DNA from: Muribaculum intestinale | GTDB lineage: Bacteria; Bacteroidota; Bacteroidia; Bacteroidales; Muribaculaceae | Assembly: GCF_002201515.1 (NCBI RefSeq) | Contig: NZ_CP021421.1 | Location: 124,001 to 188,000, forward strand | Direction of reading: 5' to 3' | DNA length: 64,000 nt | Part shown: positions 1 through 64,000 of the stretch, one piece after another | How the letters are laid out: each line of letters begins with the position of its first letter | How positions within the stretch are numbered: position 1 is the first letter of the stretch | Program-made: the position numbers and the translations under genes | Notes under the pieces: model-generated | What the model was told of the DNA's origin: nothing | Database searches by the model: none | The model's input: the letters and a program-made list of their open reading frames with translations, nothing else

Positions 1-90
1 GGTCGAAAAACCATCCTCGACACATGCCGAAAGCATGATAGCTGAGAACATGCCGACAGCCCATATATAGAGTGCGATTATTCTGTTCAT
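1..90 (-). CDS. Lipoprotein, N-terminal fragment only
   Basis: A frame opens at 90 and runs off the left edge. The 30 visible residues form a lipoprotein signal peptide: MNR start, a hydrophobic stretch and the lipobox LSAC with the cysteine at residue 23, followed by acidic residues (VED), as usual for exported Bacteroidetes lipoproteins. The mature domain is outside the window, so its function cannot be called. It lies 83 bp downstream of hisB on the same strand; I see no terminator between them, but its content does not suggest a histidine role. Confidence 0.6.
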   Translation of the reverse strand, partial: MNRIIALYIWAVGMFSAIMLSACVEDGFST

Positions 91-173
91 ATATGCATGA
101 TTAACGGCGAAAGACAGTCAAATATTGCGCATACGAATACAATTATGCCATTGATGCCACAGTCATTCTCACG

Positions 174-1322
174 TCAGAGTGTACCTTTCGACGAGGGTAA
201 GGTGAAGTGCATCGGGTCGCGGCGAACGGCCTGACGCAGCGCACGTGCGAACGCCTTGAATATACCTTCAATCTTGTGATGCTCGTTGGTGCCCTCGGCG
301 CGCACAAAGAGATTCATCCCGGCAGCGTCGCTAAGCGACTTGAAAAAATGGAAAAACATCTCGGTAGGCATATCGCCGATTTTCTCGCGATGAAATTCCG
401 TATCCCACACAATCCACGGACGACCGCCAAAATCAAGCGCGACAGTACATAGCGAATCGTCCATCGGCAGCACAAATCCGTAGCGCTCGATACCCATCTT
501 GTCGCCAAGCGCCTCGCGCAGGGTATGCCCGAGCACAATTGCAGTGTCTTCGATGGTATGGTGCTCGTCGACATGGAGATCTCCGTCGGCATGCACCTTG
601 AGGTCGAACGCGCCATGCTTGCCTATCTGCGCAAGCATATGGTCGAAAAATCCCAACCCGGTATGTATGTCCGTGTGTCCGCTCCCGTCGAGATTTACCT
701 CTACGGAAATAGTTGTCTCCGAAGTGGCGCGCGACCAGCCGGCCCTGCGCACACCACCCTGAAGTATTGCGGCAATTGAATCCCATGAGCGTGTCACAGC
801 CACTACAGTTGAATCAAGTCCCATGGATGCAATCTCATTATACAGCGCTTCGGTAGGCTCGGCCAGGAGGATGGCATTGGCACCGAGATTGCGTGCAAGC
901 ATTGCATCGGTAAGCCTGTCGCCGATTACATATGAGTCGGCGAGATTGTATCCTCCCGAAGTATACTCGCCAAGCAATGCAGTGCCGGGCTTGCGTGTCG
1001 GTGCGTTCTCCTCGGGAAAAGTGCGGTCGATGATAATATCATCAAACTTCACCCCCTCGCCGGCAAGAGCGCCAAGCATCTTGTTGTGGGCGGGCCAGAA
1101 AGTCTCCTCCGGGAAAGAGGGTGTGCCGAGGCCGTCCTGGTTTGTCACCATTACGAGCTTGTAAGGGAGGTGTCCCGCGATAAAGTGCATTGCACGTAGT
1201 GCACCGGGTACAAATTCCAGTTTTTCAAGGGAATCGACTTGATAATCCACCGGGGGCTCTACTATGAGAGTCCCGTCTCTGTCTATAAAAAGCGCACGCG
1301 GCAGTGTGTTCTCGTTGTTCAT
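174..1322 (-). CDS. hisB: HisB, bifunctional histidinol-phosphatase / imidazoleglycerol-phosphate dehydratase
   Basis: This 382-residue protein carries two histidine-biosynthesis activities: dehydration of imidazoleglycerol phosphate to imidazoleacetol phosphate and dephosphorylation of histidinol phosphate. The N-terminal HAD phosphatase domain (about 1-170) shows the nucleophile motif DRDGTL at residues 14-19. The dehydratase domain (about 195-382) shows the metal-binding clusters [15 protein letters not shown] and EHHKIEG. Length and domain order match the fused enterobacterial/Bacteroidetes form. It is the last gene of hisGDCB, 59 bp after hisC. hisA, hisF, hisH and hisI are not in the window and must lie elsewhere. 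Confidence 0.96.
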
Positions 1323-1381
1323 TGTATCTTATGTCAGGATGAATGGAAATATACAGAATGAAGGAAATATTATAGGATTGT

Positions 1382-2419
1382 TCAGCCATGAGGGAAAGCG
1401 GCCATGGCATCAATCAGCATGGCGTTTTCATCGGGTGTGCCGACGGTAATACGCAGACATCCCTCACATAGCACCACACGCGAGCGATTGCGCACGATTA
1501 TGCCTTTGTCGCGCAACCATGCGTACAGGCCATCGGCATCGGTGGTGGCCACAAGCAGGAAGTTGGCATCAGAGGGGTATACCTCCTTAACAACAGAAAG
1601 CCGGAGAAGGGTCTCGGCAAGACGATTGCGCTCGCTGACAAGAGACCCGGCCACACGGGCCACCTCATCGGCGGCATCGAGCACTTTAAGGGCTTCGCGC
1701 TGTGTGAGGATATTTATATTATACGGATATTTGACATTGTTGAATATGCCAATGATATCGGAATGGGCATAGGCTACACCCAGACGCATTGCGGCAGCCG
1801 CCCACGCCTTTGAAAATGTCTGCATGACGATAAGCCTCGGCAGACGTCGCAGACGCGGCACCATCGACCCGATCGTCGAGAAGTCGACATAAGCCTCATC
1901 GACCACTGTTATCCCCTCAAAGCGCGAGGCTATACGCTCAAGCTGTTCAAGGGGATATGCGTTGCCTGTAGGATTGTTGGGCGAGCATATCCACAGCACC
2001 TTGGTATTTGCGTCGACAGCTGCAAAAAGAGCCTCCTCGTCAATCGAGAAGTCATCGTGCAAAAGCACGGGCCGGTATTCCACATCGTTGATGGCCGCAC
2101 ATACACTGTACATGCCATATGTCGGCTCTATAGCCACAACATTATCGACACCCGGACGGCAGAATGTGCGGTAGGTAATATCGATACACTCATCGCTCCC
2201 CACACCAAGAAATATATTGGCGACATCCACTCCGCGTATCCCGGCGAGACGGCATTTTACCTCCGTCTGCAATGGGTCAGGATAACGGTTGAGTCCTGAA
2301 ATCATGCTGTTTTCATTGGCATCGAGCCATGCACGTGCCTCGCCTGAGTATTCGTTGCGTGCACAGGTATAAGGCTGCATGGCCAATATGTTGGGACGGA
2401 CAAGCTGTTGGAGTGTCAT
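1382..2419 (-). CDS. hisC: HisC, histidinol-phosphate aminotransferase
   Basis: A PLP-dependent fold-type I aminotransferase converting imidazoleacetol phosphate and glutamate to histidinol phosphate. The frame is open from 2497, but that upstream part overlaps hisD, so I place the start at 2419 (MTLQQLVRPN), 16 bp after the hisD stop, giving 345 residues, normal for HisC. Visible family features are the SPNNPTGN substrate/PLP motif, DEAYVDF (PLP pyridine aspartate) and TFSKAW with the Schiff-base lysine. Third gene of hisGDCB. Confidence 0.95.
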   Translation of the reverse strand: MTLQQLVRPNILAMQPYTCARNEYSGEARAWLDANENSMISGLNRYPDPLQTEVKCRLAGIRGVDVANIFLGVGSDECIDITYRTFCRPGVDNVVAIEPTYGMYSVCAAINDVEYRPVLLHDDFSIDEEALFAAVDANTKVLWICSPNNPTGNAYPLEQLERIASRFEGITVVDEAYVDFSTIGSMVPRLRRLPRLIVMQTFSKAWAAAAMRLGVAYAHSDIIGIFNNVKYPYNINILTQREALKVLDAADEVARVAGSLVSERNRLAETLLRLSVVKEVYPSDANFLLVATTDADGLYAWLRDKGIIVRNRSRVVLCEGCLRITVGTPDENAMLIDAMAAFPHG

Positions 2420-2435
2420 GTATGGTTCTGTTATG

Positions 2436-3734
2436 TTATTGAAGTATCTGGTTCCCGGCCGAAGTACGCACTTTTGCAGCGAGTGCATGCGCGTCAAGGC
2501 TCTCGGCCTCGGCCATGGCGACTACGACAGGTGCAAGGGTGGCGATACCATCTGCGGTCAGCTTCTGAAAAGTGATTTTCTTCATGAAGCTATCAATATT
2601 CACGCCACTGTAGGCGCGCGCGTAACCGGATGTCGGAAGCGTGTGATTAGTGCCCGACGCATAGTCACCGGCACTCTCGGGCGACCATGGACCGATAAAT
2701 ACCGAACCGGCATTGCGCACATTTCCGCATAGACGGTCGGCGTCGCGATGATTGAGAATCAGATGCTCCGGAGCATACTGATTGCTGAACTCCATCATCT
2801 CGTCATCGTCGTGCATAAGAATGAGACGGCTGTGGTCAAGCGAGTGCAACATCATGTCGCGCCGCGGCAGAGCGTCCAGCATCTCATCTATTACGCCGGG
2901 GAGGATGTCGAGCAACTTCTCTGATGTCGTAAGCAATATCGACTGGCTGTCGGGCCCGTGCTCGGCCTGCGACAGAAAGTCGGAGGCGACAAAAGTCGGA
3001 TTGGCATTGCTGTCGGCGATGACAAGCACCTCCGAGGGCCCGGCCGGCATGTCGATAGCGCATCCGTGCAGAGTTGCCTGCTGCTTTGCTTCCATCACAT
3101 AGCGGTTGCCGGGGCCGAAAATCTTGTCGACACGCGGAATACTTTCAGTGCCGAAAGTCATGGCGGCAATGGCCTGCGCGCCCCCCGTGCGGAATATACG
3201 CCCTACCCCGGCCACTTTGGCGGCATAGAGTATGGCGAGATGTATATTACCATCCGATCCGGCAGGTGTACACAATTCTATATAGGGACAGCCGGCTATG
3301 ACGGCCGGAACCGCAAGCATCAGAACTGTGGAAAACAACGGCGAGTTGCCACCCGGTATATATAGCCCGACACGCTCTATTGCCACAGGCCGCTGCATGC
3401 ATATTACCCCCGGCTGAGTCTCGACCGTCACCGGCGAGGGTATCTCGGCACGATGGAAATCGGCGATATTCTGTGCGGCACTCTCTATAGCATGTCGAAG
3501 AGCGGGCGACAGCAATGAGGACGCACGCTCAATCTCTTCGTCGCTTACAGCGAAATCAGACAAAGAAGAGCCTGTGAACCGCAATTCATACTCACGTAGC
3601 GCCTCATCGCCACGCGAAGCCACATCGTCCATAATGGAACGGACAGTCGCAGCTACCTGCGACGCCTGTGATGCCATGGCCCTTGCGGTGAGCCGGGACC
3701 ATTCGTGCCGGTCGGGATAACGCAGTATTTCCAT
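2436..3734 (-). CDS. hisD: HisD, histidinol dehydrogenase
   Basis: Oxidises histidinol to histidine in two NAD-dependent steps. The 432 residues match the family length. Recognisable blocks are ERVGLYIPGGNSPLFST (about residues 119-135), FGPGNRYVMEAK (NAD/zinc region), DMPAGPSEVLVIAD and the C-terminal SGVNIDSFMKKITFQ. The start at 3734 lies 3 bp after the hisG stop, indicating one transcript and likely translational coupling. Confidence 0.96.
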   Translation of the reverse strand: MEILRYPDRHEWSRLTARAMASQASQVAATVRSIMDDVASRGDEALREYELRFTGSSLSDFAVSDEEIERASSLLSPALRHAIESAAQNIADFHRAEIPSPVTVETQPGVICMQRPVAIERVGLYIPGGNSPLFSTVLMLAVPAVIAGCPYIELCTPAGSDGNIHLAILYAAKVAGVGRIFRTGGAQAIAAMTFGTESIPRVDKIFGPGNRYVMEAKQQATLHGCAIDMPAGPSEVLVIADSNANPTFVASDFLSQAEHGPDSQSILLTTSEKLLDILPGVIDEMLDALPRRDMMLHSLDHSRLILMHDDDEMMEFSNQYAPEHLILNHRDADRLCGNVRNAGSVFIGPWSPESAGDYASGTNHTLPTSGYARAYSGVNIDSFMKKITFQKLTADGIATLAPVVVAMAEAESLDAHALAAKVRTSAGNQILQ

Positions 3735-3737
3735 ATC

Positions 3738-4604
3738 TCAGAGTATCATTTTCTCTATGTCGAGCGCAAGTATTCCCTCGGCTCCAGCCGATTTCAGTCG
3801 GCTTACAATCTGCCAGAACATCTTCTCGTCAAGCACCGAGTGGACAGAACACCAGTCGGCATTGGCCAAAGGCAACACAGTAGGACTCTTCATGCCGGGC
3901 AAGATAGCAAGCACCTCGTCGAGTTTCTGTCGGGGCACATTCATAAGTATGTATTTACGGCCTTCGGCAGCTTTTACTGCCTCAAATCGGAACAGCAACT
4001 CGTCAAGAATCGCGGCCTTGTCGTCTGACAATGTAACGCCCGCGCCCTTTATCAGCACAGCCTGCGACTCAACTACGGAGTGTACTTCCTCAAGATTGTT
4101 GCTGACAAGAGTTGAACCGGAAGAAACGATATCGAAAATAGCGTCGGCCAGACCGATACCGGGAGCAATCTCCACAGAGCCGCTAATGACATGAATATCC
4201 GCGCGTATACCGTTTTCGTTTAGGAATTTGCGCAGTATTACAGGATATGATGTAGCAATCCTGCGTCCGTTGAACCATTGGAGTCCATTATACTCAATAT
4301 GCTGTGGTATCGCGAGCGAAAGGCGGCAACGACTGAAACCAAGCTCCTTGACCACGTCGACAGCACTCCCCTTTTCGAGCACTTCATTGAGCCCGACAAT
4401 GCCGAGATCGGCAGTCCCGTCAGCTACAGTGCCGGGGATATCATCATCACGCAGAAACAGAAATTCAACAGGGAAATTTCGAGAGGGCACAAGCAACGTG
4501 CGCTTGACAGCTGTCAGTTTGATTCCGGCTTCGGCAAACAGCGCCATTGTCTCATCATACAGGCGACCTTTTGACTGCACGGCTATACGTAATCTCTTTT
4601 CCAT
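3738..4604 (-). CDS. hisG: HisG, ATP phosphoribosyltransferase (long form)
   Basis: Catalyses the committed step of histidine synthesis, condensing ATP with PRPP. At 288 residues it is the long, self-sufficient form: catalytic domains followed by a C-terminal ACT-like regulatory domain (about 215-288, beginning KYILMNVPRQ), so no HisZ is needed and feedback inhibition by histidine is expected from the family. Motifs include the N-terminal LRIAVQSKGRL and the phosphate-binding stretch near ISSGSTLVSN. First gene of the his operon. Confidence 0.96.
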   Translation of the reverse strand: MEKRLRIAVQSKGRLYDETMALFAEAGIKLTAVKRTLLVPSRNFPVEFLFLRDDDIPGTVADGTADLGIVGLNEVLEKGSAVDVVKELGFSRCRLSLAIPQHIEYNGLQWFNGRRIATSYPVILRKFLNENGIRADIHVISGSVEIAPGIGLADAIFDIVSSGSTLVSNNLEEVHSVVESQAVLIKGAGVTLSDDKAAILDELLFRFEAVKAAEGRKYILMNVPRQKLDEVLAILPGMKSPTVLPLANADWCSVHSVLDEKMFWQIVSRLKSAGAEGILALDIEKMIL

Positions 4605-4690
4605 ATAAATAGTATAGAATAAATAGTGTCGATTTTTATTATATAATGGTCGTACAACCCGACAATCGCGGGCAGTCTATAACCTTGATG

Positions 4691-4698
4691 CAAATTTA
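4691..4698 (-). promoter_or_regulatory. Bacteroidetes -7 box for the his operon
   Basis: On the minus strand the sequence TAAATTTG matches the Bacteroidetes -7 consensus TAnnTTTG, in the gap between the MBOAT gene and hisG. A start just downstream would give a 5' leader of about 80 nt containing a short dyad (CCCG CGATTGT CGGG). I do not see a histidine-rich leader peptide, so attenuation is not supported. Confidence 0.5.
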
Positions 4699-4751
4699 AT
4701 AATTAAATTGATATAAGCCCGTATCGATATCAATTTATTTAGGCTAAACGC

Positions 4752-6287
4752 CTAATACTGTAGATATATGAAAGGAACTATACGCGACGAGCGCACCTGT
4801 ATAATAACCAGAAGCACGATAGCGAGAATCACCGCCTGCCATATCGGCCTAAGAGCAATATAGTGGTCGCGGAGAGTATCCGACCAGCGGCGCGGTGCAA
4901 AATGCATCAGATAGCCGGCAAGCATCAGGAGCATTACAGCAAGGTATCCCTCGATGAGCTGTGGAGCCACCGACACATGGAAATTTGTGAATATCTGTCC
5001 GACCATCTGCCCGACATGCTCCATTGAGCGCGCACGGAAGAACATGAATCCGACAGCCATCAGATTGAATGTAAGGAATATATTGGCCACACGCCGCCAC
5101 CACTGGTCGCGTCTTACACCGGGAGGAGCGGGAAACGCCTTGCGCAGGGCTTTGTGTACGACCAGAAGGATACCGTTCCAGGCGCCCCAGATGATATACA
5201 TCCACGATGCTCCGTGCCACAGACCTCCGAGCAGCATCGTATTGAACTGGTTGGCATAAGAGCGCTTTACGGAGCAACGGCTGCCTCCCATAGGAATATA
5301 CAGATAATCGCGCAGCCATGTCGACAGAGATATATGCCACCGACGCCACCATTCCGTGGGACTCTGCGACTTAAACGGAGCATTGAAATTGTCCTTAAAT
5401 GAGAATCCCAGCAACAGGGCCAGTCCGATAGCCATATCCGAATAACCCGAGAAATCGCAATACAACTGTAGAGTGAACCCATATAAAGCAAGCAGATTCT
5501 CCAGACCGGTATACAAGGCTGGATTGTCAAACACACGGTCGACAAAATTGCCGCTGATATAATCGGCGACAATGACTTTTTTTATCAGGCCGCATATGAT
5601 AAGAAACAGACCGGCCCCGACCATGGCGCGTGTGGCCACCGGACGACGCTTAATCTGCGGTAACATGTCGGCTGCTCTCACAACCGGCCCGGCCAGCAAC
5701 GGAGGAAAGAATGTGAGGAAAAATATATAGTCGAGCAGATTGGTAGCGGGACGCAATGTGCCGCGGTATATATCCACGATATAGCTTATCGAGCGGAAAG
5801 TAAAAAATGATATGCCGGCAGGGAGAATTATGTCGAGGGCATCAAAATCAGTGCCACCTATCGAAGCGAATGTGGAGAATATAAGATTGAGATACTTGAA
5901 ATAAACCAGCATGCCTATATTGACTATCACATTAACGGCCACTATGCAACGACGCAAAATGCGGTTGCGCACATTGCCAAGAATGATTCCGAGCAGATAG
6001 TCGGACAGGCATACGCCAAGCAGTATGAAACAGCACTCGGCGCTTGATTTATAATAGAAATACAGCGAGAAGAGTATGATACATACCATTCTTGCTCCCG
6101 ACCATCGGCTGAGCAGCCGGTAGAGGAAGAAAAACGCCACTGCCAGCAGAAGGAACAGACCGGTATTGAATAGCAGAGGATTGACCGGATCAAAGAGCAT
6201 TACCGCACGCAGTCGCTCGGTATCTATCCACGACGATATTACTTCCCATATATGATGAAGCGGTGTGACAATCTCAAGCTGTGACAT
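4752..6287 (-). CDS. MBOAT-family membrane O-acyltransferase (AlgI/DltB type)
   Basis: A 511-residue multi-pass membrane protein. The MBOAT core is clear: WWRRWHISLSTWLRDYLYIP around residues 315-334 and the conserved histidine in GGLWHGASWMYIIWG. Family members transfer acyl, usually acetyl, groups across the membrane to exported polysaccharides. It follows two SGNH proteins on the same strand, the usual pairing for AlgI-AlgJ/X or PatA/PatB-like polysaccharide O-acetylation, so an O-acetylation role for a cell-envelope glycan is likely. The target polymer cannot be inferred. Confidence 0.9.
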   Translation of the reverse strand: MSQLEIVTPLHHIWEVISSWIDTERLRAVMLFDPVNPLLFNTGLFLLLAVAFFFLYRLLSRWSGARMVCIILFSLYFYYKSSAECCFILLGVCLSDYLLGIILGNVRNRILRRCIVAVNVIVNIGMLVYFKYLNLIFSTFASIGGTDFDALDIILPAGISFFTFRSISYIVDIYRGTLRPATNLLDYIFFLTFFPPLLAGPVVRAADMLPQIKRRPVATRAMVGAGLFLIICGLIKKVIVADYISGNFVDRVFDNPALYTGLENLLALYGFTLQLYCDFSGYSDMAIGLALLLGFSFKDNFNAPFKSQSPTEWWRRWHISLSTWLRDYLYIPMGGSRCSVKRSYANQFNTMLLGGLWHGASWMYIIWGAWNGILLVVHKALRKAFPAPPGVRRDQWWRRVANIFLTFNLMAVGFMFFRARSMEHVGQMVGQIFTNFHVSVAPQLIEGYLAVMLLMLAGYLMHFAPRRWSDTLRDHYIALRPIWQAVILAIVLLVIIQVRSSRIVPFIYLQY

Positions 6288-6330
6288 TGTTTTCGTGTAG
6301 GAGATTTATCTGTAAACTTTTTTATAAGCT

Positions 6331-7632
6331 CTACTCAGCCGAAAATGCTTTTCTCAGGGCCTCGTAAAGCAACTCGCCCTGCACACTGTAGCCTTTTGCG
6401 GAATTATGGATGCGGTCGCGGGCCATCATGCCGTCGGAAATCCATTTTGCCGACGCGCCTGCGCCTCCGGCCACTTCATAGAAATCATATGTAGGTATGC
6501 CGTGGTCACGACCGTAACGCAATATTACCTCGCGCATTGCTGATACACGCGGATTAACGGAGTAAGAGCGCACACGCCTGCGGCGTCCTTTCCTTCTCAC
6601 CATAGTAGAGCGCTGACATTCCATCGGCGTAGTGAGTAGAATCTGCGCCCCGGGACATTCCATCTGAAGATTCCTTACCATCACTCCGATGGAGCTGTAC
6701 ATCTCATCGGCTGTCATACGGCAGAATGCCTCGTTGGCGCCAAGACTTACCACAATGAGAGATGGCTCCAGAAGAGCGACACCGGAGCCGAAGCCATCTA
6801 TGCCATTATAGCTCGTATAGGCCGCTCCGTTATTACCGATAACATGGTAAAGCAAACCGCCCGGTATCTCACGTTCGAGCGACATACCGTATACAGCCTC
6901 CTCAGCAGGGAGCTCGATATCCAGACCAATAATAGACACCGGCTTGGGAAGAGTCACAACCGACATGAGTGAATCGCCATTCACCGCATCGGCCACGAAC
7001 GGTACCGAGGGTTCTATTTCCGGTTGTGCACTGTGGAAGAGCACTATTCGGTCAAATAATTGCGGAGTATCGTTACGCGACAGTGTGGACACCTCTATCA
7101 CACCTTTTCCCGACATTGGCGTGGCGGATACTCCGGTAAATCCCATACGGGTAGCCCATGGACGCTTCATAAGTTTTGACGACACCCACACCCCGTCAAT
7201 ACCCTTAAGGGCATAATCTCTCGGCTCATTTGTACCGGCCATCTTCAATGGAGTCACAAGTCCGCGTCCGGCATCGCCATATACCGACTGCAACCGGCGG
7301 CGCACAACCGAGGTCGCCATGTCAGCCTGCAGATGAGAATCGCCTATATGCACAATACTGACACGCGAGGAATCGGCATGGGCAAGCCTGTGACGCAACA
7401 CACTCCAGTCGGCGCCATTCATACGTATGGTGTCGGCGTCTCTTTTTATAAAAGACGGTATCTCGATTTTTTCCTCGTCGTCGACTGTCTGCCTGTAATC
7501 GACTTCAGGATTGATGCGGATGTCCGCATCATCGTCGGATGTCTCCGACGAGAGCTGCTGTGCGCCCCCCGGCAAATATCCGGCCGAGACTGCTACAGCC
7601 ACACATAATATATATTTAAGGATTGAGTGCAT
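6331..7632 (-). CDS. Exported SGNH/GDSL-like hydrolase or acetyltransferase partner
   Basis: 433 residues with a signal peptide (MHSILKYILCVAVAVSAG, cleavage near GGAQQ). SGNH blocks are visible: block I HIGDSHLQAD, block III SLGANEAF and block V DRIHNSAKGY with the Asp-x-x-His dyad, so a catalytic Ser-Asp-His set appears complete. The start overlaps the upstream SGNH gene by 17 nt. Next to an MBOAT gene it is more likely a periplasmic acetyl-transfer partner than a free lipase (inference). Confidence 0.82.
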   Translation of the reverse strand: MHSILKYILCVAVAVSAGYLPGGAQQLSSETSDDDADIRINPEVDYRQTVDDEEKIEIPSFIKRDADTIRMNGADWSVLRHRLAHADSSRVSIVHIGDSHLQADMATSVVRRRLQSVYGDAGRGLVTPLKMAGTNEPRDYALKGIDGVWVSSKLMKRPWATRMGFTGVSATPMSGKGVIEVSTLSRNDTPQLFDRIVLFHSAQPEIEPSVPFVADAVNGDSLMSVVTLPKPVSIIGLDIELPAEEAVYGMSLEREIPGGLLYHVIGNNGAAYTSYNGIDGFGSGVALLEPSLIVVSLGANEAFCRMTADEMYSSIGVMVRNLQMECPGAQILLTTPMECQRSTMVRRKGRRRRVRSYSVNPRVSAMREVILRYGRDHGIPTYDFYEVAGGAGASAKWISDGMMARDRIHNSAKGYSVQGELLYEALRKAFSAE

Positions 7633-9118
7633 TTTTAAGTGATTTTACAAATTCAGTTGCAAGTACCGCACCACCATGGTGATTGAGGTGGATATAGTCC
7701 TTGTTGGCACGCGGCGGTGATGCTCCTGCCCACGACACAATGGCACCGTCGCCTCCCATGGCCTCTCTGGTATCCCAAAACAGAATGCCGGTTGCGCGCG
7801 CCACCTGGCGCTGTGCATCCACCATATGTACAGCCGACGGCATAGAGCGGACTTCCGCGCCCTGTTTTTGTCCGCGGTCGCCGATACCCATAAGCATTAT
7901 CACGGCATTGGGATAACAATTACGGATATGCTCTACGACCTTGGCCATGAGTTTTCCATAGGAAGTATAATCGGTCTGGCCAGCTGACATGGCGTTGATG
8001 CCGAATTCAAGCACAATAAAGTCGTAGCCCAGGCCGGCATCGGTGAGCGCTCGGCACACTTCGGGAGAAATATCGCGAAGCGTAACTCCTGAGAAGCCGC
8101 GCGACGACATACAATCGACTGCAACGCCGCAATACGAGTCAAGCCATACACCGAGAGCGGTGACATCACTTCCTGCAGGCACACTGACTTCGAACGACCG
8201 TACTGAAGCACTGTCGACACTGAGAGTGCGGACACCTTCAGACGCATCCATCGTATGTGTATCCCAAGCACCGCCGTTTGCGCGCAACCTTACGGTGCCC
8301 CCTGCTGGGGCCCAGAATGCTATCGTAGAACGTGACCATGCCGATGCATGCGCCACCTTCTTAACACCTGAATAACTTGCGGAAGCTGCCTCTCCGGCTT
8401 TTACCACAGAATACTGCTCGCTAAGCCAAGCATACCGGCGCATAAATCCCTTGCGCCCTGCTACGCGTACATTCCACCCGCTACCGCTCTGGCGCACAGA
8501 GCGACGGAAGCCGGGAAATTCGCTATACATGTTGACATACCCCACTCCGGCGCCGCCATAGATATCCTGAAGCTGCGAACGTACATCCTGAGTAAATATG
8601 TCACCCTCTATATAGGAATCACCGACGAAGGCAACCCGCACACAGCGCTCACGACTTTGCGAAAAAGCATTGCGTAGGCGCGATATTCCTGTTCCGCCGG
8701 GGGTGTAATCTTCGATTGCGACATAGCCGTCGCGTCGCGGATCAATAGGCTGAGGCATAACAGTTGGTGCGGGAGAATTTTCCTGTACTTCTACCGAGGC
8801 CGTATCGGCGGGTAAAACCGAATCAATATACTCATCGTCGCGGATGGTCAGGGTATATGCATCAGCTGACGCGGCTTTCTCCTCGGCCTCAAGTTCGCGC
8901 TGCATGGCTGTAAGCGCACTGTCGACTGGAGCCTCATCCTCAATGATGTCGGTGCCGGCGGCACGATGCTGCTCTGACAAGATATCGTCGATTAACGAAA
9001 AATCGCGCAGAACGCCACCCGACAGTCTCCCTAAAGGCAACAGGGAGACAAGAAACACGATAGCGAGAGATACGAGCAGTATATATGACGCTCGACCAGG
9101 ATCATGAGGGAGTTTCAT
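7616..9118 (-). CDS. Membrane-anchored SGNH hydrolase-like protein
   Basis: 500 residues. An N-terminal hydrophobic segment (about residues 12-32) without a clear cleavage site suggests a signal anchor, then a low-complexity acidic linker (about 40-130), then the SGNH domain. Block I reads FVGDSYIEGD, block III EFGINAMS, block V DYIHLNHHG. The 5' end overlaps the preceding chorismate-enzyme gene by 17 nt and the 3' end overlaps the next SGNH gene by 17 nt, so the genes are tightly coupled. Likely a second periplasmic polysaccharide acetylation factor working with the MBOAT protein. Confidence 0.8.
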   Translation of the reverse strand: MKLPHDPGRASYILLVSLAIVFLVSLLPLGRLSGGVLRDFSLIDDILSEQHRAAGTDIIEDEAPVDSALTAMQRELEAEEKAASADAYTLTIRDDEYIDSVLPADTASVEVQENSPAPTVMPQPIDPRRDGYVAIEDYTPGGTGISRLRNAFSQSRERCVRVAFVGDSYIEGDIFTQDVRSQLQDIYGGAGVGYVNMYSEFPGFRRSVRQSGSGWNVRVAGRKGFMRRYAWLSEQYSVVKAGEAASASYSGVKKVAHASAWSRSTIAFWAPAGGTVRLRANGGAWDTHTMDASEGVRTLSVDSASVRSFEVSVPAGSDVTALGVWLDSYCGVAVDCMSSRGFSGVTLRDISPEVCRALTDAGLGYDFIVLEFGINAMSAGQTDYTSYGKLMAKVVEHIRNCYPNAVIMLMGIGDRGQKQGAEVRSMPSAVHMVDAQRQVARATGILFWDTREAMGGDGAIVSWAGASPPRANKDYIHLNHHGGAVLATEFVKSLKNALNP

Positions 9119-10181
9119 AGACCGGATTCGGATATGCAGATGATGGATTTATGGTATGAGCCGATATGCACCGGCGCAGGACAGCACTTTTGGCCTCGGT
9201 CTCAAGCCATTCGTCGGATGGTTGCGACAATGAAGTGATGCCGCCTCCGGCATACAGGCAATATCCTCCTTTGTGATTGAAATTCATACTGCGCAAATTG
9301 ACAAACGCACGAATGCCTGACGGAGAATTGACACCGACATATCCCCCATACAGACTGCGGTGACCCTCAAGTAAGGAAATCATATCAATGGCCTCGGCGC
9401 GAGGAGAGCCGGAAAGAGCCGGCGTAGGGCTCAATGCGTTAAGCAATGGGATAATTGGCCCGGAATAGTGTGCGGTAATGCGATGGCACAGATGGCGTAT
9501 GGAGCCGAACCGCACATCTTCGGCTCCGGATACAGCCGCCTCTATTCCTAACGAGGCGAAAACATCAAGTATGAAACGTGTCACATAGTCATGCTCCTCT
9601 ATATTTTTCTCATCCCACTCCGAAGTATTGTCGCGTAAAGTGCCGGCGAGAGCCATTGTGGTAAGGAGCGAACTGCCGGCGTCGCGGCGAATCAAGAGTT
9701 CGGGACTGGCACCAAGCCAGCACCCGGCATCAGGGGTGGCAAACATGAACCTGAATGTGTCGGGGAAAGCGGAAAAATAGTCGAAAGCCATCGAGGGCCA
9801 GTCGACAACAGCCTCCGGATCGGATATGCGACGCGCATACACAGTCTTGCCGCCGGATTGTGCCATATGGTGCGCTGCAATAGCGGATACATGCTCCTTG
9901 TACAAGCCAAACTCTGTAGAAACCGGGAATCGAATGTCTCCGACAGAGTCTACGGACATAGAATCGGTATTGTCGCAAGGAATGATAATGCGCGGAGCCT
10001 CACCTTTGTTGATAAACGGAGCATAAAAAAAGCCGAAATCATGCTCATCATCGTTAAGAGTGCCAACAGTGGCAGCTTCAAAGAAACAGTAAGGCTCATC
10101 GATTCCGGGAAATGCGTACAGAGCCATCGGAACACGGCGGCGCAATGCGTTGCCTACCGATTCTTTAAGAGGGTGTTTCAT
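9102..10181 (-). CDS. menF: Isochorismate synthase-like chorismate-utilising enzyme
   Basis: 359 residues from the start MKHPLKES at 10181; the frame is open to 10244, but that extra part has no family character. The C-terminal two thirds show the chorismate-binding fold: WLGASPELLI, ALAGTLRDN, SPTPALSGSPRAEA, SLYGGYVGV and the terminal GGGITSLSQPSDEWLETEAK. These blocks fit isochorismate synthases (MenF/EntC) of the menaquinone route better than anthranilate synthases. No men gene is adjacent; instead it leads a string of SGNH and MBOAT genes with 17-nt overlaps. The gene symbol is tentative. Confidence 0.8.
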   Translation of the reverse strand: MKHPLKESVGNALRRRVPMALYAFPGIDEPYCFFEAATVGTLNDDEHDFGFFYAPFINKGEAPRIIIPCDNTDSMSVDSVGDIRFPVSTEFGLYKEHVSAIAAHHMAQSGGKTVYARRISDPEAVVDWPSMAFDYFSAFPDTFRFMFATPDAGCWLGASPELLIRRDAGSSLLTTMALAGTLRDNTSEWDEKNIEEHDYVTRFILDVFASLGIEAAVSGAEDVRFGSIRHLCHRITAHYSGPIIPLLNALSPTPALSGSPRAEAIDMISLLEGHRSLYGGYVGVNSPSGIRAFVNLRSMNFNHKGGYCLYAGGGITSLSQPSDEWLETEAKSAVLRRCISAHTINPSSAYPNPVYETPS

Positions 10182-10392
10182 AACAAAAGTTATTTTCGGG
10201 TTCGCAGATTTGAGATGCATTTTGCCTTGCGGATTCTGTAGCATAGCGGGCTATGCGACTGTATCAAAAGGCGAAACACATCCAAAGATGCGAAACTAAA
10301 GGGCTGATGTCACGAGAGGTTATAATCATGTAATTCAATTGATAATTTAACCGTGGTATGCATTCTGAGACAAAAAACGCCCTCTAATAGAA

Positions 10393-11706
10393 TCAGACAT
10401 TGGGGGTTGCTATCAATTCGAAAGGAAGAGCCTCGTTTACAGTAACATCGACAAATTCACCGGGATGAAGGGTACACGTTTTTTTGACAAGTACCTCCGG
10501 GTCGACCTCGGGCGAATCCCACTCCGTGCGGCCTATATAGTAGTCGGCATCCTCCCTGTCGATGACAACGCGAAGTGTGCGTCCGACCTTGGAGGCATTG
10601 CTCCGGTAGGCAATCTCTTCCTGTATGGCCATAAGCCTCGACAGACGCTCTTCCTTGACTTCGGGTGGTATAGAATCGGAGAAATTACGGGCAGCATATG
10701 TGTCATCCTCCTCGCAGTAGGCGAATGCACCCATGCGTTCAAAGCGCTGCTCTCTGACAAAATCAAGCAGTTCCTCGAATTCGGCTTCACCCTCTCCCGG
10801 GAAACCCACCATAAGAGTGGTGCGTATATGTATGCCCGGCACACGGCGGCGCAACTCGTCGAGAAGCTCACGTGTGGCCTTGCCATCGATATGTCGTCGC
10901 ATATTGGCAAGCACATTGTCGCTGATATGCTGCAAGGCTATATCAAGATAGCTGCATACATTCTTACGGCGCGCCATCACATCGGCTATCTCCATAGGGA
11001 ACTGTGCGGGATATGCGTAATGAAGCCTTATCCACTCCACTCCGGGGATATCGGCCATGCGGTCGATTAGTTCGGGAAGAGCCATACGCCCCTCGGGAAA
11101 ATCGGTTCCGTAGCTCGAAAGGTCCTGGGCTATTACGTTGAATTCCTTGACCCCGCGGGCCACAAGGTCGCTGACCTCGCTGAGTATCTCGTCGACAGGG
11201 CGCGACTTGAACCGCCCTGTAATCAATGGAATAGCGCAGAACGCACAGAAGCGGTTGCAGCCCTCGGCTATCTTTATGTAGGCATGGTGAGAGGGCGTGG
11301 TGATAAGACGGTCGTAGCTCGACACCGCAGGACACTCGCCGTTGAGACGCGTAATCACTCCGGCCCAGTCAAATTTACCGAACCATTCGTCAACCTCGGG
11401 AATCTCGGCCCTCAACTCGTCGCGGTAACGTTCCGACAGGCAGCCCATAACGAATAGTCGCCGAAGCCGGCCCTCGGTCTTTGCCTGTACATATTCAAGA
11501 ATGGTATTGACCGATTCTTCTTTGGCATCGCCGATAAAACCGCAAGTGTTGATTACCACAACAGGCGCCGGGCTACTCCCTTCAGGCGGGTCGTGGCGTG
11601 GTGTGAATCCGTTGCGGCGCAACATCGCCAGCAGTCGCTCGGAATCGACAAGATTCTTGGAGCAACCGAGCGTCACTACATCAATTCTTTTTTTTGCAGA
11701 TGTCAT
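10393..11706 (-). CDS. rimO: RimO, ribosomal protein S12 methylthiotransferase
   Basis: A 437-residue radical-SAM enzyme that methylthiolates an aspartate of ribosomal protein S12. It has the UPF0004 N-terminal domain (TLGCSKNLVDSE near residue 13, INTCGFIGDAKEES), the radical-SAM cluster motif CNRFCAFCAIP (about residue 149) and a C-terminal TRAM domain. The SKNLVDSE signature separates RimO from the tRNA enzyme MiaB. It follows ftsY by 52 bp on the same strand. Confidence 0.95.
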   Translation of the reverse strand: MTSAKKRIDVVTLGCSKNLVDSERLLAMLRRNGFTPRHDPPEGSSPAPVVVINTCGFIGDAKEESVNTILEYVQAKTEGRLRRLFVMGCLSERYRDELRAEIPEVDEWFGKFDWAGVITRLNGECPAVSSYDRLITTPSHHAYIKIAEGCNRFCAFCAIPLITGRFKSRPVDEILSEVSDLVARGVKEFNVIAQDLSSYGTDFPEGRMALPELIDRMADIPGVEWIRLHYAYPAQFPMEIADVMARRKNVCSYLDIALQHISDNVLANMRRHIDGKATRELLDELRRRVPGIHIRTTLMVGFPGEGEAEFEELLDFVREQRFERMGAFAYCEEDDTYAARNFSDSIPPEVKEERLSRLMAIQEEIAYRSNASKVGRTLRVVIDREDADYYIGRTEWDSPEVDPEVLVKKTCTLHPGEFVDVTVNEALPFELIATPNV

Positions 11707-11758
11707 TTCTTACACCGTGGTGAAATGGACTTTCTCATTAATGGATACACGCGGTATG

Positions 11759-12721
11759 TCATCCGGCATTGCCGAAGAGCGACTCTACAAATTCTTTCTT
11801 ATGGAAAACCTGCAGGTCGTCAATGCCCTCTCCAAGGCCTATATATTTTACCGGGATGCGGAACTGGTCGCTTATGCCGATTACAACGCCGCCCTTGGCT
11901 GTACCATCGAGCTTGGTTATGGCCAGTTCGTTGACCGAAGTAGCGGCCACAAACTGGCGAGCCTGCTCGAAAGCATTCTGTCCGGTAGAGCCATCAAGCA
12001 CAAGGAGCACCTCGTGGGGTGCGTCGGGCACTACTTTCTGCATCACATTGCGTATCTTGGTAAGCTCGTCCATGAGCCCTTTTTTGTTATGCAGACGGCC
12101 GGCGGTGTCGATTATTACGACATTGGCTCCGGTAGCCTTGGCACTTTGCAGGGTGTCGTAGGCCACGGATGCAGGGTCGCTGCCAAGTTTCTGCTTGATT
12201 ACGGGCACTCCGGCACGCTCACCCCATACGTCAAGTTGCTCGATGGCGGCGGCACGGAATGTATCGGCGGCACCAAGCACCACCTTATTGCCGGCTTTCT
12301 TGAACTGTGAGGCGAGTTTTCCTATAGTAGTGGTCTTGCCCACACCGTTTACGCCTACTACCATTATCACATGAGGCTGGTGGTCGGCAGGGACAGTAAA
12401 GTCGGGCAACGACGATTCGTTGTTGTTTTCTGCAAGAAGATCGGTGATTTCCTCACAAAGCAGCGAATTGAGCTCCGAAGAGTTGACATATTTGTCGCGG
12501 GCTACACGTTTCTCGATACGCTCGATAATCTTAAGCGTGGTCTCCACGCCTACATCAGAGGTTATGAACACCTCTTCGAGATTGTCGAGAATCTCGTCGT
12601 CGATTTTTGATTTGCCGGCTATGGCACGTGCCAACTTTGAGAACACCCCCTGCTTGGTGCGTTCAAGCCCTTTGTCGAGAGTCTCCTTTTTCTCTTTTGA
12701 GAAGAAATTGAAAAAGCCCAT
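11759..12721 (-). CDS. ftsY: FtsY, signal recognition particle receptor
   Basis: 320 residues: a short charged N-terminal part, the four-helix N domain (about 20-100) and the SRP-type GTPase (about 110-320). Motifs are GVNGVGKTTTIGKL (P-loop), DTFRAAA, DTAGRLHNK, TKLDGTAKGG and GLGEGIDDL. It docks ribosome-bound SRP to the membrane. The long acidic A domain of proteobacterial FtsY is absent, as in most Bacteroidetes. Transcribed with rimO. Confidence 0.96.
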   Translation of the reverse strand: MGFFNFFSKEKKETLDKGLERTKQGVFSKLARAIAGKSKIDDEILDNLEEVFITSDVGVETTLKIIERIEKRVARDKYVNSSELNSLLCEEITDLLAENNNESSLPDFTVPADHQPHVIMVVGVNGVGKTTTIGKLASQFKKAGNKVVLGAADTFRAAAIEQLDVWGERAGVPVIKQKLGSDPASVAYDTLQSAKATGANVVIIDTAGRLHNKKGLMDELTKIRNVMQKVVPDAPHEVLLVLDGSTGQNAFEQARQFVAATSVNELAITKLDGTAKGGVVIGISDQFRIPVKYIGLGEGIDDLQVFHKKEFVESLFGNAG

Positions 12722-12746
12722 CTATATCTTGTATAAATTATTTATG

Positions 12747-12777
12747 CAAAGTTAATGCTTTCCGCATTCATAGGCAA
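12747..12777 (-). promoter_or_regulatory. Promoter of ftsY-rimO
   Basis: On the minus strand a -33 TTG (12775-12777) is followed after exactly 20 nt by TAACTTTG (12747-12754), the standard Bacteroidetes promoter layout. The -7 box lies 25 bp before the ftsY start. Confidence 0.65.
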
Positions 12778-12798
12778 TAAAATGCCCGTACATATTAA

Positions 12799-12828
12799 CA
12801 GCCCCGGAGGCTATTGCCTTCGGGGCTG
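12799..12828 (-). terminator. Hairpin terminator behind the initiator tRNA
   Basis: A 13-bp stem (with one G-T pair) and a 4-nt loop, arms at 12799-12811 and 12816-12828. It lies directly downstream of the tRNA on the minus strand, separating it from ftsY. The T-run after it is weak. Confidence 0.65.
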
Positions 12829-12837
12829 TCATCTTAG

Positions 12838-12909
<72 letters not shown>

Positions 12910-12929
12910 ATATTTCTGTTTTGCGAGTG

Positions 12930-12960
12930 CAAAGTTAGCTGTTTTTTCCATTCGATGCAA
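12930..12960 (-). promoter_or_regulatory. Promoter of the initiator tRNA
   Basis: Minus-strand TTG at 12958-12960, then 20 nt, then TAACTTTG at 12930-12937. This is a full Bacteroidetes consensus promoter ending about 20 nt before the tRNA 5' end. Confidence 0.7.
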
Positions 12961-13141
12961 ATTTATGCACGTGAAAAAATGTTAATTATTCAGTAATACT
13001 CAGCTATCTTATTATCAATCTGAGTTTTGAATCATTCGCATCAATATGCCACACCCACAAATATCAGCACAAAGCGAGCAAATACGCCCTACGCATTGTT
13101 ATAATAATCCAACCGTATAATAAAACATCCATACATCAATT

Positions 13142-13840
13142 ATGAAGAAGCTACTACTGACGGCAGCACTCACAGCCGCCACCATTGCCGGCGCAAGCGC
13201 CCAAAGCACCATCTTCAACAACCCCGACAATGAGGCATACTTCGGCATACGAGCCATGTATAACCTAAAGTGTCCCGGCGACATGAAATTCGACAACGTA
13301 GGCAAAATCGGTCTGCTCGGCAAGGGCTCAGGCGTAGGTGTCGGCTTAATATACAATGTGCCGATGGTTGCCAATCTCTATATCGAGCCGGGTCTCACCC
13401 TCTATTACAACACCGAGTCAATAAAAGCGATGGGCAGCATGGTAGACACCGATGGAGCCCTGTTCGACGTGGAGCATGCATCCATGCGCAAATTCGGATT
13501 CAGAGTGCCATTGATGTTTGGCTACCACTTCGACTTCACTCCCGACATAAAGGTAAGCGTATTTACCGGCCCGGAACTTGACGTAGGATTCTCCAACGAC
13601 CAATATATGACCGTAAGCGTAGCCAACCAGGAACTGCATGCAGCCCCGTCGGCCTACGGCGATAATGCAATCATATCGATGCATCGCTGCAACTGCAACT
13701 GGAAATTCGGTGCAGGCCTATCCTATGACCACTACTATCTCGGAGTCGGCGGTGGAATCGGCATACTCAACATGAGCGATATAAAGTACTCTACCCTTTA
13801 CGAAAACTATTTCGAGGTATCTCTCGGATACAATTTCTGA
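13142..13840 (+). CDS. Outer-membrane beta-barrel protein
   Basis: 232 residues with a signal peptide (MKKLLLTAALTAATIAG, cleavage near ASAQS). The mature part alternates polar and hydrophobic residues, is rich in glycine and aromatics, and ends with aromatic Phe in YNF, as in porin-family/OmpW-like small barrels. A three-cysteine patch (HRCNCNWKFG, about residue 180) is unusual in a barrel. No specific substrate can be assigned. It stands alone between the tRNA and a convergent gene pair. Confidence 0.75.
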   Translation: MKKLLLTAALTAATIAGASAQSTIFNNPDNEAYFGIRAMYNLKCPGDMKFDNVGKIGLLGKGSGVGVGLIYNVPMVANLYIEPGLTLYYNTESIKAMGSMVDTDGALFDVEHASMRKFGFRVPLMFGYHFDFTPDIKVSVFTGPELDVGFSNDQYMTVSVANQELHAAPSAYGDNAIISMHRCNCNWKFGAGLSYDHYYLGVGGGIGILNMSDIKYSTLYENYFEVSLGYNF

Positions 13841-13888
13841 CAGCACTCCCAGCGACATAACCAAATATTCATGTATCTATACGAACCA

Positions 13889-13927
13889 AACCCCGATTGC
13901 GCATGCACAACATACGCAATCGGGGTT
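13889..13927. terminator. Bidirectional terminator between convergent genes
   Basis: A perfect 13-bp inverted repeat (arms 13889-13901 and 13915-13927, core ccccgattgcg) with a 13-nt loop lies between the barrel gene and the convergent exported protein, so it can serve both strands. Confidence 0.7.
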
Positions 13928-13963
13928 ACAATATATATTATTCTATAGATGCTCAGAGCATGC

Positions 13964-14911
13964 TTAAAATGCAAGCACAGGACGCAGATTATTGCTGCCG
14001 CCCTTACTGGTCTGCATCACCAAACCATTGCTGAACTGCACGCTATGGGCCTGGGTAACGGAATATTCCGTACTCGACCAATATACTCCCGACAATGACA
14101 CTGCGCCGGATATTTGCGCAAGCCGTTCATTTATAAGCACAGCATTTGCTGTGTCAGGCACATCTCCATAGCCAAGATCGCCGATATTCTCGCCCAAATC
14201 GCCGGAACATAGCAACGACACTTCTTTGACCGACGGAACATACCATCCACTCGTGGAAACAGGAGCCTCAGCGCCGGTAGCTACCGCAGACAGTTCCGAC
14301 CCGACGAGCACCTCATAATCCCAGCCATACTCATCATTGAAAGCATCTATGCCGCAGGTGTTGTTGTAGCCCATTATCTGATTGAAAACACTGTTAAGAG
14401 CCTCCGATCTGGTGGCAATCGACACATAATCGGTATTTTCCTCAATCCATTCGCCGACCGACATCCCCACCTCATCATCGAAGTCGGAATAGTAATCCTG
14501 CCATTCACATTTTTTCTGTTTAAGACCGACAACGAGACCATGCACACACTCAGGGTGCGCAGCACGCAGCGCGGCATCGTGTTCGGTAGGGTCGCCAATA
14601 TAAAACACTACGCCGATTGGCGTTTTCGAAACATCGAGGGTGGTCGACCATGTGCCGTCGGAATAGAAAAAGTCGCCAGGCTTGGCCTTGTTCTCACCTT
14701 CGGCGAGCGAAATAGACGCAATCTGCGACAAATCCAACGACGAATCATAACTCTCCCCTATAGACCACGATGTGTTGTCGGCATTGGCCGAAAACGAAAC
14801 ACTGCCAGACACCTCGACCGGCGCACCCACCTTGGGAGTAACTACAAACTGGGCTTCTGCCAAAATATACGAAGCCATGACAGCCAGCGATAACAATACA
14901 GTCTTTTTCAT
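13964..14911 (-). CDS. Exported protein with DUF1566/Lcl-like C-terminal domain
   Basis: 315 residues from MKKTVLLSLAVMASY at 14911; the frame is open to 15013, but only this start gives a signal peptide (cleavage near AEAQF). The C-terminal half carries the pattern GWYVPSVKEVS, then YWSSTEYS...VQFSNG, ending in RPVLAF, which is the DUF1566 / Lcl C-terminal layout seen in many surface proteins of Bacteroidetes. The function is unknown. It follows the next upstream gene by 4 bp and is presumably co-transcribed. Confidence 0.65.
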   Translation of the reverse strand: MKKTVLLSLAVMASYILAEAQFVVTPKVGAPVEVSGSVSFSANADNTSWSIGESYDSSLDLSQIASISLAEGENKAKPGDFFYSDGTWSTTLDVSKTPIGVVFYIGDPTEHDAALRAAHPECVHGLVVGLKQKKCEWQDYYSDFDDEVGMSVGEWIEENTDYVSIATRSEALNSVFNQIMGYNNTCGIDAFNDEYGWDYEVLVGSELSAVATGAEAPVSTSGWYVPSVKEVSLLCSGDLGENIGDLGYGDVPDTANAVLINERLAQISGAVSLSGVYWSSTEYSVTQAHSVQFSNGLVMQTSKGGSNNLRPVLAF

Positions 14912-14915
14912 GACT

Positions 14916-15377
14916 TTATCTTTTAATGAATTTAACAGAGCTCTCACAGACACTAAGCACATAGATGCCACCAGACAGAGCGGAAACATCCACCGTTTCT
15001 GAATCGTTGGCAATTACAGCCGAAATATAGATACGTCCCGACATGTCACACACAGTAAACTGACGCCCCCTGCAGCCCATAAGCGTAACTGTCGACGACA
15101 CAGCATCGGGAAGAATGCCAACTTCAGTTGCGCTTACTTCAGTGATACCAGATGAAGATGGGTCGTAGGAAAACGTGACTGAAGTGACTCCGCTCACAGC
15201 CTCTCCGACTGTGCGAATTACAGAAAATGTCATGGCATTATCCGCGACAACAAGCATACCTACATGTTCCATCGGAATACGCATTCCTGCATCAGTGACC
15301 ATAAGCCAACCCGAATCGCCTCGCGCCACAGCCGTCGATGTAATCAGCAGCGCGCACATTGCAAAAAACTTTTTCAT
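14916..15377 (-). CDS. Small exported protein with a C-terminal sorting-like domain
   Basis: 153 residues from MKKFFAMCALLITST at 15377, with a signal peptide (cleavage near VARGD). The last about 75 residues resemble a type IX secretion C-terminal domain of the Por type: FTVCDMSGRIYIS, then VDVSALSGGIYVLSV and a basic end KFIKR. Whether this organism uses type IX secretion cannot be seen here; similar tails also occur in proteins without it. First gene of a two-gene unit with the DUF1566-like protein. Confidence 0.6.
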   Translation of the reverse strand: MKKFFAMCALLITSTAVARGDSGWLMVTDAGMRIPMEHVGMLVVADNAMTFSVIRTVGEAVSGVTSVTFSYDPSSSGITEVSATEVGILPDAVSSTVTLMGCRGRQFTVCDMSGRIYISAVIANDSETVDVSALSGGIYVLSVCESSVKFIKR

Positions 15378-15527
15378 AAATATATTATAGTATTTCTTCC
15401 ATTGCAAATATACAAACATTAGCCCTAAATCATAGCATTTACTTAACTAAAACTTTATTTTTGTTAAAAAGCGCTTGCTCTACGAGTGTTTTTCCACAAA
15501 TTTCTTTCACATTCGGCTGCAAAACAC

Positions 15528-15535
15528 TATCTTTG
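15528..15535 (+). promoter_or_regulatory. -7 box of ssrA
   Basis: TATCTTTG, matching TAnnTTTG, ends 22 bp before the mature 5' end of tmRNA. Confidence 0.6.
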
Positions 15536-15557
15536 CTCGATTTTACATCACAACCAA

Positions 15558-15954
15558 GGGGCTGACTGGCTTTGACAGCGTGTAGAGGTGGTGTGTAAGC
15601 ATGCAGAGCGATGATGCCCACGCTCTTTAATCAGAGACATCAAAAATTTAAATGGCGAAAACAACTACGCTCTCGCTGCCTAATTGAAGTATAGTAGATT
15701 AGCTTTATCCCCGCAACAGTTGCGGAGGACGAGACATCGCCCGATTGTCCTTTTTCCGAGACGGATCGACATGGCGGTGCAGTTAAATCGGGAATAGGCG
15801 ATGGCCTGCCTTGAGCCGGCGCTGAAATCTTAAAGGCTAAGGCTGCGATTGGTGGTCGCGATCCTGTCACAGCCCTACAACCAAGTCGCGAATAAGCATG
15901 TAGAAAGCTCATTAGTTCCACGTTTGGACGAGGGTTCAATCCCCTCCAGCTCCA
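15558..15954 (+). ncRNA. ssrA: tmRNA
   Basis: Rescues stalled ribosomes. The 5' end GGGGCTGACT pairs with the 3' end CAGCTCC (15947-15953) to form the tRNA-like acceptor stem with discriminator A at 15954 and no encoded CCA. The T-loop segment GGTTCAATCCC lies just before. The tag frame at 15654-15683 reads GENNYALAA then TAA, the Bacteroidetes-type tag. Length 397 nt is normal. The 3' end is the integration target of the island that follows. Confidence 0.95.
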
Positions 15955-16467
15955 CTTAGCGGGTCGGACAGATTCCGGCCAACAAAAGTCTAAACAAGAC
16001 TAAACCGCAGAATTTCAATCAATTCTGCGGTTTTTTCGTGCCTAAAAATATCTATTCAGGACAGATGTCGGACAGAAAAAAGACCGTTACGGACGCTCAT
16101 TCGTTACATACTCGTTACACGAAATCCCGGTATGGGCTTGTGTAACGAATGTGTAACTAAAACGCCCGTAATTGACCGATGTTCAATTGCTTACAAAAGG
16201 CTAACTCGGACGCAACCCGGAAAATCACGGTCAATATCGGACAATTCCGGACGATCTTGAAACGATGGTATAGTCACAAAGGAATCCAGTCTGTTATTTC
16301 ACTTCAATTCTTTCCTTTTCCGAATGGTTTTCAAGGCGAATTTCGGCAATGTCCGCTATTCGTCCGCTATTGGCCAAGGTGTGTCTAAGCAAAATCTTGT
16401 TTAACAGGTTTTGATTGTAGAAGGCACAAAAAACCTTCTGCCAAGACCACAAAATCCATCGGAAAAA
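15940..16467 (+). repeat. tmRNA-3'-end integration module, copy A (att core plus integrase leader)
   Basis: The last nucleotides of ssrA (core ccctccagctccactt) run into a stretch that recurs twice more in the window (copies B and C): GGGTCGGACAGATT, TCCGGCCAACAAAAGTCTAAAC, a terminator hairpin, GGACAGAAAAAAGACCG, repeated cgttac/gtaacg motifs and then the integrase start. The cgttac repeats are candidate arm-type integrase sites. No gene is visible here apart from the integrase start at the end. This copy is attached to intact ssrA, so it is the chromosome-element junction. Confidence 0.75.
16003..16036 (+). terminator. Intrinsic terminator downstream of ssrA
   Basis: A 12-bp stem (arms 16003-16014 and 16021-16032, core aaccgcagaatt) followed by a T tract. 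The same hairpin recurs in module copies B and C, so it appears to be carried by the integrating element and supplied to tmRNA after insertion. Confidence 0.8.
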
Positions 16468-16690
16468 ATGAAAAAGAACACATTCAAAGTCCTGTTCTAT
16501 CTCCGTGGGAACCATGTCAACAAGGATGGCACCTCTGCCATTATGATAAGGATTTCCATAGATGGAGAAATTGAACAGCTAACATCCAAACTTTATGTAG
16601 ATCCTAAAGTTTGGGACACCAAAAGAGGACGTGCCAATGGCAGGTCTGCCAAGATTCTCGAACTGAACGGCAGACTTCAGGACATAGATG
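16468..16690 (+). pseudogene. Tyrosine site-specific integrase, N-terminal remnant
   Basis: The start MKKNTFKVLFYLRG is typical of Bacteroidetes integrases of mobile elements: an arm-binding domain, with KLYVDPKVWDTKRGRANGRSA at about residues 36-56. After about 74 residues the frame enters an IS21-family end and stops. The core-binding and catalytic domains (R...HxxR...Y) are absent. Its position right after the att core at ssrA marks it as the integrase of the first element. Confidence 0.85.
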
Positions 16691-16807
16691 TATCTAACAT
16701 TTGAAAAGGGACCCGGATAGCATTTGAAAAGGGGACCACCCGGGATGGGGATGCAAAGATAATTATATTTGTTGAGTCATCATTTCCTGAGTTTCTTTCA
16801 TGCGGTA
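16689..16807 (-). mobile_element. Solo IS21-family end fragment (119 bp)
   Basis: This stretch is an apparently identical copy of the istB-side end of the adjacent element: TGTATCTAACATTTG terminus, both CATTTGAAAAGGG-type repeats, and the last codons of istB up to tcatgcggta. There it breaks off and the complete copy begins. It is what remains of an earlier insertion. Confidence 0.85.
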
Positions 16808-16881
16808 TGTATCTAACATTTGAAAAGGGACCCGGATAGCATTTGAAAAGGGGACCACCCGGGATGGGGATGCAAAGATAA

Positions 16882-17670
16882 TTATATTTGTTGAGTCATC
16901 ATTTCCTGAGTTTCTTTCATGCGGTATGATTTGCCTGTCATGTTAAGCAGTATAGCCTTGTGGGTCAGGCGGTCTACCATTGCGGTGACCAGTACTTTGT
17001 CGTCAATAATCTCGTTCCAGCGGTTGAAGGCGAGATTGGTTGTGACGACGGTCGTCTTCTTGTCGGTGCGGAGGGAGAGATGGTTAAAGAGCATCTCTGC
17101 GCCGGCCTTGTCGCAGGAGACGTATCCGAACTCATCACAGATGACCATGTCGTATCTCTCGAACTTGTTTTCCAGCGACCGGAGTGTCAAAGCGTTGCGG
17201 CACTCGCGTATCTGCGTGAGCAGTCTTGGCACGGATGTGAACAGCACCGAGTGTCCGGCATTACATGCGGCGATACCGAGAGCTGTCGCCAGATGAGTCT
17301 TGCCTGTTCCGGGATTGCCGTATAGAATGAGGTTGCGTCCGTTTTTGATGAAGTCGAGTGTCTCGAGTGTCGGGAGCGCTTTCCGGGCATCGGCGGGCAG
17401 AGCGTCGGTGTCGATTTCGTTAAGATAGCGAAGTTGCGGGAACCCTGCGTTTTTGATGCGGTGACGGCGCTGGTTTTCAGAGCGGTTCTCTTTTTCGCGC
17501 CGGAGCAGTTCGGCTGTAAACCGCCATAGGTTCCATTGTTCGTCGGCGCTCTGCTGTATAAGCAGGTCGATGTCGCGCCGCACAAGCGGGAGTTTAAGGT
17601 CGAAAGCGCATGAGCGAATGAGCTCCCGAAGTCCGTCACGGTCTGTTTCATGTATGTCTGTCATTGTCAT
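16882..17670 (-). CDS. istB: IstB, IS21-family helper ATPase
   Basis: 262 residues, an AAA+ ATPase related to DnaC. Walker A is YGNPGTGKTH (about residue 116) and Walker B is MVICDEFGY. It assembles on target DNA and activates IstA. The start MTMTDIHE lies 31 bp after the istA stop. This copy has the native C-terminus QEMMTQQI. Confidence 0.93.
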   Translation of the reverse strand: MTMTDIHETDRDGLRELIRSCAFDLKLPLVRRDIDLLIQQSADEQWNLWRFTAELLRREKENRSENQRRHRIKNAGFPQLRYLNEIDTDALPADARKALPTLETLDFIKNGRNLILYGNPGTGKTHLATALGIAACNAGHSVLFTSVPRLLTQIRECRNALTLRSLENKFERYDMVICDEFGYVSCDKAGAEMLFNHLSLRTDKKTTVVTTNLAFNRWNEIIDDKVLVTAMVDRLTHKAILLNMTGKSYRMKETQEMMTQQI

Positions 17671-17701
17671 TCAGTGTATTGGTTGTTTTTTGGGGGGGTA
17701 T

Positions 17702-19303
17702 TCAGTCTGCCTGCGATGCGCGGGTATATTCCATAAATGATGAAAGCATGTCAAGGGTATGGCTTGCCGAACTTTCTATTTCAGCCTGTTGCGGGTCGGG
17801 AACGTTCGTTGCCGCGATATCGGCGGTTGACTGCATATGTCCTTCCGCCGAGATCATCTGAGCCTGTATCTGTTCAGATGAGAGGCGCTGGAGCCCGCGG
17901 GACGAAAGACTTGTGGCGGCACGGACGATGTCAGTGTATGCCAGATTGTTGTCGCGGGTGAACACAAGCAGTTCTATGAAGCTTCGCGGAGACTCGCGGA
18001 AGTGTTCGCGGTAAAGCGCCGCCACCGACGGATGTACCTGTTGCAGAGCCACAGACCGCCCCAGAGCGGCCGGTTTGCGCAGGAATGTACCCAGATAATG
18101 CATCAGGTCGATGACCCAGTCGCCGGAGCGTCGGCTTCGGGCATGATTGGCCACCTTGTCGCGTCCGTAAAGCACCACGATGCGCTCGGAATACAGCTTT
18201 ACCGCCACCTGCGAGCCCACCAGACGGTCGGGCACAGAGTAGTGCACTCCGTCAACGGTTATCGTTGAATACTTTCCGACGCGGTACAGCCGCTGCTCGA
18301 AGCAGCCGATGTCACCGTGGTCCAACGGACGTAGCGCCGCCAGATCGGCCTGTATGCGCAGGCGTTTTTCTTCCGCCGACATGTTGGACGCCTCTGTGTT
18401 GAGCCTGTCGCAGACTGCCGCCAGATGCGTCTGCGCGGCATCCAGGGAGTCAAACCGGACCTCGAACGAGAATGCACGACGCCGGATATATTCCACCGAA
18501 CGTTCCACCTTGCCTTTTTCCCATCCCGAGCGAGGGTTGCAGAAATGGGGTGTGAAACAGTAGTGTACCTCCATGCGCAGCAGCGCATCCGTGTGCTCGC
18601 GGTCGCGCCCGAGGAACTTCTTTACGGCGGTACGCATGTTGTCATAGGCCATCACGCGCGGGGTGCCCCCCAACTCCCGGAAGCAGTTGCGGTGGGCTTC
18701 CATAAGAGCCAGGGTATCTTCGCGCGAAAACAGATATGCCTTGCGCATATTGCTGTGGTCGAGGGTGAATACCGCCATGTGAAGGCGAGTCCTGACTCCA
18801 CCGATCCACAGGGTAAGCACGCCCCAGTCGAACTCGCAACGGAATCCAGGCTCATAGTCCTGACGGATATATGCCTTTGCAGGCTTTTCTTGCGACTTCG
18901 GCGCTGCCTCCAGCGCACGGACATACTGACATACTGTGGAATAGGCGATACGCACGCCATCGTCCTGAAGACGTCGCCACATATCGAGCTTGCGCATCTG
19001 CTGCTTGTGCAATCCGGCAGCGACGTTCTCCCGGTTGCGGGCGATAAAACCATCGATGCGACGGCGGACATCATCGGTCACAACACGCCTGACGCGTCCG
19101 CTGCTGTCATACTTCGGCCTGGTCAGCAGATAATCGTCAACCTCCCGCTCTGTCGGTGACGGGCCGGCCTCTCTCTCGAACTCGCGCAGATACTTGCGCA
19201 CGGTCTTGCGGCTCATGCCGTTGCGGCGCGCTATCTCGCGGATGCTCATCCCCTCGCGGCGATGAGACAGAATAATGGATGTTTTTTCCTCCATGTGTAG
19301 CAT
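17702..19303 (-). CDS. istA: IstA, IS21-family transposase
   Basis: 533 residues. An N-terminal helix-turn-helix (REIARRNGMSRKTVRKYLRE, about 21-40) is followed by an integrase-type DDE core: first aspartate in FDWGVLTLW, second in MAYDNMRTA, glutamate in GKVERSVEYIRRR, then a Mu-transposase-like C-terminal domain. The protein is identical to copy 2. Confidence 0.95.
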   Translation of the reverse strand: MLHMEEKTSIILSHRREGMSIREIARRNGMSRKTVRKYLREFEREAGPSPTEREVDDYLLTRPKYDSSGRVRRVVTDDVRRRIDGFIARNRENVAAGLHKQQMRKLDMWRRLQDDGVRIAYSTVCQYVRALEAAPKSQEKPAKAYIRQDYEPGFRCEFDWGVLTLWIGGVRTRLHMAVFTLDHSNMRKAYLFSREDTLALMEAHRNCFRELGGTPRVMAYDNMRTAVKKFLGRDREHTDALLRMEVHYCFTPHFCNPRSGWEKGKVERSVEYIRRRAFSFEVRFDSLDAAQTHLAAVCDRLNTEASNMSAEEKRLRIQADLAALRPLDHGDIGCFEQRLYRVGKYSTITVDGVHYSVPDRLVGSQVAVKLYSERIVVLYGRDKVANHARSRRSGDWVIDLMHYLGTFLRKPAALGRSVALQQVHPSVAALYREHFRESPRSFIELLVFTRDNNLAYTDIVRAATSLSSRGLQRLSSEQIQAQMISAEGHMQSTADIAATNVPDPQQAEIESSASHTLDMLSSFMEYTRASQAD

Positions 19304-19419
19304 TTTGTGGAATCGTTGATGTCGTTCTTTCTAATCAACGATATCCGGTTGAACTTACCCATGGGGTGGGTCCCTTTTCAATTGCTCTACCCGGGTCCCT
19401 TTTCAAATGTTAGATGCAG

Positions 19420-19518
19420 TTGAAAAGCTTTGCTCCGATTGAAATCTCCCCTAAAGATCGCGATGGATTCATGACACAACTTAAATCTATCAATCCCAAT
19501 ATAGAAATATTATGCTGA
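19420..19518 (+). pseudogene. C-terminal gene fragment of unknown family
   Basis: Right behind the IS21 end a frame of 32 residues (LKSFAPIEISPKDRDG..., ending IEILC) reaches a stop. Its composition looks like real coding sequence, but the gene body is missing, cut by the IS or by recombination. I do not recognise the family. Confidence 0.3.
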
Positions 19519-19679
19519 GCAATCGAGTAAAACGGAATATATGGTTGACGCTGACTATCATGTCATGATTGATCGTGATTGACCGAGCAGTTCGCATTGT
19601 GGATGGCTCGGTTGAATGGTGGAACCTTTTATCCTCCATCATCATAACAGCACTATGCGCAAGGTTCTACAACTCATAA
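19519..19679. other. Non-coding stretch beside module copy B
   Basis: No supported gene. On the minus strand it continues the integrase leader of module copy B, but no integrase start follows; the leader ends in unrelated sequence and then the fragment at 19420. Confidence 0.4.
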
Positions 19680-20035
19680 CGATGTCCTGTTTTTGACCGA
19701 CTTTTTCCGACTTACGTCCGAGTTAGGTTCTCGTAACCCATTGATACTATGTTTTATGCAGCACTAATCGTTACCCAACCGTTACCATTTTGGATTTTAA
19801 AAAAAGTGGGAACGAGTTGGTAACGAATGGCTGTCCGTAGCGGTCTTTTTTCTGTCCGATGACGGTCCTGAGTCGTCATTTTAGGCACGAAAAAAACGCA
19901 GAATTGATTGAAATTCTGCGTTTTAGTCTTGTTTAGACTTTTGTTGGCCGGAACCTTTAGCTCGCTGCAACTCGATTGCAGCAATCTGTCCGACCCGCTA
20001 AGTGGAGCTGGAGGGACTTGTTCCTGACGCTCCAA
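19680..20035 (-). repeat. tmRNA-3'-end integration module, copy B (inverted)
   Basis: Read on the minus strand it shows the att core (aagtccctccagctccactt), GGGTCGGACAGATT, a 25-nt insert relative to copies A and C (gctgcaatcgag...), TCCGGCCAACAAAAGTC, the terminator hairpin (19891-19924) and the integrase leader, nearly identical to copy C through GTAACGGTTGGGTAACG. The integrase gene itself is absent. Orientation is opposite to copies A and C. Confidence 0.75.
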
Positions 20036-20246
20036 ATATAGCTATATCAATTAGTTATAATTGACGAAATTTTAATAGTAACGAGTTAGTAACGAATGTT
20101 GGCACTGCTGCGCACACTGTTCTTCTTGCTCTGATTTGGACGCTTCCAAACCCTATTACAAAATTAGTGAATATTTGGCACTATTCCAACCTTAAAGGTT
20201 CATTTTAAGAAATTTAACCACAATAGTTAAATCTACGTTAAGCCGA
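20036..20246. other. Element end region next to module copy B
   Basis: No gene is visible. Next to the att core it carries the stretch tttggag...aggaacaagtccctcc, which recurs at copy C, so it is the other end of an integrated element. Confidence 0.4.
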
Positions 20247-20951
20247 CTATTCTAACGTGGGCAATATGCTTTCGGGGTGTTCAAGCTCATCAACCAATAC
20301 ATCAACAGTAGTGCATGGCTTGTGACTTTTGTAATCAAAAGAGTGTTCAAAGAATTTACGCAATTTCTGTGCGTTTATCTTTGCCTGATTCTCATTGCCG
20401 ATTGCTTGGAGCAAAGCATATATTCCAGGGTCATTCTTCGTGTATTTGAAATTCGCATATCCGTCATGTTTACGGATCTCGTTTTCGAGTTTGGTTATGT
20501 AGTCTGCACGGGAGATTGCGGCATCAAGATAGACAAAATGCAACAGATACCACAGCTCAAACGCCTCGTTAGTCCACGCCGGATAAATCCCTTTTCTTGA
20601 TGCAAGCTGAATGGCTTCATTGAAATCATTAAAGTCGTCTTTGTCAAACACTACCCAAACGCGGTCGAAAGGTAGTTGCCTTTGGCGTTCAAGCTGTGTC
20701 TTGATGTCGGCAGCACGTTTTACCAGTGCGCAGGTTGAACGACCTTCGCCTACAATTTCTTCGGAACGTACCTCTGAATAGCGGTCTTTAACAAGCTCCT
20801 TGAAATAATTAGGTTCGGTGCGTTCTCCCTCGCAGACTACAAGGAAACGCACAATCTTATCTCTCGTGGCAATTTTACGCTTTTTGGCGGCCTTTGCCTC
20901 GCGCTTCTCCCTTTTGAGTTGCTCGATTTTTGATTTTGGCGGCTGTCCCAT
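20247..20951 (-). CDS. rloB: RloB-like (AbiLii-type) putative nuclease
   Basis: 234 residues. After a lysine-rich start the RloB core begins FLVVCEGERTEPNYFKELVK (about residues 36-55), the glutamate-containing strand of this TOPRIM-like family, followed by VWVVFDKDDF with the acidic DxD-type motif and NEAFELWYLLHF. RloB proteins pair with an RloA ATPase and are found as AbiL-type abortive phage-defence modules. The gene starts 4 bp after rloA. Confidence 0.85.
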   Translation of the reverse strand: MGQPPKSKIEQLKREKREAKAAKKRKIATRDKIVRFLVVCEGERTEPNYFKELVKDRYSEVRSEEIVGEGRSTCALVKRAADIKTQLERQRQLPFDRVWVVFDKDDFNDFNEAIQLASRKGIYPAWTNEAFELWYLLHFVYLDAAISRADYITKLENEIRKHDGYANFKYTKNDPGIYALLQAIGNENQAKINAQKLRKFFEHSFDYKSHKPCTTVDVLVDELEHPESILPTLE

Positions 20952-20955
20952 ATTC

Positions 20956-22155
20956 TCAACTCATAAAAGGTATTGCACCGTATCGTCCATTGATATAATC
21001 CTTTTCAATATTGCGGTCATTGCGCACCTTGTTTCCGGCATCATCACGGAATTCAACCAGTGAATACAATTCAGTTGAATCGGTTTTATCCTTTTCGGTA
21101 AACCAGATCTGATCGCGGCGCAGATATTGGAGATTGAGCAGATTTGTGTCGTGTGTCGCAAAGATAAGTTGCGCTCCGTTGCGGTTAATCTCCCTGTCCA
21201 TGAACAGCCCGATGATTTTGCGTGTAAGGAACGGGTGGAGTTTTGCATCAAGCTCGTCAACCACAAGGATTTTACCTGAAAGAATTGCATCGACAAGTGG
21301 TCCTGCAATTTCAATCATCTTCTTTGTGCCTTCTGATTCCATCTTGTCGGTGGAGAAAGTCCGGACACCTACCATTGTCCCGTCTGCATCATAAAGATTA
21401 TGGACACTTTCTGCCTTCATCTTCATAGCAACTGAATCATCCAACTCTATATCCAGTTCATTGAATCCTAAGTTTGTTTCAGTGAAAAGTTGTTTGATCT
21501 CGGTTGCTCCTTGCTGGTTCAGGAACAACATTTCCAATGTTTTGCCGGCATATTCTTTTCCGTCCATTCCGGAAATATACTCGATGCTCGAAAACCAATC
21601 AAGAATTGATTGCGACAGTTTTCCGTTAAGTTGTGCCACGAGCGACACGAACAAACGGTTTGAAGGCGTAGCATCTTGTTTGCCGTTACCTTCTGCAAAA
21701 CGTGTCTTGGAGATTTTGAACTCATTTCCGCTTCTCAAAAACAGTTCAAATTCTCTTTCGCCCACACGCTTTTCATAAAGCCATTCGGCAAGGATTTCAT
21801 TGGCGGTATAATCAAAGCCATATCTGAATTTGGAGCCGTTCAGAGTGAACTGAATTTCAAAGGATGTGGGTTGTTCCGCCGATGTGAGGTCAAGGCAGAA
21901 TGGTTCTGCATCAAGTTTATCCTTAGGATTGAGTTTGACCGAGTTGAGAAGCACATCACGCATAGCTTTCAATGCTTTCAACACATTGCTTTTACCGCTT
22001 GAGTTTGCCCCGTACATCACGGCGACAGGGAGCAATTCCTCATCACAAGACTTTACTACGGCTTCGGACAGCTCCTGAATTGAAGCAGCCTCCATGCTTA
22101 AAGTCATTTCATCTCTGAATGATCTGAAATTTTTGAATGTAAAGTTGACTAACAT
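20956..22155 (-). CDS. rloA: RloA-like (AbiLi-type) AAA/ABC ATPase
   Basis: 399 residues of the SMC/OLD-like ABC ATPase type. It starts MLVNFTFKNFRSFRDEMTLS, has Walker A YGANSSGKSN (about residue 49), a Walker B region KILVVDELDAKLHP (about 296) and the late motif IFATHDTNLL. This is the standard partner of RloB in AbiL-like defence. It is expected to sense infection and control the nuclease; the trigger is unknown. Promoter at 22175. Confidence 0.87.
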   Translation of the reverse strand: MLVNFTFKNFRSFRDEMTLSMEAASIQELSEAVVKSCDEELLPVAVMYGANSSGKSNVLKALKAMRDVLLNSVKLNPKDKLDAEPFCLDLTSAEQPTSFEIQFTLNGSKFRYGFDYTANEILAEWLYEKRVGEREFELFLRSGNEFKISKTRFAEGNGKQDATPSNRLFVSLVAQLNGKLSQSILDWFSSIEYISGMDGKEYAGKTLEMLFLNQQGATEIKQLFTETNLGFNELDIELDDSVAMKMKAESVHNLYDADGTMVGVRTFSTDKMESEGTKKMIEIAGPLVDAILSGKILVVDELDAKLHPFLTRKIIGLFMDREINRNGAQLIFATHDTNLLNLQYLRRDQIWFTEKDKTDSTELYSLVEFRDDAGNKVRNDRNIEKDYINGRYGAIPFMS

Positions 22156-22174
22156 ACTCTATCGTGATTTTCTG

Positions 22175-22182
22175 CAAAGATA
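22175..22182 (-). promoter_or_regulatory. -7 box of the rloA-rloB operon
   Basis: TATCTTTG on the minus strand, 19 bp before the rloA start, so the leader is nearly absent. The pair thus has its own promoter and would stay expressed in either orientation of the segment. Confidence 0.6.
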
Positions 22183-22249
22183 ACAATAAAATTTCATCCA
22201 GAGTTTGTTATGTGAGAAAAATTCTCAAATATTTAATTCTGCCGGCTAT

Positions 22250-22377
22250 TTATGGGGTATCGGAAAGAGTTACGGCGGCGGGAGTTGTCGCCGTATAGCC
22301 GTCAAAAGACAACGGGCTGCGCCTGATGTCCATTGACCGCTGTACGGCTATGGGCAAAGGCTGAAATTCGGTTCTCT
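22250..22377 (-). pseudogene. C-terminal gene fragment of unknown family, cut by IS21
   Basis: A frame of about 41 residues (KRTEFQPLPIAVQRS..., ending TLSDTP) enters from the IS21 end and stops at 22250. The gene body is not in the window. Family not recognised. Confidence 0.3.
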
Positions 22378-22492
22378 TGCATCTAACATTTGAAAAGGGA
22401 CCCAGGTAGAGCAATTGAAAAGGGACCCACCCCATGGGTAAGTTCAACCGGATATCGTTGATTAGAAAGAACGACATCAACGATTCCACAAA

Positions 22493-24094
22493 ATGCTACA
22501 CATGGAGGAAAAAACATCCATTATTCTGTCTCATCGCCGCGAGGGGATGAGCATCCGCGAGATAGCGCGCCGCAACGGCATGAGCCGCAAGACCGTGCGC
22601 AAGTATCTGCGCGAGTTCGAGAGAGAGGCCGGCCCGTCACCGACAGAGCGGGAGGTTGACGATTATCTGCTGACCAGGCCGAAGTATGACAGCAGCGGAC
22701 GCGTCAGGCGTGTTGTGACCGATGATGTCCGCCGTCGCATCGATGGTTTTATCGCCCGCAACCGGGAGAACGTCGCTGCCGGATTGCACAAGCAGCAGAT
22801 GCGCAAGCTCGATATGTGGCGACGTCTTCAGGACGATGGCGTGCGTATCGCCTATTCCACAGTATGTCAGTATGTCCGTGCGCTGGAGGCAGCGCCGAAG
22901 TCGCAAGAAAAGCCTGCAAAGGCATATATCCGTCAGGACTATGAGCCTGGATTCCGTTGCGAGTTCGACTGGGGCGTGCTTACCCTGTGGATCGGTGGAG
23001 TCAGGACTCGCCTTCACATGGCGGTATTCACCCTCGACCACAGCAATATGCGCAAGGCATATCTGTTTTCGCGCGAAGATACCCTGGCTCTTATGGAAGC
23101 CCACCGCAACTGCTTCCGGGAGTTGGGGGGCACCCCGCGCGTGATGGCCTATGACAACATGCGTACCGCCGTAAAGAAGTTCCTCGGGCGCGACCGCGAG
23201 CACACGGATGCGCTGCTGCGCATGGAGGTACACTACTGTTTCACACCCCATTTCTGCAACCCTCGCTCGGGATGGGAAAAAGGCAAGGTGGAACGTTCGG
23301 TGGAATATATCCGGCGTCGTGCATTCTCGTTCGAGGTCCGGTTTGACTCCCTGGATGCCGCGCAGACGCATCTGGCGGCAGTCTGCGACAGGCTCAACAC
23401 AGAGGCGTCCAACATGTCGGCGGAAGAAAAACGCCTGCGCATACAGGCCGATCTGGCGGCGCTACGTCCGTTGGACCACGGTGACATCGGCTGCTTCGAG
23501 CAGCGGCTGTACCGCGTCGGAAAGTATTCAACGATAACCGTTGACGGAGTGCACTACTCTGTGCCCGACCGTCTGGTGGGCTCGCAGGTGGCGGTAAAGC
23601 TGTATTCCGAGCGCATCGTGGTGCTTTACGGACGCGACAAGGTGGCCAATCATGCCCGAAGCCGACGCTCCGGCGACTGGGTCATCGACCTGATGCATTA
23701 TCTGGGTACATTCCTGCGCAAACCGGCCGCTCTGGGGCGGTCTGTGGCTCTGCAACAGGTACATCCGTCGGTGGCGGCGCTTTACCGCGAACACTTCCGC
23801 GAGTCTCCGCGAAGCTTCATAGAACTGCTTGTGTTCACCCGCGACAACAATCTGGCATACACTGACATCGTCCGTGCCGCCACAAGTCTTTCGTCCCGCG
23901 GGCTCCAGCGCCTCTCATCTGAACAGATACAGGCTCAGATGATCTCGGCGGAAGGACATATGCAGTCAACCGCCGATATCGCGGCAACGAACGTTCCCGA
24001 CCCGCAACAGGCTGAAATAGAAAGTTCGGCAAGCCATACCCTTGACATGCTTTCATCATTTATGGAATATACCCGCGCATCGCAGGCAGACTGA
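22493..24094 (+). CDS. istA: IstA, IS21-family transposase (copy 2)
   Basis: 533 residues, identical in protein sequence to copy 1 with the same HTH and DDE motifs. Identity implies recent duplication or gene conversion, and offers long homology for recombination with the inverted copy. Confidence 0.95.
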   Translation: MLHMEEKTSIILSHRREGMSIREIARRNGMSRKTVRKYLREFEREAGPSPTEREVDDYLLTRPKYDSSGRVRRVVTDDVRRRIDGFIARNRENVAAGLHKQQMRKLDMWRRLQDDGVRIAYSTVCQYVRALEAAPKSQEKPAKAYIRQDYEPGFRCEFDWGVLTLWIGGVRTRLHMAVFTLDHSNMRKAYLFSREDTLALMEAHRNCFRELGGTPRVMAYDNMRTAVKKFLGRDREHTDALLRMEVHYCFTPHFCNPRSGWEKGKVERSVEYIRRRAFSFEVRFDSLDAAQTHLAAVCDRLNTEASNMSAEEKRLRIQADLAALRPLDHGDIGCFEQRLYRVGKYSTITVDGVHYSVPDRLVGSQVAVKLYSERIVVLYGRDKVANHARSRRSGDWVIDLMHYLGTFLRKPAALGRSVALQQVHPSVAALYREHFRESPRSFIELLVFTRDNNLAYTDIVRAATSLSSRGLQRLSSEQIQAQMISAEGHMQSTADIAATNVPDPQQAEIESSASHTLDMLSSFMEYTRASQAD

Positions 24095-24125
24095 ATACCC
24101 CCCCAAAAAACAACCAATACACTGA

Positions 24126-24914
24126 ATGACAATGACAGACATACATGAAACAGACCGTGACGGACTTCGGGAGCTCATTCGCTCATGCGCTTTCGACCTT
24201 AAACTCCCGCTTGTGCGGCGCGACATCGACCTGCTTATACAGCAGAGCGCCGACGAACAATGGAACCTATGGCGGTTTACAGCCGAACTGCTCCGGCGCG
24301 AAAAAGAGAACCGCTCTGAAAACCAGCGCCGTCACCGCATCAAAAACGCAGGGTTCCCGCAACTTCGCTATCTTAACGAAATCGACACCGACGCTCTGCC
24401 CGCCGATGCCCGGAAAGCGCTCCCGACACTCGAGACACTCGACTTCATCAAAAACGGACGCAACCTCATTCTATACGGCAATCCCGGAACAGGCAAGACT
24501 CATCTGGCGACAGCTCTCGGTATCGCCGCATGTAATGCCGGACACTCGGTGCTGTTCACATCCGTGCCAAGACTGCTCACGCAGATACGCGAGTGCCGCA
24601 ACGCTTTGACACTCCGGTCGCTGGAAAACAAGTTCGAGAGATACGACATGGTCATCTGTGATGAGTTCGGATACGTCTCCTGCGACAAGGCCGGCGCAGA
24701 GATGCTCTTTAACCATCTCTCCCTCCGCACCGACAAGAAGACGACCGTCGTCACAACCAATCTCGCCTTCAACCGCTGGAACGAGATTATTGACGACAAA
24801 GTACTGGTCACCGCAATGGTAGACCGCCTGACCCACAAGGCTATACTGCTTAACATGACAGGCAAATCATACCGCATGAAAGAAACTCAGGAAATGATGA
24901 CAATGATTCGGTAA
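24126..24914 (+). CDS. istB: IstB, IS21-family helper ATPase, C-terminus replaced
   Basis: Identical to copy 1 up to QEMMT, after which the inserted IS4-like element supplies three new residues (MIR) and a stop, in place of QQI. The total stays 262 residues, with all ATPase motifs intact, so the protein may still work, but the downstream IS end is now 1.4 kb further away. Confidence 0.92.
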   Translation: MTMTDIHETDRDGLRELIRSCAFDLKLPLVRRDIDLLIQQSADEQWNLWRFTAELLRREKENRSENQRRHRIKNAGFPQLRYLNEIDTDALPADARKALPTLETLDFIKNGRNLILYGNPGTGKTHLATALGIAACNAGHSVLFTSVPRLLTQIRECRNALTLRSLENKFERYDMVICDEFGYVSCDKAGAEMLFNHLSLRTDKKTTVVTTNLAFNRWNEIIDDKVLVTAMVDRLTHKAILLNMTGKSYRMKETQEMMTMIR

Positions 24915-26269
24915 AATTTGAGGTTGTTCAGCCTTGGCTAAGCCGCTAACTGAGCCAATCGATGATTTATTTTCTGAATTATTTTGAGATGCGGAGATTT
25001 TCCGCAAGTCGAAATAATTGTTGAGGCGAGATAAGATTCAAACATAAGCCGCTTGAACTGCGCTACCGAAAGATCCGGATAATCCTTCCTTATGACCTCT
25101 TTGCAGACATTGAGGGCTGTGAAGGAAAGATTGAACGCAAAGTCAAGCCGGGCTTTGTCGCGGGTCTGCTGTGACTGAAGTCCGGTGAACTGCTTGGCAT
25201 CGCGTATGCCGAACTCAATCTGAAAGCGGGTGCGGTAGAAACCGATGATCTTTTCAGGCCTCATGTCGGTGTCGGTAGAGAAGTAAAGAAGAGACTCTCC
25301 GTTTTCAACCGGACAGACCACGATACGGATGTCGCGTTTCAATGCCCTCGAATGTACGACCGCCGTGTGACATCGGGTTTTGTTTCCTTTGGAATCCTCA
25401 TATATGAATGAAGTGAACACGGACATATCAAGGTTGGAGAAATCCACTTTCTCTCCATACTTTTTCTTTCTGCCGCGTCTTCGCGGGGCGGAGGAATCCG
25501 GTATGGCCAGATACCTCAGATATGAATTGGCACGTAATCTCCCGACAAATCGGAATCCCATGCCAATCACTTCATTTACAAACTCATATTTGGAGAAAAA
25601 TGCATCTGCGACCAGAATATCCGTCAGTGAAAGCAGCTCAGTAGCCTTTGACCTGACAAGTGCCACATACCAGTCAAGCATTGACATTTGTTTCTCGGAT
25701 TCAAGAGTCCTGAAGTCCGGTGACTGGACAGCACCGAGCATCACGCATGTATGTTTACTCAGACTTATTGCTCCAATTGCCATTATCTCCAGACCGCGTT
25801 TCACACGTTGTGCCACCCCTGACCAGAAACGGCCTATGCCATACGTCAGTCTGCCTGCTTTTGAAATGAACGACGGATCGATTGCCACTGCCATGTCATC
25901 GGTCGGTCCAAAACAATCCTGCGCCATACCTATGTTGACTTTCATCCAGTCTACGGATGTCTTGAAATTGGAGGCAAAGGTCTTGGCTGTACGACCGCCA
26001 TAGCGCGACAGCCGGGTAAAATTGACTTTGCCCGGAATCAACGCTACAGTGCGTATTGTTAAAATCAGCCAGTTGAGGAACCTTTTGCTCATCTTGGTTG
26101 TAGTATTTTCAAATACCGACTTACACCGAAAGGTGAAGTCTTTGAGAATCGCCAATACGTTCATACGCTAAGTTTTTTATAATGAACGATTTGGCGATTC
26201 ATTTGTATTTGATAATTCGTTATATTAACTTAAGTTTCAACTACTTCGGTAATTTTTACCGAATCATTG
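24901..26269 (-). mobile_element. IS4-like insertion sequence (1369 bp)
   Basis: Perfect 16-bp terminal inverted repeats (CAATGATTCGGTAAAA) and a 6-bp target duplication tgatga (24895-24900 and 26270-26275). Joining the flanks restores istB exactly as in copy 1, which proves both boundaries. Confidence 0.93.
24938..26164 (-). CDS. IS4-like DDE transposase
   Basis: 408 residues. Catalytic region: VAIDPSFISKAGR (first Asp), ILVADAFFSKYEF (second Asp) and the C-terminal YRTRFQIEFGIRDAK, which fits the IS4 signature Y-(2)-R-(3)-E-(6)-K exactly. It appears intact. The exact IS4 subgroup (or the related IS1380) is not determined. Confidence 0.85.
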   Translation of the reverse strand: MNVLAILKDFTFRCKSVFENTTTKMSKRFLNWLILTIRTVALIPGKVNFTRLSRYGGRTAKTFASNFKTSVDWMKVNIGMAQDCFGPTDDMAVAIDPSFISKAGRLTYGIGRFWSGVAQRVKRGLEIMAIGAISLSKHTCVMLGAVQSPDFRTLESEKQMSMLDWYVALVRSKATELLSLTDILVADAFFSKYEFVNEVIGMGFRFVGRLRANSYLRYLAIPDSSAPRRRGRKKKYGEKVDFSNLDMSVFTSFIYEDSKGNKTRCHTAVVHSRALKRDIRIVVCPVENGESLLYFSTDTDMRPEKIIGFYRTRFQIEFGIRDAKQFTGLQSQQTRDKARLDFAFNLSFTALNVCKEVIRKDYPDLSVAQFKRLMFESYLASTIISTCGKSPHLKIIQKINHRLAQLAA

Positions 26270-26363
26270 TGATGACTCAACAAATATAATTATCTTTGCA
26301 TCCCCATCCCGGGTGGTCCCCTTTTCAAATGCTATCCGGGTCCCTTTTCAAATGTTAGATACA

Positions 26364-26462
26364 GGTAGAGTTGAGTGCCCACTGCATTTGGGGAGTGGTG
26401 AGCGGGCGAAGTCGCCCACTCATTTCCACTATATGCTGTTGCTTTTTATTGCGAGGTTTCAT
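26364..26462 (-). pseudogene. PcfJ-like protein, N-terminal stub
   Basis: A frame starting at 26462 (MKPRNKKQQHIVEMSGRL, then RPLTTPQMQWALN) resembles the N-terminus of PcfJ-like proteins of conjugative elements. After about 33 residues it runs into the IS21 end. It starts 16 bp after the pcfK stop, the arrangement expected for pcfK-pcfJ. The rest of the gene is not in the window. Confidence 0.6.
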
Positions 26463-26478
26463 AATCTTTTGGGGGTGT

Positions 26479-26928
26479 TTAGAGTTCATCAAATAGGTTG
26501 GGGATAGTGTCAATCTCTGCTTCGGCTTTGGGAGCGGTGGCGGTCGGCTTGGGTTGAGCCTTCGGCTGAGATTGTCTGCGGAGTTCTCGGAGTTGTTCCT
26601 GCTTGAACTGCTCCATAGCCTGCTCTTTGAGCGTGGCTTTGTCTTCCTCGGTGAGTTGGTCTTTGGAGATTACCACCTTGCAGTTGATGGGTTTGCCGAT
26701 TTCCTCTGCGGTACAATCGCCATCCCAATAATGGGTCGCAAGCGAAAATACCTCATCGTTGGTCATTACGCTGACACCCTGACGTTTGACTTCGTTCAGT
26801 ATGAACTGACAGCACTCGGAAAGGGACTTAGATGGGTCTGCATAGCGGATAGCAAACAGATTGTCGCTCTCTGCACGGCTATCGAGATATTTGCGGATAG
26901 CCTCGATAAAATTCTCAGATGATTTCAT
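26479..26928 (-). CDS. PcfK-like protein
   Basis: 149 residues from MKSSENFIEAIRKYL at 26928 (the frame is open further upstream, into the next gene's end). The conserved part SLSECCQFILNEVKRQG...NDEVFSLATHYWDED-like (here YWDGD) matches the PcfK family, common on conjugative and integrative elements of Bacteroidetes with PcfJ. The C-terminus is a Gln/Lys/Pro/Ala-rich linker ending in an acidic NLFDEL. Function unknown; it marks this as conjugative-element DNA. Confidence 0.75.
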   Translation of the reverse strand: MKSSENFIEAIRKYLDSRAESDNLFAIRYADPSKSLSECCQFILNEVKRQGVSVMTNDEVFSLATHYWDGDCTAEEIGKPINCKVVISKDQLTEEDKATLKEQAMEQFKQEQLRELRRQSQPKAQPKPTATAPKAEAEIDTIPNLFDEL

Positions 26929-26939
26929 AGTCGTATATT

Positions 26940-27152
26940 TTAGAAAGTTAATACCCAATAAATTATCAGTATTGCGGTTATGAGGGATATTACCCAGCCC
27001 GCACCTCGGATTACAGGTCTGACTATCGCCCACACCAGAGTTCCGATTATTGCTCCGATGATGATTGCCACCACCTTTGCAACCTTTTTTATTTGGTTGA
27101 ACCTGAGGCTTTGAGCTTCGCTTTGACCTTTTATGTGGCTGTTTGTTTTCAT
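26940..27152 (-). CDS. Small membrane protein of the conjugative element
   Basis: 70 residues: a basic N-terminus (QIKKVAKVV) followed by two hydrophobic segments (about 28-45 and 52-70), ending WVLTF. It lies 11 bp before pcfK on the same strand, which supports reality. No known family recognised. Confidence 0.5.
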   Translation of the reverse strand: MKTNSHIKGQSEAQSLRFNQIKKVAKVVAIIIGAIIGTLVWAIVRPVIRGAGWVISLITAILIIYWVLTF

Positions 27153-27185
27153 CGTTGCGACTTTTTTTTATTTGTATATCACCAT

Positions 27186-27347
27186 CGGTTTTCGCTTGCT
27201 TGACACCTCAAAGGCGTGTGGTGAGCAGAGGGGATGTTCGCCTTTGACGGAAAAATACAAGCCGCAGGTCTGGAGATTTTTCAGTCAAAAGGTATCAGAA
27301 TATCCCCGGCACCACACGTTCCCCAATGGCAAGCAAGTTGAAAATCG
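27186..27347. repeat. Long imperfect hairpin (about 160 nt)
   Basis: The two halves pair in ordered blocks: cggttttc/gaaaatcg, gcttgcttg/caagcaag, cgtgtggtg/caccacacg, ggggat/atcccc and cctttgac.gaaaaat / attttt.agtcaaaagg, around a loop acaagccgcaggtctggag. This could be a MITE relic, an oriT structure or a structured RNA. Confidence 0.6.
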
Positions 27348-27471
27348 TTGTTGATTAGACAATAACAGGAGCCACGACTCCGGCACGGTGAAAACATACA
27401 GCTACATAATCTCTCGGAAATCTTATTGAAAGTAATTTCTCAATAATAATCTTAATAGAAATGGAACTGAG

Positions 27472-27545
27472 CGACATGACCAGCATAGTCTGCGAAGGAC
27501 AGCCGACGAAGGAAGACTGTTCTCCGCAGTCTATGCCGAGTGTCG
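27472..27545. repeat. Imperfect hairpin (74 nt)
   Basis: Arms cgaca/tgtcg, gcatag(t)ctgcg / (c)cgcag(t)ctatgc and ggacag/ctgttct pair in order around a short loop. Confidence 0.5.
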
Positions 27546-27712
27546 CAGTGTCAAAGCGGCAAGTGAGGGAACGGTCGTAAAAATCCTTATTCAGCAACGG
27601 CGAAAAAGGACACGGATGAACGGCATAAAGTCTCAGAGGTACAAGCAGCGTCTCCGATGCTTACCTCGGAGGCGTTGACGTTTATCGGTGTTCCGCCGTT
27701 GCCAATAGGCGC

Positions 27713-27765
27713 GATGCGGTCGTAAGGTGTCAGTGGCTCGTCCACCGTCACCTTACGACCGCATC
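27713..27765. repeat. Perfect 17-bp inverted repeat
   Basis: Arms gatgcggtcgtaaggtg (27713-27729) and its exact complement (27749-27765) with a 19-nt spacer. It lacks a T-run, so a protein-binding or nicking site is more likely than a terminator. Confidence 0.6.
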
Positions 27766-27850
27766 ACTCCGCCAACACGGCAGTCCGCTCGACCTCTTGC
27801 CGGTCGCCGTATCTCATGCAGCCATTCACAAGTAAATTCCTCTTTGTTGA

Positions 27851-27900
27851 AAAAATGTTCGGTTTCGTGTACAGAAAACCGAACATTTTTATTACCTTTG
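27851..27900 (+). promoter_or_regulatory. Promoter and palindromic operator of abiEi-abiEii
   Basis: A perfect 15-bp inverted repeat aaaaatgttcggttt (27851-27865; complement at 27876-27890; 10-nt spacer) abuts the -7 box TACCTTTG (27893-27900), so it covers the spacer and -33 region. AbiEi antitoxins are known to bind inverted repeats in their own promoter; this dyad is the obvious candidate here. Confidence 0.7.
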
Positions 27901-27925
27901 CAATTGAAATATAAAACGATAAGAC

Positions 27926-28657
27926 ATGACTGCAGCTCAACAGATAGAGGATAAGGTCAATCTAATTGTCGATGGAACTGTTTTCTCCATCGAAGACCTC
28001 GGACTTCCAGCCGAATGGTGGGAAAATATCCGGGTCAAATTGTCACGCATGGTCGGCAAAGGGATGATTCAGAAACTATCAAAAGGCAGGTTCTACAAAC
28101 CTGAGAAGTCTGTTTTTGGAACGTTGAAACCGAATTTGCAAGAGATTGTCAAAGATCTCATTTATGATAGAGACGGCAAACCAATAGGTTATCTAACCGG
28201 ATATTCAATTTGGAATGATATGGCGTTGACTACACAGGTCGCGAGTGTGATAATGTTAGGCACCAATAAGAGGCATAATGCCATAAAAAGAGGCATATAT
28301 TTGATTCGCTTCGTGCACCAGCCTAACGCAATTTCCAAAGACAATATCTACCTTTTACAGATTCTCGATACGATTAAGTTTATAAAAAAAATTCCGGATA
28401 CCGGGATTGCCCGCTCCATAACGGCGTTGAAATCATCTATCGGACAATTGCCGGAGAATGATATTAAGAAAATTATCAGATTATCGGATAAATACCAGCC
28501 CCGTGTGAAAGCCATTCTCGGTGCAATTCTTGATGATTTAGGATATGGTAGCCATACCATTGTTCTTCGTGACGCGCTTAATCCAGGAACTAAATATAAA
28601 ATAGGGTTGGGAAATGCCACTGAATTACTCAGCAAAGATAAATGGAATATTGAATGA
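27926..28657 (+). CDS. abiEi: AbiEi-like antitoxin / transcriptional repressor
   Basis: 243 residues. A winged-helix-like N-terminus (IEDLGLPAEWWENIRVKLSRMVGKGMIQKLSKGRFYKP, about 21-59, given here as the region of interest) is followed by the AbiEi C-terminal domain (YLTGYSIWNDMALTTQ about residue 92). It matches DUF6088/AbiEi proteins that pair with AbiEii nucleotidyltransferases. It overlaps abiEii by 4 nt (ATGA), the coupling typical of toxin-antitoxin operons. Confidence 0.8.
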   Translation: MTAAQQIEDKVNLIVDGTVFSIEDLGLPAEWWENIRVKLSRMVGKGMIQKLSKGRFYKPEKSVFGTLKPNLQEIVKDLIYDRDGKPIGYLTGYSIWNDMALTTQVASVIMLGTNKRHNAIKRGIYLIRFVHQPNAISKDNIYLLQILDTIKFIKKIPDTGIARSITALKSSIGQLPENDIKKIIRLSDKYQPRVKAILGAILDDLGYGSHTIVLRDALNPGTKYKIGLGNATELLSKDKWNIE

Positions 28658-29622
28658 AACTACATGACAACAAGCGGTCATTTCGAGAGGCAATAGAATT
28701 GACAGCGCAAGACCTTGAGATATATCCTGAATTTGTCGAGAAAGATTACTGGATATGCCAGATATTACAGAATCTATCGCGAAATCCTGCGGCGGAAAGG
28801 ACCGTGTGGAAAGGAGGAACTTCGCTTTCAAAGGCATACGGATTAATCGCAAGGTTCTCCTCAGATGTTGACTTCGCTATATTGGGCGAGGGGCTGAGCC
28901 AGAACCAGCAGAAAAAGTTCGTGGCAAGGATAGGACATGAGTCCACCGCAGGCATGGAGGAAGTTGAAAAGCCCGATACTGTCAAGAACAACCGCTTCCG
29001 TAAGACGTATCATATCTACAAGTCAGTTCTGGATGGCATCAATAGAGGATCGTCCAATGTAATGAGCAATCAGGTGATTGTAGAGATCAACACCTACGGT
29101 AATCCATATCCATACGAAAGAAGGGAAATCAAACCCTTTATAACAGAAATGATGGAACGCCGGGGGCTTAACGATATGATTGCCGATCTTGACATGAAAC
29201 CCTTCGTCTTGAATGTGCTTGACAAACGGCGTACTCTCTGTGAAAAAGTGGTATCACTTTTGAGATTCTCCTTTGAAGATGACCCGACGGCAGGCCTCAT
29301 CTCTAAGATACGACATTTCTACGATCTGTATTTTCTCCTCGGTGATGAGGAATGCGGCGATTATGTTGTCGGAGATTTGAAACAGAATCTCGTTGAACTT
29401 ATCGAGCATGACAAGAAAGAGTTTGACCGTCCTCCGAAATGGCGCGACGCTCCCATTCTGTCTTCGCCTCTGATTGTTGACTTCGATTCGACATGGAGCA
29501 AGATAAGCGATGTATATAAATCTGAACTTTCGGTTTTGTCATATCGGACAATCCCCGGACCGAATGAGATTGCAGACTCAATGAAAGAACTCATCAAAGT
29601 TGTTGTCGATGCAGTTCGATAA
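28654..29622 (+). CDS. abiEii: AbiEii-like nucleotidyltransferase toxin
   Basis: 322 residues of the AbiEii/AbiGii family. The nucleotidyltransferase core is visible as WKGGTSLSKAYGLIARFSSD followed by VDFAI (about residues 49-73), i.e. GG(T)S and a downstream D-x-D. Family toxins modify tRNA or other targets and stop growth during phage infection, neutralised by AbiEi in a type IV manner. The pair is a plausible defence cargo of the integrative element. Confidence 0.85.
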   Translation: MKLHDNKRSFREAIELTAQDLEIYPEFVEKDYWICQILQNLSRNPAAERTVWKGGTSLSKAYGLIARFSSDVDFAILGEGLSQNQQKKFVARIGHESTAGMEEVEKPDTVKNNRFRKTYHIYKSVLDGINRGSSNVMSNQVIVEINTYGNPYPYERREIKPFITEMMERRGLNDMIADLDMKPFVLNVLDKRRTLCEKVVSLLRFSFEDDPTAGLISKIRHFYDLYFLLGDEECGDYVVGDLKQNLVELIEHDKKEFDRPPKWRDAPILSSPLIVDFDSTWSKISDVYKSELSVLSYRTIPGPNEIADSMKELIKVVVDAVR

Positions 29623-29839
29623 AGGCAGTCATAATATCATCCTGACAAGTTTAACAATGCTTAAATCGAACCCTCACACTTGCGAAGGTGACTGAATTTT
29701 AGTATATTTGCATTTGAAATCCACACTTGTGGCCACGGCGAGAGAGCTGTCGGAAAAAGAAAGAAAAGATTTGTTACATACTCGTTACACAAGGAAATTG
29801 AGCGAATGTAACTGATTGAAATAACTGCATTTGGAGTGC
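29623..29839. other. Element end region next to module copy C
   Basis: No gene seen. It ends with a stretch (tttggagtgcaaggaacaag) that recurs next to module copy B, marking the right end of an integrated element. Confidence 0.4.
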
Positions 29840-30374
29840 AAGGAACAAGTCCCTCCAGCTCCACTTGACGGGTCGGACAGATTCCGGCCAACAAGAGTCT
29901 AAACAAGACTAAACCACAGAATATCAATGTATTCTGCGGTTTTTTAGTGCCTAAAAATGACGACTCAGGACCGTCATCGGACAGAAAAAAGACCGCTACG
30001 GACAGCCATTCGTTACCAACTCGTTACCACTTTTTTTAAAATCCAAAATGGTAACGGTTGGGTAACGATTAGTGCTGCATAAAACATAGTATCAATGGGT
30101 TACGAGAACCTAACTCGGACATAAGTCGGAAAAAGGCGGTCAAAAACAGGACATCGGTATGAGTATTTCCAAATCCCTATTTTACCATTTTTCTGATTAC
30201 CGAGAACAACGATAATTCCATCATTCATAACGAGGTGTTCGATACCGATTTGGTTAATGTCCGACATTAGTCTGACATTGGCCAAAGTCGGTCTAAGCAA
30301 ACTAAAAGTTAAACTCGTTATCATGTCAAACCACGGCGAAACCGGGTTTATGATAACCACCAAATCCTCGTTAG
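29840..30374 (+). repeat. tmRNA-3'-end integration module, copy C
   Basis: The att core aagtccctccagctccactt is followed by GGGTCGGACAGATTCCGGCC, the hairpin terminator (about 29912-29945), GGACAGAAAAAAGACCG, cgttac/gtaacg repeats and the integrase start. It is nearly identical to copy B for about 250 bp and more distant from copy A. Confidence 0.75.
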
Positions 30375-30689
30375 ATGAAAAAGAACACATTCAAAGTTCT
30401 ATTTTACATCCGCGTCATCAAGAAGATTCTTGCAGACAGAGGCTATCGCGGAGATTTGATTGAACTTGTGAGAAATACCTTTGGCATGAACGTGGAAATC
30501 ACTTTGTCTGGTTCTTCTGACGGGAAGTTTATCCCGGCAAAGGGCAGATGGGTTGCGGAGCGCTCTATCTCATGGCTTGACAACTTCCGACGTTTATGCA
30601 GAAATTATGAGGATACATTGGAGGTCGCACGACAGATGGTCATCATAGCAGGTGTGGCAATGCTCTTGAACAGGCTTACAGCAAATTAA
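30375..30689 (+). pseudogene. Integrase start fused to an IS5-family transposase C-terminus
   Basis: The first about 13 codons (MKKNTFKVLFYIR) are the start of the element's tyrosine integrase, as at 16468. The frame then continues into the end of an IS5-family transposase: ADRGYRGDLIEL, FIPAKGRWVAERSISWL and RRLCRNYEDTLE are its typical final DDE-domain motifs (the catalytic Glu in the WVAERS helix). Both source genes are truncated, so the 104-residue frame is a deletion scar, not a functional gene. Confidence 0.8.
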
Positions 30690-30851
30690 CAATCGTTATG
30701 AAACACCCTCTAAACTCCACAAGAATATTCACATCTTCTTTGGATATACCTCTTCCTGCCACAATATTTGAGAATATCCATCCGGCTAACACTCCCAACC
30801 TTGGGGATAATATGAGTCAGTGTTTCAAACTCGTTCATTTCATCTACGTTC

Positions 30852-32550
30852 TATATAGGGATATTCAGTTAATGGCTTGATTTTTCAAGCTGAAAATGGA
30901 GCGTGGTCGCCCTATGGCGGTGCTGTTTTGATTATGAGGGCAAATTTTCAATTCTCGGCGCATAAAATATGACATTTCGGACAGATAGGAATACACTGAT
31001 TCGCCTCCGATATGTTTCGGAGGTGAGGTGACAGTATGATTTTTCACGCTCGCTGTTTCTTCTTTTCTTCGATGGCGAGTTGTCGAGCGGCAAGCGTTGC
31101 GGCATTTGCCATGTGGATGCCGAAAAAGAGCAGCAGCGTCTCGCTGCGGGAGTTGCGTGCAGCAATCCGGCTGACACCGTAGTGCTGTTTCTGGTTTCCG
31201 AAGCTGCCCTCCATGGCGGTAGAGCGCAGTGTCCCGATTATTCGTCGGGCTGTGCTTATGTCGGTGTTTTCATCCTTTGGCTTCGGGCCTTTGCGGACAA
31301 AACATGTCGTTATGCCGTTTTCGGTACAGTACCGCCGGTTGTCGTTGTTGGCATAGATGGTGCCAGCTCCGACTTTGGCGACTTTGACTCCGGTCAATTC
31401 CTGTTGATATTCAATACACTTCTGTAATCTCACGCCCTCGTTGAAGGCTTCGAAGGAATGATGCTCGATGAGTGATATTCCATCAATCTGGATGTTGTTG
31501 ACCTTGGCTCCGAACTCCACTCGCTTGTTCTCCTTGCCTCTGACGATGGGCCGGATGTACGGACGGTCTATGCTGACGATGCGTTTCTTCACCTCCTTTT
31601 TCTGAGCAAGCGCTCTCTGCTGTCGATACACCTCTTTAAGAGCGAAGAGACGCTTGCTTTGCTCGGCGGTGAGCGCGATGTCAACGGTGTGTATCTTGCA
31701 GATTCGGTTCCATTGCCCTATCTGTTTGGAAAGCAGGCCGAGCAATCGACGGCGGAGTGTGACAGTGGCCGCCCTGCTGTGTTTGCGATGCTTGGCATAG
31801 GTGAGTCTGGCGCGGTCAATATCACGATCCTTGTTGCGCGGCAGCCGCTCCTCCTGCGCCTTACAGGTCTTTGCAATTAGAGATTGAAGCCACTCGCAGC
31901 ATTCCCACAACAGTTTTACATCTGTCGGGAACCGCAGATGGCTCTCGTAGCAGGTGGCATCGGTCAGACACAAATCCTTGTTTCTCAGCGAGCCGCCCCA
32001 TTTGCCATACAGGATTTTCTGCAGTTCTCTGATGTCCAGAACTCCGGCTATGCGCTGACGGATAGCAATGACTATCTTGCCGTTCTTTATGGGCTTGGCG
32101 GGATCTATGAGCACCCCGCAGAACATCTGCATGTGTATGTTGCCGTTGAGCATCTCGATCAGGCCGTCATCCGATTGTCCGGTATATGGTTTGAGGAACA
32201 TCAGCGCAACCTCTCCCTCCGGCGGGAACATCGGCGTGTTGCCTTGAGGATGCGTTTTGGGAAAATGCGAGCGGATTTTCTCTGCCAGCTCCTTCAATGG
32301 CAGTTGCGCATGGATGCGCCCGAGCTCGCTTACGGCAAAACTCTCGCGATATTTTTGCATAAAATCGAACTCGGTAAACGGCAACGTGGCCGTAATCTCA
32401 GATATTTTTCGTAACTTCACGAACATTTATTTTTAAGAATTACCCCCGAATAAGCCCGTGATGGGTTCATCGGGGGTTCTTTGTAAAGTTACAAAATATC
32501 TATAACTCTGCCAAATAATCAGTTAGCCATTAACTGAATATCCCTATATA
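30852..32550 (-). mobile_element. IS1182/IS5-type insertion sequence (about 1.7 kb)
   Basis: Perfect terminal inverted repeats of at least 24 bp (tatagggatattcagttaat...) at both ends; the outer tata may be part of the repeat or a short target duplicate. One intact transposase inside. Confidence 0.85.
31044..32426 (-). CDS. IS1182/IS5-type transposase
   Basis: 460 residues. N-terminal DUF772-like domain (GEVALMFLKPYTGQSDDGLIE), then a DDE core split by a long insertion: first Asp in CLTDATCYES, second in YANNDNRRY, Glu in RSTAMEGSFGNQKQHYG. The frame is intact. Ends 192 bp from the left inverted repeat. Confidence 0.85.
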   Translation of the reverse strand: MFVKLRKISEITATLPFTEFDFMQKYRESFAVSELGRIHAQLPLKELAEKIRSHFPKTHPQGNTPMFPPEGEVALMFLKPYTGQSDDGLIEMLNGNIHMQMFCGVLIDPAKPIKNGKIVIAIRQRIAGVLDIRELQKILYGKWGGSLRNKDLCLTDATCYESHLRFPTDVKLLWECCEWLQSLIAKTCKAQEERLPRNKDRDIDRARLTYAKHRKHSRAATVTLRRRLLGLLSKQIGQWNRICKIHTVDIALTAEQSKRLFALKEVYRQQRALAQKKEVKKRIVSIDRPYIRPIVRGKENKRVEFGAKVNNIQIDGISLIEHHSFEAFNEGVRLQKCIEYQQELTGVKVAKVGAGTIYANNDNRRYCTENGITTCFVRKGPKPKDENTDISTARRIIGTLRSTAMEGSFGNQKQHYGVSRIAARNSRSETLLLFFGIHMANAATLAARQLAIEEKKKQRA

Positions 32551-32704
32551 AGTGTATAACGCTTCCAATCTCATAATGGTGCATTAATGCCCCCAAGAAA
32601 AGTCCATTATGGCACAAATCCTTCGGTGAAACTCAAAAACACCTTCAAAGACAAATAAAATCACTCAACGATAAGGGATTATCAAAGATAAATTAGTAAT
32701 TTTG
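32551..32704. other. Intergenic stretch right of the insertion sequence
   Basis: No gene. Contains TAATTTTG near 32692-32699, a weak -7-type box that could start the RNA at 32705. Confidence 0.4.
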
Positions 32705-32915
32705 CAATTGAATATGGGGCAACCCATATCCAAGACATAGATAATCAGAAGCGTTATGCTCATCTTGTAAGTGAAAACGTAGGAACTTTTCATTCGGTGC
32801 AAGAGATAGCATAGTGGTTCTCACGCATATAGCGTGGGCTGCTATTGTTACATCTGCACTAATGGTTTCCTACGACCTTCACTTAGACGTGGCATAGTTG
32901 GCTCACGTTTCTGCA
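32705..32915 (+). ncRNA. Candidate structured RNA, rod-like fold
   Basis: Nested pairing is visible without computation: a 5' hairpin atatggg-gcaa-cccatat with a GNRA loop (32712-32729); a closing stem taagtgaa/ttcactta plus cgtaggaa/ttcctacg (32768-32785 with 32867-32885); inner pairs gtgca/tgcac and atagca/tgctat; an apical hairpin ctcacgc-atata-gcgtggg; and a final hairpin acgtg/cacgt followed by ttt. The rod with a central bubble recalls 6S-like RNA, but I cannot assign a family. It could also be a leader of the lipoprotein gene at 32961. Confidence 0.5.
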
Positions 32916-32960
32916 TTATAAATCAATCTCTCTATTGAGCCATACGAGAAAGGAAAAAGC

Positions 32961-33518
32961 ATGAAGCAAATAACTACAATTATTCTGTTCATTGCCTTGA
33001 TGTTCTTTTCAAGTTGCAATAAGGATGAGCCAAAGTTTTCATCATCTGAAATTCAAAGAGCACTTTTTGAAATGAAAGGCACATATCATGGCGAAATGAG
33101 TGTTTCCTACTATCATGGGGAAACAATATCTGAAGGTAATGCGTGCAAAGCTGTTTCAAAGGATTCCTTGACAATCGACATGGATTTGTCTTTAATGGCA
33201 CAGTCTATTACAGATGAAACGATTGCATCCCGACTTCGTGACATCGGAACAGTTCAGGTCAAAGCCGCTTATGAATTTTATCAAATGGACGAGCAAATGT
33301 ATCATTTTGTGTTGCTCCCCAAGGATGTAATTTGTATTGGCGGATATGGTGCTCCCGAAACAGTTAGAATCGTTTTTGATCAAATTTTTGGCGGCAGTGC
33401 CGATTACTTTCATCATAGCATAATGTTCAACCTGTCTCCGAAAGAGCTATGGTTCGGAGATAAAAAATATGAACCATTCCAACAGCTCGTATATCATTTT
33501 GGAGGAAATTATGAATAA
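32961..33518 (+). CDS. Lipoprotein resembling DUF4840
   Basis: 185 residues. Lipoprotein signal MKQITTIILFIALMFFSSC with the lipid-attachment Cys at residue 19. The mature part opens with a GTYHGEM motif after FEMK, resembling small Bacteroides DUF4840 lipoproteins, with short beta-rich segments. Role unknown; probably surface or periplasmic. Overlaps the next gene by 8 nt. Confidence 0.65.
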   Translation: MKQITTIILFIALMFFSSCNKDEPKFSSSEIQRALFEMKGTYHGEMSVSYYHGETISEGNACKAVSKDSLTIDMDLSLMAQSITDETIASRLRDIGTVQVKAAYEFYQMDEQMYHFVLLPKDVICIGGYGAPETVRIVFDQIFGGSADYFHHSIMFNLSPKELWFGDKKYEPFQQLVYHFGGNYE

Positions 33519-34416
33519 CAAATACCATACCCATATGAAATCACACTTTCTTAAGATTCAATTCATCTTAATCGTCTCTCTCTTAATGTGTGCCTGCACT
33601 GACGATAATGAAGAAGGGAAAAAAGTAACTGATTATAGCGAATACACAATCACGGTAGCTCCTATGAAACTCCCAGGTGTTTTAACATCGAGTGGCAATA
33701 ATATACTTGCTGATGTATATGCTGTAAAAGACGAGAACTCCACCGAGTGGGAGGCTCATGGCGAGATTGCCAAGTTTGAATACGAAGAAGGATATGAATA
33801 CCAAATACGTATCAGTGAGACGAGCTACTTGGATTATCGCATGGGCGACCCGGCTTGGACTGAATACGAGCTATTGGAAGTTATATCGAAAGAACACAAG
33901 AACTCTGAGAATTTGCCTCCTCATTTCATCCCGAATTGGTATTTTGAAAAACATTGTTCGTATATTAATCCGGAATTTGCCTATGCCATTGACGCTGATA
34001 AAAAGGAGGACATTGAGAACGACCTTAAAACCGATGTCGCATATAAGTTTGGAGGTTCATGCTGTTATATGTGTAATGCCGACAAATGGTTTCTGTTGGA
34101 TTCTGATATGCAGACAAAGGAGCATGGCATTGTGATTAGGAAAAGTAAGGATCCAACGGAATTCCCTGAATCATACAAACTCCTCATGCCGGAACAACAG
34201 ATAGTTGCATTTGGTCAATATGATTTTGTGACTGTGCCGGAAGAACCCATTATGCAATATGATGTGATGATTAGCCGACAGTTTCCAACCAAATCCATTA
34301 GTCGAGAAACATATATACTATGGCTATATAAAGACATCACGGCTTACTATCAGAGCAAATATCCAGATTCCAACATAAATGCAGTCGTGATTCGCTATGT
34401 AGTGTCGAATCCATGA
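33511..34416 (+). CDS. Lipoprotein with DUF4377-like N-terminal domain
   Basis: 301 residues from MNNKYHTHMK at 33511, chosen because GGAGG lies 8-9 nt upstream and the start overlaps the preceding stop region; the frame is open earlier but inside that gene. Signal peptide with lipobox LMCAC. Residues about 45-130 (YTITVAP...EEGYEYQIRISET...YELLEVISKEHK) match the DUF4377 pattern. The C-terminal half is unassigned. Translationally coupled to the upstream lipoprotein. Confidence 0.7.
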   Translation: MNNKYHTHMKSHFLKIQFILIVSLLMCACTDDNEEGKKVTDYSEYTITVAPMKLPGVLTSSGNNILADVYAVKDENSTEWEAHGEIAKFEYEEGYEYQIRISETSYLDYRMGDPAWTEYELLEVISKEHKNSENLPPHFIPNWYFEKHCSYINPEFAYAIDADKKEDIENDLKTDVAYKFGGSCCYMCNADKWFLLDSDMQTKEHGIVIRKSKDPTEFPESYKLLMPEQQIVAFGQYDFVTVPEEPIMQYDVMISRQFPTKSISRETYILWLYKDITAYYQSKYPDSNINAVVIRYVVSNP

Positions 34417-34437
34417 TAATAAAGAATTTTACGCATC

Positions 34438-34866
34438 ATGGGGCTAAACAAGCATTATGATTATACTGATAATTTCAGTGAGATAGTCCATAGCACACGA
34501 CCGATAGGTGCAGAAGAATTGGCTGACAGATTCTTCCGCGCACCGCAGTGGATTATTACCTTAATGAAGTGCCGTAATACAATGGTAAAACCCTTTGGTC
34601 TTAAGGGAGAGAAGAAATTATCGGATTTAATCAAAATCGAATCCGAAAATGTGGCCTCATTAAATAAAATCGACAAACATCTTGATTACGAGGTTATGCT
34701 GATAACTGAAAATCTCGGAAACGGCAATCAACGCATATCGGTCAGTACAAAGGTCTGCCTGCATAACTGGCTGGGGAAATTATATTTCGCTGTAATAAAA
34801 CCGTTTCATAGATTAATCTGTAAGACATTGATAAAACGAGTTCGTAGGAATTTAGAATTATCATAA
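34438..34866 (+). CDS. DUF2867-like cytoplasmic protein
   Basis: 142 residues without signal peptide. ELADRFFRAPQWIITLMKCRN followed by FGLKG (about residues 25-55, shown in part) resembles DUF2867 proteins; no enzymatic motif is seen. Third gene on the strand after the two lipoproteins (21-bp gap), probably co-transcribed. Its 3' end overlaps the convergent mob fragment by 6 bp. Confidence 0.55.
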   Translation: MGLNKHYDYTDNFSEIVHSTRPIGAEELADRFFRAPQWIITLMKCRNTMVKPFGLKGEKKLSDLIKIESENVASLNKIDKHLDYEVMLITENLGNGNQRISVSTKVCLHNWLGKLYFAVIKPFHRLICKTLIKRVRRNLELS

Positions 34867-35211
34867 AGCCTGTCCTCGCCCTCTCTCAATTTTCCAATCA
34901 TACCGACCTTCCGCGACATCGCCAATCTCATTGAGTGTGTGGCGATGTTTTATTTCATCAAAGGGCTGTCGGTGTTCCGCATAGTCACAGAGCCATGCAC
35001 CTATTGCTTTCTTCTGCTCGGTGGTCTCGCCGTAGCTCTGCATGACGCTCTTGATGTCGGCAGCTTCATCGTTAGAGAAGATTGATTTGTGTGGCTCAGT
35101 GGCGAAATGGATAATAGCATTAATGGCTCGCCGGAACACCTCGCTTGCCTTATAGAGAATATCAGCAATGATATTCAGAATGTGTCCGATATGATTGCGC
35201 AATGCGCGCAT
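34861..35211 (-). pseudogene. Mobilisation (Mob/Pre-type relaxase) C-terminal fragment
   Basis: 116 residues. The end FSNDEAADIKSVMQSYGE...KKAIGAWLCDYAE...NEIGDVAEGRYDWK resembles the C-terminus of Bacteroidetes Mob/Pre relaxases. The catalytic N-terminal two thirds are missing and upstream DNA is non-coding. This marks the right limit of recognisable mobile-element DNA in this island. Confidence 0.45.
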
Positions 35212-35215
35212 CCTT

Positions 35216-35344
35216 AATCCCTATCCCCCTTTGCCACCATCCACAACCCAACGCGTCAGCGCACAGCCCTCGACGCATCCGCATGCCATTAACTCCTATT
35301 CCCCTTTCGGCCCCCTCCACAACTCCCTCGTCAGCGCGTAGCCC
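35216..35344. repeat. Degenerate direct repeat, two units of about 73 bp
   Basis: Both units share the order aat/act-ccctat-ccccttt-gcc, ccacaac, cgtcagcgc, ag-ccc. Units begin near 35216 and 35290. Confidence 0.45.
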
Positions 35345-35490
35345 CTTTTGGGGCGTCAACAACGTTAGCCCCACCCAAGAGCATGCCTGGCGTAGCCCGG
35401 CGACTTTACACCAACCCACCCACCAACATCACCATAACCCGCCGCCTCGGCTCGCACCCCTTACCGGAGTGTTAAATATCCATAATCGGC

Positions 35491-35520
35491 TTGCGATAAT
35501 CTTGATTTCATGCTATCTTG
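35491..35520 (+). promoter_or_regulatory. Promoter of the short leader ORF and TonB-plug gene
   Basis: TTG at 35491-35493, 20 nt spacer, TATCTTG at 35514-35520: close to the Bacteroidetes consensus. Confidence 0.55.
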
Positions 35521-35541
35521 CAAAAATTATCGATGGGAGCC

Positions 35542-35616
35542 ATGGAAATCACTTACAAATCGAAATCCATGGAAACGCCTATCTATCTCACCAATCTGTC
35601 GAAAGTCCGCGTATGA
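35542..35616 (+). CDS. Short leader ORF (24 residues)
   Basis: MEITYKSKSMETPIYLTNLS-KVRV then stop. It begins about 21 bp after the -7 box and its TGA overlaps the ATG of the next gene (ATGA), a layout expected for translational coupling. No family known; it may also be leftover from a longer ancestral gene. Confidence 0.35.
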   Translation: MEITYKSKSMETPIYLTNLSKVRV

Positions 35617-37139
35617 ATCCCTACATTAAATCCATCCTCGCCACCGCAATTGCCGCATCGGCGGCACTGACACCCGCCAACGCCGAGCAACTGAAAATCA
35701 CGGTCGACTCAGCGCGACATGTGGTCATAATCCCCGCCGTGGAGGGTGGAGCCGACGTGGCCGTGGCCATAGTCGACGGTCGTATATCGTCGCCCGACAC
35801 CACAGTCACCATTGCATCACAGCTGCTGATGCAGAACGACCTGCACGGACATGTCGAGGATGCGGCATGGTATCTGCGTGCTCCACGCCGTGAGGCCGAC
35901 CCTGCAGCCGACGCCCTGATGCTGACTCAGGGATGGACACGCTACGACATGCCGGCGGCAATTCGCGGCGAAATCAACGACTCACTCCCCTACCCGCTGG
36001 AAATCGGAGCCCAGCTCGACGGAGTAATCCGCTCGAAATGGCGCGGAAAGCCACTGGCAGGAGTCACGGCCAACGTACTCGCACCGCGCATGGCCGACGG
36101 TGCATCGGCCATGACCGACTCCCTCGGGCGATTCCACATCACCGGAATCGAATGGCCCGACTCTACATTCTTTGTAATCAGTGCCATGAACTCAAAGGGG
36201 AAACTCGAAGAAAACATTCACCCCGACTTCGATTCATTCCCAACTATAGATATTCTCCCCGAATCGCAGTCAATAGCCGAATCTTTTGCCGTTCTCGACG
36301 AAGACCCTGACCTATGGGACAACTACGTGGCCCGACTCAACTCATCTCCGCAGGGAATGCAAATCTCACTACGCGAAGTCGTGGTCCGCGCCACCAAAAA
36401 GCGCGAGGGAGCCAACGCCATCGACTATCTTGCCTCCGTCTATATACGCCCCGACAATAATAAAGATATCCGTTCATATGAGGAGGCCGTCACTCACATC
36501 CCCGGTGTAAACGTGATAAATGACAGATTGTTACACCACCAAACACCTGTTGACGTATGTGTTGACGGTCGATATCTAGGGTGCTCCCCTCCTAATGATA
36601 GCGGTGGTAGCAATGTATTCTCCGGAGGCTTGATGAGATTGCATGAATATTCCCGGGCTCTTGCACACCGCGCTTTGGATAACAGCGATATGTACGACAC
36701 AGGGTTGCTTACCAATCAATTGAGGCTTGTAGACCTTGAGGAGATGTATCCGTTTGAGCACAATGTATCAGTAGCATACTTCCCTCCGTATCTATCAATG
36801 TTTTTTACGAAAGGGGCAAGCCGTGCAGGCTCAACATATATGCACAGTGGGGGTGTACTTAATATCACTACTAAAAATCCCGGAAAGATTCAGAATAAAC
36901 TTTCCCCGGAATACCGCATCATAATGCCCCTCGGCTACCAAAAGCGCAAAAAATTCTACACCCCTGCGTACACTCCAGAGGGTATTCCTGAGGACGAGAC
37001 CGGCGCCACCCTACAATGGCTACCGGCTATCGACCTAACGCAATCGGTAGAGCTCCCTATCCCCGTCAACATCTCCCCTTCCGAAATCACTGTATCCATC
37101 GAGGGTATCACATCGCAAGGCTCGGTAATCTCCAATTAG
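35613..37139 (+). CDS. TonB-receptor plug-domain protein, shortened
   Basis: 508 residues from MNPYIKSILATAIAASAAL (signal peptide ending ANAEQ). Order: a short stretch ending in a macroglobulin-like DTTVTIASQLLMQNDL region, MLTQGWTRYDMP, a carboxypeptidase-regulatory-like domain (GVIRSKWRGKPLAGVTANVL, TDSLGRFHITGIEW), then a TonB plug-like domain (SYEEAVTHIPGVNVIND..., MFFTKGASRAG, GGVLNITTKNPG). There is no outer-membrane barrel. Related Bacteroidetes proteins carry a longer macroglobulin-like part after the signal peptide; here it seems deleted. Function unknown, possibly an adaptor at the outer membrane. Confidence 0.6.
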   Translation: MNPYIKSILATAIAASAALTPANAEQLKITVDSARHVVIIPAVEGGADVAVAIVDGRISSPDTTVTIASQLLMQNDLHGHVEDAAWYLRAPRREADPAADALMLTQGWTRYDMPAAIRGEINDSLPYPLEIGAQLDGVIRSKWRGKPLAGVTANVLAPRMADGASAMTDSLGRFHITGIEWPDSTFFVISAMNSKGKLEENIHPDFDSFPTIDILPESQSIAESFAVLDEDPDLWDNYVARLNSSPQGMQISLREVVVRATKKREGANAIDYLASVYIRPDNNKDIRSYEEAVTHIPGVNVINDRLLHHQTPVDVCVDGRYLGCSPPNDSGGSNVFSGGLMRLHEYSRALAHRALDNSDMYDTGLLTNQLRLVDLEEMYPFEHNVSVAYFPPYLSMFFTKGASRAGSTYMHSGGVLNITTKNPGKIQNKLSPEYRIIMPLGYQKRKKFYTPAYTPEGIPEDETGATLQWLPAIDLTQSVELPIPVNISPSEITVSIEGITSQGSVISN

Positions 37140-37587
37140 CATAATAGTCGCCGTGCTACGCCCGACGACTATCCCATATGACGGATACCATCACCGGCTC
37201 CTCTCCACTGAATTAGGCCGCACTACGTCATGCGTCAGCACCATAAAGAGTGCGGTATTCCCTCATTATTTTCAGATATATGCCAATGCCAAGGACAAGT
37301 CCCACCGTTCCCCCCACAGCCATACCCCATATATACGACATGTCGTCAGACAACGCCACAGCCACACTACCAAGCACAGGCACAAGCAGCACTATCAGTA
37401 CAGCCATGAACATATGGTGGCGACGACGATAATAGCGTGCTTTTTCAGCCACCTCGGCCACCCCCATGCTGCAGCAGTCAATCTTCTTTATGCCAATCAT
37501 CAGATACAAATCCATCATAGATGCCACCAAAAAGAATCCGCCAAACAAAATCCGCGGAAACATCGGCAATATATGCCTATAAAGTAT

Positions 37588-38816
37588 CAGGGCTGGCGCA
37601 TGAGATTTAACTCAAATTCAGTCAAAAATTCACCTGATTATGTGAAATAAACTTTCAGATATTGCATATATTGCTGAAAATGGATATATTAGAGGTATGC
37701 AAATAGAAATTTTCAGCAAAGTAAAAGACCCGCGCGACTTGGGCAAGGTTAAACATGAGCTCGAGGATGTGCTCCGAATGGCACTCATCGGCGTGTTGTG
37801 TGATTGTGAGGACTGTGACGACATATCGGATATGGTTACAGACCGAGAGGAAGAATTCAAGGCCGCCGGATTGCTGAAGCTTAGCAACGGCGTCCCGTGT
37901 GGTGACACGATACTTCGTGTTGTAGAGTCTGTCAATCCCGCTCAGCTCCGGGCAAGTCTTGATTGCTGCCGAGGCCACATAATCGAATCCCTGTGCGGCA
38001 ATCAGGTCATCATTGACGGTAAGAAACTGCGGGGTGAAAATCCCAGGAGTCCCGGATGCCACGGACTGTATATCCTCAATGCGTGGGTATCTGAAACAGA
38101 AATCTGCGTTGCCGAAAAGCCGGTGGATGGCAAGACCAACGAACTTACGGTTCTGCCGTCCGTATTGTCCTCTTTATGGCTTACAGGGGCATTGGTTTCA
38201 GTCGACGCAATGGGGACCCACCGTAATATCGCAGAACAGATCATGCTCCAGGGCGGCGACTATCTGATGGCGCTTAAAGACAATCAGCCGATACTCAAGA
38301 GCTTGACGGAAAGTATCTTTAGTAGGACTACTCCATTATCGGTATACACAACCGAGGAAAAGGGGCACGGAAGAGTTGAGAAGAGAACCTGTTCAATTAT
38401 GGATACGACACTTTTGGAACAGGAGGGAATGTACGAGAAGTGGCCCGGTCTTAAACGTATCATAAAGATGGAGCGTGAGCGTACTGAGAACGGTGCCCGC
38501 TCGCGTGAAACAATCTACTATCTCAGCAGCGTGGAGAAAGATGAGGCTTCTTACTATGCGATGCGTATTCGTGCGCACTGGGGTATCGAGAACAAACTGC
38601 ACTGGCATCTCGACGTGACGTTTCGGGAAGATATGTGCCGCGTACGCGCCAAGAATGGCGCTGTCAATTTTTCAGCGATGCGCAAGTATGCATTGGAAAT
38701 GCTTAAAAAGCAGAACGATAAACTCAGCCTTAAACGAAGACGCAAAAAATGTATGTGGAGCACTGAATATCTGTACAAAGTCTTTAAGGATAGTTAAATC
38801 TCATGCGCCAGCCCTG
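37588..38816 (+). mobile_element. ISAs1-family insertion sequence (1229 bp)
   Basis: Terminal inverted repeats CAGGGCTGGCGCATGAGATT..., 9-bp target duplication ataaagtat at 37579-37587 and 38817-38825. Both boundaries are confirmed by restoration of the host gene. Confidence 0.93.
37697..38797 (+). CDS. ISAs1-family transposase
   Basis: 366 residues. DDE core: VIIDGKKLRG (first Asp), LVSVDAMGTH (second Asp) and HWGIENKLHWHLDVTFRED (Glu in the HWxIEN motif), all typical of ISAs1. N-terminal DDE_Tnp_1-associated segment begins DPRDLGKVKHEL. Intact. Confidence 0.93.
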   Translation: MQIEIFSKVKDPRDLGKVKHELEDVLRMALIGVLCDCEDCDDISDMVTDREEEFKAAGLLKLSNGVPCGDTILRVVESVNPAQLRASLDCCRGHIIESLCGNQVIIDGKKLRGENPRSPGCHGLYILNAWVSETEICVAEKPVDGKTNELTVLPSVLSSLWLTGALVSVDAMGTHRNIAEQIMLQGGDYLMALKDNQPILKSLTESIFSRTTPLSVYTTEEKGHGRVEKRTCSIMDTTLLEQEGMYEKWPGLKRIIKMERERTENGARSRETIYYLSSVEKDEASYYAMRIRAHWGIENKLHWHLDVTFREDMCRVRAKNGAVNFSAMRKYALEMLKKQNDKLSLKRRRKKCMWSTEYLYKVFKDS

Positions 38817-39031
38817 ATAAAGTATCACCGACACCGCACACATCAGCATCCCGACTACCGTAAATATTCGGTAGCGTCTTACAAGCCTGTCACGGGCAGT
38901 CACAATCCTGCCTACCTTTATCTTTGCCATCTGCTCATCAGTGTTGCCTCTGCCCTCAAGCTCTGTCAGACGAGCATCAAGACTGTCGATTCTGCGTTTG
39001 AGTTCTTCAATATCCATATCCTATATTTTTA

Positions 39032-39379
39032 GAGCTTGTTTAATAATAAATGTTACCGTCAGGTCGGTCAGTCGGCAAGCAGATTTTCGCTTGTGATGAG
39101 GGAGTTATGTGGCTCCATAACGACCGAAGAGCGGGCGGAAAGATGCCGACGACTGACCGACGGGAGGTAATTTGTTCCATATTGTTAATATATTTTTACA
39201 TTTGCTTTAAAGCAGGCAAGAGATTGAATGGTTATAAAGCTACCTTTTGTCTCGTATATCCTGGCCACTTTTCGCCTTGTTCCTGCGGTCATGTACATAA
39301 AGTACAATCCTTCGTCACATGTCGGAAATCGACTCAAGCTATACGACCCTGGCGGCAACATTTATTATTAAACAAGCTC
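39032..39379. mobile_element. MITE, copy 1 (348 bp)
   Basis: Terminal inverted repeats GAGCTTGTTTAATAATAAAT (near perfect over about 35 bp) and a 3-bp target duplication TTA (39029-39031, 39380-39382). No transposase. Its core (minus strand, about 39080-39165) is shared with the shorter element at 58008. It sits between the ECF sigma gene and the membrane gene. Confidence 0.8.
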
Positions 39380-39405
39380 TTACAGTTTCTAAAGTTAAGG
39401 TCACG

Positions 39406-39903
39406 TTATTCCTCCGAGTACCTCACCAGCTTCTCCTTTATCCGTTTAAGCCTTGAAGCCACTGTGTTGCGGGACATCGCCATCACATCGGCAATCGCAT
39501 CATACGGATACCCGTCGAGCCAAAAGAGTATCATCGCTTTCTCCACATGGTCGAGCCTGTTGATAAGCCGGTGCATCTCAGATATCAGTTCATTACGGTT
39601 GCACCCCACATCGGCCACATCGGTCAATGCCGATAACGGAATGTGGGCATCGGCCCGTCGGTTTCTGCGGAAAAAACTCACACAACTGTTCAGGGCCACA
39701 CGGTAAACCCATGTACGCACATCCGACTCGCCGCGAAACCGGTCCATACCGCGCCAGAGATTCACGTAGGTCTCCTGCCGCATATACTCATAGTCCTAGA
39801 CACAGCCGGCATACATGTAGCACACCCGGTTGACCGTACACCTATGCTCCCGCAATAACTGCAAGAAATTGTCATCCGTTTTCTCTAATAAACTAATATC
39901 CAT
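39406..39903 (-). pseudogene. ECF RNA polymerase sigma factor with in-frame amber codon
   Basis: The frame from 39903 (MDISLLEKTDDNFLQ) reads region 2 of an ECF sigma factor, meets TAG at codon 36 (39796-39798) within CV*DYEYMRQETY, then continues in the same frame through RTWVYRVALNSCVSFFRR (region 2.3-2.4) to region 4 (YPYDAIADVMAMSRNTVASR) and ends YSEE. Relatives have Glu or Asp at the stop position, one base from TAG. Reinitiation at Met41 (39783) would lack most of region 2. Confidence 0.85.
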
Positions 39904-40081
39904 ATTCAGGAAATCATCTTCAATACCATTAGACGCATCCGCTCCATATTAGTTCCGCCCCAATCATCGTTTATACACGCAAAATTGCATACTGACGTTA
40001 CGAATATTCGGATTTCTACTAAATCCCAACATTATTATATGTTTTTCCATGAAATATCTTGCATTCCATGACACAATTACA
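39904..40081. other. Intergenic region between divergent genes
   Basis: No gene seen; holds the upstream sides of the sigma and DUF4234 genes. Confidence 0.4.
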
Positions 40082-40089
40082 TATATTTG
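40059..40089 (+). promoter_or_regulatory. Promoter of the DUF4234 gene
   Basis: TATATTTG at 40082-40089 with an upstream TTGC about 20 nt away; leader about 65 nt. Confidence 0.55.
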
Positions 40090-40157
40090 CGAAACATACA
40101 AATCAATTATTAATACACTATTTTTTCCGGACAAGGACGGAAGTAAAATCAATCGCT

Positions 40158-40592
40158 ATGCTACCCACCAATCGAGGCTTTTGGCTCACACTCATCCTGT
40201 CAATACTCACATTAGGTATCTATCAGTGGTATCTCGTCTATGCATTTGCCCGCGAGACAAATATCGCATGCCGCAGAGACGGCCAAAACACTACAGGACT
40301 GTTCCTGTTCATCATCCTGACAATAATCACATTCGGCATCTATTCGATTGTCTGGTACTGCAAATGGATTAGCCGCTGCAACACATATCTCGCAGTCAAC
40401 GGACAGCCACAGGGACTACAGGTAAGCACCTATCTCCTCTCTCTCTTCTTCGGATGGCTTACACTCGGCATATTCAATCTTGTCGTCTTCTGCAAAATGC
40501 TCTATCTGCAAAATGCGGTAAACAATACCTACAACAACATCACCGGATGCACATCAGAAGCTCCCGCAGGATATGCTCCCGCCGCAGTCTGA
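40158..40592 (+). CDS. DUF4234 membrane protein
   Basis: 144 residues from MLPTNRGFWLTLILSILT; the frame is open earlier, but this start directly precedes the first TM. Three hydrophobic segments, each followed by a repeated LTLGIYQWYL/ITFGIYSIVW/LTLGIFNLVV motif, the hallmark of DUF4234. Function unknown. Its stop abuts the stop of the convergent nucleotidyltransferase gene with no spacer. Confidence 0.8.
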   Translation: MLPTNRGFWLTLILSILTLGIYQWYLVYAFARETNIACRRDGQNTTGLFLFIILTIITFGIYSIVWYCKWISRCNTYLAVNGQPQGLQVSTYLLSLFFGWLTLGIFNLVVFCKMLYLQNAVNNTYNNITGCTSEAPAGYAPAAV

Positions 40593-41348
40593 TTATAGTC
40601 TAACGCCGCCTCCCAGACATTCCTCCGCCCGGCGCAGTTTGTCGAGCGTACCTATATCGTGCCAGTTCGTACCCGCGGGCTGGCACCATCCTTTTATATA
40701 CATCCTGCCGCACGACTCGATATAATAGTCAGTAATCGAAAACACCTTCTTCCCGTTGGCCCGGCCATAACGGCATATATCCTCAACCAGGCGGGGAGAT
40801 ACAATATGAACCCCTCCAAACGCCATCGTCGCCAGCCTGGATATATCCAGTCGCTCCGGACGCACTCGGCCACTGCTGATATCAGTCCAGCCATGCATAC
40901 GCATGTTCTTGTCAAACAGCAGATAGCGCGATGTCGCCCTATGGCTGGTAAGCAACGTGGCATCAGCGCCCGACGCCTCATACACCCTCTGCATTTCCAC
41001 AAAATCCACATCGGTATATATGTCGGCATTATGGAGCAGCACAGGCTCATCGCCTGAAAGCCAATCGGCGGCTGCCGCCACTCCGCCTCCAGTGTCAAGC
41101 AGCATACCGCTCTCGTCGCTTATATGCAGCCTCATCCCGAAGTCGTCGTGCTCTCTGAGAAAATCTCTCACCTTGTCGGCAAAATGATGCACATTGACCA
41201 CCGCCTCCCCTATACCGTATGACTTCATGCGTATAAGCACACGCTCAAGCATCGCTACACCGTCAAGCTCGACAAGCGCTTTAGGCACACTATCGGTAAG
41301 CGGACGTAGCCGTGTGCCCAGACCGGCGGCAAATACCATCCCTTTCAT
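40593..41348 (-). CDS. murU: MurU-like sugar-1-phosphate nucleotidyltransferase
   Basis: 251 residues, RmlA/GT-A fold: MKGMVFAAGLGTRLRPLTD with the pyrophosphorylase motif GxGTRLRPLT and PKALVEL, LLHNADIYTDVDF with the metal Asp. Coupled (ATGA overlap) to an AmgK-type kinase, it fits MurU, which makes UDP-MurNAc from MurNAc-1-phosphate in peptidoglycan salvage. General NDP-sugar pyrophosphorylase activity is the alternative. Confidence 0.8.
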   Translation of the reverse strand: MKGMVFAAGLGTRLRPLTDSVPKALVELDGVAMLERVLIRMKSYGIGEAVVNVHHFADKVRDFLREHDDFGMRLHISDESGMLLDTGGGVAAAADWLSGDEPVLLHNADIYTDVDFVEMQRVYEASGADATLLTSHRATSRYLLFDKNMRMHGWTDISSGRVRPERLDISRLATMAFGGVHIVSPRLVEDICRYGRANGKKVFSITDYYIESCGRMYIKGWCQPAGTNWHDIGTLDKLRRAEECLGGGVRL

Positions 41349-42820
41349 CGACGCGCATTATAAATAGTAGAGATGCCCTGCTCGCGATGACAAAGCACCA
41401 CCTTTACTCCATATTTTTCATTGAGATGACGGGCCATATGCTCGGCGGCATACACCGACCGGTGTTGCCCGCCGGTACAGCCGAAACTCACCATCAGCTG
41501 CGAGAATCCACGCTCAAGATAGCGGTCGACAGTCATGTCCACGAGAGCATACGCATTGTCGAGGAAACGCGTTATCTCCCCGTCACTCTCCAGGAAATCT
41601 ATTACCGGCTGGTCGCGCCCGGTAAGGGTAAGATACTGGGGATAACGCCCGGGATTATTGAGCGCACGGCAATCAAACACAAATCCGCCGCCATTAGGCA
41701 TAGAGTCGTCGGGGATTCCCGACTTACGATAGCCGAAACTGAACACCCTTATTGTCATATCCTTGCTCTGCGAGCGCTCATTGTTCCATCGAGGCAGTTC
41801 TGTCAGGCGCCGCAGCGTGTCCATCAGGCATGGCATACCGTCAGGGGCATCAGGGTCATCAAGCAGAACGCGCAGATTGTCAATCGCCGACGGAATGCTC
41901 TGGAGGAAATGGGCCTTGCGCTGTACAAGACCCCGCAGCCCGTATGCACCGAGCACCTGGAGTGTGCGCAACAGCACAAACAGCTTCAGTTCCCGACGGA
42001 ATTCAGCTCCATCGAGAGCTATATACGGCTTCGATGCCCGGATGTATTCATCGATAAGTTCATCGCGCAACTCATCCGGATAATGCGCCTGTGCCTGCCA
42101 CAGAAAAGACACTACATCATAATGATACGGGCCACGGCGTCCGCCCTGGAAATCAATAAACCGCAGACTGCCGTCGGAGGCAAGCATAACATTGCGCGAC
42201 TGGAAGTCGCGGTACATGAATGTAGGCGTATCATGTTCGAGCACCTTGTCACACAAGACAGTGAAGTCTCGCTCAAGCATCACCTCGGAATGCTCCACCC
42301 CTGAAGGCTTCAGAAAGCAATATTTGAAATAATTCAAATCCCACATCAATGCCCGGCGGTCCATACGCCCCACCGGAAAGCATACCCTGTCGAAGTCGAG
42401 CCCTCCGGCTCCCTCCCACTGCAATACCGGCAGCGCGGCTATAGTGCGCCGCAACACATCACGCTGCTCATCGCTCCATATACCCTGGGTACGTCCGGGA
42501 GCGATAAATCCGAACAGTGCCGTAGAACCGAGATCCTCCTGTATATAATATATACCGTCGTCACTCACGCCACGCACCTCCGGCACCGGAAGGCCTTTGA
42601 CGCGAAAATGACGTGAAAGTTCCACAAAGGCCCTGTTTTCCGAAACGTCGGTACCGACAACTCCGATGAGCGATTCAACACCGCGCATGCGGTAATATTT
42701 ACGTCCCGAGCCGGCTCCTGGCAACAGCATCATGCTTTCAGGAGCATACCCGGTAGCCTCCTGATATAGCCTGTAGAGCACATTGTCAACCCCTATTGTA
42801 CCGTTTCTTTCTTCATTCAT
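41345..42820 (-). CDS. Fusion of AmgK-like sugar kinase and RapZ C-terminal domain
   Basis: 491 residues. Residues about 15-345 are an aminoglycoside-phosphotransferase-fold kinase (MMLLPGAGSGRKYYRM; catalytic loop MYRDFQSRNVML; metal motif FIDFQGGRRG) matching AmgK, the anomeric MurNAc/GlcNAc kinase. Residues about 355-491 are the RapZ C-terminal domain (VFSFGYRKSGIP, FDCRALNNPGRY, SFGCTGGQHRSVY). In proteobacteria RapZ senses GlcN6P and controls amino-sugar synthesis, so the fusion may link wall-sugar salvage with sensing (inference). Confidence 0.85.
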   Translation of the reverse strand: MNEERNGTIGVDNVLYRLYQEATGYAPESMMLLPGAGSGRKYYRMRGVESLIGVVGTDVSENRAFVELSRHFRVKGLPVPEVRGVSDDGIYYIQEDLGSTALFGFIAPGRTQGIWSDEQRDVLRRTIAALPVLQWEGAGGLDFDRVCFPVGRMDRRALMWDLNYFKYCFLKPSGVEHSEVMLERDFTVLCDKVLEHDTPTFMYRDFQSRNVMLASDGSLRFIDFQGGRRGPYHYDVVSFLWQAQAHYPDELRDELIDEYIRASKPYIALDGAEFRRELKLFVLLRTLQVLGAYGLRGLVQRKAHFLQSIPSAIDNLRVLLDDPDAPDGMPCLMDTLRRLTELPRWNNERSQSKDMTIRVFSFGYRKSGIPDDSMPNGGGFVFDCRALNNPGRYPQYLTLTGRDQPVIDFLESDGEITRFLDNAYALVDMTVDRYLERGFSQLMVSFGCTGGQHRSVYAAEHMARHLNEKYGVKVVLCHREQGISTIYNARR

Positions 42821-42910
42821 AAATCAGCATCTAAGAGCATATTAATAATCCATGAATTCCTGACAGCGGATTTCACAGCACAGTTCAAAATCCGCCTCGC
42901 CGACGAGTCC

Positions 42911-43849
42911 TCAGTGTGCCGGCTTGCTTGGATGTCCCTGACTGAGACGATCGGCAAGCACCACTCCGAAGAGTATCAGGCCGCATCCGAGATAGCCTAT
43001 CCATGTCACCTGTTCACCAAGGAACACTGCCGAGGCCACAAGTGTGATTATCGGCTGTACGTATAGATAATTGTTGGCCTTTACAGCACCTATGCCCTTG
43101 ACCGCCCAAGCCCATATGAGAAATGCAAGCATTGAGCAGAACACGCCAAGAAAAATGAAATTGACCCATACGGCTGTATCGGAAAACACTTTCAGATTTC
43201 CGTGTTCAGGCTCGGTAAACAGGAATGGCAACGCCGTAAGGAGCCCATAGAAAAAGGTCTTTCGGGTTATGAACAATACCGTATAGAACGCGCTGAGTTT
43301 ACGCAACACAAGTGAATATACAGCCCAGCTCACTGCGGCAGCCAGCGCAAGCAAATCGCCGAGAGGCTTTACCGCCAGCACAAATGAACTGTTGAAAATC
43401 ACCAGACCCACACCGAGAAACGCGACAAGCGAACCGGCCACCATGCCACGCGACGGACGCTCTGATTTATACAGAACGCCTACGAGAAGCGTAGTTATAA
43501 GTGGCGCGAGCGTGACTATGAGCGACACATTCGACACAAGAGTATGCTCAAGAGCGGTATTCTCCGCTATGAAATAGAGAGAACCGCCACACATGCCGCA
43601 CGCCACAAACAGCAATTCATCGCGCACAGAGTTGGAGACCATACGTCCATGGCATACAAGCAGTATCAGCAGATATGCGAGCAATGTACGGTATACATAC
43701 ACCTCGGTTGGCTGAAGGCCATGCTCAAGTAGCACTTTTGTAGACACAAACGACACTCCCCAGGCCGCTACGGTGAGCAGCGCGCCTACATTATAGAGTA
43801 TCATTGACATCTGTGGACGATGGTTTGCAGTACCGGTATGCTGGGACAT
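42911..43849 (-). CDS. EamA/DMT-family transporter
   Basis: 312 residues with ten hydrophobic segments in two EamA repeats (about 20-150 and 160-300). The second repeat ends GYLGCGLILFGVVLADRL. Substrate unknown; family members export amino acids or metabolites. Monocistronic, with its own -7 box. Confidence 0.85.
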   Translation of the reverse strand: MSQHTGTANHRPQMSMILYNVGALLTVAAWGVSFVSTKVLLEHGLQPTEVYVYRTLLAYLLILLVCHGRMVSNSVRDELLFVACGMCGGSLYFIAENTALEHTLVSNVSLIVTLAPLITTLLVGVLYKSERPSRGMVAGSLVAFLGVGLVIFNSSFVLAVKPLGDLLALAAAVSWAVYSLVLRKLSAFYTVLFITRKTFFYGLLTALPFLFTEPEHGNLKVFSDTAVWVNFIFLGVFCSMLAFLIWAWAVKGIGAVKANNYLYVQPIITLVASAVFLGEQVTWIGYLGCGLILFGVVLADRLSQGHPSKPAH

Positions 43850-43970
43850 AAAGGCTCTATTTTGGCAATGTGGTTATGTTGATAATCAAAAATCGCTCTC
43901 TTTGATATTGCCCAAACTATATTGATTCAGATTTTGAAAAGTAGACAATCTCTCACATGCAATTTTTATG

Positions 43971-43978
43971 CAAAGATA
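43971..43978 (-). promoter_or_regulatory. -7 box of the EamA transporter gene
   Basis: TATCTTTG on the minus strand, giving a leader of about 115 nt. Confidence 0.5.
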
Positions 43979-44020
43979 GCGATTTTTGAATATTTTCCAT
44001 CAGTCGGAAAATAAACTTTT

Positions 44021-44557
44021 TCAATCTCTGCTCCATGCCACAACGCCTCCGGCCTTGCGGGAGGCCGCTACATCGACAAGGCGCTGATTGGACGAGCCGC
44101 GGAACAGCAGAGCTGTGTCGCGCATACTCTCTATAAAAGGCCCGTCGACAAGCACATCGACAAACTCCATAAGTGGGGCAAAACGCGGCGCAGCAGCTAC
44201 ATGCTCGTAGGTGAATCCTGTGTAGCACCACAATGTATATCCGGCACGTTTGACGGCGCCGGCGAGAGCAGTGACACCTTCGGCCTGATACAACGGGTCA
44301 CCGCCTGAAAAAGTGACATTGAAGTCATTCTCCCTCACCGTGTCCATTATCTCGGCCACACTCATCTCGCGGCCTCCGTCGTGAGCCCACGATTCCGGAT
44401 TGTGACATCCGGGACATGCATGGTCACACCCCGCCAGATATATCGATGTACGGAGTCCGGGGCCGTCGACGCTGGTGCCGGCAACTATGTCAAGCACCCT
44501 CAGCCTTATGTTTTTTTCTTCCTCAGTCGGAGTATAGTCCGCGTCCTGCAACATCAT
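44021..44557 (-). CDS. nrdG: NrdG, anaerobic ribonucleotide reductase activase
   Basis: 178 residues, radical-SAM enzyme with cluster motif CDHACPGCHNPESW (CxxxCxxC) and VTFSGGDPLYQ. It installs the glycyl radical on NrdD. Starts within the nrdD stop (ATGA overlap). Confidence 0.95.
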   Translation of the reverse strand: MMLQDADYTPTEEEKNIRLRVLDIVAGTSVDGPGLRTSIYLAGCDHACPGCHNPESWAHDGGREMSVAEIMDTVRENDFNVTFSGGDPLYQAEGVTALAGAVKRAGYTLWCYTGFTYEHVAAAPRFAPLMEFVDVLVDGPFIESMRDTALLFRGSSNQRLVDVAASRKAGGVVAWSRD

Positions 44558-46761
44558 TTGTGTACTACACGGTCGTTGAGTTCAGCCAGCTTCGCACTGT
44601 TCCAGCGGTCGGTGGTTCCTACGAGATAACCCGTGATACGCTGCAGCTTGTCTATTGCATGGCTGCCGCATACAGGGCATTTCTCAAGATTGTCCTGGGC
44701 ATCCTCGTATCCACAGGCCATGCAGCGGTTGCGGTTGTGGTTGACCGAGCCATAACCGATATTGTATTTGTCCATCATGTCAACAATATCGCTGATAGCA
44801 TCGGGATTATGAGTGGCGTCACCGTCGATTTCGACATAGAATATGTGGCCGCCGCCTGTCAGAGCATGATAGGGAGCCTCGATTTTAGCCTTGTGACGCG
44901 GCGAGCAGTGGTAGTACACCGGCACATGGTTGGAATTTGTATAATAAGTGCGGTCAGTCACTCCGGGAATGATGCCGAACGACTTGCGGTCTTTCTTCGT
45001 GAACTTGCCCGAGAGCCCTTCGGCAGGAGTAGCCAACACTGAGAAATTGTGCTGATAAAGTTCGCAGAACTCATTGACGCGGCTACGCATGTGGCTTACA
45101 ATTCTCAGGCCAAGTTCCTGTGCTTCGTCGCTTTCGCCATGATGTGCGCCGACGAGAGCTACCAGACATTCTGCCAGACCGATAAAGCCGATACCGAGCG
45201 TACCCTGATTTATCACCGGCTCGATAGTGTCGGTCGGTTTCAGATTTTCCGCGCCTATCCACAAGCGCGACATGAGCAAGGGGAATTGCTTTACAAGCGC
45301 GGTCTTCTGGAAGTCAAAGCGGTCGCACAACTGACGAGCGGTAATATCGAGCACATCGTCAAGACGACTGAAGAAACGGGCTATACGCTCCTCCTTGTCC
45401 CGGATATTCATACATTCGATGGCTATACGCACGATGTTGATTGTAGAGAAGCTGAGATTACCGCGTCCTACCGAGGTCTTCTCGCCATAACGGTTTTCAA
45501 ACACACGCGTACGACACCCCATGGTAGCCACCTCGTAAAGGTAGCGGTCGGGGTCGTCGGCGCGCCATTTCTCATGCTGATTGAATGTAGCGTCGAGATT
45601 CAGGAAATTGGGGAAGAATCTGCGGGCTGTCACCTTGCATGCCAGCTTATAGAGGTCGTAGTTGCGGTCACCGGGCTTATAGCTGATGCCGGTCTTCTTC
45701 TTCCATATCTGTATAGGGAATATCGCAGTGGCGCCGTTGCCTACACCCTCATATGTCGAATTAAGTATCTCGCGGATGATGCAGCGTCCTTCGGCCGAAG
45801 TGTCGGTGCCATAGTTTATCGAGCTGAACACCACCTGGTTGCCCCCACGCGAGTGGATGGTATTCATATTATGTATGAATGCTTCCATCGACTGGTGCAC
45901 ACGCCCTACCGTCTCGTTGATGGCATGCTGTTTCATGCGCTCTCTGCCTTTGAGGCCATCGAGCGGACGCTTCAGATAGTCGTCTATAGGAGCATTGTAA
46001 AGTTCACTAAGGTCCTCGCCGCTGAGCGACTCAAGAGTCTTGATTTCTTCGATATATGATGAACGTACGAATGGAGCCAGATAGAAATCGAATGCTGGTA
46101 TGGCCTGGCCGCCATGCATCTCGTTCTGGGCTGTCTCAAGAGATATGCAGCCGATGATACTTGCTGTCTCTATGCGCTTGGCAGGACGCGACTCGCCGTG
46201 GCCGGCAGTGAAGCCGTATTTCAATATCTTGTCGAGAGGGTGCTGTACGCATGTCAGACTCTTGGTAGGATAGTAGTCCTTGTCATGTATATGGAGATAA
46301 CCGTTGCGCACAGCCTCGCGCGCTTCGTGCGACAAAAGATAGTCGTCGACAAACGGTTTGGTGGTCTCGCTCGCAAACTTCATCATCATACCCGCAGGCG
46401 AGTCAGTGTTCATGTTGGCGTTCTCGCGGGTGATGTCATTATTCTTGGCCTCGATTATCTCAAGGAACATGTCGCGGGTCTTGGCCCGGCGTGCGATGTT
46501 ACGCTGATCGCGATAGGCAATATATCGCTTGGCCACCTCCTTACGCGGGCTCTTCATCAACTCGAACTCCACCCGGTCCTGAATTTCCTCTACTGTCATG
46601 CGTTCATTGCCGGTCATGCTGATACGATCGGTTATCTTAAGGATAAGACTTTCGTCCTCCCCGATTTCAGTCTGCAACATAGCCTTGCGGATAGCTGCTT
46701 TTATCTTCTCGTCATTATATCCCACGACACGGCCGTCGCGCTTTACTACAGTCTGTATCAT
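44554..46761 (-). CDS. nrdD: NrdD, anaerobic ribonucleoside-triphosphate reductase
   Basis: 735 residues. An N-terminal ATP-cone (VVKRDGRVVGYNDEKIKAAI) for allosteric control, the glycyl-radical barrel, a C-terminal zinc ribbon (CMACGYEDAQDNLEKCPVCG) and the glycyl-radical loop RITGYLVGTTDRWN. Supplies deoxynucleotides without oxygen, in keeping with an anaerobic gut bacterium. Confidence 0.96.
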   Translation of the reverse strand: MIQTVVKRDGRVVGYNDEKIKAAIRKAMLQTEIGEDESLILKITDRISMTGNERMTVEEIQDRVEFELMKSPRKEVAKRYIAYRDQRNIARRAKTRDMFLEIIEAKNNDITRENANMNTDSPAGMMMKFASETTKPFVDDYLLSHEAREAVRNGYLHIHDKDYYPTKSLTCVQHPLDKILKYGFTAGHGESRPAKRIETASIIGCISLETAQNEMHGGQAIPAFDFYLAPFVRSSYIEEIKTLESLSGEDLSELYNAPIDDYLKRPLDGLKGRERMKQHAINETVGRVHQSMEAFIHNMNTIHSRGGNQVVFSSINYGTDTSAEGRCIIREILNSTYEGVGNGATAIFPIQIWKKKTGISYKPGDRNYDLYKLACKVTARRFFPNFLNLDATFNQHEKWRADDPDRYLYEVATMGCRTRVFENRYGEKTSVGRGNLSFSTINIVRIAIECMNIRDKEERIARFFSRLDDVLDITARQLCDRFDFQKTALVKQFPLLMSRLWIGAENLKPTDTIEPVINQGTLGIGFIGLAECLVALVGAHHGESDEAQELGLRIVSHMRSRVNEFCELYQHNFSVLATPAEGLSGKFTKKDRKSFGIIPGVTDRTYYTNSNHVPVYYHCSPRHKAKIEAPYHALTGGGHIFYVEIDGDATHNPDAISDIVDMMDKYNIGYGSVNHNRNRCMACGYEDAQDNLEKCPVCGSHAIDKLQRITGYLVGTTDRWNSAKLAELNDRVVHK

Positions 46762-46813
46762 CTTATTTTATGGTTAGGTAGCTGCTTGATAAAATGCGTT
46801 TTTATTGCGAGTG

Positions 46814-46821
46814 CAAAGTTA
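46814..46821 (-). promoter_or_regulatory. -7 box of nrdDG
   Basis: TAACTTTG on the minus strand, about 50 bp before nrdD. No clear NrdR-box pair is seen. Confidence 0.55.
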
Positions 46822-46860
46822 TACAAGGATGCACAATTATGCAATCATCAACACAAATAA

Positions 46861-46898
46861 AATGCCAAAAGTTTTTATTTTGGAAAACTTTTGGCATT
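46861..46898 (-). terminator. Terminator of the OstA/CPBP operon
   Basis: Perfect 15-bp inverted repeat (aatgccaaaagtttt and complement, 8-nt loop) followed on the minus strand by TTATTTG. It lies 120 bp after the CPBP gene, just upstream of the nrdD promoter. Confidence 0.7.
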
Positions 46899-47018
46899 AA
46901 TGAAATTTACAAATACCACAGTATCAGATATTTGCGATTTTTTTTGGAAAACTATGCTTTAAAACATACGCCTAACATTTGCTAAAATGTAATTTTTCTC
47001 AACCGACTGCGACATACA

Positions 47019-47924
47019 TTATTGATTCATATCGCGCATCTTCGGCAGGTGTCGCCATATGTACCATACCGATACAAACGCAAGCACCAGACTTACCACA
47101 GCCAGCACGGCATGTCCGCCGCCGGAGCCGGTACCAATCTCATCAAGCGCCACTGTATCCACGCCGCGACGCATAAGCCACATGGACAGCACTACAAGAG
47201 AATTGTTGAATGCATGTGCCACAACCGGAAGCCACAGCGAACCGCTCCACCAGTAAAGATATCCGAAAAATGCACCCAGCAGCACCCTTGGCACAAAACC
47301 GAAAAACTGCATATGGATAGCACTGAATACTATCGCGGCAATCCATATCGCCACATGCGGATTGCCGAACAGACGCATAAGCAGCGACTGGAGTCCGCCC
47401 CGGAAAAACCATTCCTCCGCCACTCCTGTAAGAACGCCTATTATTAGTACCGACACAATCAGGTCGGCCACACCGGTGCCGCCGAGCAGACTTTCAATCA
47501 TAGCCCCGGCGGTAGATTCATAAGCGCGCAGCAGCCTCTCGAAATCAGCCATACTCTCGGGAAAATGAATGCTCTCGTTCCATCCCACAACGCAGTTCAT
47601 GGCCGGAATAGCCACGACGAGCGTAAACAGGGCGCTACACACCCCGAACCATCCGGGACTACGGTCGATACCAATGAAATGCCATGGGCGCCATGCGGCT
47701 ATCAGCATGGTCATTGCCACGGGAAGCATGAATATAATAAGGTCCTGAAGCACGACGGCCAGACGTATACGGTCGAGTGTGGCGCCACCGACAAACCCTA
47801 TTGCCACCAGGCCTATGGCCCATGAAAAAATCCAGCAGCATACAAAAAGCGCCAGGGCTTTCCCGGCCGAAATGCGCATAACGCCGCTCACTCCGTCAGG
47901 AGTGGAAATCCTATTGTCAGACAT
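47019..47924 (-). CDS. CPBP-family intramembrane metalloprotease
   Basis: 301 residues from MSDNRIST at 47924. About eight TMs. CPBP (Rce1-like, CAAX) motifs: EEWFFRGGLQSLL (EExxxR), then AIVFSAIHMQFFG (His) and VVAHAFNN (HxxxN). Substrate unknown. Last gene of the envelope operon, 39 bp after the OstA gene. Confidence 0.85.
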   Translation of the reverse strand: MSDNRISTPDGVSGVMRISAGKALALFVCCWIFSWAIGLVAIGFVGGATLDRIRLAVVLQDLIIFMLPVAMTMLIAAWRPWHFIGIDRSPGWFGVCSALFTLVVAIPAMNCVVGWNESIHFPESMADFERLLRAYESTAGAMIESLLGGTGVADLIVSVLIIGVLTGVAEEWFFRGGLQSLLMRLFGNPHVAIWIAAIVFSAIHMQFFGFVPRVLLGAFFGYLYWWSGSLWLPVVAHAFNNSLVVLSMWLMRRGVDTVALDEIGTGSGGGHAVLAVVSLVLAFVSVWYIWRHLPKMRDMNQ

Positions 47925-47963
47925 TGAATTGAATTGAATTGTTTTGATTGCCACAGACACAGA

Positions 47964-49796
47964 TCAGTTGACGCGCCTGCGCCTTACTCCGGGGTCAGGC
48001 TCCTTCAGCAGCGCCTCCATCTCCGGCGGCACGTTGAATATATCATCCTTGTCCTTTGGACGCAATGCCTCATACCATTTGAACTGCGGCAGATAATATA
48101 TCGATTTCTTTGCAAGATACAGAGGTGTCACCGTACCGTCGACATCAGGCCACATGGTCAGTTTCTGTAGCGTCGAGTCGTTGAAATGAGCGGTCAGATA
48201 ACTGCTTGTCGAGCTTATTATCTTATTATATGTAGAGTCGTTCTCCTGAGGGAGCATGATATTCTCCACATTACCGCTCACATCAAGCTGCGACAGAGAC
48301 CCGTCGACAAACTGCGCGAGCATCTCGCGCCCGGTAAGCTGATTGTAGAACTCGTCGCCGATATGCTCGGCAACGAAGCCAAACTCCGGCAACTTGGCCC
48401 AGTCGACAGTGGAGTCATTGAAATGCACCTGGATGACATTGCCGAACACCTGACGTTCACCGCTCCACACTATCGGATGACGGTGCATGTACATCAGCGA
48501 ATCGCGCTCAACCACGCTGAGCGAGTCGCACAGGCCCTGGAGGTCGACGCGCCAAAAGCGCACACGCGGATAGGCGGTCATTATATGCGTCGAGTCGCTG
48601 TCGCTGCGTTGCACATAAGTGCGTATCGTGTCGCCATGGAGATAAAGAGTATCCTTGCGGCTATATTCAAGAAGTCGGGCGCGTATGGTGGCAAACGAGC
48701 TGTCCTCCTTCTCGAAGTAGCATCCGTAGCCCCCTTCCAGAGCCGACTGACGCGCCGAGTCGGTAAGAATCATATTTCCCCAGGCCTCGCCGAAACCGGT
48801 AGTCTGGTCATAGAACAAAGTGTCGCCGGTAAGCGTATTGCCGCGGCGGGTCTTTATAAGCGACCGGTCGTACAGGCGCGTTGTGTCGGCCTCGGTATTG
48901 TACATACCGTTGCTGGAGTATACCGTGGCACTGTCGGTCACTATCACCGACGGCTTCACAATCCGGGCTATATGATTGTCGGTATTATAGAGCAGCTCCT
49001 CGGTGGTGAGAGTGAAATCGCGCTCGCCCTTGTCCTTAAGCACTACATCGAGCCTGAACTGAGCGTCCTTGGTAGCGGGACTGTATTCACCGTATACCGA
49101 GGTGAGCACATTGGCCGTGTCGGCCAATGTTCCGCCGTTGGTATAGTATCCCAGATCCTGCCCCAGGTCATAGTTGAAAACGTCGGTGGTAAGCTGCACC
49201 TCCTTGTTTATCAGGCGCACCTCTTCCACTCCGTTACCGTAGAACACGGCCATCTCTTCGGGGTTGTTGTAGTTGAGCTCGTCGGCATACACAAACAGAG
49301 TGTCGCCCTGCTCCATCCTTACGTTTCCGAAAGCGTCGAAACTACCCTCCTGGTCATAGAAATGCGCGCTGTCGCAGTACATGAACATGTCGTCCTTGCG
49401 AAACTGCACGTTGCCTACAAGTATCTGGTAGGCTATCGAGTCGCGGCTGTCGTCGGTCCACAGCCTGTCGGCTCGCTCCAGAAACACCTTTCCCGGGGTA
49501 TGCCTGTCGGTAGAAGGCACTGTCGGTTTTATTTCGTATCGCTTCGGCGGATTCACCGGAGGCAATTCCGTAGCCGGAGATTTAGGAGCATCGGGGTGAC
49601 CCGACAATATCGCGGGCACACCGAGAGCCATCAAACACGCCACAGCCCAGCGGCCACGGCGCCAGCCATTGCATCCGCGACTGCCTCGGTCAGTCTCCCG
49701 AAGCATTCTGTCGCTTTTCGGATCCTGCATGAGTGAGTTGTAAATTGTATTGTTATGTGAGGTAGGGTCAGTGGGAAAACTGTGGCCTGCGGTCAC
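47964..49796 (-). CDS. OstA/LptA-like organic solvent tolerance protein
   Basis: 610 residues; start at 49796 overlaps the upstream stop (ATGA). An alternative start at 49730 (MQDPKSD) would shorten it by 22 residues. After a TM/signal segment (about 48-64) come OstA repeats such as DRLWTDDSRDSIAYQILVGN, GSFDAFGNVRMEQGDTLFVY and DTLFYDQTTGFGEAWGNM. These beta-jellyroll proteins bind LPS in periplasmic transport; the Bacteroidetes version is longer than LptA. Basic C-terminus GVRRRRVN. Confidence 0.82.
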   Translation of the reverse strand: MTAGHSFPTDPTSHNNTIYNSLMQDPKSDRMLRETDRGSRGCNGWRRGRWAVACLMALGVPAILSGHPDAPKSPATELPPVNPPKRYEIKPTVPSTDRHTPGKVFLERADRLWTDDSRDSIAYQILVGNVQFRKDDMFMYCDSAHFYDQEGSFDAFGNVRMEQGDTLFVYADELNYNNPEEMAVFYGNGVEEVRLINKEVQLTTDVFNYDLGQDLGYYTNGGTLADTANVLTSVYGEYSPATKDAQFRLDVVLKDKGERDFTLTTEELLYNTDNHIARIVKPSVIVTDSATVYSSNGMYNTEADTTRLYDRSLIKTRRGNTLTGDTLFYDQTTGFGEAWGNMILTDSARQSALEGGYGCYFEKEDSSFATIRARLLEYSRKDTLYLHGDTIRTYVQRSDSDSTHIMTAYPRVRFWRVDLQGLCDSLSVVERDSLMYMHRHPIVWSGERQVFGNVIQVHFNDSTVDWAKLPEFGFVAEHIGDEFYNQLTGREMLAQFVDGSLSQLDVSGNVENIMLPQENDSTYNKIISSTSSYLTAHFNDSTLQKLTMWPDVDGTVTPLYLAKKSIYYLPQFKWYEALRPKDKDDIFNVPPEMEALLKEPDPGVRRRRVN

Positions 49797-51190
49797 TCCT
49801 TGCTGTCATCCCGGTCTGACGAAGAGTCAGAGCTCACACCCTCCTTAATCCAGCCTTTATGCTTGAAGTCGCAGTCGCGCCACCCTTCTTCGATTCTCAC
49901 GTAGGTATCGGCAATCTTCTTCTCTACCCACTTTGTCACGATATCCTCCTTGGCATGCGACTCATAGAGGTTTTTGATAAGCTGATAGTCGTCGCTCATA
50001 TTGGCACGGTGGCCGGGGATACGGTTGCTCAGTTTCACCATCGCCACGATATCGCGGTTGCGCTTGGGATCCTTCATTATAAATGGCTTGGACAGCTCGC
50101 CGACACTCATATCGGCCACCACCCGGCTGACTTCCTGAGGCAGTTCGCCCATCTCAAATCGTGTGGTATTGTTCTCCTGGTTCACCATCTGTCCGCGGTT
50201 GTTGTGGGTGTCCTTGTCCTGCGACACGTAGGGCACGGCCTCCTCGAAGGTAAACTTCTCGGCCAGTATCTCCTGACGCACGGTATCAAGACGGGTCATA
50301 GCTTCGGTAAGGTCCTTGTCCGACACTTTGGGGCGTAGTAATATGTGGCGGGTGTTGATGCGGTCACCTCGTTTCTCGATAAGCTGTATGATATGGTAGC
50401 CAAACTGTGTCTCCACTATTTTCGACACCTTTTTGGTATCGTTGAGATTGAAAGCCACAGCAGCATATTCCGGTTCAAGATTGGCACGCCCGATAAATCC
50501 GAGCTCACCGCCGCGCAGACTGCTGCCATCCTCGCTGTAAAGGATAGCCAGGGTGCTGAAATCGCTCTCCCCTTTGTTGACACGCTCGGCATAGTCGCGC
50601 AGTCGGGCCTTGACCTCGTCAATCTCCTCGCGCGGTATTACAGGATTGAGGGTCATAATCTGCACTTCGACCTGAAGCGGCACAAAAGGAACACTGTCTT
50701 TTGGCAGAGAGTTGAAGTAACGTCGCACGTCGTTGGGAGTGGCCATGACCTCCTTGGTAAGCGAGCTCTGCACCTCCTCGACGAGCTGATGGTTGCGTAT
50801 CATGTCACGCAACTGCTCGCGCACAGCCGGGAGCGGACGTCGGTAAAATTCTTCGACTTTCTGCTGGGAGCCAAGGTTGGCTATAAGGAAGTTGACCTGC
50901 TGGTCGACCATCTGCATCACCTGGTTGTCAGGCACTTCTATAGAGTCAATCTCCGCCTGGTGGATAAAAAGTTTCTCCACAGCAAGGCGTTCGGGAATTA
51001 CACAGTACGGGTCACCCTCGATATCGCTGCGCTGCGACTGCATGGTCTGGTATGTCTCCTCGATTTCACTCTTATAAATAGGCTGGTCGCCAATCCACCA
51101 GGCCACCTCCTCGACAATATTATTCTGGGCGGCAGCCATTATAGTCATAGCGCTGAAAGCGCCGGCGAGTATTAGCTTTGATATTTTCAC
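49793..51190 (-). CDS. SurA-like periplasmic peptidyl-prolyl isomerase
   Basis: 465 residues. Signal peptide MKISKLILAGAFSAMTIM (cleavage near AAAQN). N-terminal SurA-type chaperone region (about 30-165) followed by two parvulin domains (about 175-275: YSEDGSSLRGGELGF, FGYHIIQL; and about 285-385: NTRHILLRP). Probably folds outer-membrane proteins. Lies between two other envelope genes in one operon. Confidence 0.9.
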   Translation of the reverse strand: MKISKLILAGAFSAMTIMAAAQNNIVEEVAWWIGDQPIYKSEIEETYQTMQSQRSDIEGDPYCVIPERLAVEKLFIHQAEIDSIEVPDNQVMQMVDQQVNFLIANLGSQQKVEEFYRRPLPAVREQLRDMIRNHQLVEEVQSSLTKEVMATPNDVRRYFNSLPKDSVPFVPLQVEVQIMTLNPVIPREEIDEVKARLRDYAERVNKGESDFSTLAILYSEDGSSLRGGELGFIGRANLEPEYAAVAFNLNDTKKVSKIVETQFGYHIIQLIEKRGDRINTRHILLRPKVSDKDLTEAMTRLDTVRQEILAEKFTFEEAVPYVSQDKDTHNNRGQMVNQENNTTRFEMGELPQEVSRVVADMSVGELSKPFIMKDPKRNRDIVAMVKLSNRIPGHRANMSDDYQLIKNLYESHAKEDIVTKWVEKKIADTYVRIEEGWRDCDFKHKGWIKEGVSSDSSSDRDDSKE

Positions 51191-51218
51191 TTCCGTAAGC
51201 GATTAAATATGTTATTTT

Positions 51219-52154
51219 TTATTTGTTATCCTGTTTATCAGCCGGTGACATGCCGACCTTTCCAGCAAGTTCCGGCGACAGCTTTACCAGTCCGTTGTCA
51301 TACGCACGCTTTACAAGGTCGCGGCGCAGACGCCGGTCGTAATCGGCGGCGGAAGCCGACTGCAACATGCCGGCCACCGCATCGCGGGCAAGCTCGAAAG
51401 GCATCTGGTCGCCATCCGACAGACGGTCATTGACAGCGAGCATATACACCCTGTCGCCTACCGTGGTCTCAAAGTCCTGATGCCTCGCCGGAAGTTTCTC
51501 AGACTCGGCATCGACTCCGCCGGGCACACGCGCCACGATATCGCTCCATGGCAGCCAGCGGTCGCGGAAGTAGATGTACTCTACCGCCGGGTCGAGACTC
51601 TCTTTCTCAAGTTTCTCGAGGTCGGCTTCAACCGACGACCGGCTCCATCGTCGCAGGTCGTTGATATGCGGATGCTTCTTGTCTACAGAGAGGAATATAC
51701 CGCGTACCATCGGCTGAGAACAGCGGTACAGACCCGGCTGACGGTCATACTCTCTGCGCAGGGAGTCATCGGAATATTGCGGCGCACCCTGCTGCTCGGC
51801 CATCACCTTGCGGTACTCCAGCATAATCAGGTCGTTGCGATACTCCTCGGCCATGCGATCGATACGCCTCGTGTCGGCAATATTGCGCGCGGCCTCAAGC
51901 CCAACGGTCTTGCGCTCAATCCAGCTGTCAATGTAGCCCATACACCATTCGGCGCTGTCGGCGCCTGAAAGTCCGTAGGGCATCGCCTCGTTAAGCTCCG
52001 ACACGGTCAGTCGCGCATCGCCTATCTTCACAAGCACACCCGGCTCCGACACACCTCCGTGCGACCCTGCACCGCATGATGATACCATCGCGGCGATGAC
52101 ACAGGCTATCGGAAAGCATACGAGTAAATTATGCATTGCAAAGTATCTTTTCAT
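51219..52154 (-). CDS. Lipoprotein with PPIase-like chaperone fold
   Basis: 311 residues from MKRYFAMHNLL at 52154; the frame is open further, but only this start gives the lipoprotein signal (MVSSCGAG, Cys about residue 27). The mature region resembles SurA/PpiD N-terminal chaperone segments (YIDSWIERKTVGLEAARN, RREYDRQPGLYRC-like), with no clear parvulin catalytic motif. Probably an outer-membrane-protein folding factor. 28 bp before the SurA-like gene. Confidence 0.7.
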   Translation of the reverse strand: MKRYFAMHNLLVCFPIACVIAAMVSSCGAGSHGGVSEPGVLVKIGDARLTVSELNEAMPYGLSGADSAEWCMGYIDSWIERKTVGLEAARNIADTRRIDRMAEEYRNDLIMLEYRKVMAEQQGAPQYSDDSLRREYDRQPGLYRCSQPMVRGIFLSVDKKHPHINDLRRWSRSSVEADLEKLEKESLDPAVEYIYFRDRWLPWSDIVARVPGGVDAESEKLPARHQDFETTVGDRVYMLAVNDRLSDGDQMPFELARDAVAGMLQSASAADYDRRLRRDLVKRAYDNGLVKLSPELAGKVGMSPADKQDNK

Positions 52155-52246
52155 GACCGGAACCATACGCGCTGCAACATGACTGCTGGACACTTGTCCG
52201 GATTCAAGCCCCAAATTTACAAATTTTCCGCCTAACTTCCCAAGCA

Positions 52247-52290
52247 ATTGGCCGGGCTATTTCATGGATTGATGAAATAGCCCGGCCAAT
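52247..52290. terminator. Strong hairpin, perfect 19-bp stem
   Basis: Arms attggccgggctatttcat and its complement, 6-nt loop. It lies downstream of the parvulin gene that ends at 52367. The T-run is on the + side, poor on the minus side, so it may act as a partial terminator or transcript-stabilising structure inside the operon. Confidence 0.55.
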
Positions 52291-52366
52291 ATTGTCTTTT
52301 AATATATTTTAATGATACGAGGCGATGCAATGGTCCGTCAGACGGACAATCTTGATTAGCACCGCA

Positions 52367-54118
52367 TTATCGCCCGACATTCAGATGTTGTTTCACTGAT
52401 TTCAGCACCTTCTTGTTGACTTTGACCTTGTGGGTGGCACGCAGCTGCTCCACCCACTCGCGCTCGAGTTCCGCCTGATAGTCGGTAGTGACGGCACCGC
52501 GCACATCGGCGGCTTCCTCCGGAGCCTCTATCATACGCCCATTCCAGGGCATCCAGCATTTCCACTTTCCGGGCAGGTCGGGACGCTCGCCTCCGAAAGC
52601 CACAGCGTCGACCACCCGGTTGTCGCCCTTGGCGGCAAGCACACGCTCGATGCGCACATCCTTGTCAAACTGACGCTTGAGCACCACCCCTATCGAATCG
52701 GGATTGATGTCGCCGGCAGCAGCCACATACTCCCTGACTACCGTCATCATAGAGTCGTTGGGAGTATAAATCATGAATCCCTTGTATTTGGGTTCGGCCA
52801 GAGAATAATCGCCACGATGGGCCTCGAAGTATTTCTCGATACCCTCGGTATCCTTTGCCGCGCCTTCCCATATCTTGCGGTTGCTTATCTCGAACAGTAA
52901 CATACCGTCGTGATACTCGCGCAACAGGTTGGCGAAATCGGCATCCTCCGCTGCAAGACGTTCGGTTTCAAGGTCGATAAGCTCGTTCTCGCTGAGCGAG
53001 TCGGAAGGCGAAGTCTGGAAACGCGCTCTCAGTTCGTCCATCTTCTTACGGTAAGAAAGCTGAGCGCGTCCGTCGCGCTGCATCATACCCATAATCTGCT
53101 GACGCACATCGTCGAGAGCCGGCACACCGCGGTGGCCGAGAGTCTTCACGATATGATAGCCGTAGGAGGTCTGGAAAGGCTCCGACACGGCACTGTCGGC
53201 CAGTGCGAATGCAGCCTTCTCAAACTCCGGCACCATACGTCCTGCACCGAACCAGGGGAGCATGCCGCCGTTCTTGGCCGAACCAGGGTCCTCGCTCTCT
53301 CTGCGGGCGAGATCGCTGAAGTCGGCGCCACCCTTAATCAGAGTATAGATAGAGTCAATCTGAGTCTTGGCCCGGGCCTGCTCCTCGGGGGTCTTGCCCT
53401 GGGTGAGCTTAAGTATATGCTGCGCCAGCACCTCGCCTGTAGCGGCGCGGCGTGCGCCCGACCTTACGATATGAAATCCGAACGGTGTTTCTATCACCGG
53501 CGATATCTCCCCCTCGGGAGTGTCATAGGCCGCCTTCTCAAATACATAGGGGAAACGTCCGGGAGTGATGTATCCCATGCTGCCGCCGTTGCGCGAGGCC
53601 GAACGGTCAATGGAATATTTGCGCGCAAGGGCTGCGAAATCCGCCCCCCCGACAGCGGCGGTGCGGATGCTGTCGAGCAACGCCTTGTTCTTCTCCCGCT
53701 CTTCGGGTGTCTTGCCGAGAGCCACCATTATGTGGCTCGCTTCTACCTCTACCGGATAGTGGGAATAGGCTTCTGATATCAGGCGCTCCTCCTCATCCTT
53801 GTCGGTAAGATAAGGACGCACGAGGTCGAGGCGATACCCCTCGTATTCCTTACGGAATGCCGCAGTGGTGTCAATGCCGGCCGCAATGGCGTCGGCCACC
53901 TTCAGCTTGTAGGCGATAAACATATCGAGATATTCGTCGACAGCCACCGGCGACTGCTGCTGCATATTGTTCTTTCCGTAGAGATAATCGAACTCACTAA
54001 GGCGCACATCCTTTCCGTCGATGGTCATCAACACCGGATCCGAGGGCTTCTTTCCATCGGCAACCAGAGCCACGCCCATGCCCATGGCAAGCACAAATAG
54101 CGATTTGCGTAGATTCAT
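52367..54118 (-). CDS. Periplasmic peptidyl-prolyl isomerase with two parvulin domains
   Basis: 583 residues. Signal peptide MNLRKSLFVLAMGMGVALV (cleavage near ADGKK). Chaperone segment with MTIDGKDVRLSEFDYLY, then parvulin 1 (about 120-220: ASHIMVAL, NGGSMGYITPGRFP, FGFHIVR) and parvulin 2 (about 230-330: QHILKLTQG, NGGMLPWFGAGRM, YGYHIVKT). The C-terminal 250 residues are a further chaperone-like helical part. First gene of the envelope group. Confidence 0.9.
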   Translation of the reverse strand: MNLRKSLFVLAMGMGVALVADGKKPSDPVLMTIDGKDVRLSEFDYLYGKNNMQQQSPVAVDEYLDMFIAYKLKVADAIAAGIDTTAAFRKEYEGYRLDLVRPYLTDKDEEERLISEAYSHYPVEVEASHIMVALGKTPEEREKNKALLDSIRTAAVGGADFAALARKYSIDRSASRNGGSMGYITPGRFPYVFEKAAYDTPEGEISPVIETPFGFHIVRSGARRAATGEVLAQHILKLTQGKTPEEQARAKTQIDSIYTLIKGGADFSDLARRESEDPGSAKNGGMLPWFGAGRMVPEFEKAAFALADSAVSEPFQTSYGYHIVKTLGHRGVPALDDVRQQIMGMMQRDGRAQLSYRKKMDELRARFQTSPSDSLSENELIDLETERLAAEDADFANLLREYHDGMLLFEISNRKIWEGAAKDTEGIEKYFEAHRGDYSLAEPKYKGFMIYTPNDSMMTVVREYVAAAGDINPDSIGVVLKRQFDKDVRIERVLAAKGDNRVVDAVAFGGERPDLPGKWKCWMPWNGRMIEAPEEAADVRGAVTTDYQAELEREWVEQLRATHKVKVNKKVLKSVKQHLNVGR

Positions 54119-54226
54119 TATTAAGTATGTGTTCTAAATTATTTTATATTACAACAGAGATATAACGCAGAACCGCAGCTCCTTATTATATCTCTGACGA
54201 TAACTTATTTCACTTGGCATATAGCG

Positions 54227-54264
54227 CGCATCCATGTCCCGGGCGAAACCGAGACATGGATGCG
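54227..54264. terminator. Hairpin between guaB and the parvulin gene
   Basis: 12-bp inverted repeat (cgcatccatgtc and complement) with a 14-nt loop, just after the guaB stop; T-run poor. Confidence 0.5.
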
Positions 54265-54276
54265 TTTTATTCGTGA

Positions 54277-55776
<1,500 letters not shown>

Positions 55777-55786
55777 TTATTGCGCA

Positions 55787-55794
55787 CAAAGTTA
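55787..55794 (-). promoter_or_regulatory. -7 box of guaB
   Basis: TAACTTTG on the minus strand, 28 bp before the start. No purine riboswitch seen. Confidence 0.55.
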
Positions 55795-55926
55795 CTAATT
55801 TTCCACGAATCCACCACATCCACTCGCCCAACTTTTTTCCTTTCCCTTCATTTTTTTCTTCATTTCACTCGCGGCATACATCAATGCATATATCCGTAAA
55901 TCGGCAACGAGGATTCATAATCTGTG

Positions 55927-56550
55927 TCAATTCGTTGTGTTGTCAACCGAGTCGGGCAGCAAGTCTTCCCGGAAGAATTCCTCCCCATCCTCCCGTTTAT
56001 AATAAATGAGACCATACTCCTTACTTATTACAAACTTTTCAATACGGTAATATGGATAATTGGCCAAATCTGAAACATATCTGGCATTTGAGGAATCAGT
56101 AATAACGCAATCGTTTATTATATGATTTCCTATTGCATAGCTATGTGTAACCAACGGACTAAGAAAGTCGTATTCGTCAATAGTGGATCGTGCTCCAAGT
56201 TTTGCACTATACCATAGATTATTTTTCTTAACAGGTCTTCTTATTGAAAAATATCCTGAAAGAGTTTTCAAGCTATCTTTTATTTCAAACCAATAGCCTG
56301 TATTTGCATCATAATCAGTATTACACGCAGAACTTATAAAAATTCTATCGGTAGAGTTATTAATGAATTTTTTTTGATATCTTACCGACACTGTTCGACC
56401 GTTATTGGATTTAAGTGTGATTTCTGAATACAGGGGTATGGAGTTTGTCCATTCCAAATCATCATCTGAAAGGTGTGTCATGTGGATATAAATACACCCT
56501 TGCATGACAGCGGCAATAGATATTACCCAAATAAGTAATTTGTATTTCAT
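55927..56550 (-). CDS. Lipoprotein, candidate immunity protein 1
   Basis: 207 residues. Lipoprotein signal MKYKLLIWVISIAAVMQGC with Cys at residue 19. Then IYIHMTHLSDDDLEW, shared almost residue for residue with the second lipoprotein upstream, and a nearly identical C-terminus (SKEYGLIYYKREDGEEFF...LLPDSVDNTTN). Two tandem lipoproteins behind an RHS-lipase gene suggest periplasmic immunity against that lipase (inference). Confidence 0.6.
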   Translation of the reverse strand: MKYKLLIWVISIAAVMQGCIYIHMTHLSDDDLEWTNSIPLYSEITLKSNNGRTVSVRYQKKFINNSTDRIFISSACNTDYDANTGYWFEIKDSLKTLSGYFSIRRPVKKNNLWYSAKLGARSTIDEYDFLSPLVTHSYAIGNHIINDCVITDSSNARYVSDLANYPYYRIEKFVISKEYGLIYYKREDGEEFFREDLLPDSVDNTTN

Positions 56551-56596
56551 AATTATTTTAGTGCCTTAGTGAGTACTGCAATTCCTTCCTGGAGTA

Positions 56597-56803
56597 TTAA
56601 TCTCGAATATCGTCACTCGTAAGGTTGCCGGCCGCATCGTAGCTGAAACCGAATGTAGTCTCCTCTTTCAGTGCGCCTATTACGGAGTTGTCCATCGTAG
56701 ACACTGTAGACGATGTAGGTGCGATAGTCGCCGCAAGAATCTGCGAACCAACGTTGTCAAGCCGTATATCCTTGATTACTCCAAACGACAGGATATAATT
56801 CAT
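56597..56803 (-). pseudogene. RHS-repeat gene fragment
   Basis: About 68 residues ending FGFSYDAAGNLTSDDIRD, the YDxxGNLT repeat of RHS/YD proteins. No complete domain. Probably the scar of a displaced RHS tip between two immunity genes. Confidence 0.6.
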
Positions 56804-56811
56804 AATCTTAC

Positions 56812-57403
56812 TCAATTCGTGGTATTCCCAATGGAGTCGGGCAGCAAGTCTTCCCGGAAGAATTCCTCCCCATCCTCAAACTTGTAGTAAATCAGCCCGT
56901 ACTCTTTACTCCACACATATTCTTCAACCTTGTTTTTGATATCATTCTTCCAAAGTGGGGGATAGCTCGAGTTTTTTGTCAGCGATAATTATTTCTTTAT
57001 TAGCAATATTACTATAATCTGTACATAGCCACCATACATTGATATCACAGAACAGAGAATCTCCAACCAATTTTATAATATGTATCCATCCTTTAAAAGA
57101 CTCATCGTTATGTCTCAATACAAAATGATATCCGGCATTAGCCTCCTTATTCGGTCCAAGACCTTCGCTGAAGTAAAATCGGTTCTGGGAGTTATTGACA
57201 AACTTCTTTGTAACAACAAGTGTATCCAAGTTGCCATGAGTGGATGTGAAGAATACGGAGTCGCCATAATTATAAGTATTAATCCACTCCAAATCATCAT
57301 CAGTCAATTTTGTCACATGGATGTAAACACATCCATGTGACAAAATTGATATTAGTCCAGCGACAAATAATCTTAAATAAGATCTATATTGCATTATATT
57401 CAT
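56812..57403 (-). pseudogene. Lipoprotein, candidate immunity protein 2, frameshifted
   Basis: Begins MNIMQYRSYLRLF with lipobox LSHGC and VYIHVTKLTDDDLEW as in candidate 1. The first frame stops at 56942 after ADKKLELSPTLEE, but the homologous C-terminus (SKEYGLIYYKFEDGEEFF...LLPDSIGNTTN) continues in another frame to 56812. The frame change falls at the A6 run (T6 at 56972-56977 on +). The 153-residue product lacks the last about 50 residues of the family. Confidence 0.75.
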
Positions 57404-57410
57404 AATATAT

Positions 57411-58004
57411 TTATGGCTTTAGATAATTAATCATCGTGGATATACTATGGTAGGCGCCCCAATTTAAGTGAAATCCTACCGGGACATATTGAGTATATCC
57501 AGGTGAAATTAGCCCAAATAACTCTTGAATATCCGATACAGGGCCTTTCCCTATGCAGTAATTACCATATTGTGGGCCTATAGCGACATAGTTTTTAATA
57601 TACTGTCCATCTGTAAGTCCATGTCGTTCCATCGTCAGTGGACTTACTGCTGCGGGATTAAATGTAACGGCCGGTTTCTGTGTCGCCATACTTGCAGCAG
57701 CTGCCAATCCGCCGCCCAAAGAATGACCCACGAATGTTATTTCATTGCCATCCAAATCTCCAACCAACTTTTTTGCATTACTGATTGCATAACTATATTG
57801 TCCGGCACATCCAAGTAATTGTATAATATCCTCAATTACATCGTTAAAAGAATCTGTGCCGGCAAATACATATGCATATTCTATATTTCCATCCTTTTTT
57901 ACTCTTTCAAAAAGCATGGATGTAAATCCATTAGTCCCTAATGCAGGATTCAGCATTTGAATATTTGTTGGTGGACTCGTTGACCTTTGCCAATGTAGCT
58001 TCTC
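57411..58004 (-). pseudogene. RHS-lipase toxin gene, 3' part (class 3 lipase domain)
   Basis: The lipase core is visible: GFTSMLFERV, YVFAGTDSFNDVIEDI, the nucleophile elbow FVGHSLGGGLAAAAS (Ser of GHSLG) and TFNPAAV. The first ATG is at 57956, but the same frame is open upstream through KLHWQRSTSPPTNIQ to the MITE boundary, and joins the RHS part in frame. It ends 7 bp before the lipoprotein gene downstream. A stand-alone 181-residue lipase from 57956 would lack the N-terminal strand. Confidence 0.8.
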
Positions 58005-58007
58005 TAA

Positions 58008-58168
58008 GAGATTGTCTAAAATTCATATTACTTTGCTTTTGAGAGTCTTGTCGGCGTCTTTTTGTTTATTCTTCGGTCATGTAGCTATGGCTACACTCCC
58101 TCATCACAAGCAAAAATCCATCAGACAATCCTTCTCAAAATCGGTATCATATAAATTTAGACAATCTC
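58008..58168. mobile_element. MITE, copy 2 (161 bp), inside the RHS-lipase gene
   Basis: Terminal inverted repeats GAGATTGTCTAAA and a 3-bp target duplication TAA (58005-58007, 58169-58171). The core (about 58050-58118) matches the MITE at 39032: gtcggc-tcttt, tcttcggtc, a small stem around the centre and ctccctcatcacaagc. Removal with one TAA restores one continuous frame. Confidence 0.85.
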
Positions 58169-58804
58169 TAAGGCTTCAATATAATAATTATAGTTTTCTG
58201 ATTCCATATAAACAGCACCACTCATTAAAGCACCTTCATATGGTGTGGGTTCCAATCCTTCGGGATCTATGAATCTTACGGGATTTCCGAGAGCGTATAT
58301 GTAATGGGAGACCCTTTGTGACTTTTCGCCAAGGGCATCAACGGAGGTAAAGCGATTGAGTATCGGGTCGTAGTGGCGGTTCTGTAGGTCGTAGAAGGTG
58401 TGGGCATCGCTTTTTTCGAGCTTTCCTCCTTGGAAAAGATTATTTCCTGACCAAAAGTAATAGCCATAGCTTTCGCCAAACAGCGAACCTCCGGGATAAT
58501 AGTGTACGGCCTTTGTAAGACTGTCGTTGTCGGCGACAGTACAGCGCACGTTGCCTTGATAATCCTTGACGTAGAAGTAATGGCGGCCATTCTCATAGTA
58601 GCCTGTGGGAGTATTGATGCGCGACAGCTTACCGCGGATATATTCGTAGTTTCCGCAATATTCATATGGCGTCTGTCTGGTGTATGCCTGGATTGCAGTC
58701 ATTGAGTCGCGGTCAGAAACAGGAGGCCATATGATGTCGGGCAGTGAAGCCGCCTTGGACGCCGGCGCCGTGCCGGAGAATGTCTTGCTGCGTTTCCCTA
58801 TCAT
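58169..58804 (-). pseudogene. RHS-lipase toxin gene, 5' part (RHS-associated core)
   Basis: From MIGKRSKTFSGT at 58804: PYEYCGNYEYIRGKL, YFYVKDYQGNVR, YYPGGSLFGESY, then the RHS core end FYDLQNRHYDPILNRFTSVD...HYIYALGNPVRFIDPEG, after which the toxin part begins (GLEPTPYEGALM...). The MITE adds I-V and a stop. Without it the gene would encode 409 residues (58804-57411). The usual long RHS N-terminus is absent, but a promoter precedes this start, so it is a short RHS-tip gene. Confidence 0.8.
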
Positions 58805-58830
58805 GGCAGGAGAGGGTTTTAAGGTTTTTG

Positions 58831-58838
58831 CAAATATA
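58831..58838 (-). promoter_or_regulatory. -7 box of the RHS-lipase gene
   Basis: TATATTTG on the minus strand, 26 bp before the ATG at 58804. Confidence 0.55.
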
Positions 58839-59006
58839 TGTGTTCGTCTATTAAAATGCAAATAAAATCCCGACAATTCGCACGCATCCGACACAGACCA
58901 GAGCAATCCATTACGACAAGCCACCGCGCACCGACCGATTATATATAATGTGGCCGACCTCACGGCCGGCCACATCGTTGTCAAACATTATTATGGTCTT
59001 TTCACC

Positions 59007-61628
59007 TTATTTACGAAGAGTGCCCGATTTGGCACGTATGATATCATTGAGATGGTCGGCAGTGGCACAACCGTTGTGTTCCATCTCAAGAGATGCCCAC
59101 ACAAACGGGCCGACACCCTTGGCGTCGTTGTCGCGCACCGGTTCCGATATGTAGTAGTCAAACGATCCGTCACGCCGGCGGTTCTCCTTCACCTTCGGAG
59201 CAGCCTTGCTCACTGCAGGGCTCACACCCGGGCCGAGGCCGGCCACAGCGCAGCAATCGGTAAGCGACAGCGTCATGTCGGGATTCACCTTGAGGAAACG
59301 GTCGACGATACCATGGTAGGCCTTACGGGCAGGCACCATAAAGCGCCCGTCGACATACCCCTTGCGCACACTCTTGAGCATCGAGTAGGCCATCATGGCC
59401 GAGCAGGTCGACTCAAGATAGTTGCCTTCGCGGCCCGGCTGGTCCATCACCTGCCACCACACGCCGCTATCCTTGTCCTGCCACTTCACCACTCCGTCGA
59501 GAGTGCGGGTAAGCAGGTCGGCCACCTCGCCGCGGCGCCCGTAATCCTCGGGCAGGGCATCGAGTATCTCTACCAGGGCCATCACATACCAGCCCTGGGC
59601 GCGACCCCAGCAGTGCTGCGACAGGCCGGTGGTGTCGTTGCTCCAGAACATGTCGCGGTTCTCGTCCCACGCATGGCGGTTGAGCCCTGTCGAGGCATCG
59701 AGAGTACGCTCATAAGTCTTCTTCAGCTGATCCACGGCATCGTCATACACAGCCTTCTGCTTCTTGGCGGAGAGCATGTGGGCGGTCTTCACGCGGAAAG
59801 GCAGACCCATGAATATGCCGTCGAGCCACACCTGATAAGCATACATGGCCTTGTGCCAGTATACGCCCTCTTTGGTGCGCGGCTGCTTGTCGAGCTGCTG
59901 CTGAAGAGTGCGAATAGCGATGAGATTCTTCTCTTCGGGAAAATTCTCATGCATGGCGGCCACGAAATGACCCGTACGCACATTGTCGAGATTGTAGTCG
60001 GCCAGGTTATAGCCGCGTATCGAGCCGTCGGCACCAATCATCGTGTCGGTATAGCTCTTGCAATAGTCGAGGATGCTGTCGTCGCCGTAGCGCAGATATG
60101 TGTCGAGCATCGACTCAAGCTCAATGCCCATGACATAGCTCCACTTGGGCTTCTTGGAGAAGTCGAGCAGACAGCTCTGGGGCACACGCTGCATCTCCGA
60201 CTTCGTGAGCCACTGGCTCAGGTTGCGGTAAGGAGTGCTGCTCAGGCAGGGCTTGCCGTTGACCGTGGTGTTGGCGAAATTCACCTCGCCCACCTTGCCG
60301 GTGATTTTGTTGTGCTCGGCCACCCCGTCGAAACGGCAGTTGTTCACATTAATATTGTATACGTTGGCCACCGAGTCGAGCGAGTTGAGCAGGATTCCGT
60401 AGCGGCTCTTGTTGCAGGTTACATTGTCAAGATATACGTTGCGCACCGTAGGCACATACCCGCGGCAGCATATCTCGCGCGGCTCATAGTCGAGATTGAT
60501 GCGCATCACCGACTCCTTGCACTGCCCTACCTCGATATTGCGGGCATAGATATTCTCTATCACACCGCCGCGGCATGTATTGGTCTTGATGCGGATGACA
60601 CGGTCGAGGTTCGGACTGTCCATCGTACAGTTCTCGGCAAACACGTTGCGGCATCCGCCGGATATCTCGCTGCCGATAACCACACCTCCGTGGCCATTCT
60701 CCATGCGGCAGTTGCGTATGATGATATTCTCCGACGGACGTCCCCACAGACGTCCGTCATTGTTGCGGCCGCTCTTGATGGCTATACAGTCGTCGCCAGT
60801 GTTGAAGAAGCAGTTCTCAATCACCACACCGTCACACGACTCGGGGTCGCAGCCGTCGCCGTTGGGGCCGTCGTTGCTGATATGCACCCCGCTTACGGTC
60901 ACATTCTTCGACAGCAGCGGATGGATTACCCAGAACGGCGAACGCAGCAGGGTGACATCCTCGATAAGCACACCGTCACACTGGTTGAAATTAATCAACT
61001 GCGGGCGCAGGCAGTCATCGGCTGTAAAGCGGCGCTCGTCCATCTCCACTCCATCCTCGGCCAGACGAAGCAGGCGCGGACGCGCATGGTCGCCCTGCTG
61101 GCGGGGCATGCCCTCCTTCCAGCCAAAACGGTCCTTGCCACACCATGGCCACCAGTTTTCATTGTCGGCTCCGCCGTCGATAGTGCCCTTGCCGGTGATG
61201 GCTACATTGTCGGCCTGGAAGGCATATACACACGGCGAGAGATTCCAGCAGTCGAGACCCTCCCAGCGGGTAGGCACTATGGGGTAAAGCTCGGGCTGGA
61301 ACACAAAGAGCAGCGTGGCGCCCTCGTCGACCTTGAGGTTGACGTTGGAGAGCAACCGTATGGCGCCGGTACGGTAGGTGCCCGCGGGCACAGTCACTAC
61401 ACCGCCGCCAGCCTTGTGGCAGGCTTCGATTGCCTTGTTGATTGCCTTCTGGTTCTTATCCGGTCGGCCATCGGGTTTTGCACCATACTTGCTGATGACA
61501 AAAGTCTTTTCAGGGAAAACAGGTCGCTTCACGGCTCCGTCGATCTGCTTGTAGTCAGTGTCCCATGCCGAGGCATAGGATATCAGCGGAAGCAGCATGA
61601 AGGCTATTTTCAACAGGTATTTTTTCAT
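59007..61628 (-). CDS. GH28 polygalacturonase - GH105 unsaturated rhamnogalacturonyl hydrolase fusion
   Basis: 873 residues with signal peptide (MKKYLLKIAFMLLPLISYAS). Residues about 40-480 form a GH28 parallel beta-helix: FVISKYGAKPDGRPDKNQKA, NDGPNGDGCDPESCDGV and NTGDDCIAIKSG with the catalytic aspartates, then GHGGVVIGSE. Residues about 500-873 form a GH105/GH88 (alpha/alpha)6 barrel: LADYNLDNVRTGH, WHKAMYAYQVWLDGIFMG, HCWGRAQGWYVMALVEIL. Together they would cut pectic or rhamnogalacturonan backbone and remove unsaturated ends. Confidence 0.92.
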   Translation of the reverse strand: MKKYLLKIAFMLLPLISYASAWDTDYKQIDGAVKRPVFPEKTFVISKYGAKPDGRPDKNQKAINKAIEACHKAGGGVVTVPAGTYRTGAIRLLSNVNLKVDEGATLLFVFQPELYPIVPTRWEGLDCWNLSPCVYAFQADNVAITGKGTIDGGADNENWWPWCGKDRFGWKEGMPRQQGDHARPRLLRLAEDGVEMDERRFTADDCLRPQLINFNQCDGVLIEDVTLLRSPFWVIHPLLSKNVTVSGVHISNDGPNGDGCDPESCDGVVIENCFFNTGDDCIAIKSGRNNDGRLWGRPSENIIIRNCRMENGHGGVVIGSEISGGCRNVFAENCTMDSPNLDRVIRIKTNTCRGGVIENIYARNIEVGQCKESVMRINLDYEPREICCRGYVPTVRNVYLDNVTCNKSRYGILLNSLDSVANVYNINVNNCRFDGVAEHNKITGKVGEVNFANTTVNGKPCLSSTPYRNLSQWLTKSEMQRVPQSCLLDFSKKPKWSYVMGIELESMLDTYLRYGDDSILDYCKSYTDTMIGADGSIRGYNLADYNLDNVRTGHFVAAMHENFPEEKNLIAIRTLQQQLDKQPRTKEGVYWHKAMYAYQVWLDGIFMGLPFRVKTAHMLSAKKQKAVYDDAVDQLKKTYERTLDASTGLNRHAWDENRDMFWSNDTTGLSQHCWGRAQGWYVMALVEILDALPEDYGRRGEVADLLTRTLDGVVKWQDKDSGVWWQVMDQPGREGNYLESTCSAMMAYSMLKSVRKGYVDGRFMVPARKAYHGIVDRFLKVNPDMTLSLTDCCAVAGLGPGVSPAVSKAAPKVKENRRRDGSFDYYISEPVRDNDAKGVGPFVWASLEMEHNGCATADHLNDIIRAKSGTLRK

Positions 61629-61673
61629 GTCGGTCTATGTAATTTATGGATATTAGATGACGTGATGTCTGTG

Positions 61674-61712
61674 CAAACTTAATAATTAATTTTTGGAAAT
61701 TCCGTATATTTG
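61674..61712. promoter_or_regulatory. Divergent promoters of the pectin genes
   Basis: TAAGTTTG on the minus strand (61674-61681) for the GH28-GH105 gene and TATATTTG on the plus strand (61705-61712) for the esterase gene. They lie 23 bp apart, so one regulator could control both. Confidence 0.55.
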
Positions 61713-61782
61713 CAGCCGTAACACAGTCGGGTGAAAACTATTACACCCAATTTCGCCAAATTAATATCCATAACACAGTTTC

Positions 61783-63777
61783 ATGATGAACACTTTCCGC
61801 TCTATTCTCACATTTACAGCGGCAACATGCGCGGCGGCTTCATACGCCGCGACACAATTTGATGTCACCGTCGCCAACCCCTCGGCGGCACCCCGCAACG
61901 CTGTCGGGGTGACACTCCCCGTAAAGGGTATGTTCTGGGGGAAGACGCTCCCCCTCGCGTCGGTAAAGATTGACGGCACCGACATCCCTTGGCAGATTGA
62001 CGACACCGACGGCGACGGTCGTCCCGACGAACTCGCATTCACCGTCGACCTCCCCGCCAAGGCCGAAGTCACCGCGAAAGTCACAATCTGCGAAGGCACC
62101 GACGGTTCGCAGTTCAAACCCTCGACATGGGCCTCACTGCGACTACGCGACCACAACCGACGATACCCCGAAGCCGGCAGCGTGACATTTCCCGGCTCCG
62201 ACACTCCACGCCATGTCTACGACGCCGTCTACGGCCACGGCATAATGCTCGAAGGCTCCCACGGAGGCATACGCGTATATGCCGACAACCGACAGAGCAT
62301 CGACCTATACGGCAAAAAATCACCGCGCCTCGAACTCGCCGAAACAGCCTTCTACACCACTCCCGACAAGGAAGCGGAAGGCTACGGATGCGACATCCTC
62401 TGGGCCGGCAACTCGATTGGCGCGGGCTCGTTCAGAGCGGTGGCTCCCGACGGTACACTATTCGCCACCGACTCCGTGGCCTCACGCACACAGCGGGTGA
62501 TTGCATCCGGACCGGTGCGCTCCATTGTCGAGGTATCCACACCGCGATGGAAAGTCAACGGCCGCGAATACGATATGACCCAGCGCTACACCATATGGGC
62601 CGGACACCGCGACATCGAAGTAGACATCTACGGACTATACGGCACCCCCGAAGGCTCATTCGCCACAGGTGTGCTCTGCCTCGACAACGGCGACGGATTC
62701 GTGTCAGCCCGAGGCACCGCCATCAGCTGCGGCACAAGCACTCCCGACAAGAAACGCCCCGACCACACAGAGACCCTTGCCGTGGGCATATACGCCCCCG
62801 ACTCGCTGGTAAATGACGTGAGGGAAGACTCTCTCAACTATCTGATTACCCTCAATCCCGATGCCGCCGGACACATATCCTACTCTATCGCATTCGCATC
62901 GGCCAAAGAAGAGGGCGCACCTGTAAGTCTCGCCAGGTGGCAGGCCTGCATGGACGACATCGCCGCCCGTCACCGTCAACCCTCGACCGTGACGGTATCA
63001 CTGACCGAGCCCTCCGACACCGTCACCATAATGATGATCGGCGACTCTACCATGGCCGACAAAGTGCTGAAAGGCGAAAATCAGGAACGTGGCTGGGGAC
63101 AGATGCTCCCCACTCTGCTCAACGGCCCCGTGCGCGTCGACAACCACGCCGTCAACGGACGCAGCTCCAAGAGCTTCATCGACGAAGGACGCTGGGACAA
63201 GGTTATCGAGCGTCTGCGCCCGGGCGACTATCTGATAATACAGTTCGGCCACAACGACGAGAAAGCCTCCGACCCCTCGCGCCATACCCTCCCGGGCTCT
63301 ACATTCGACGCCAACCTTACCCGGTTTGCACGTGAGGCCCTCGCCAAAGGTGCCACTCCTATACTTATGAACTCTATCGTAAGGCGCAACTTCCCGGCGC
63401 CGGGAGCACCGACCGTCACCGTCGACGACAAATATAAAAAAGGATATCACCCCGAAGCATTCGACACCGAAGGCTCTCGGCTTGTCGACACCCACGGCCC
63501 CTATCTTGACCCGCCGCGACGAGTGGCCGAAAGCCTCGGACTACCGTTTATCGACATGAATGCCATCACCCACAATGCCATACAGGCTCTCGGACGCGAC
63601 GCATCACGCGAATATTTCATGTGGATTCCGGCTGACACCTATCCGTTTGCCCCGGAAGGAAAAATCGACAATACCCACCTCAACATCAAGGGCGCCACAT
63701 TCGTCGCCACACTCGCCGCACAGGCGCTCGCCGACACCCTCCCGCTTCTGCGCCCCTACATATCCGTAGCCCGCTGA
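61783..63777 (+). CDS. DUF4861 - rhamnogalacturonan acetylesterase fusion
   Basis: 664 residues with signal peptide (cleavage near SYAAT). Residues about 25-390 fit DUF4861 (VKGMFWGKTLPLASVKIDGTDIPW-like start, YGHGIMLEG, YTIWAGHRDIEVDIYG). Residues about 410-660 are an SGNH esterase of the rhamnogalacturonan acetylesterase type: MMIGDSTMADK, GRSSKSFIDEGRW, IIQFGHNDEK, DNTHLNIKGA. It would deacetylate pectin so the divergent GH28-GH105 enzyme can act. Confidence 0.88.
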   Translation: MMNTFRSILTFTAATCAAASYAATQFDVTVANPSAAPRNAVGVTLPVKGMFWGKTLPLASVKIDGTDIPWQIDDTDGDGRPDELAFTVDLPAKAEVTAKVTICEGTDGSQFKPSTWASLRLRDHNRRYPEAGSVTFPGSDTPRHVYDAVYGHGIMLEGSHGGIRVYADNRQSIDLYGKKSPRLELAETAFYTTPDKEAEGYGCDILWAGNSIGAGSFRAVAPDGTLFATDSVASRTQRVIASGPVRSIVEVSTPRWKVNGREYDMTQRYTIWAGHRDIEVDIYGLYGTPEGSFATGVLCLDNGDGFVSARGTAISCGTSTPDKKRPDHTETLAVGIYAPDSLVNDVREDSLNYLITLNPDAAGHISYSIAFASAKEEGAPVSLARWQACMDDIAARHRQPSTVTVSLTEPSDTVTIMMIGDSTMADKVLKGENQERGWGQMLPTLLNGPVRVDNHAVNGRSSKSFIDEGRWDKVIERLRPGDYLIIQFGHNDEKASDPSRHTLPGSTFDANLTRFAREALAKGATPILMNSIVRRNFPAPGAPTVTVDDKYKKGYHPEAFDTEGSRLVDTHGPYLDPPRRVAESLGLPFIDMNAITHNAIQALGRDASREYFMWIPADTYPFAPEGKIDNTHLNIKGATFVATLAAQALADTLPLLRPYISVAR

Positions 63778-63799
63778 TACATATCATCATTGATAATAT

Positions 63800-63844
63800 A
63801 ATAAAATCGCCGCATCCCTGACAGCAGGGTGCGGCGATTTTATT
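63800..63844. terminator. Bidirectional terminator between convergent genes
   Basis: Stem of about 20 bp with one bulge (aataaaatcgccgca...), A/T-rich outer ends supply T-runs on both strands. Confidence 0.75.
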
Positions 63845-63860
63845 ATCTCTCCTGAATAGA

Positions 63861-64000
63861 TTACTCCATATCCATCGGCATGTAATGCTGATATGGGTGG
63901 TCGCAGGCGGGACATACTTTTGGAGGCTCCTTGCCCACAAACTCATATCCACATACCAGACACTTCCAGGTTATGGCCTTGTCGCGTTTCCAGAGAGTAC
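63861..64000 (-). CDS. Rubrerythrin/rubredoxin-like protein, C-terminal fragment
   Basis: The frame enters from the right edge and stops at 63861. Visible are TLWKRDKAITWKCLVCGYEF and KVCPACDHPYQHY: a rubredoxin-type iron site (two CxxC pairs) as at the C-terminus of rubrerythrins, which reduce peroxide in anaerobes. The N-terminal ferritin-like domain would lie outside the window. Confidence 0.75.
   Translation of the reverse strand, partial: TLWKRDKAITWKCLVCGYEFVGKEPPKVCPACDHPYQHYMPMDME

What the first reader, a model, noticed from the sequence alone, without database searches (positions are those of the whole stretch)
57411..58804. RHS-lipase toxin gene split in frame by a MITE
Joining 58804-58169 to 58004-57411 (MITE and one TAA removed) gives one 409-codon frame linking an RHS core end (FIDPEG) to a class 3 lipase with GHSLGG. 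It has its own promoter though the long RHS body is absent. The insertion falls just inside the lipase domain, so the toxin is probably off at present and reversible by precise excision.
Basis: partly seen in the sequence, partly recalled or inferred. Interest (0 to 1): 0.7.

Follow-up and report, generated by a model that had tools for sequence, protein, structure and literature searches.

The report
Decaying bacterial toxin gene, transposon-interrupted
In a bacterium of the genus Muribaculum, a short leftover toxin gene of a well-known kind (an RHS 'orphan' carrying a lipase) has recently been cut by a small mobile DNA element, and damage next to it suggests the weapon is decaying while one likely protective gene survives.

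Summary
On the minus strand, 58804-58172 is an RHS core end and 57956-57411 a class-3-lipase-like piece. A genuine 161-bp MITE separates them (58008-58168, 3-bp TNA target duplication). It is one of at least 18 near-full-length copies and shares its ends with an 868-bp IS5-family element. In Muribaculum sp. SC0335_comb_6 the same gene, at the same place, is one uninterrupted frame, so 'one gene, split' is right. The promoter-like block is conserved there too.

The interpretation needs changing. The gene is an RHS orphan cassette: its core is 95.8% identical to the interior of a full-length RHS gene in that relative. A second scrap of the same interior lies 1.5 kb away, between two paralogous lipoprotein-like genes that look like immunity genes. 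No other RHS core was found in this genome. Besides the MITE, the first immunity-like gene has lost its C-terminal frame, and the lipase lacks an acidic residue found in 25 of 27 relatives. 'Reversible by excision' is unsupported; decay with one intact immunity-like gene kept is more likely.

The halves were not joined here. Side finding: IS and MITE also move as one 1,032-bp composite.

The parts
58825..58883 (-). Conserved upstream block with Bacteroidetes-type promoter motif (TTG-N20-TATATTTG)
   Evidence: 59 bp identical to the same-locus relative L018; motif scan, which also found one weaker match inside the core. The promoter consensus itself is recalled knowledge.
58157..58804 (-). RHS core end (ATG at 58804) of the orphan gene; as it stands the frame stops inside the MITE
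   Evidence: frame; TIGR03696 hit; 90% identical to L018 over residues 1-203; dN/dS 0.18 against L018 over the 150 codons 58789-58340
58338..58791 (-). Stretch homologous to the interior of a full-length RHS gene (95.8% to L019)
   Evidence: blastn
58008..58168 (.). MITE, 161 bp, flanked by a 3-bp target-site duplication
57411..58004 (-). Lipase tip after the insert; a 181-codon ATG frame lies at 57956-57411. Ser and His of the presumed triad present, acidic residue absent
56942..57403 (-). Immunity-like lipoprotein gene 1 (153 aa), C-terminal part lost from frame
   Evidence: homology continues at 56931-56815 in another frame; 49% to the gene beside the lipase in G013
56815..56931 (-). Out-of-frame tail of immunity-like gene 1 (79% identical to the tail of gene 2)
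57304..57349 (.). Perfect 21-bp inverted repeat with 4-nt loop inside gene 1, around the lipobox codons
56611..56791 (-). Scrap of RHS interior (92.8% to L019), remnant of a second cassette whose core and tip are gone
55927..56550 (-). Immunity-like lipoprotein gene 2 (207 aa), full length against relatives
58948..58975 (.). Inverted repeat between the upstream GH28-GH88 gene and the orphan gene, terminator-like
59007..61628 (-). Upstream flank gene, GH28-GH88 fusion; its 3' end is conserved next to the orphan gene in L018
54277..55758 (-). Downstream flank gene (IMP dehydrogenase by eye); 54467-56034 is 93% identical in G009 contig C19
   Evidence: gene name recalled, from no call

Best explanation
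The locus is a decaying RHS orphan-cassette array in a Muribaculum genome. Cassette 1 is a displaced 3' end of an RHS gene (core end plus PxxxxDPxGL boundary) carrying a class-3 lipase tip and followed by an immunity-like lipoprotein. Cassette 2 has lost its core and tip and keeps only an RHS scrap and its lipoprotein. Inferred working of the ancestral module: the lipase tip attacks envelope phospholipids in the periplasm of a neighbouring cell, and the lipoprotein neutralises it there. A recently active IS5-type MITE has broken the cassette 1 toxin, so at most a core fragment without a tip would now be made. The damaged immunity-like gene 1 and the missing triad acid point to decay rather than a switch; gene 2 may still protect. 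Shown: sequence homologies, insertion, lesions, conserved promoter block, lipase-lipoprotein linkage. Inferred: toxicity, immunity function, delivery, current expression.
For: Uninterrupted same-locus relative, with both flanks conserved. Two window stretches are 95.8% and 92.8% identical to the interior of the full-length RHS L019, in the opposite order. A full RHS gene, a small gene and an RHS 3' fragment stand in tandem in L020. The tip diverges at the boundary: 26-29 of 30 residues identical per block up to residue 180, 17 of 30 in the next; lipase 50%. In 397 family genomes, lipase relatives occur in 36 and relatives of gene 2 in 21, with 12 shared (Fisher p 8e-9, kinship among genomes not corrected for); in 11 of the 12 they are neighbours on one contig. 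Best solved relative is the lipase Tle, whose immunity protein is a periplasmic lipoprotein (PMC11470151, passages). Lesions. No second RHS core found in the genome.
Against: The core evolves under apparent constraint (dN/dS 0.18) and the promoter block is conserved, which argues that the short gene was doing something until recently and is not plain debris; gene conversion from full-length RHS genes could mimic the constraint. The triad position is also non-acidic in 2 of 27 relatives, so its loss may not abolish activity. 24 of 36 genomes with the lipase show no detected relative of gene 2, and 9 of 21 the reverse. No toxicity or immunity was measured.
Confidence: 0.8

Rival explanations
1. 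Reversible switch: the MITE keeps an intact, expressed short RHS-lipase toxin off and precise excision by the resident IS5 transposase turns it on again in some cells.
For: Recent insertion (161/161 identical to another copy). The parent IS is present in six 868-bp copies; the transposase frame is open in the one read (L115) and the other five differ from it by one base. Promoter block conserved.
Against: Separate lesions in immunity-like gene 1 and in the presumed triad; no delivery body found in the genome; no empty allele seen, though no second strain was available; an active toxin beside a damaged gene 1 should endanger the cell.
Confidence: 0.07
2. Body-less RHS toxin: the short gene with its own promoter is a self-standing expressed toxin class, maintained at this locus and re-tipped by recombination; the MITE copy is one lineage's loss.
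For: Same short gene, start codon and promoter block in L018 with a different tip; dN/dS 0.18; related genera have short lipase genes with signal-peptide-like starts and only an RHS-core end (L012, L024, L025, L026, L033, by eye).
Against: No signal peptide in the window gene (by eye); the core is so close to a full-length RHS that simple displacement explains it; only two genomes show the short gene at this locus.
Confidence: 0.15
3. Chance juxtaposition of an RHS fragment and an unrelated lipase gene, with the MITE between two genes.
For: Both pieces have their own ATG frames; a few lipase relatives stand without an RHS part.
Against: Fused in the uninterrupted same-locus relative and in others.
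Confidence: 0.02

Closest known systems
Rhs/CdiA orphan toxin-immunity modules (PMC3150448, abstract and passages; PMC3967940, abstract and passages)
   Same: Displaced 3' end of a full-length gene, boundary motif PxxxxDPxGL, variable tip, linked small gene, further cassettes downstream.
   Different: Enterobacterial orphans usually lack initiation signals; this one has a conserved start codon and promoter-like block. It is interrupted, and no main rhs gene was found in the genome.
T6SS lipase effector Tle with lipoprotein immunity Tli of Enterobacter cloacae (7ubz/9cys; PMC11470151, passages)
   Same: Class-3-lipase-like domain with GHSLGG; putative immunity partner is a predicted lipoprotein.
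   Different: Similarity covers about 80 residues (E 3.3e-6); Tli is made of ankyrin repeats, whereas the window lipoproteins match no Pfam family above its cut-off; delivery here is unknown.
Lipase-like polymorphic toxin domains (Tox-ABhydrolase) and lipobox immunity proteins (PMC3482391, passages)
   Same: Alpha/beta-hydrolase tips on modular toxins, tip-immunity cassettes, strings of immunity genes.
   Different: No direct sequence comparison with those families was made here.
Orphan immunity gene arrays (V. cholerae, PMC5361080, abstract and outline; Bacteroidales rAID, PMC12247911, abstract and outline)
   Same: Immunity genes kept after the effector is displaced or lost.
   Different: Here toxin remains are still present and the array is two genes long; recombinase linkage was not examined.
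IS5-family elements and their MITEs
   Same: Shared ends GAGATTGTCTAAA, 3-bp TNA duplication, transposase NF033580 at 176.5 bits.
   Different: Here IS and MITE also travel as one composite.

Membership tests
RHS orphan CT/immunity module | Fragment homologous to the 3' part of a full-length rhs gene | tested here: met
   95.8% over 454 bp to L019
RHS orphan CT/immunity module | PxxxxDPxGL boundary with divergence of the tip after it | tested here: met
   PVRFIDPEGL in the frame; identity falls after residue 180
RHS orphan CT/immunity module | Cognate immunity gene directly downstream | tested here: inconclusive
   Linked family, 12 shared genomes of 36 and 21; immunity function not testable here
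RHS orphan CT/immunity module | Usually no translation initiation signal (typical, not required) | tested here: not met
   Conserved ATG and promoter-like block
Functional class-3 lipase / Tle-like toxin | Lipase_3 domain with GxSxG | tested here: inconclusive
   21.2 bits, cut-off 22; GHSLGG present; 7ubz at E 3.3e-6
Functional class-3 lipase / Tle-like toxin | Ser-acid-His triad | tested here: not met
   Ser and His kept; acid column D in 22 of 27 and E in 3 of 27 relatives, neither in the window (the E count is by eye, and that this is the catalytic acid is inferred)
Functional class-3 lipase / Tle-like toxin | Toxic in the periplasm | not testable with these tools
   Needs an assay
MITE of an IS5-family element | Shared terminal inverted repeats, target duplication, no transposase, many copies | tested here: met
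   Outer duplications match in 13 of 13 two-ended units among the 16 loci (3 had one end only); copies; transposase of the parent
Phase-variable excision switch | Both states (with and without element) in one species | not tested
   One genome per species available; no reads

The most novel reading that the evidence does not exclude
Muribaculum keeps a self-standing, promoter-driven short RHS toxin ('body-less RHS') under purifying selection at this locus, re-tipped by recombination. Together with the signal-peptide lipase genes of related genera, this would be a Bacteroidales toxin architecture that dispenses with the RHS cocoon, and the MITE copy marks one lineage giving up attack while retaining an immunity lipoprotein of a family for which no curated model was hit.
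Probability: 0.2. Interest if true: 0.55.

Novelty: new member of a known kind. Interest (0 to 1): 0.33.

Why it matters
It shows in one locus how a polymorphic-toxin cassette decays in a commensal: delivery body gone, toxin broken by a mobile element, one immunity-like gene damaged and another whole. It also points to a lipoprotein family that stands beside lipase tips in at least 11 genomes of the window's family. Its two window members hit no Pfam or NCBIfam model above cut-off, and gene 2 hit nothing in PADLOC. It would be the natural immunity partner to test.

Tried and rejected
Rejected: two separate genes with a MITE between them (L018, L013 and others are fusions). Rejected: assembly artefact (single-contig genome, proper target duplication, 161/161 copy elsewhere).

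Led nowhere: a T6SS search with PF17642 found nothing in the genome, but nothing rang in the controls either, so absence is not shown. Literature searches: 'muribaculum intestinale' with 'rhs' gave 0 papers; 'rhs', 'insertion sequence', 'inactivat', 'orphan toxin' gave one review, seen as a listing; 'mite', 'is5 family', 'bacteroidetes', 'miniature inverted' gave 3 and the composite search 15, seen as listings; some searches gave background papers. I make no claim that anything is absent from print. PADLOC gave nothing for three proteins.

No structural claim is made.

Limits: the immunity-motif expression (14 of 29 loci) was written after seeing the sequences, so it describes and does not test. 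The co-occurrence count assumes that searches drew the same 397 genomes; the 12 shared genomes and 11 neighbours were counted by eye from the two lists. The family name Muribaculaceae is recalled; the genus comes from the named contigs of G009 and its 'same genus' label.

Full report
What is there. On the minus strand of the window, between a GH28-GH88 gene (59007-61628) and an IMP dehydrogenase gene (54277-55758; name by eye, from no call), lie: a promoter-like block, an RHS core end, a MITE, a lipase piece, a first lipoprotein-like gene, a scrap of RHS interior, and a second lipoprotein-like gene. The RHS part passes the TIGR03696 cut-off (48.5 against 32.5 bits) but hits no Pfam family at E 0.1. 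The lipase piece scores 21.2 bits with Pfam Lipase_3, just under the cut-off of 22, and its best solved relative is the T6SS lipase effector 7ubz (E 3.3e-6).

The insert. The element is 161 bp (58008-58168), flanked by TAA on both sides. One search lists 18 near-full-length copies in the genome, this one included, plus one split copy and shorter pieces (40 of 72 candidates scored). The 13-bp end occurs exactly, or with one mismatch, 49 times against 3 for the reversed control. Pairs of ends define 161-bp MITEs and 868-bp elements; the one whose frames I read (L115) encodes a 257-aa IS5-family transposase (NF033580, 176.5 bits). Of 16 loci examined, 13 hold two-ended units, and in 13 of 13 the outer 3-bp flanks match as TNA; 3 loci have one end only, and copies with more diverged ends were not examined. 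The window copy is identical over 161 of 161 bases to the copy at 1,505,128, so the insertion is recent and the family was recently active.

One gene before the insertion. Of 99 genomes searched first, 5 (own included) have a lipase relative; of 397 family genomes, 36 do. In the same-genus MAG G009 (Muribaculum sp. SC0335_comb_6; L011 is contained in the named contig L018) the same gene stands at the same place in one uninterrupted frame of 437 codons from stop to contig end. The upstream flank is conserved, and the other flank is found at the start of contig C19 at 93% over 54467-56034. In G013 the same core-lipase-lipoprotein order appears, but its core is frame-shifted in the MAG. Of 29 lipase relatives examined, 15 show an RHS-core end by a loose expression and five more by eye. 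L029, L031, L039-L042, L044 and L046 show none, so lipases of this kind also exist without RHS, though not at this locus.

It is an orphan cassette. The same MAG G009 also carries a full-length-type RHS gene (L019, an open frame of 1,422 codons cut at its start; DUF6443 at 46.5 bits; its Rhs core scores 30.7 bits, just under the 32.5 cut-off). Window 58338-58791 is 95.8% identical to one part of its interior and window 56611-56791 is 92.8% identical to an earlier part. In the window the two lie in the opposite order, with the lipase and the first lipoprotein gene between them; this is what tandem 3' cassettes look like after loss of their bodies. G013 shows a less decayed arrangement: RHS gene, a small gene, then a second RHS 3' fragment (L020). 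In the window genome only one Rhs core match was found. At the place where G009 has its full-length RHS, the window genome keeps the neighbouring gene (92% identical), but blastn found no match to the RHS part of L019 in the 13.6 kb fetched.

Tip exchange and constraint. Against L018 the protein is 26-29 of 30 identical per block up to residue 180 and 17 of 30 in the next block; the lipase part is 50% identical. Over 150 core codons dN/dS is 0.18 against L018 and 0.20 against L019 (10.5 and 8 non-synonymous differences, so small numbers, and gene conversion with full-length RHS genes could lower the ratio). The 59-bp block 58883-58825, with a Bacteroidetes-type promoter motif (consensus recalled), is identical in L018. 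This is unlike the typical enterobacterial orphan, said to usually lack initiation signals (PMC3967940, passages).

Immunity partners. The two lipoprotein-like genes belong to one family (30% identical to each other; gene 2 is 35% identical to the gene beside the lipase in L021). Relatives of gene 2 occur in 21 of 397 genomes, lipase relatives in 36 of 397, both in 12 (expected about 2; Fisher p 8e-9; the genomes are related, so the p-value is too small). In 11 of those 12 the two lie side by side; in G009 the assembly is broken there. Nine genomes have the lipoprotein family without a detected lipase and 24 the reverse. Some lipase relatives have other downstream genes (L013, L030, L031, L034, L037, L038). 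The E. cloacae Tle/Tli pair, where the mature immunity protein is a periplasmic lipoprotein (PMC11470151, passages), is the functional analogy behind 'periplasmic lipase'.

Signs of decay. (1) The MITE. (2) Immunity-like gene 1 ends early; its C-terminal homology continues in another frame. (3) The presumed catalytic acidic position, D in 22 and E in 3 of 27 relatives, is not acidic in the window copy, while Ser and His are kept. Two relatives also lack it, so this is suggestive only. (4) Cassette 2 has no core or tip. (5) Gene 1 contains a perfect 21-bp hairpin absent from the 29 other family entries (best arms 4-8; one of the 29 is gene 2 met a second time). The 120-nt stretch folds at -39.9 kcal/mol, z -5.6. 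In the window as a whole, arms of 19 or more occur in 4 of 638 overlapping 200-nt stretches, so long hairpins are rare but not unique to this gene, and whether this one does harm is unknown. Gene 2 is full length.

Judgement. The most economical mechanism is ordinary cassette displacement and decay, with a mobile element delivering one of several blows and one immunity-like gene surviving. A reversible switch is possible in principle, because a transposase source is present, but nothing here supports it and the other lesions argue against it. Delivery is unknown: the T6SS test was uninformative.

Noticed in passing
Window genome, outside the window: 308947-309978, 2321863-2322894, 2558077-2559108, 582706-583737 (loci L113, L116, L117, L114): Four of six 868-bp IS5-family copies sit 3 bp from a MITE, always at the same IS end. 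Three of the pairs are identical over 1,032 bp with the same inner spacer, and their outer duplications match each other but differ from that spacer in two cases, so IS plus MITE has moved as one unit. The fourth has the MITE reversed and looks like stepwise insertion. Among 14 genus genomes the whole composite was seen only in this one (where not all candidates were scored).
   Followed up: partly
57304-57349: Perfect 21-bp inverted repeat with 4-nt loop in the coding sequence of immunity-like gene 1, around the lipobox; not seen in the 29 other family entries. Possibly a template-switch mutation.
   Followed up: partly
L012, L024, L025, L026, L033: Related genera have 350-382-codon lipase genes starting with a signal-peptide-like stretch (by eye) and keeping only the very end of an RHS core, each followed by the lipoprotein family. 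A short, probably secreted form of the toxin.
   Followed up: partly
G301 contig C2: 31110-32998 (L171, next to the lipase of L032) and L025: Tandem arrays of three and two paralogous immunity-like lipoproteins behind one lipase gene.
   Followed up: no
L119 (genome 1030336-1032446): A copy of the 868-bp IS5-type element is itself interrupted by another DDE transposase element (DDE_Tnp_1_3).
   Followed up: no
Genome 2533781-2533941 (L133): Another MITE copy lies about 350 bp upstream of the gene next to which the relative carries its full-length RHS; no RHS DNA was found there.
   Followed up: partly
58095-58126 within the MITE: A 24-32-bp interior piece of the MITE matches 18 further genome places at 88-96% identity with no match to the MITE ends, suggesting a related second repeat family.
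   Followed up: no
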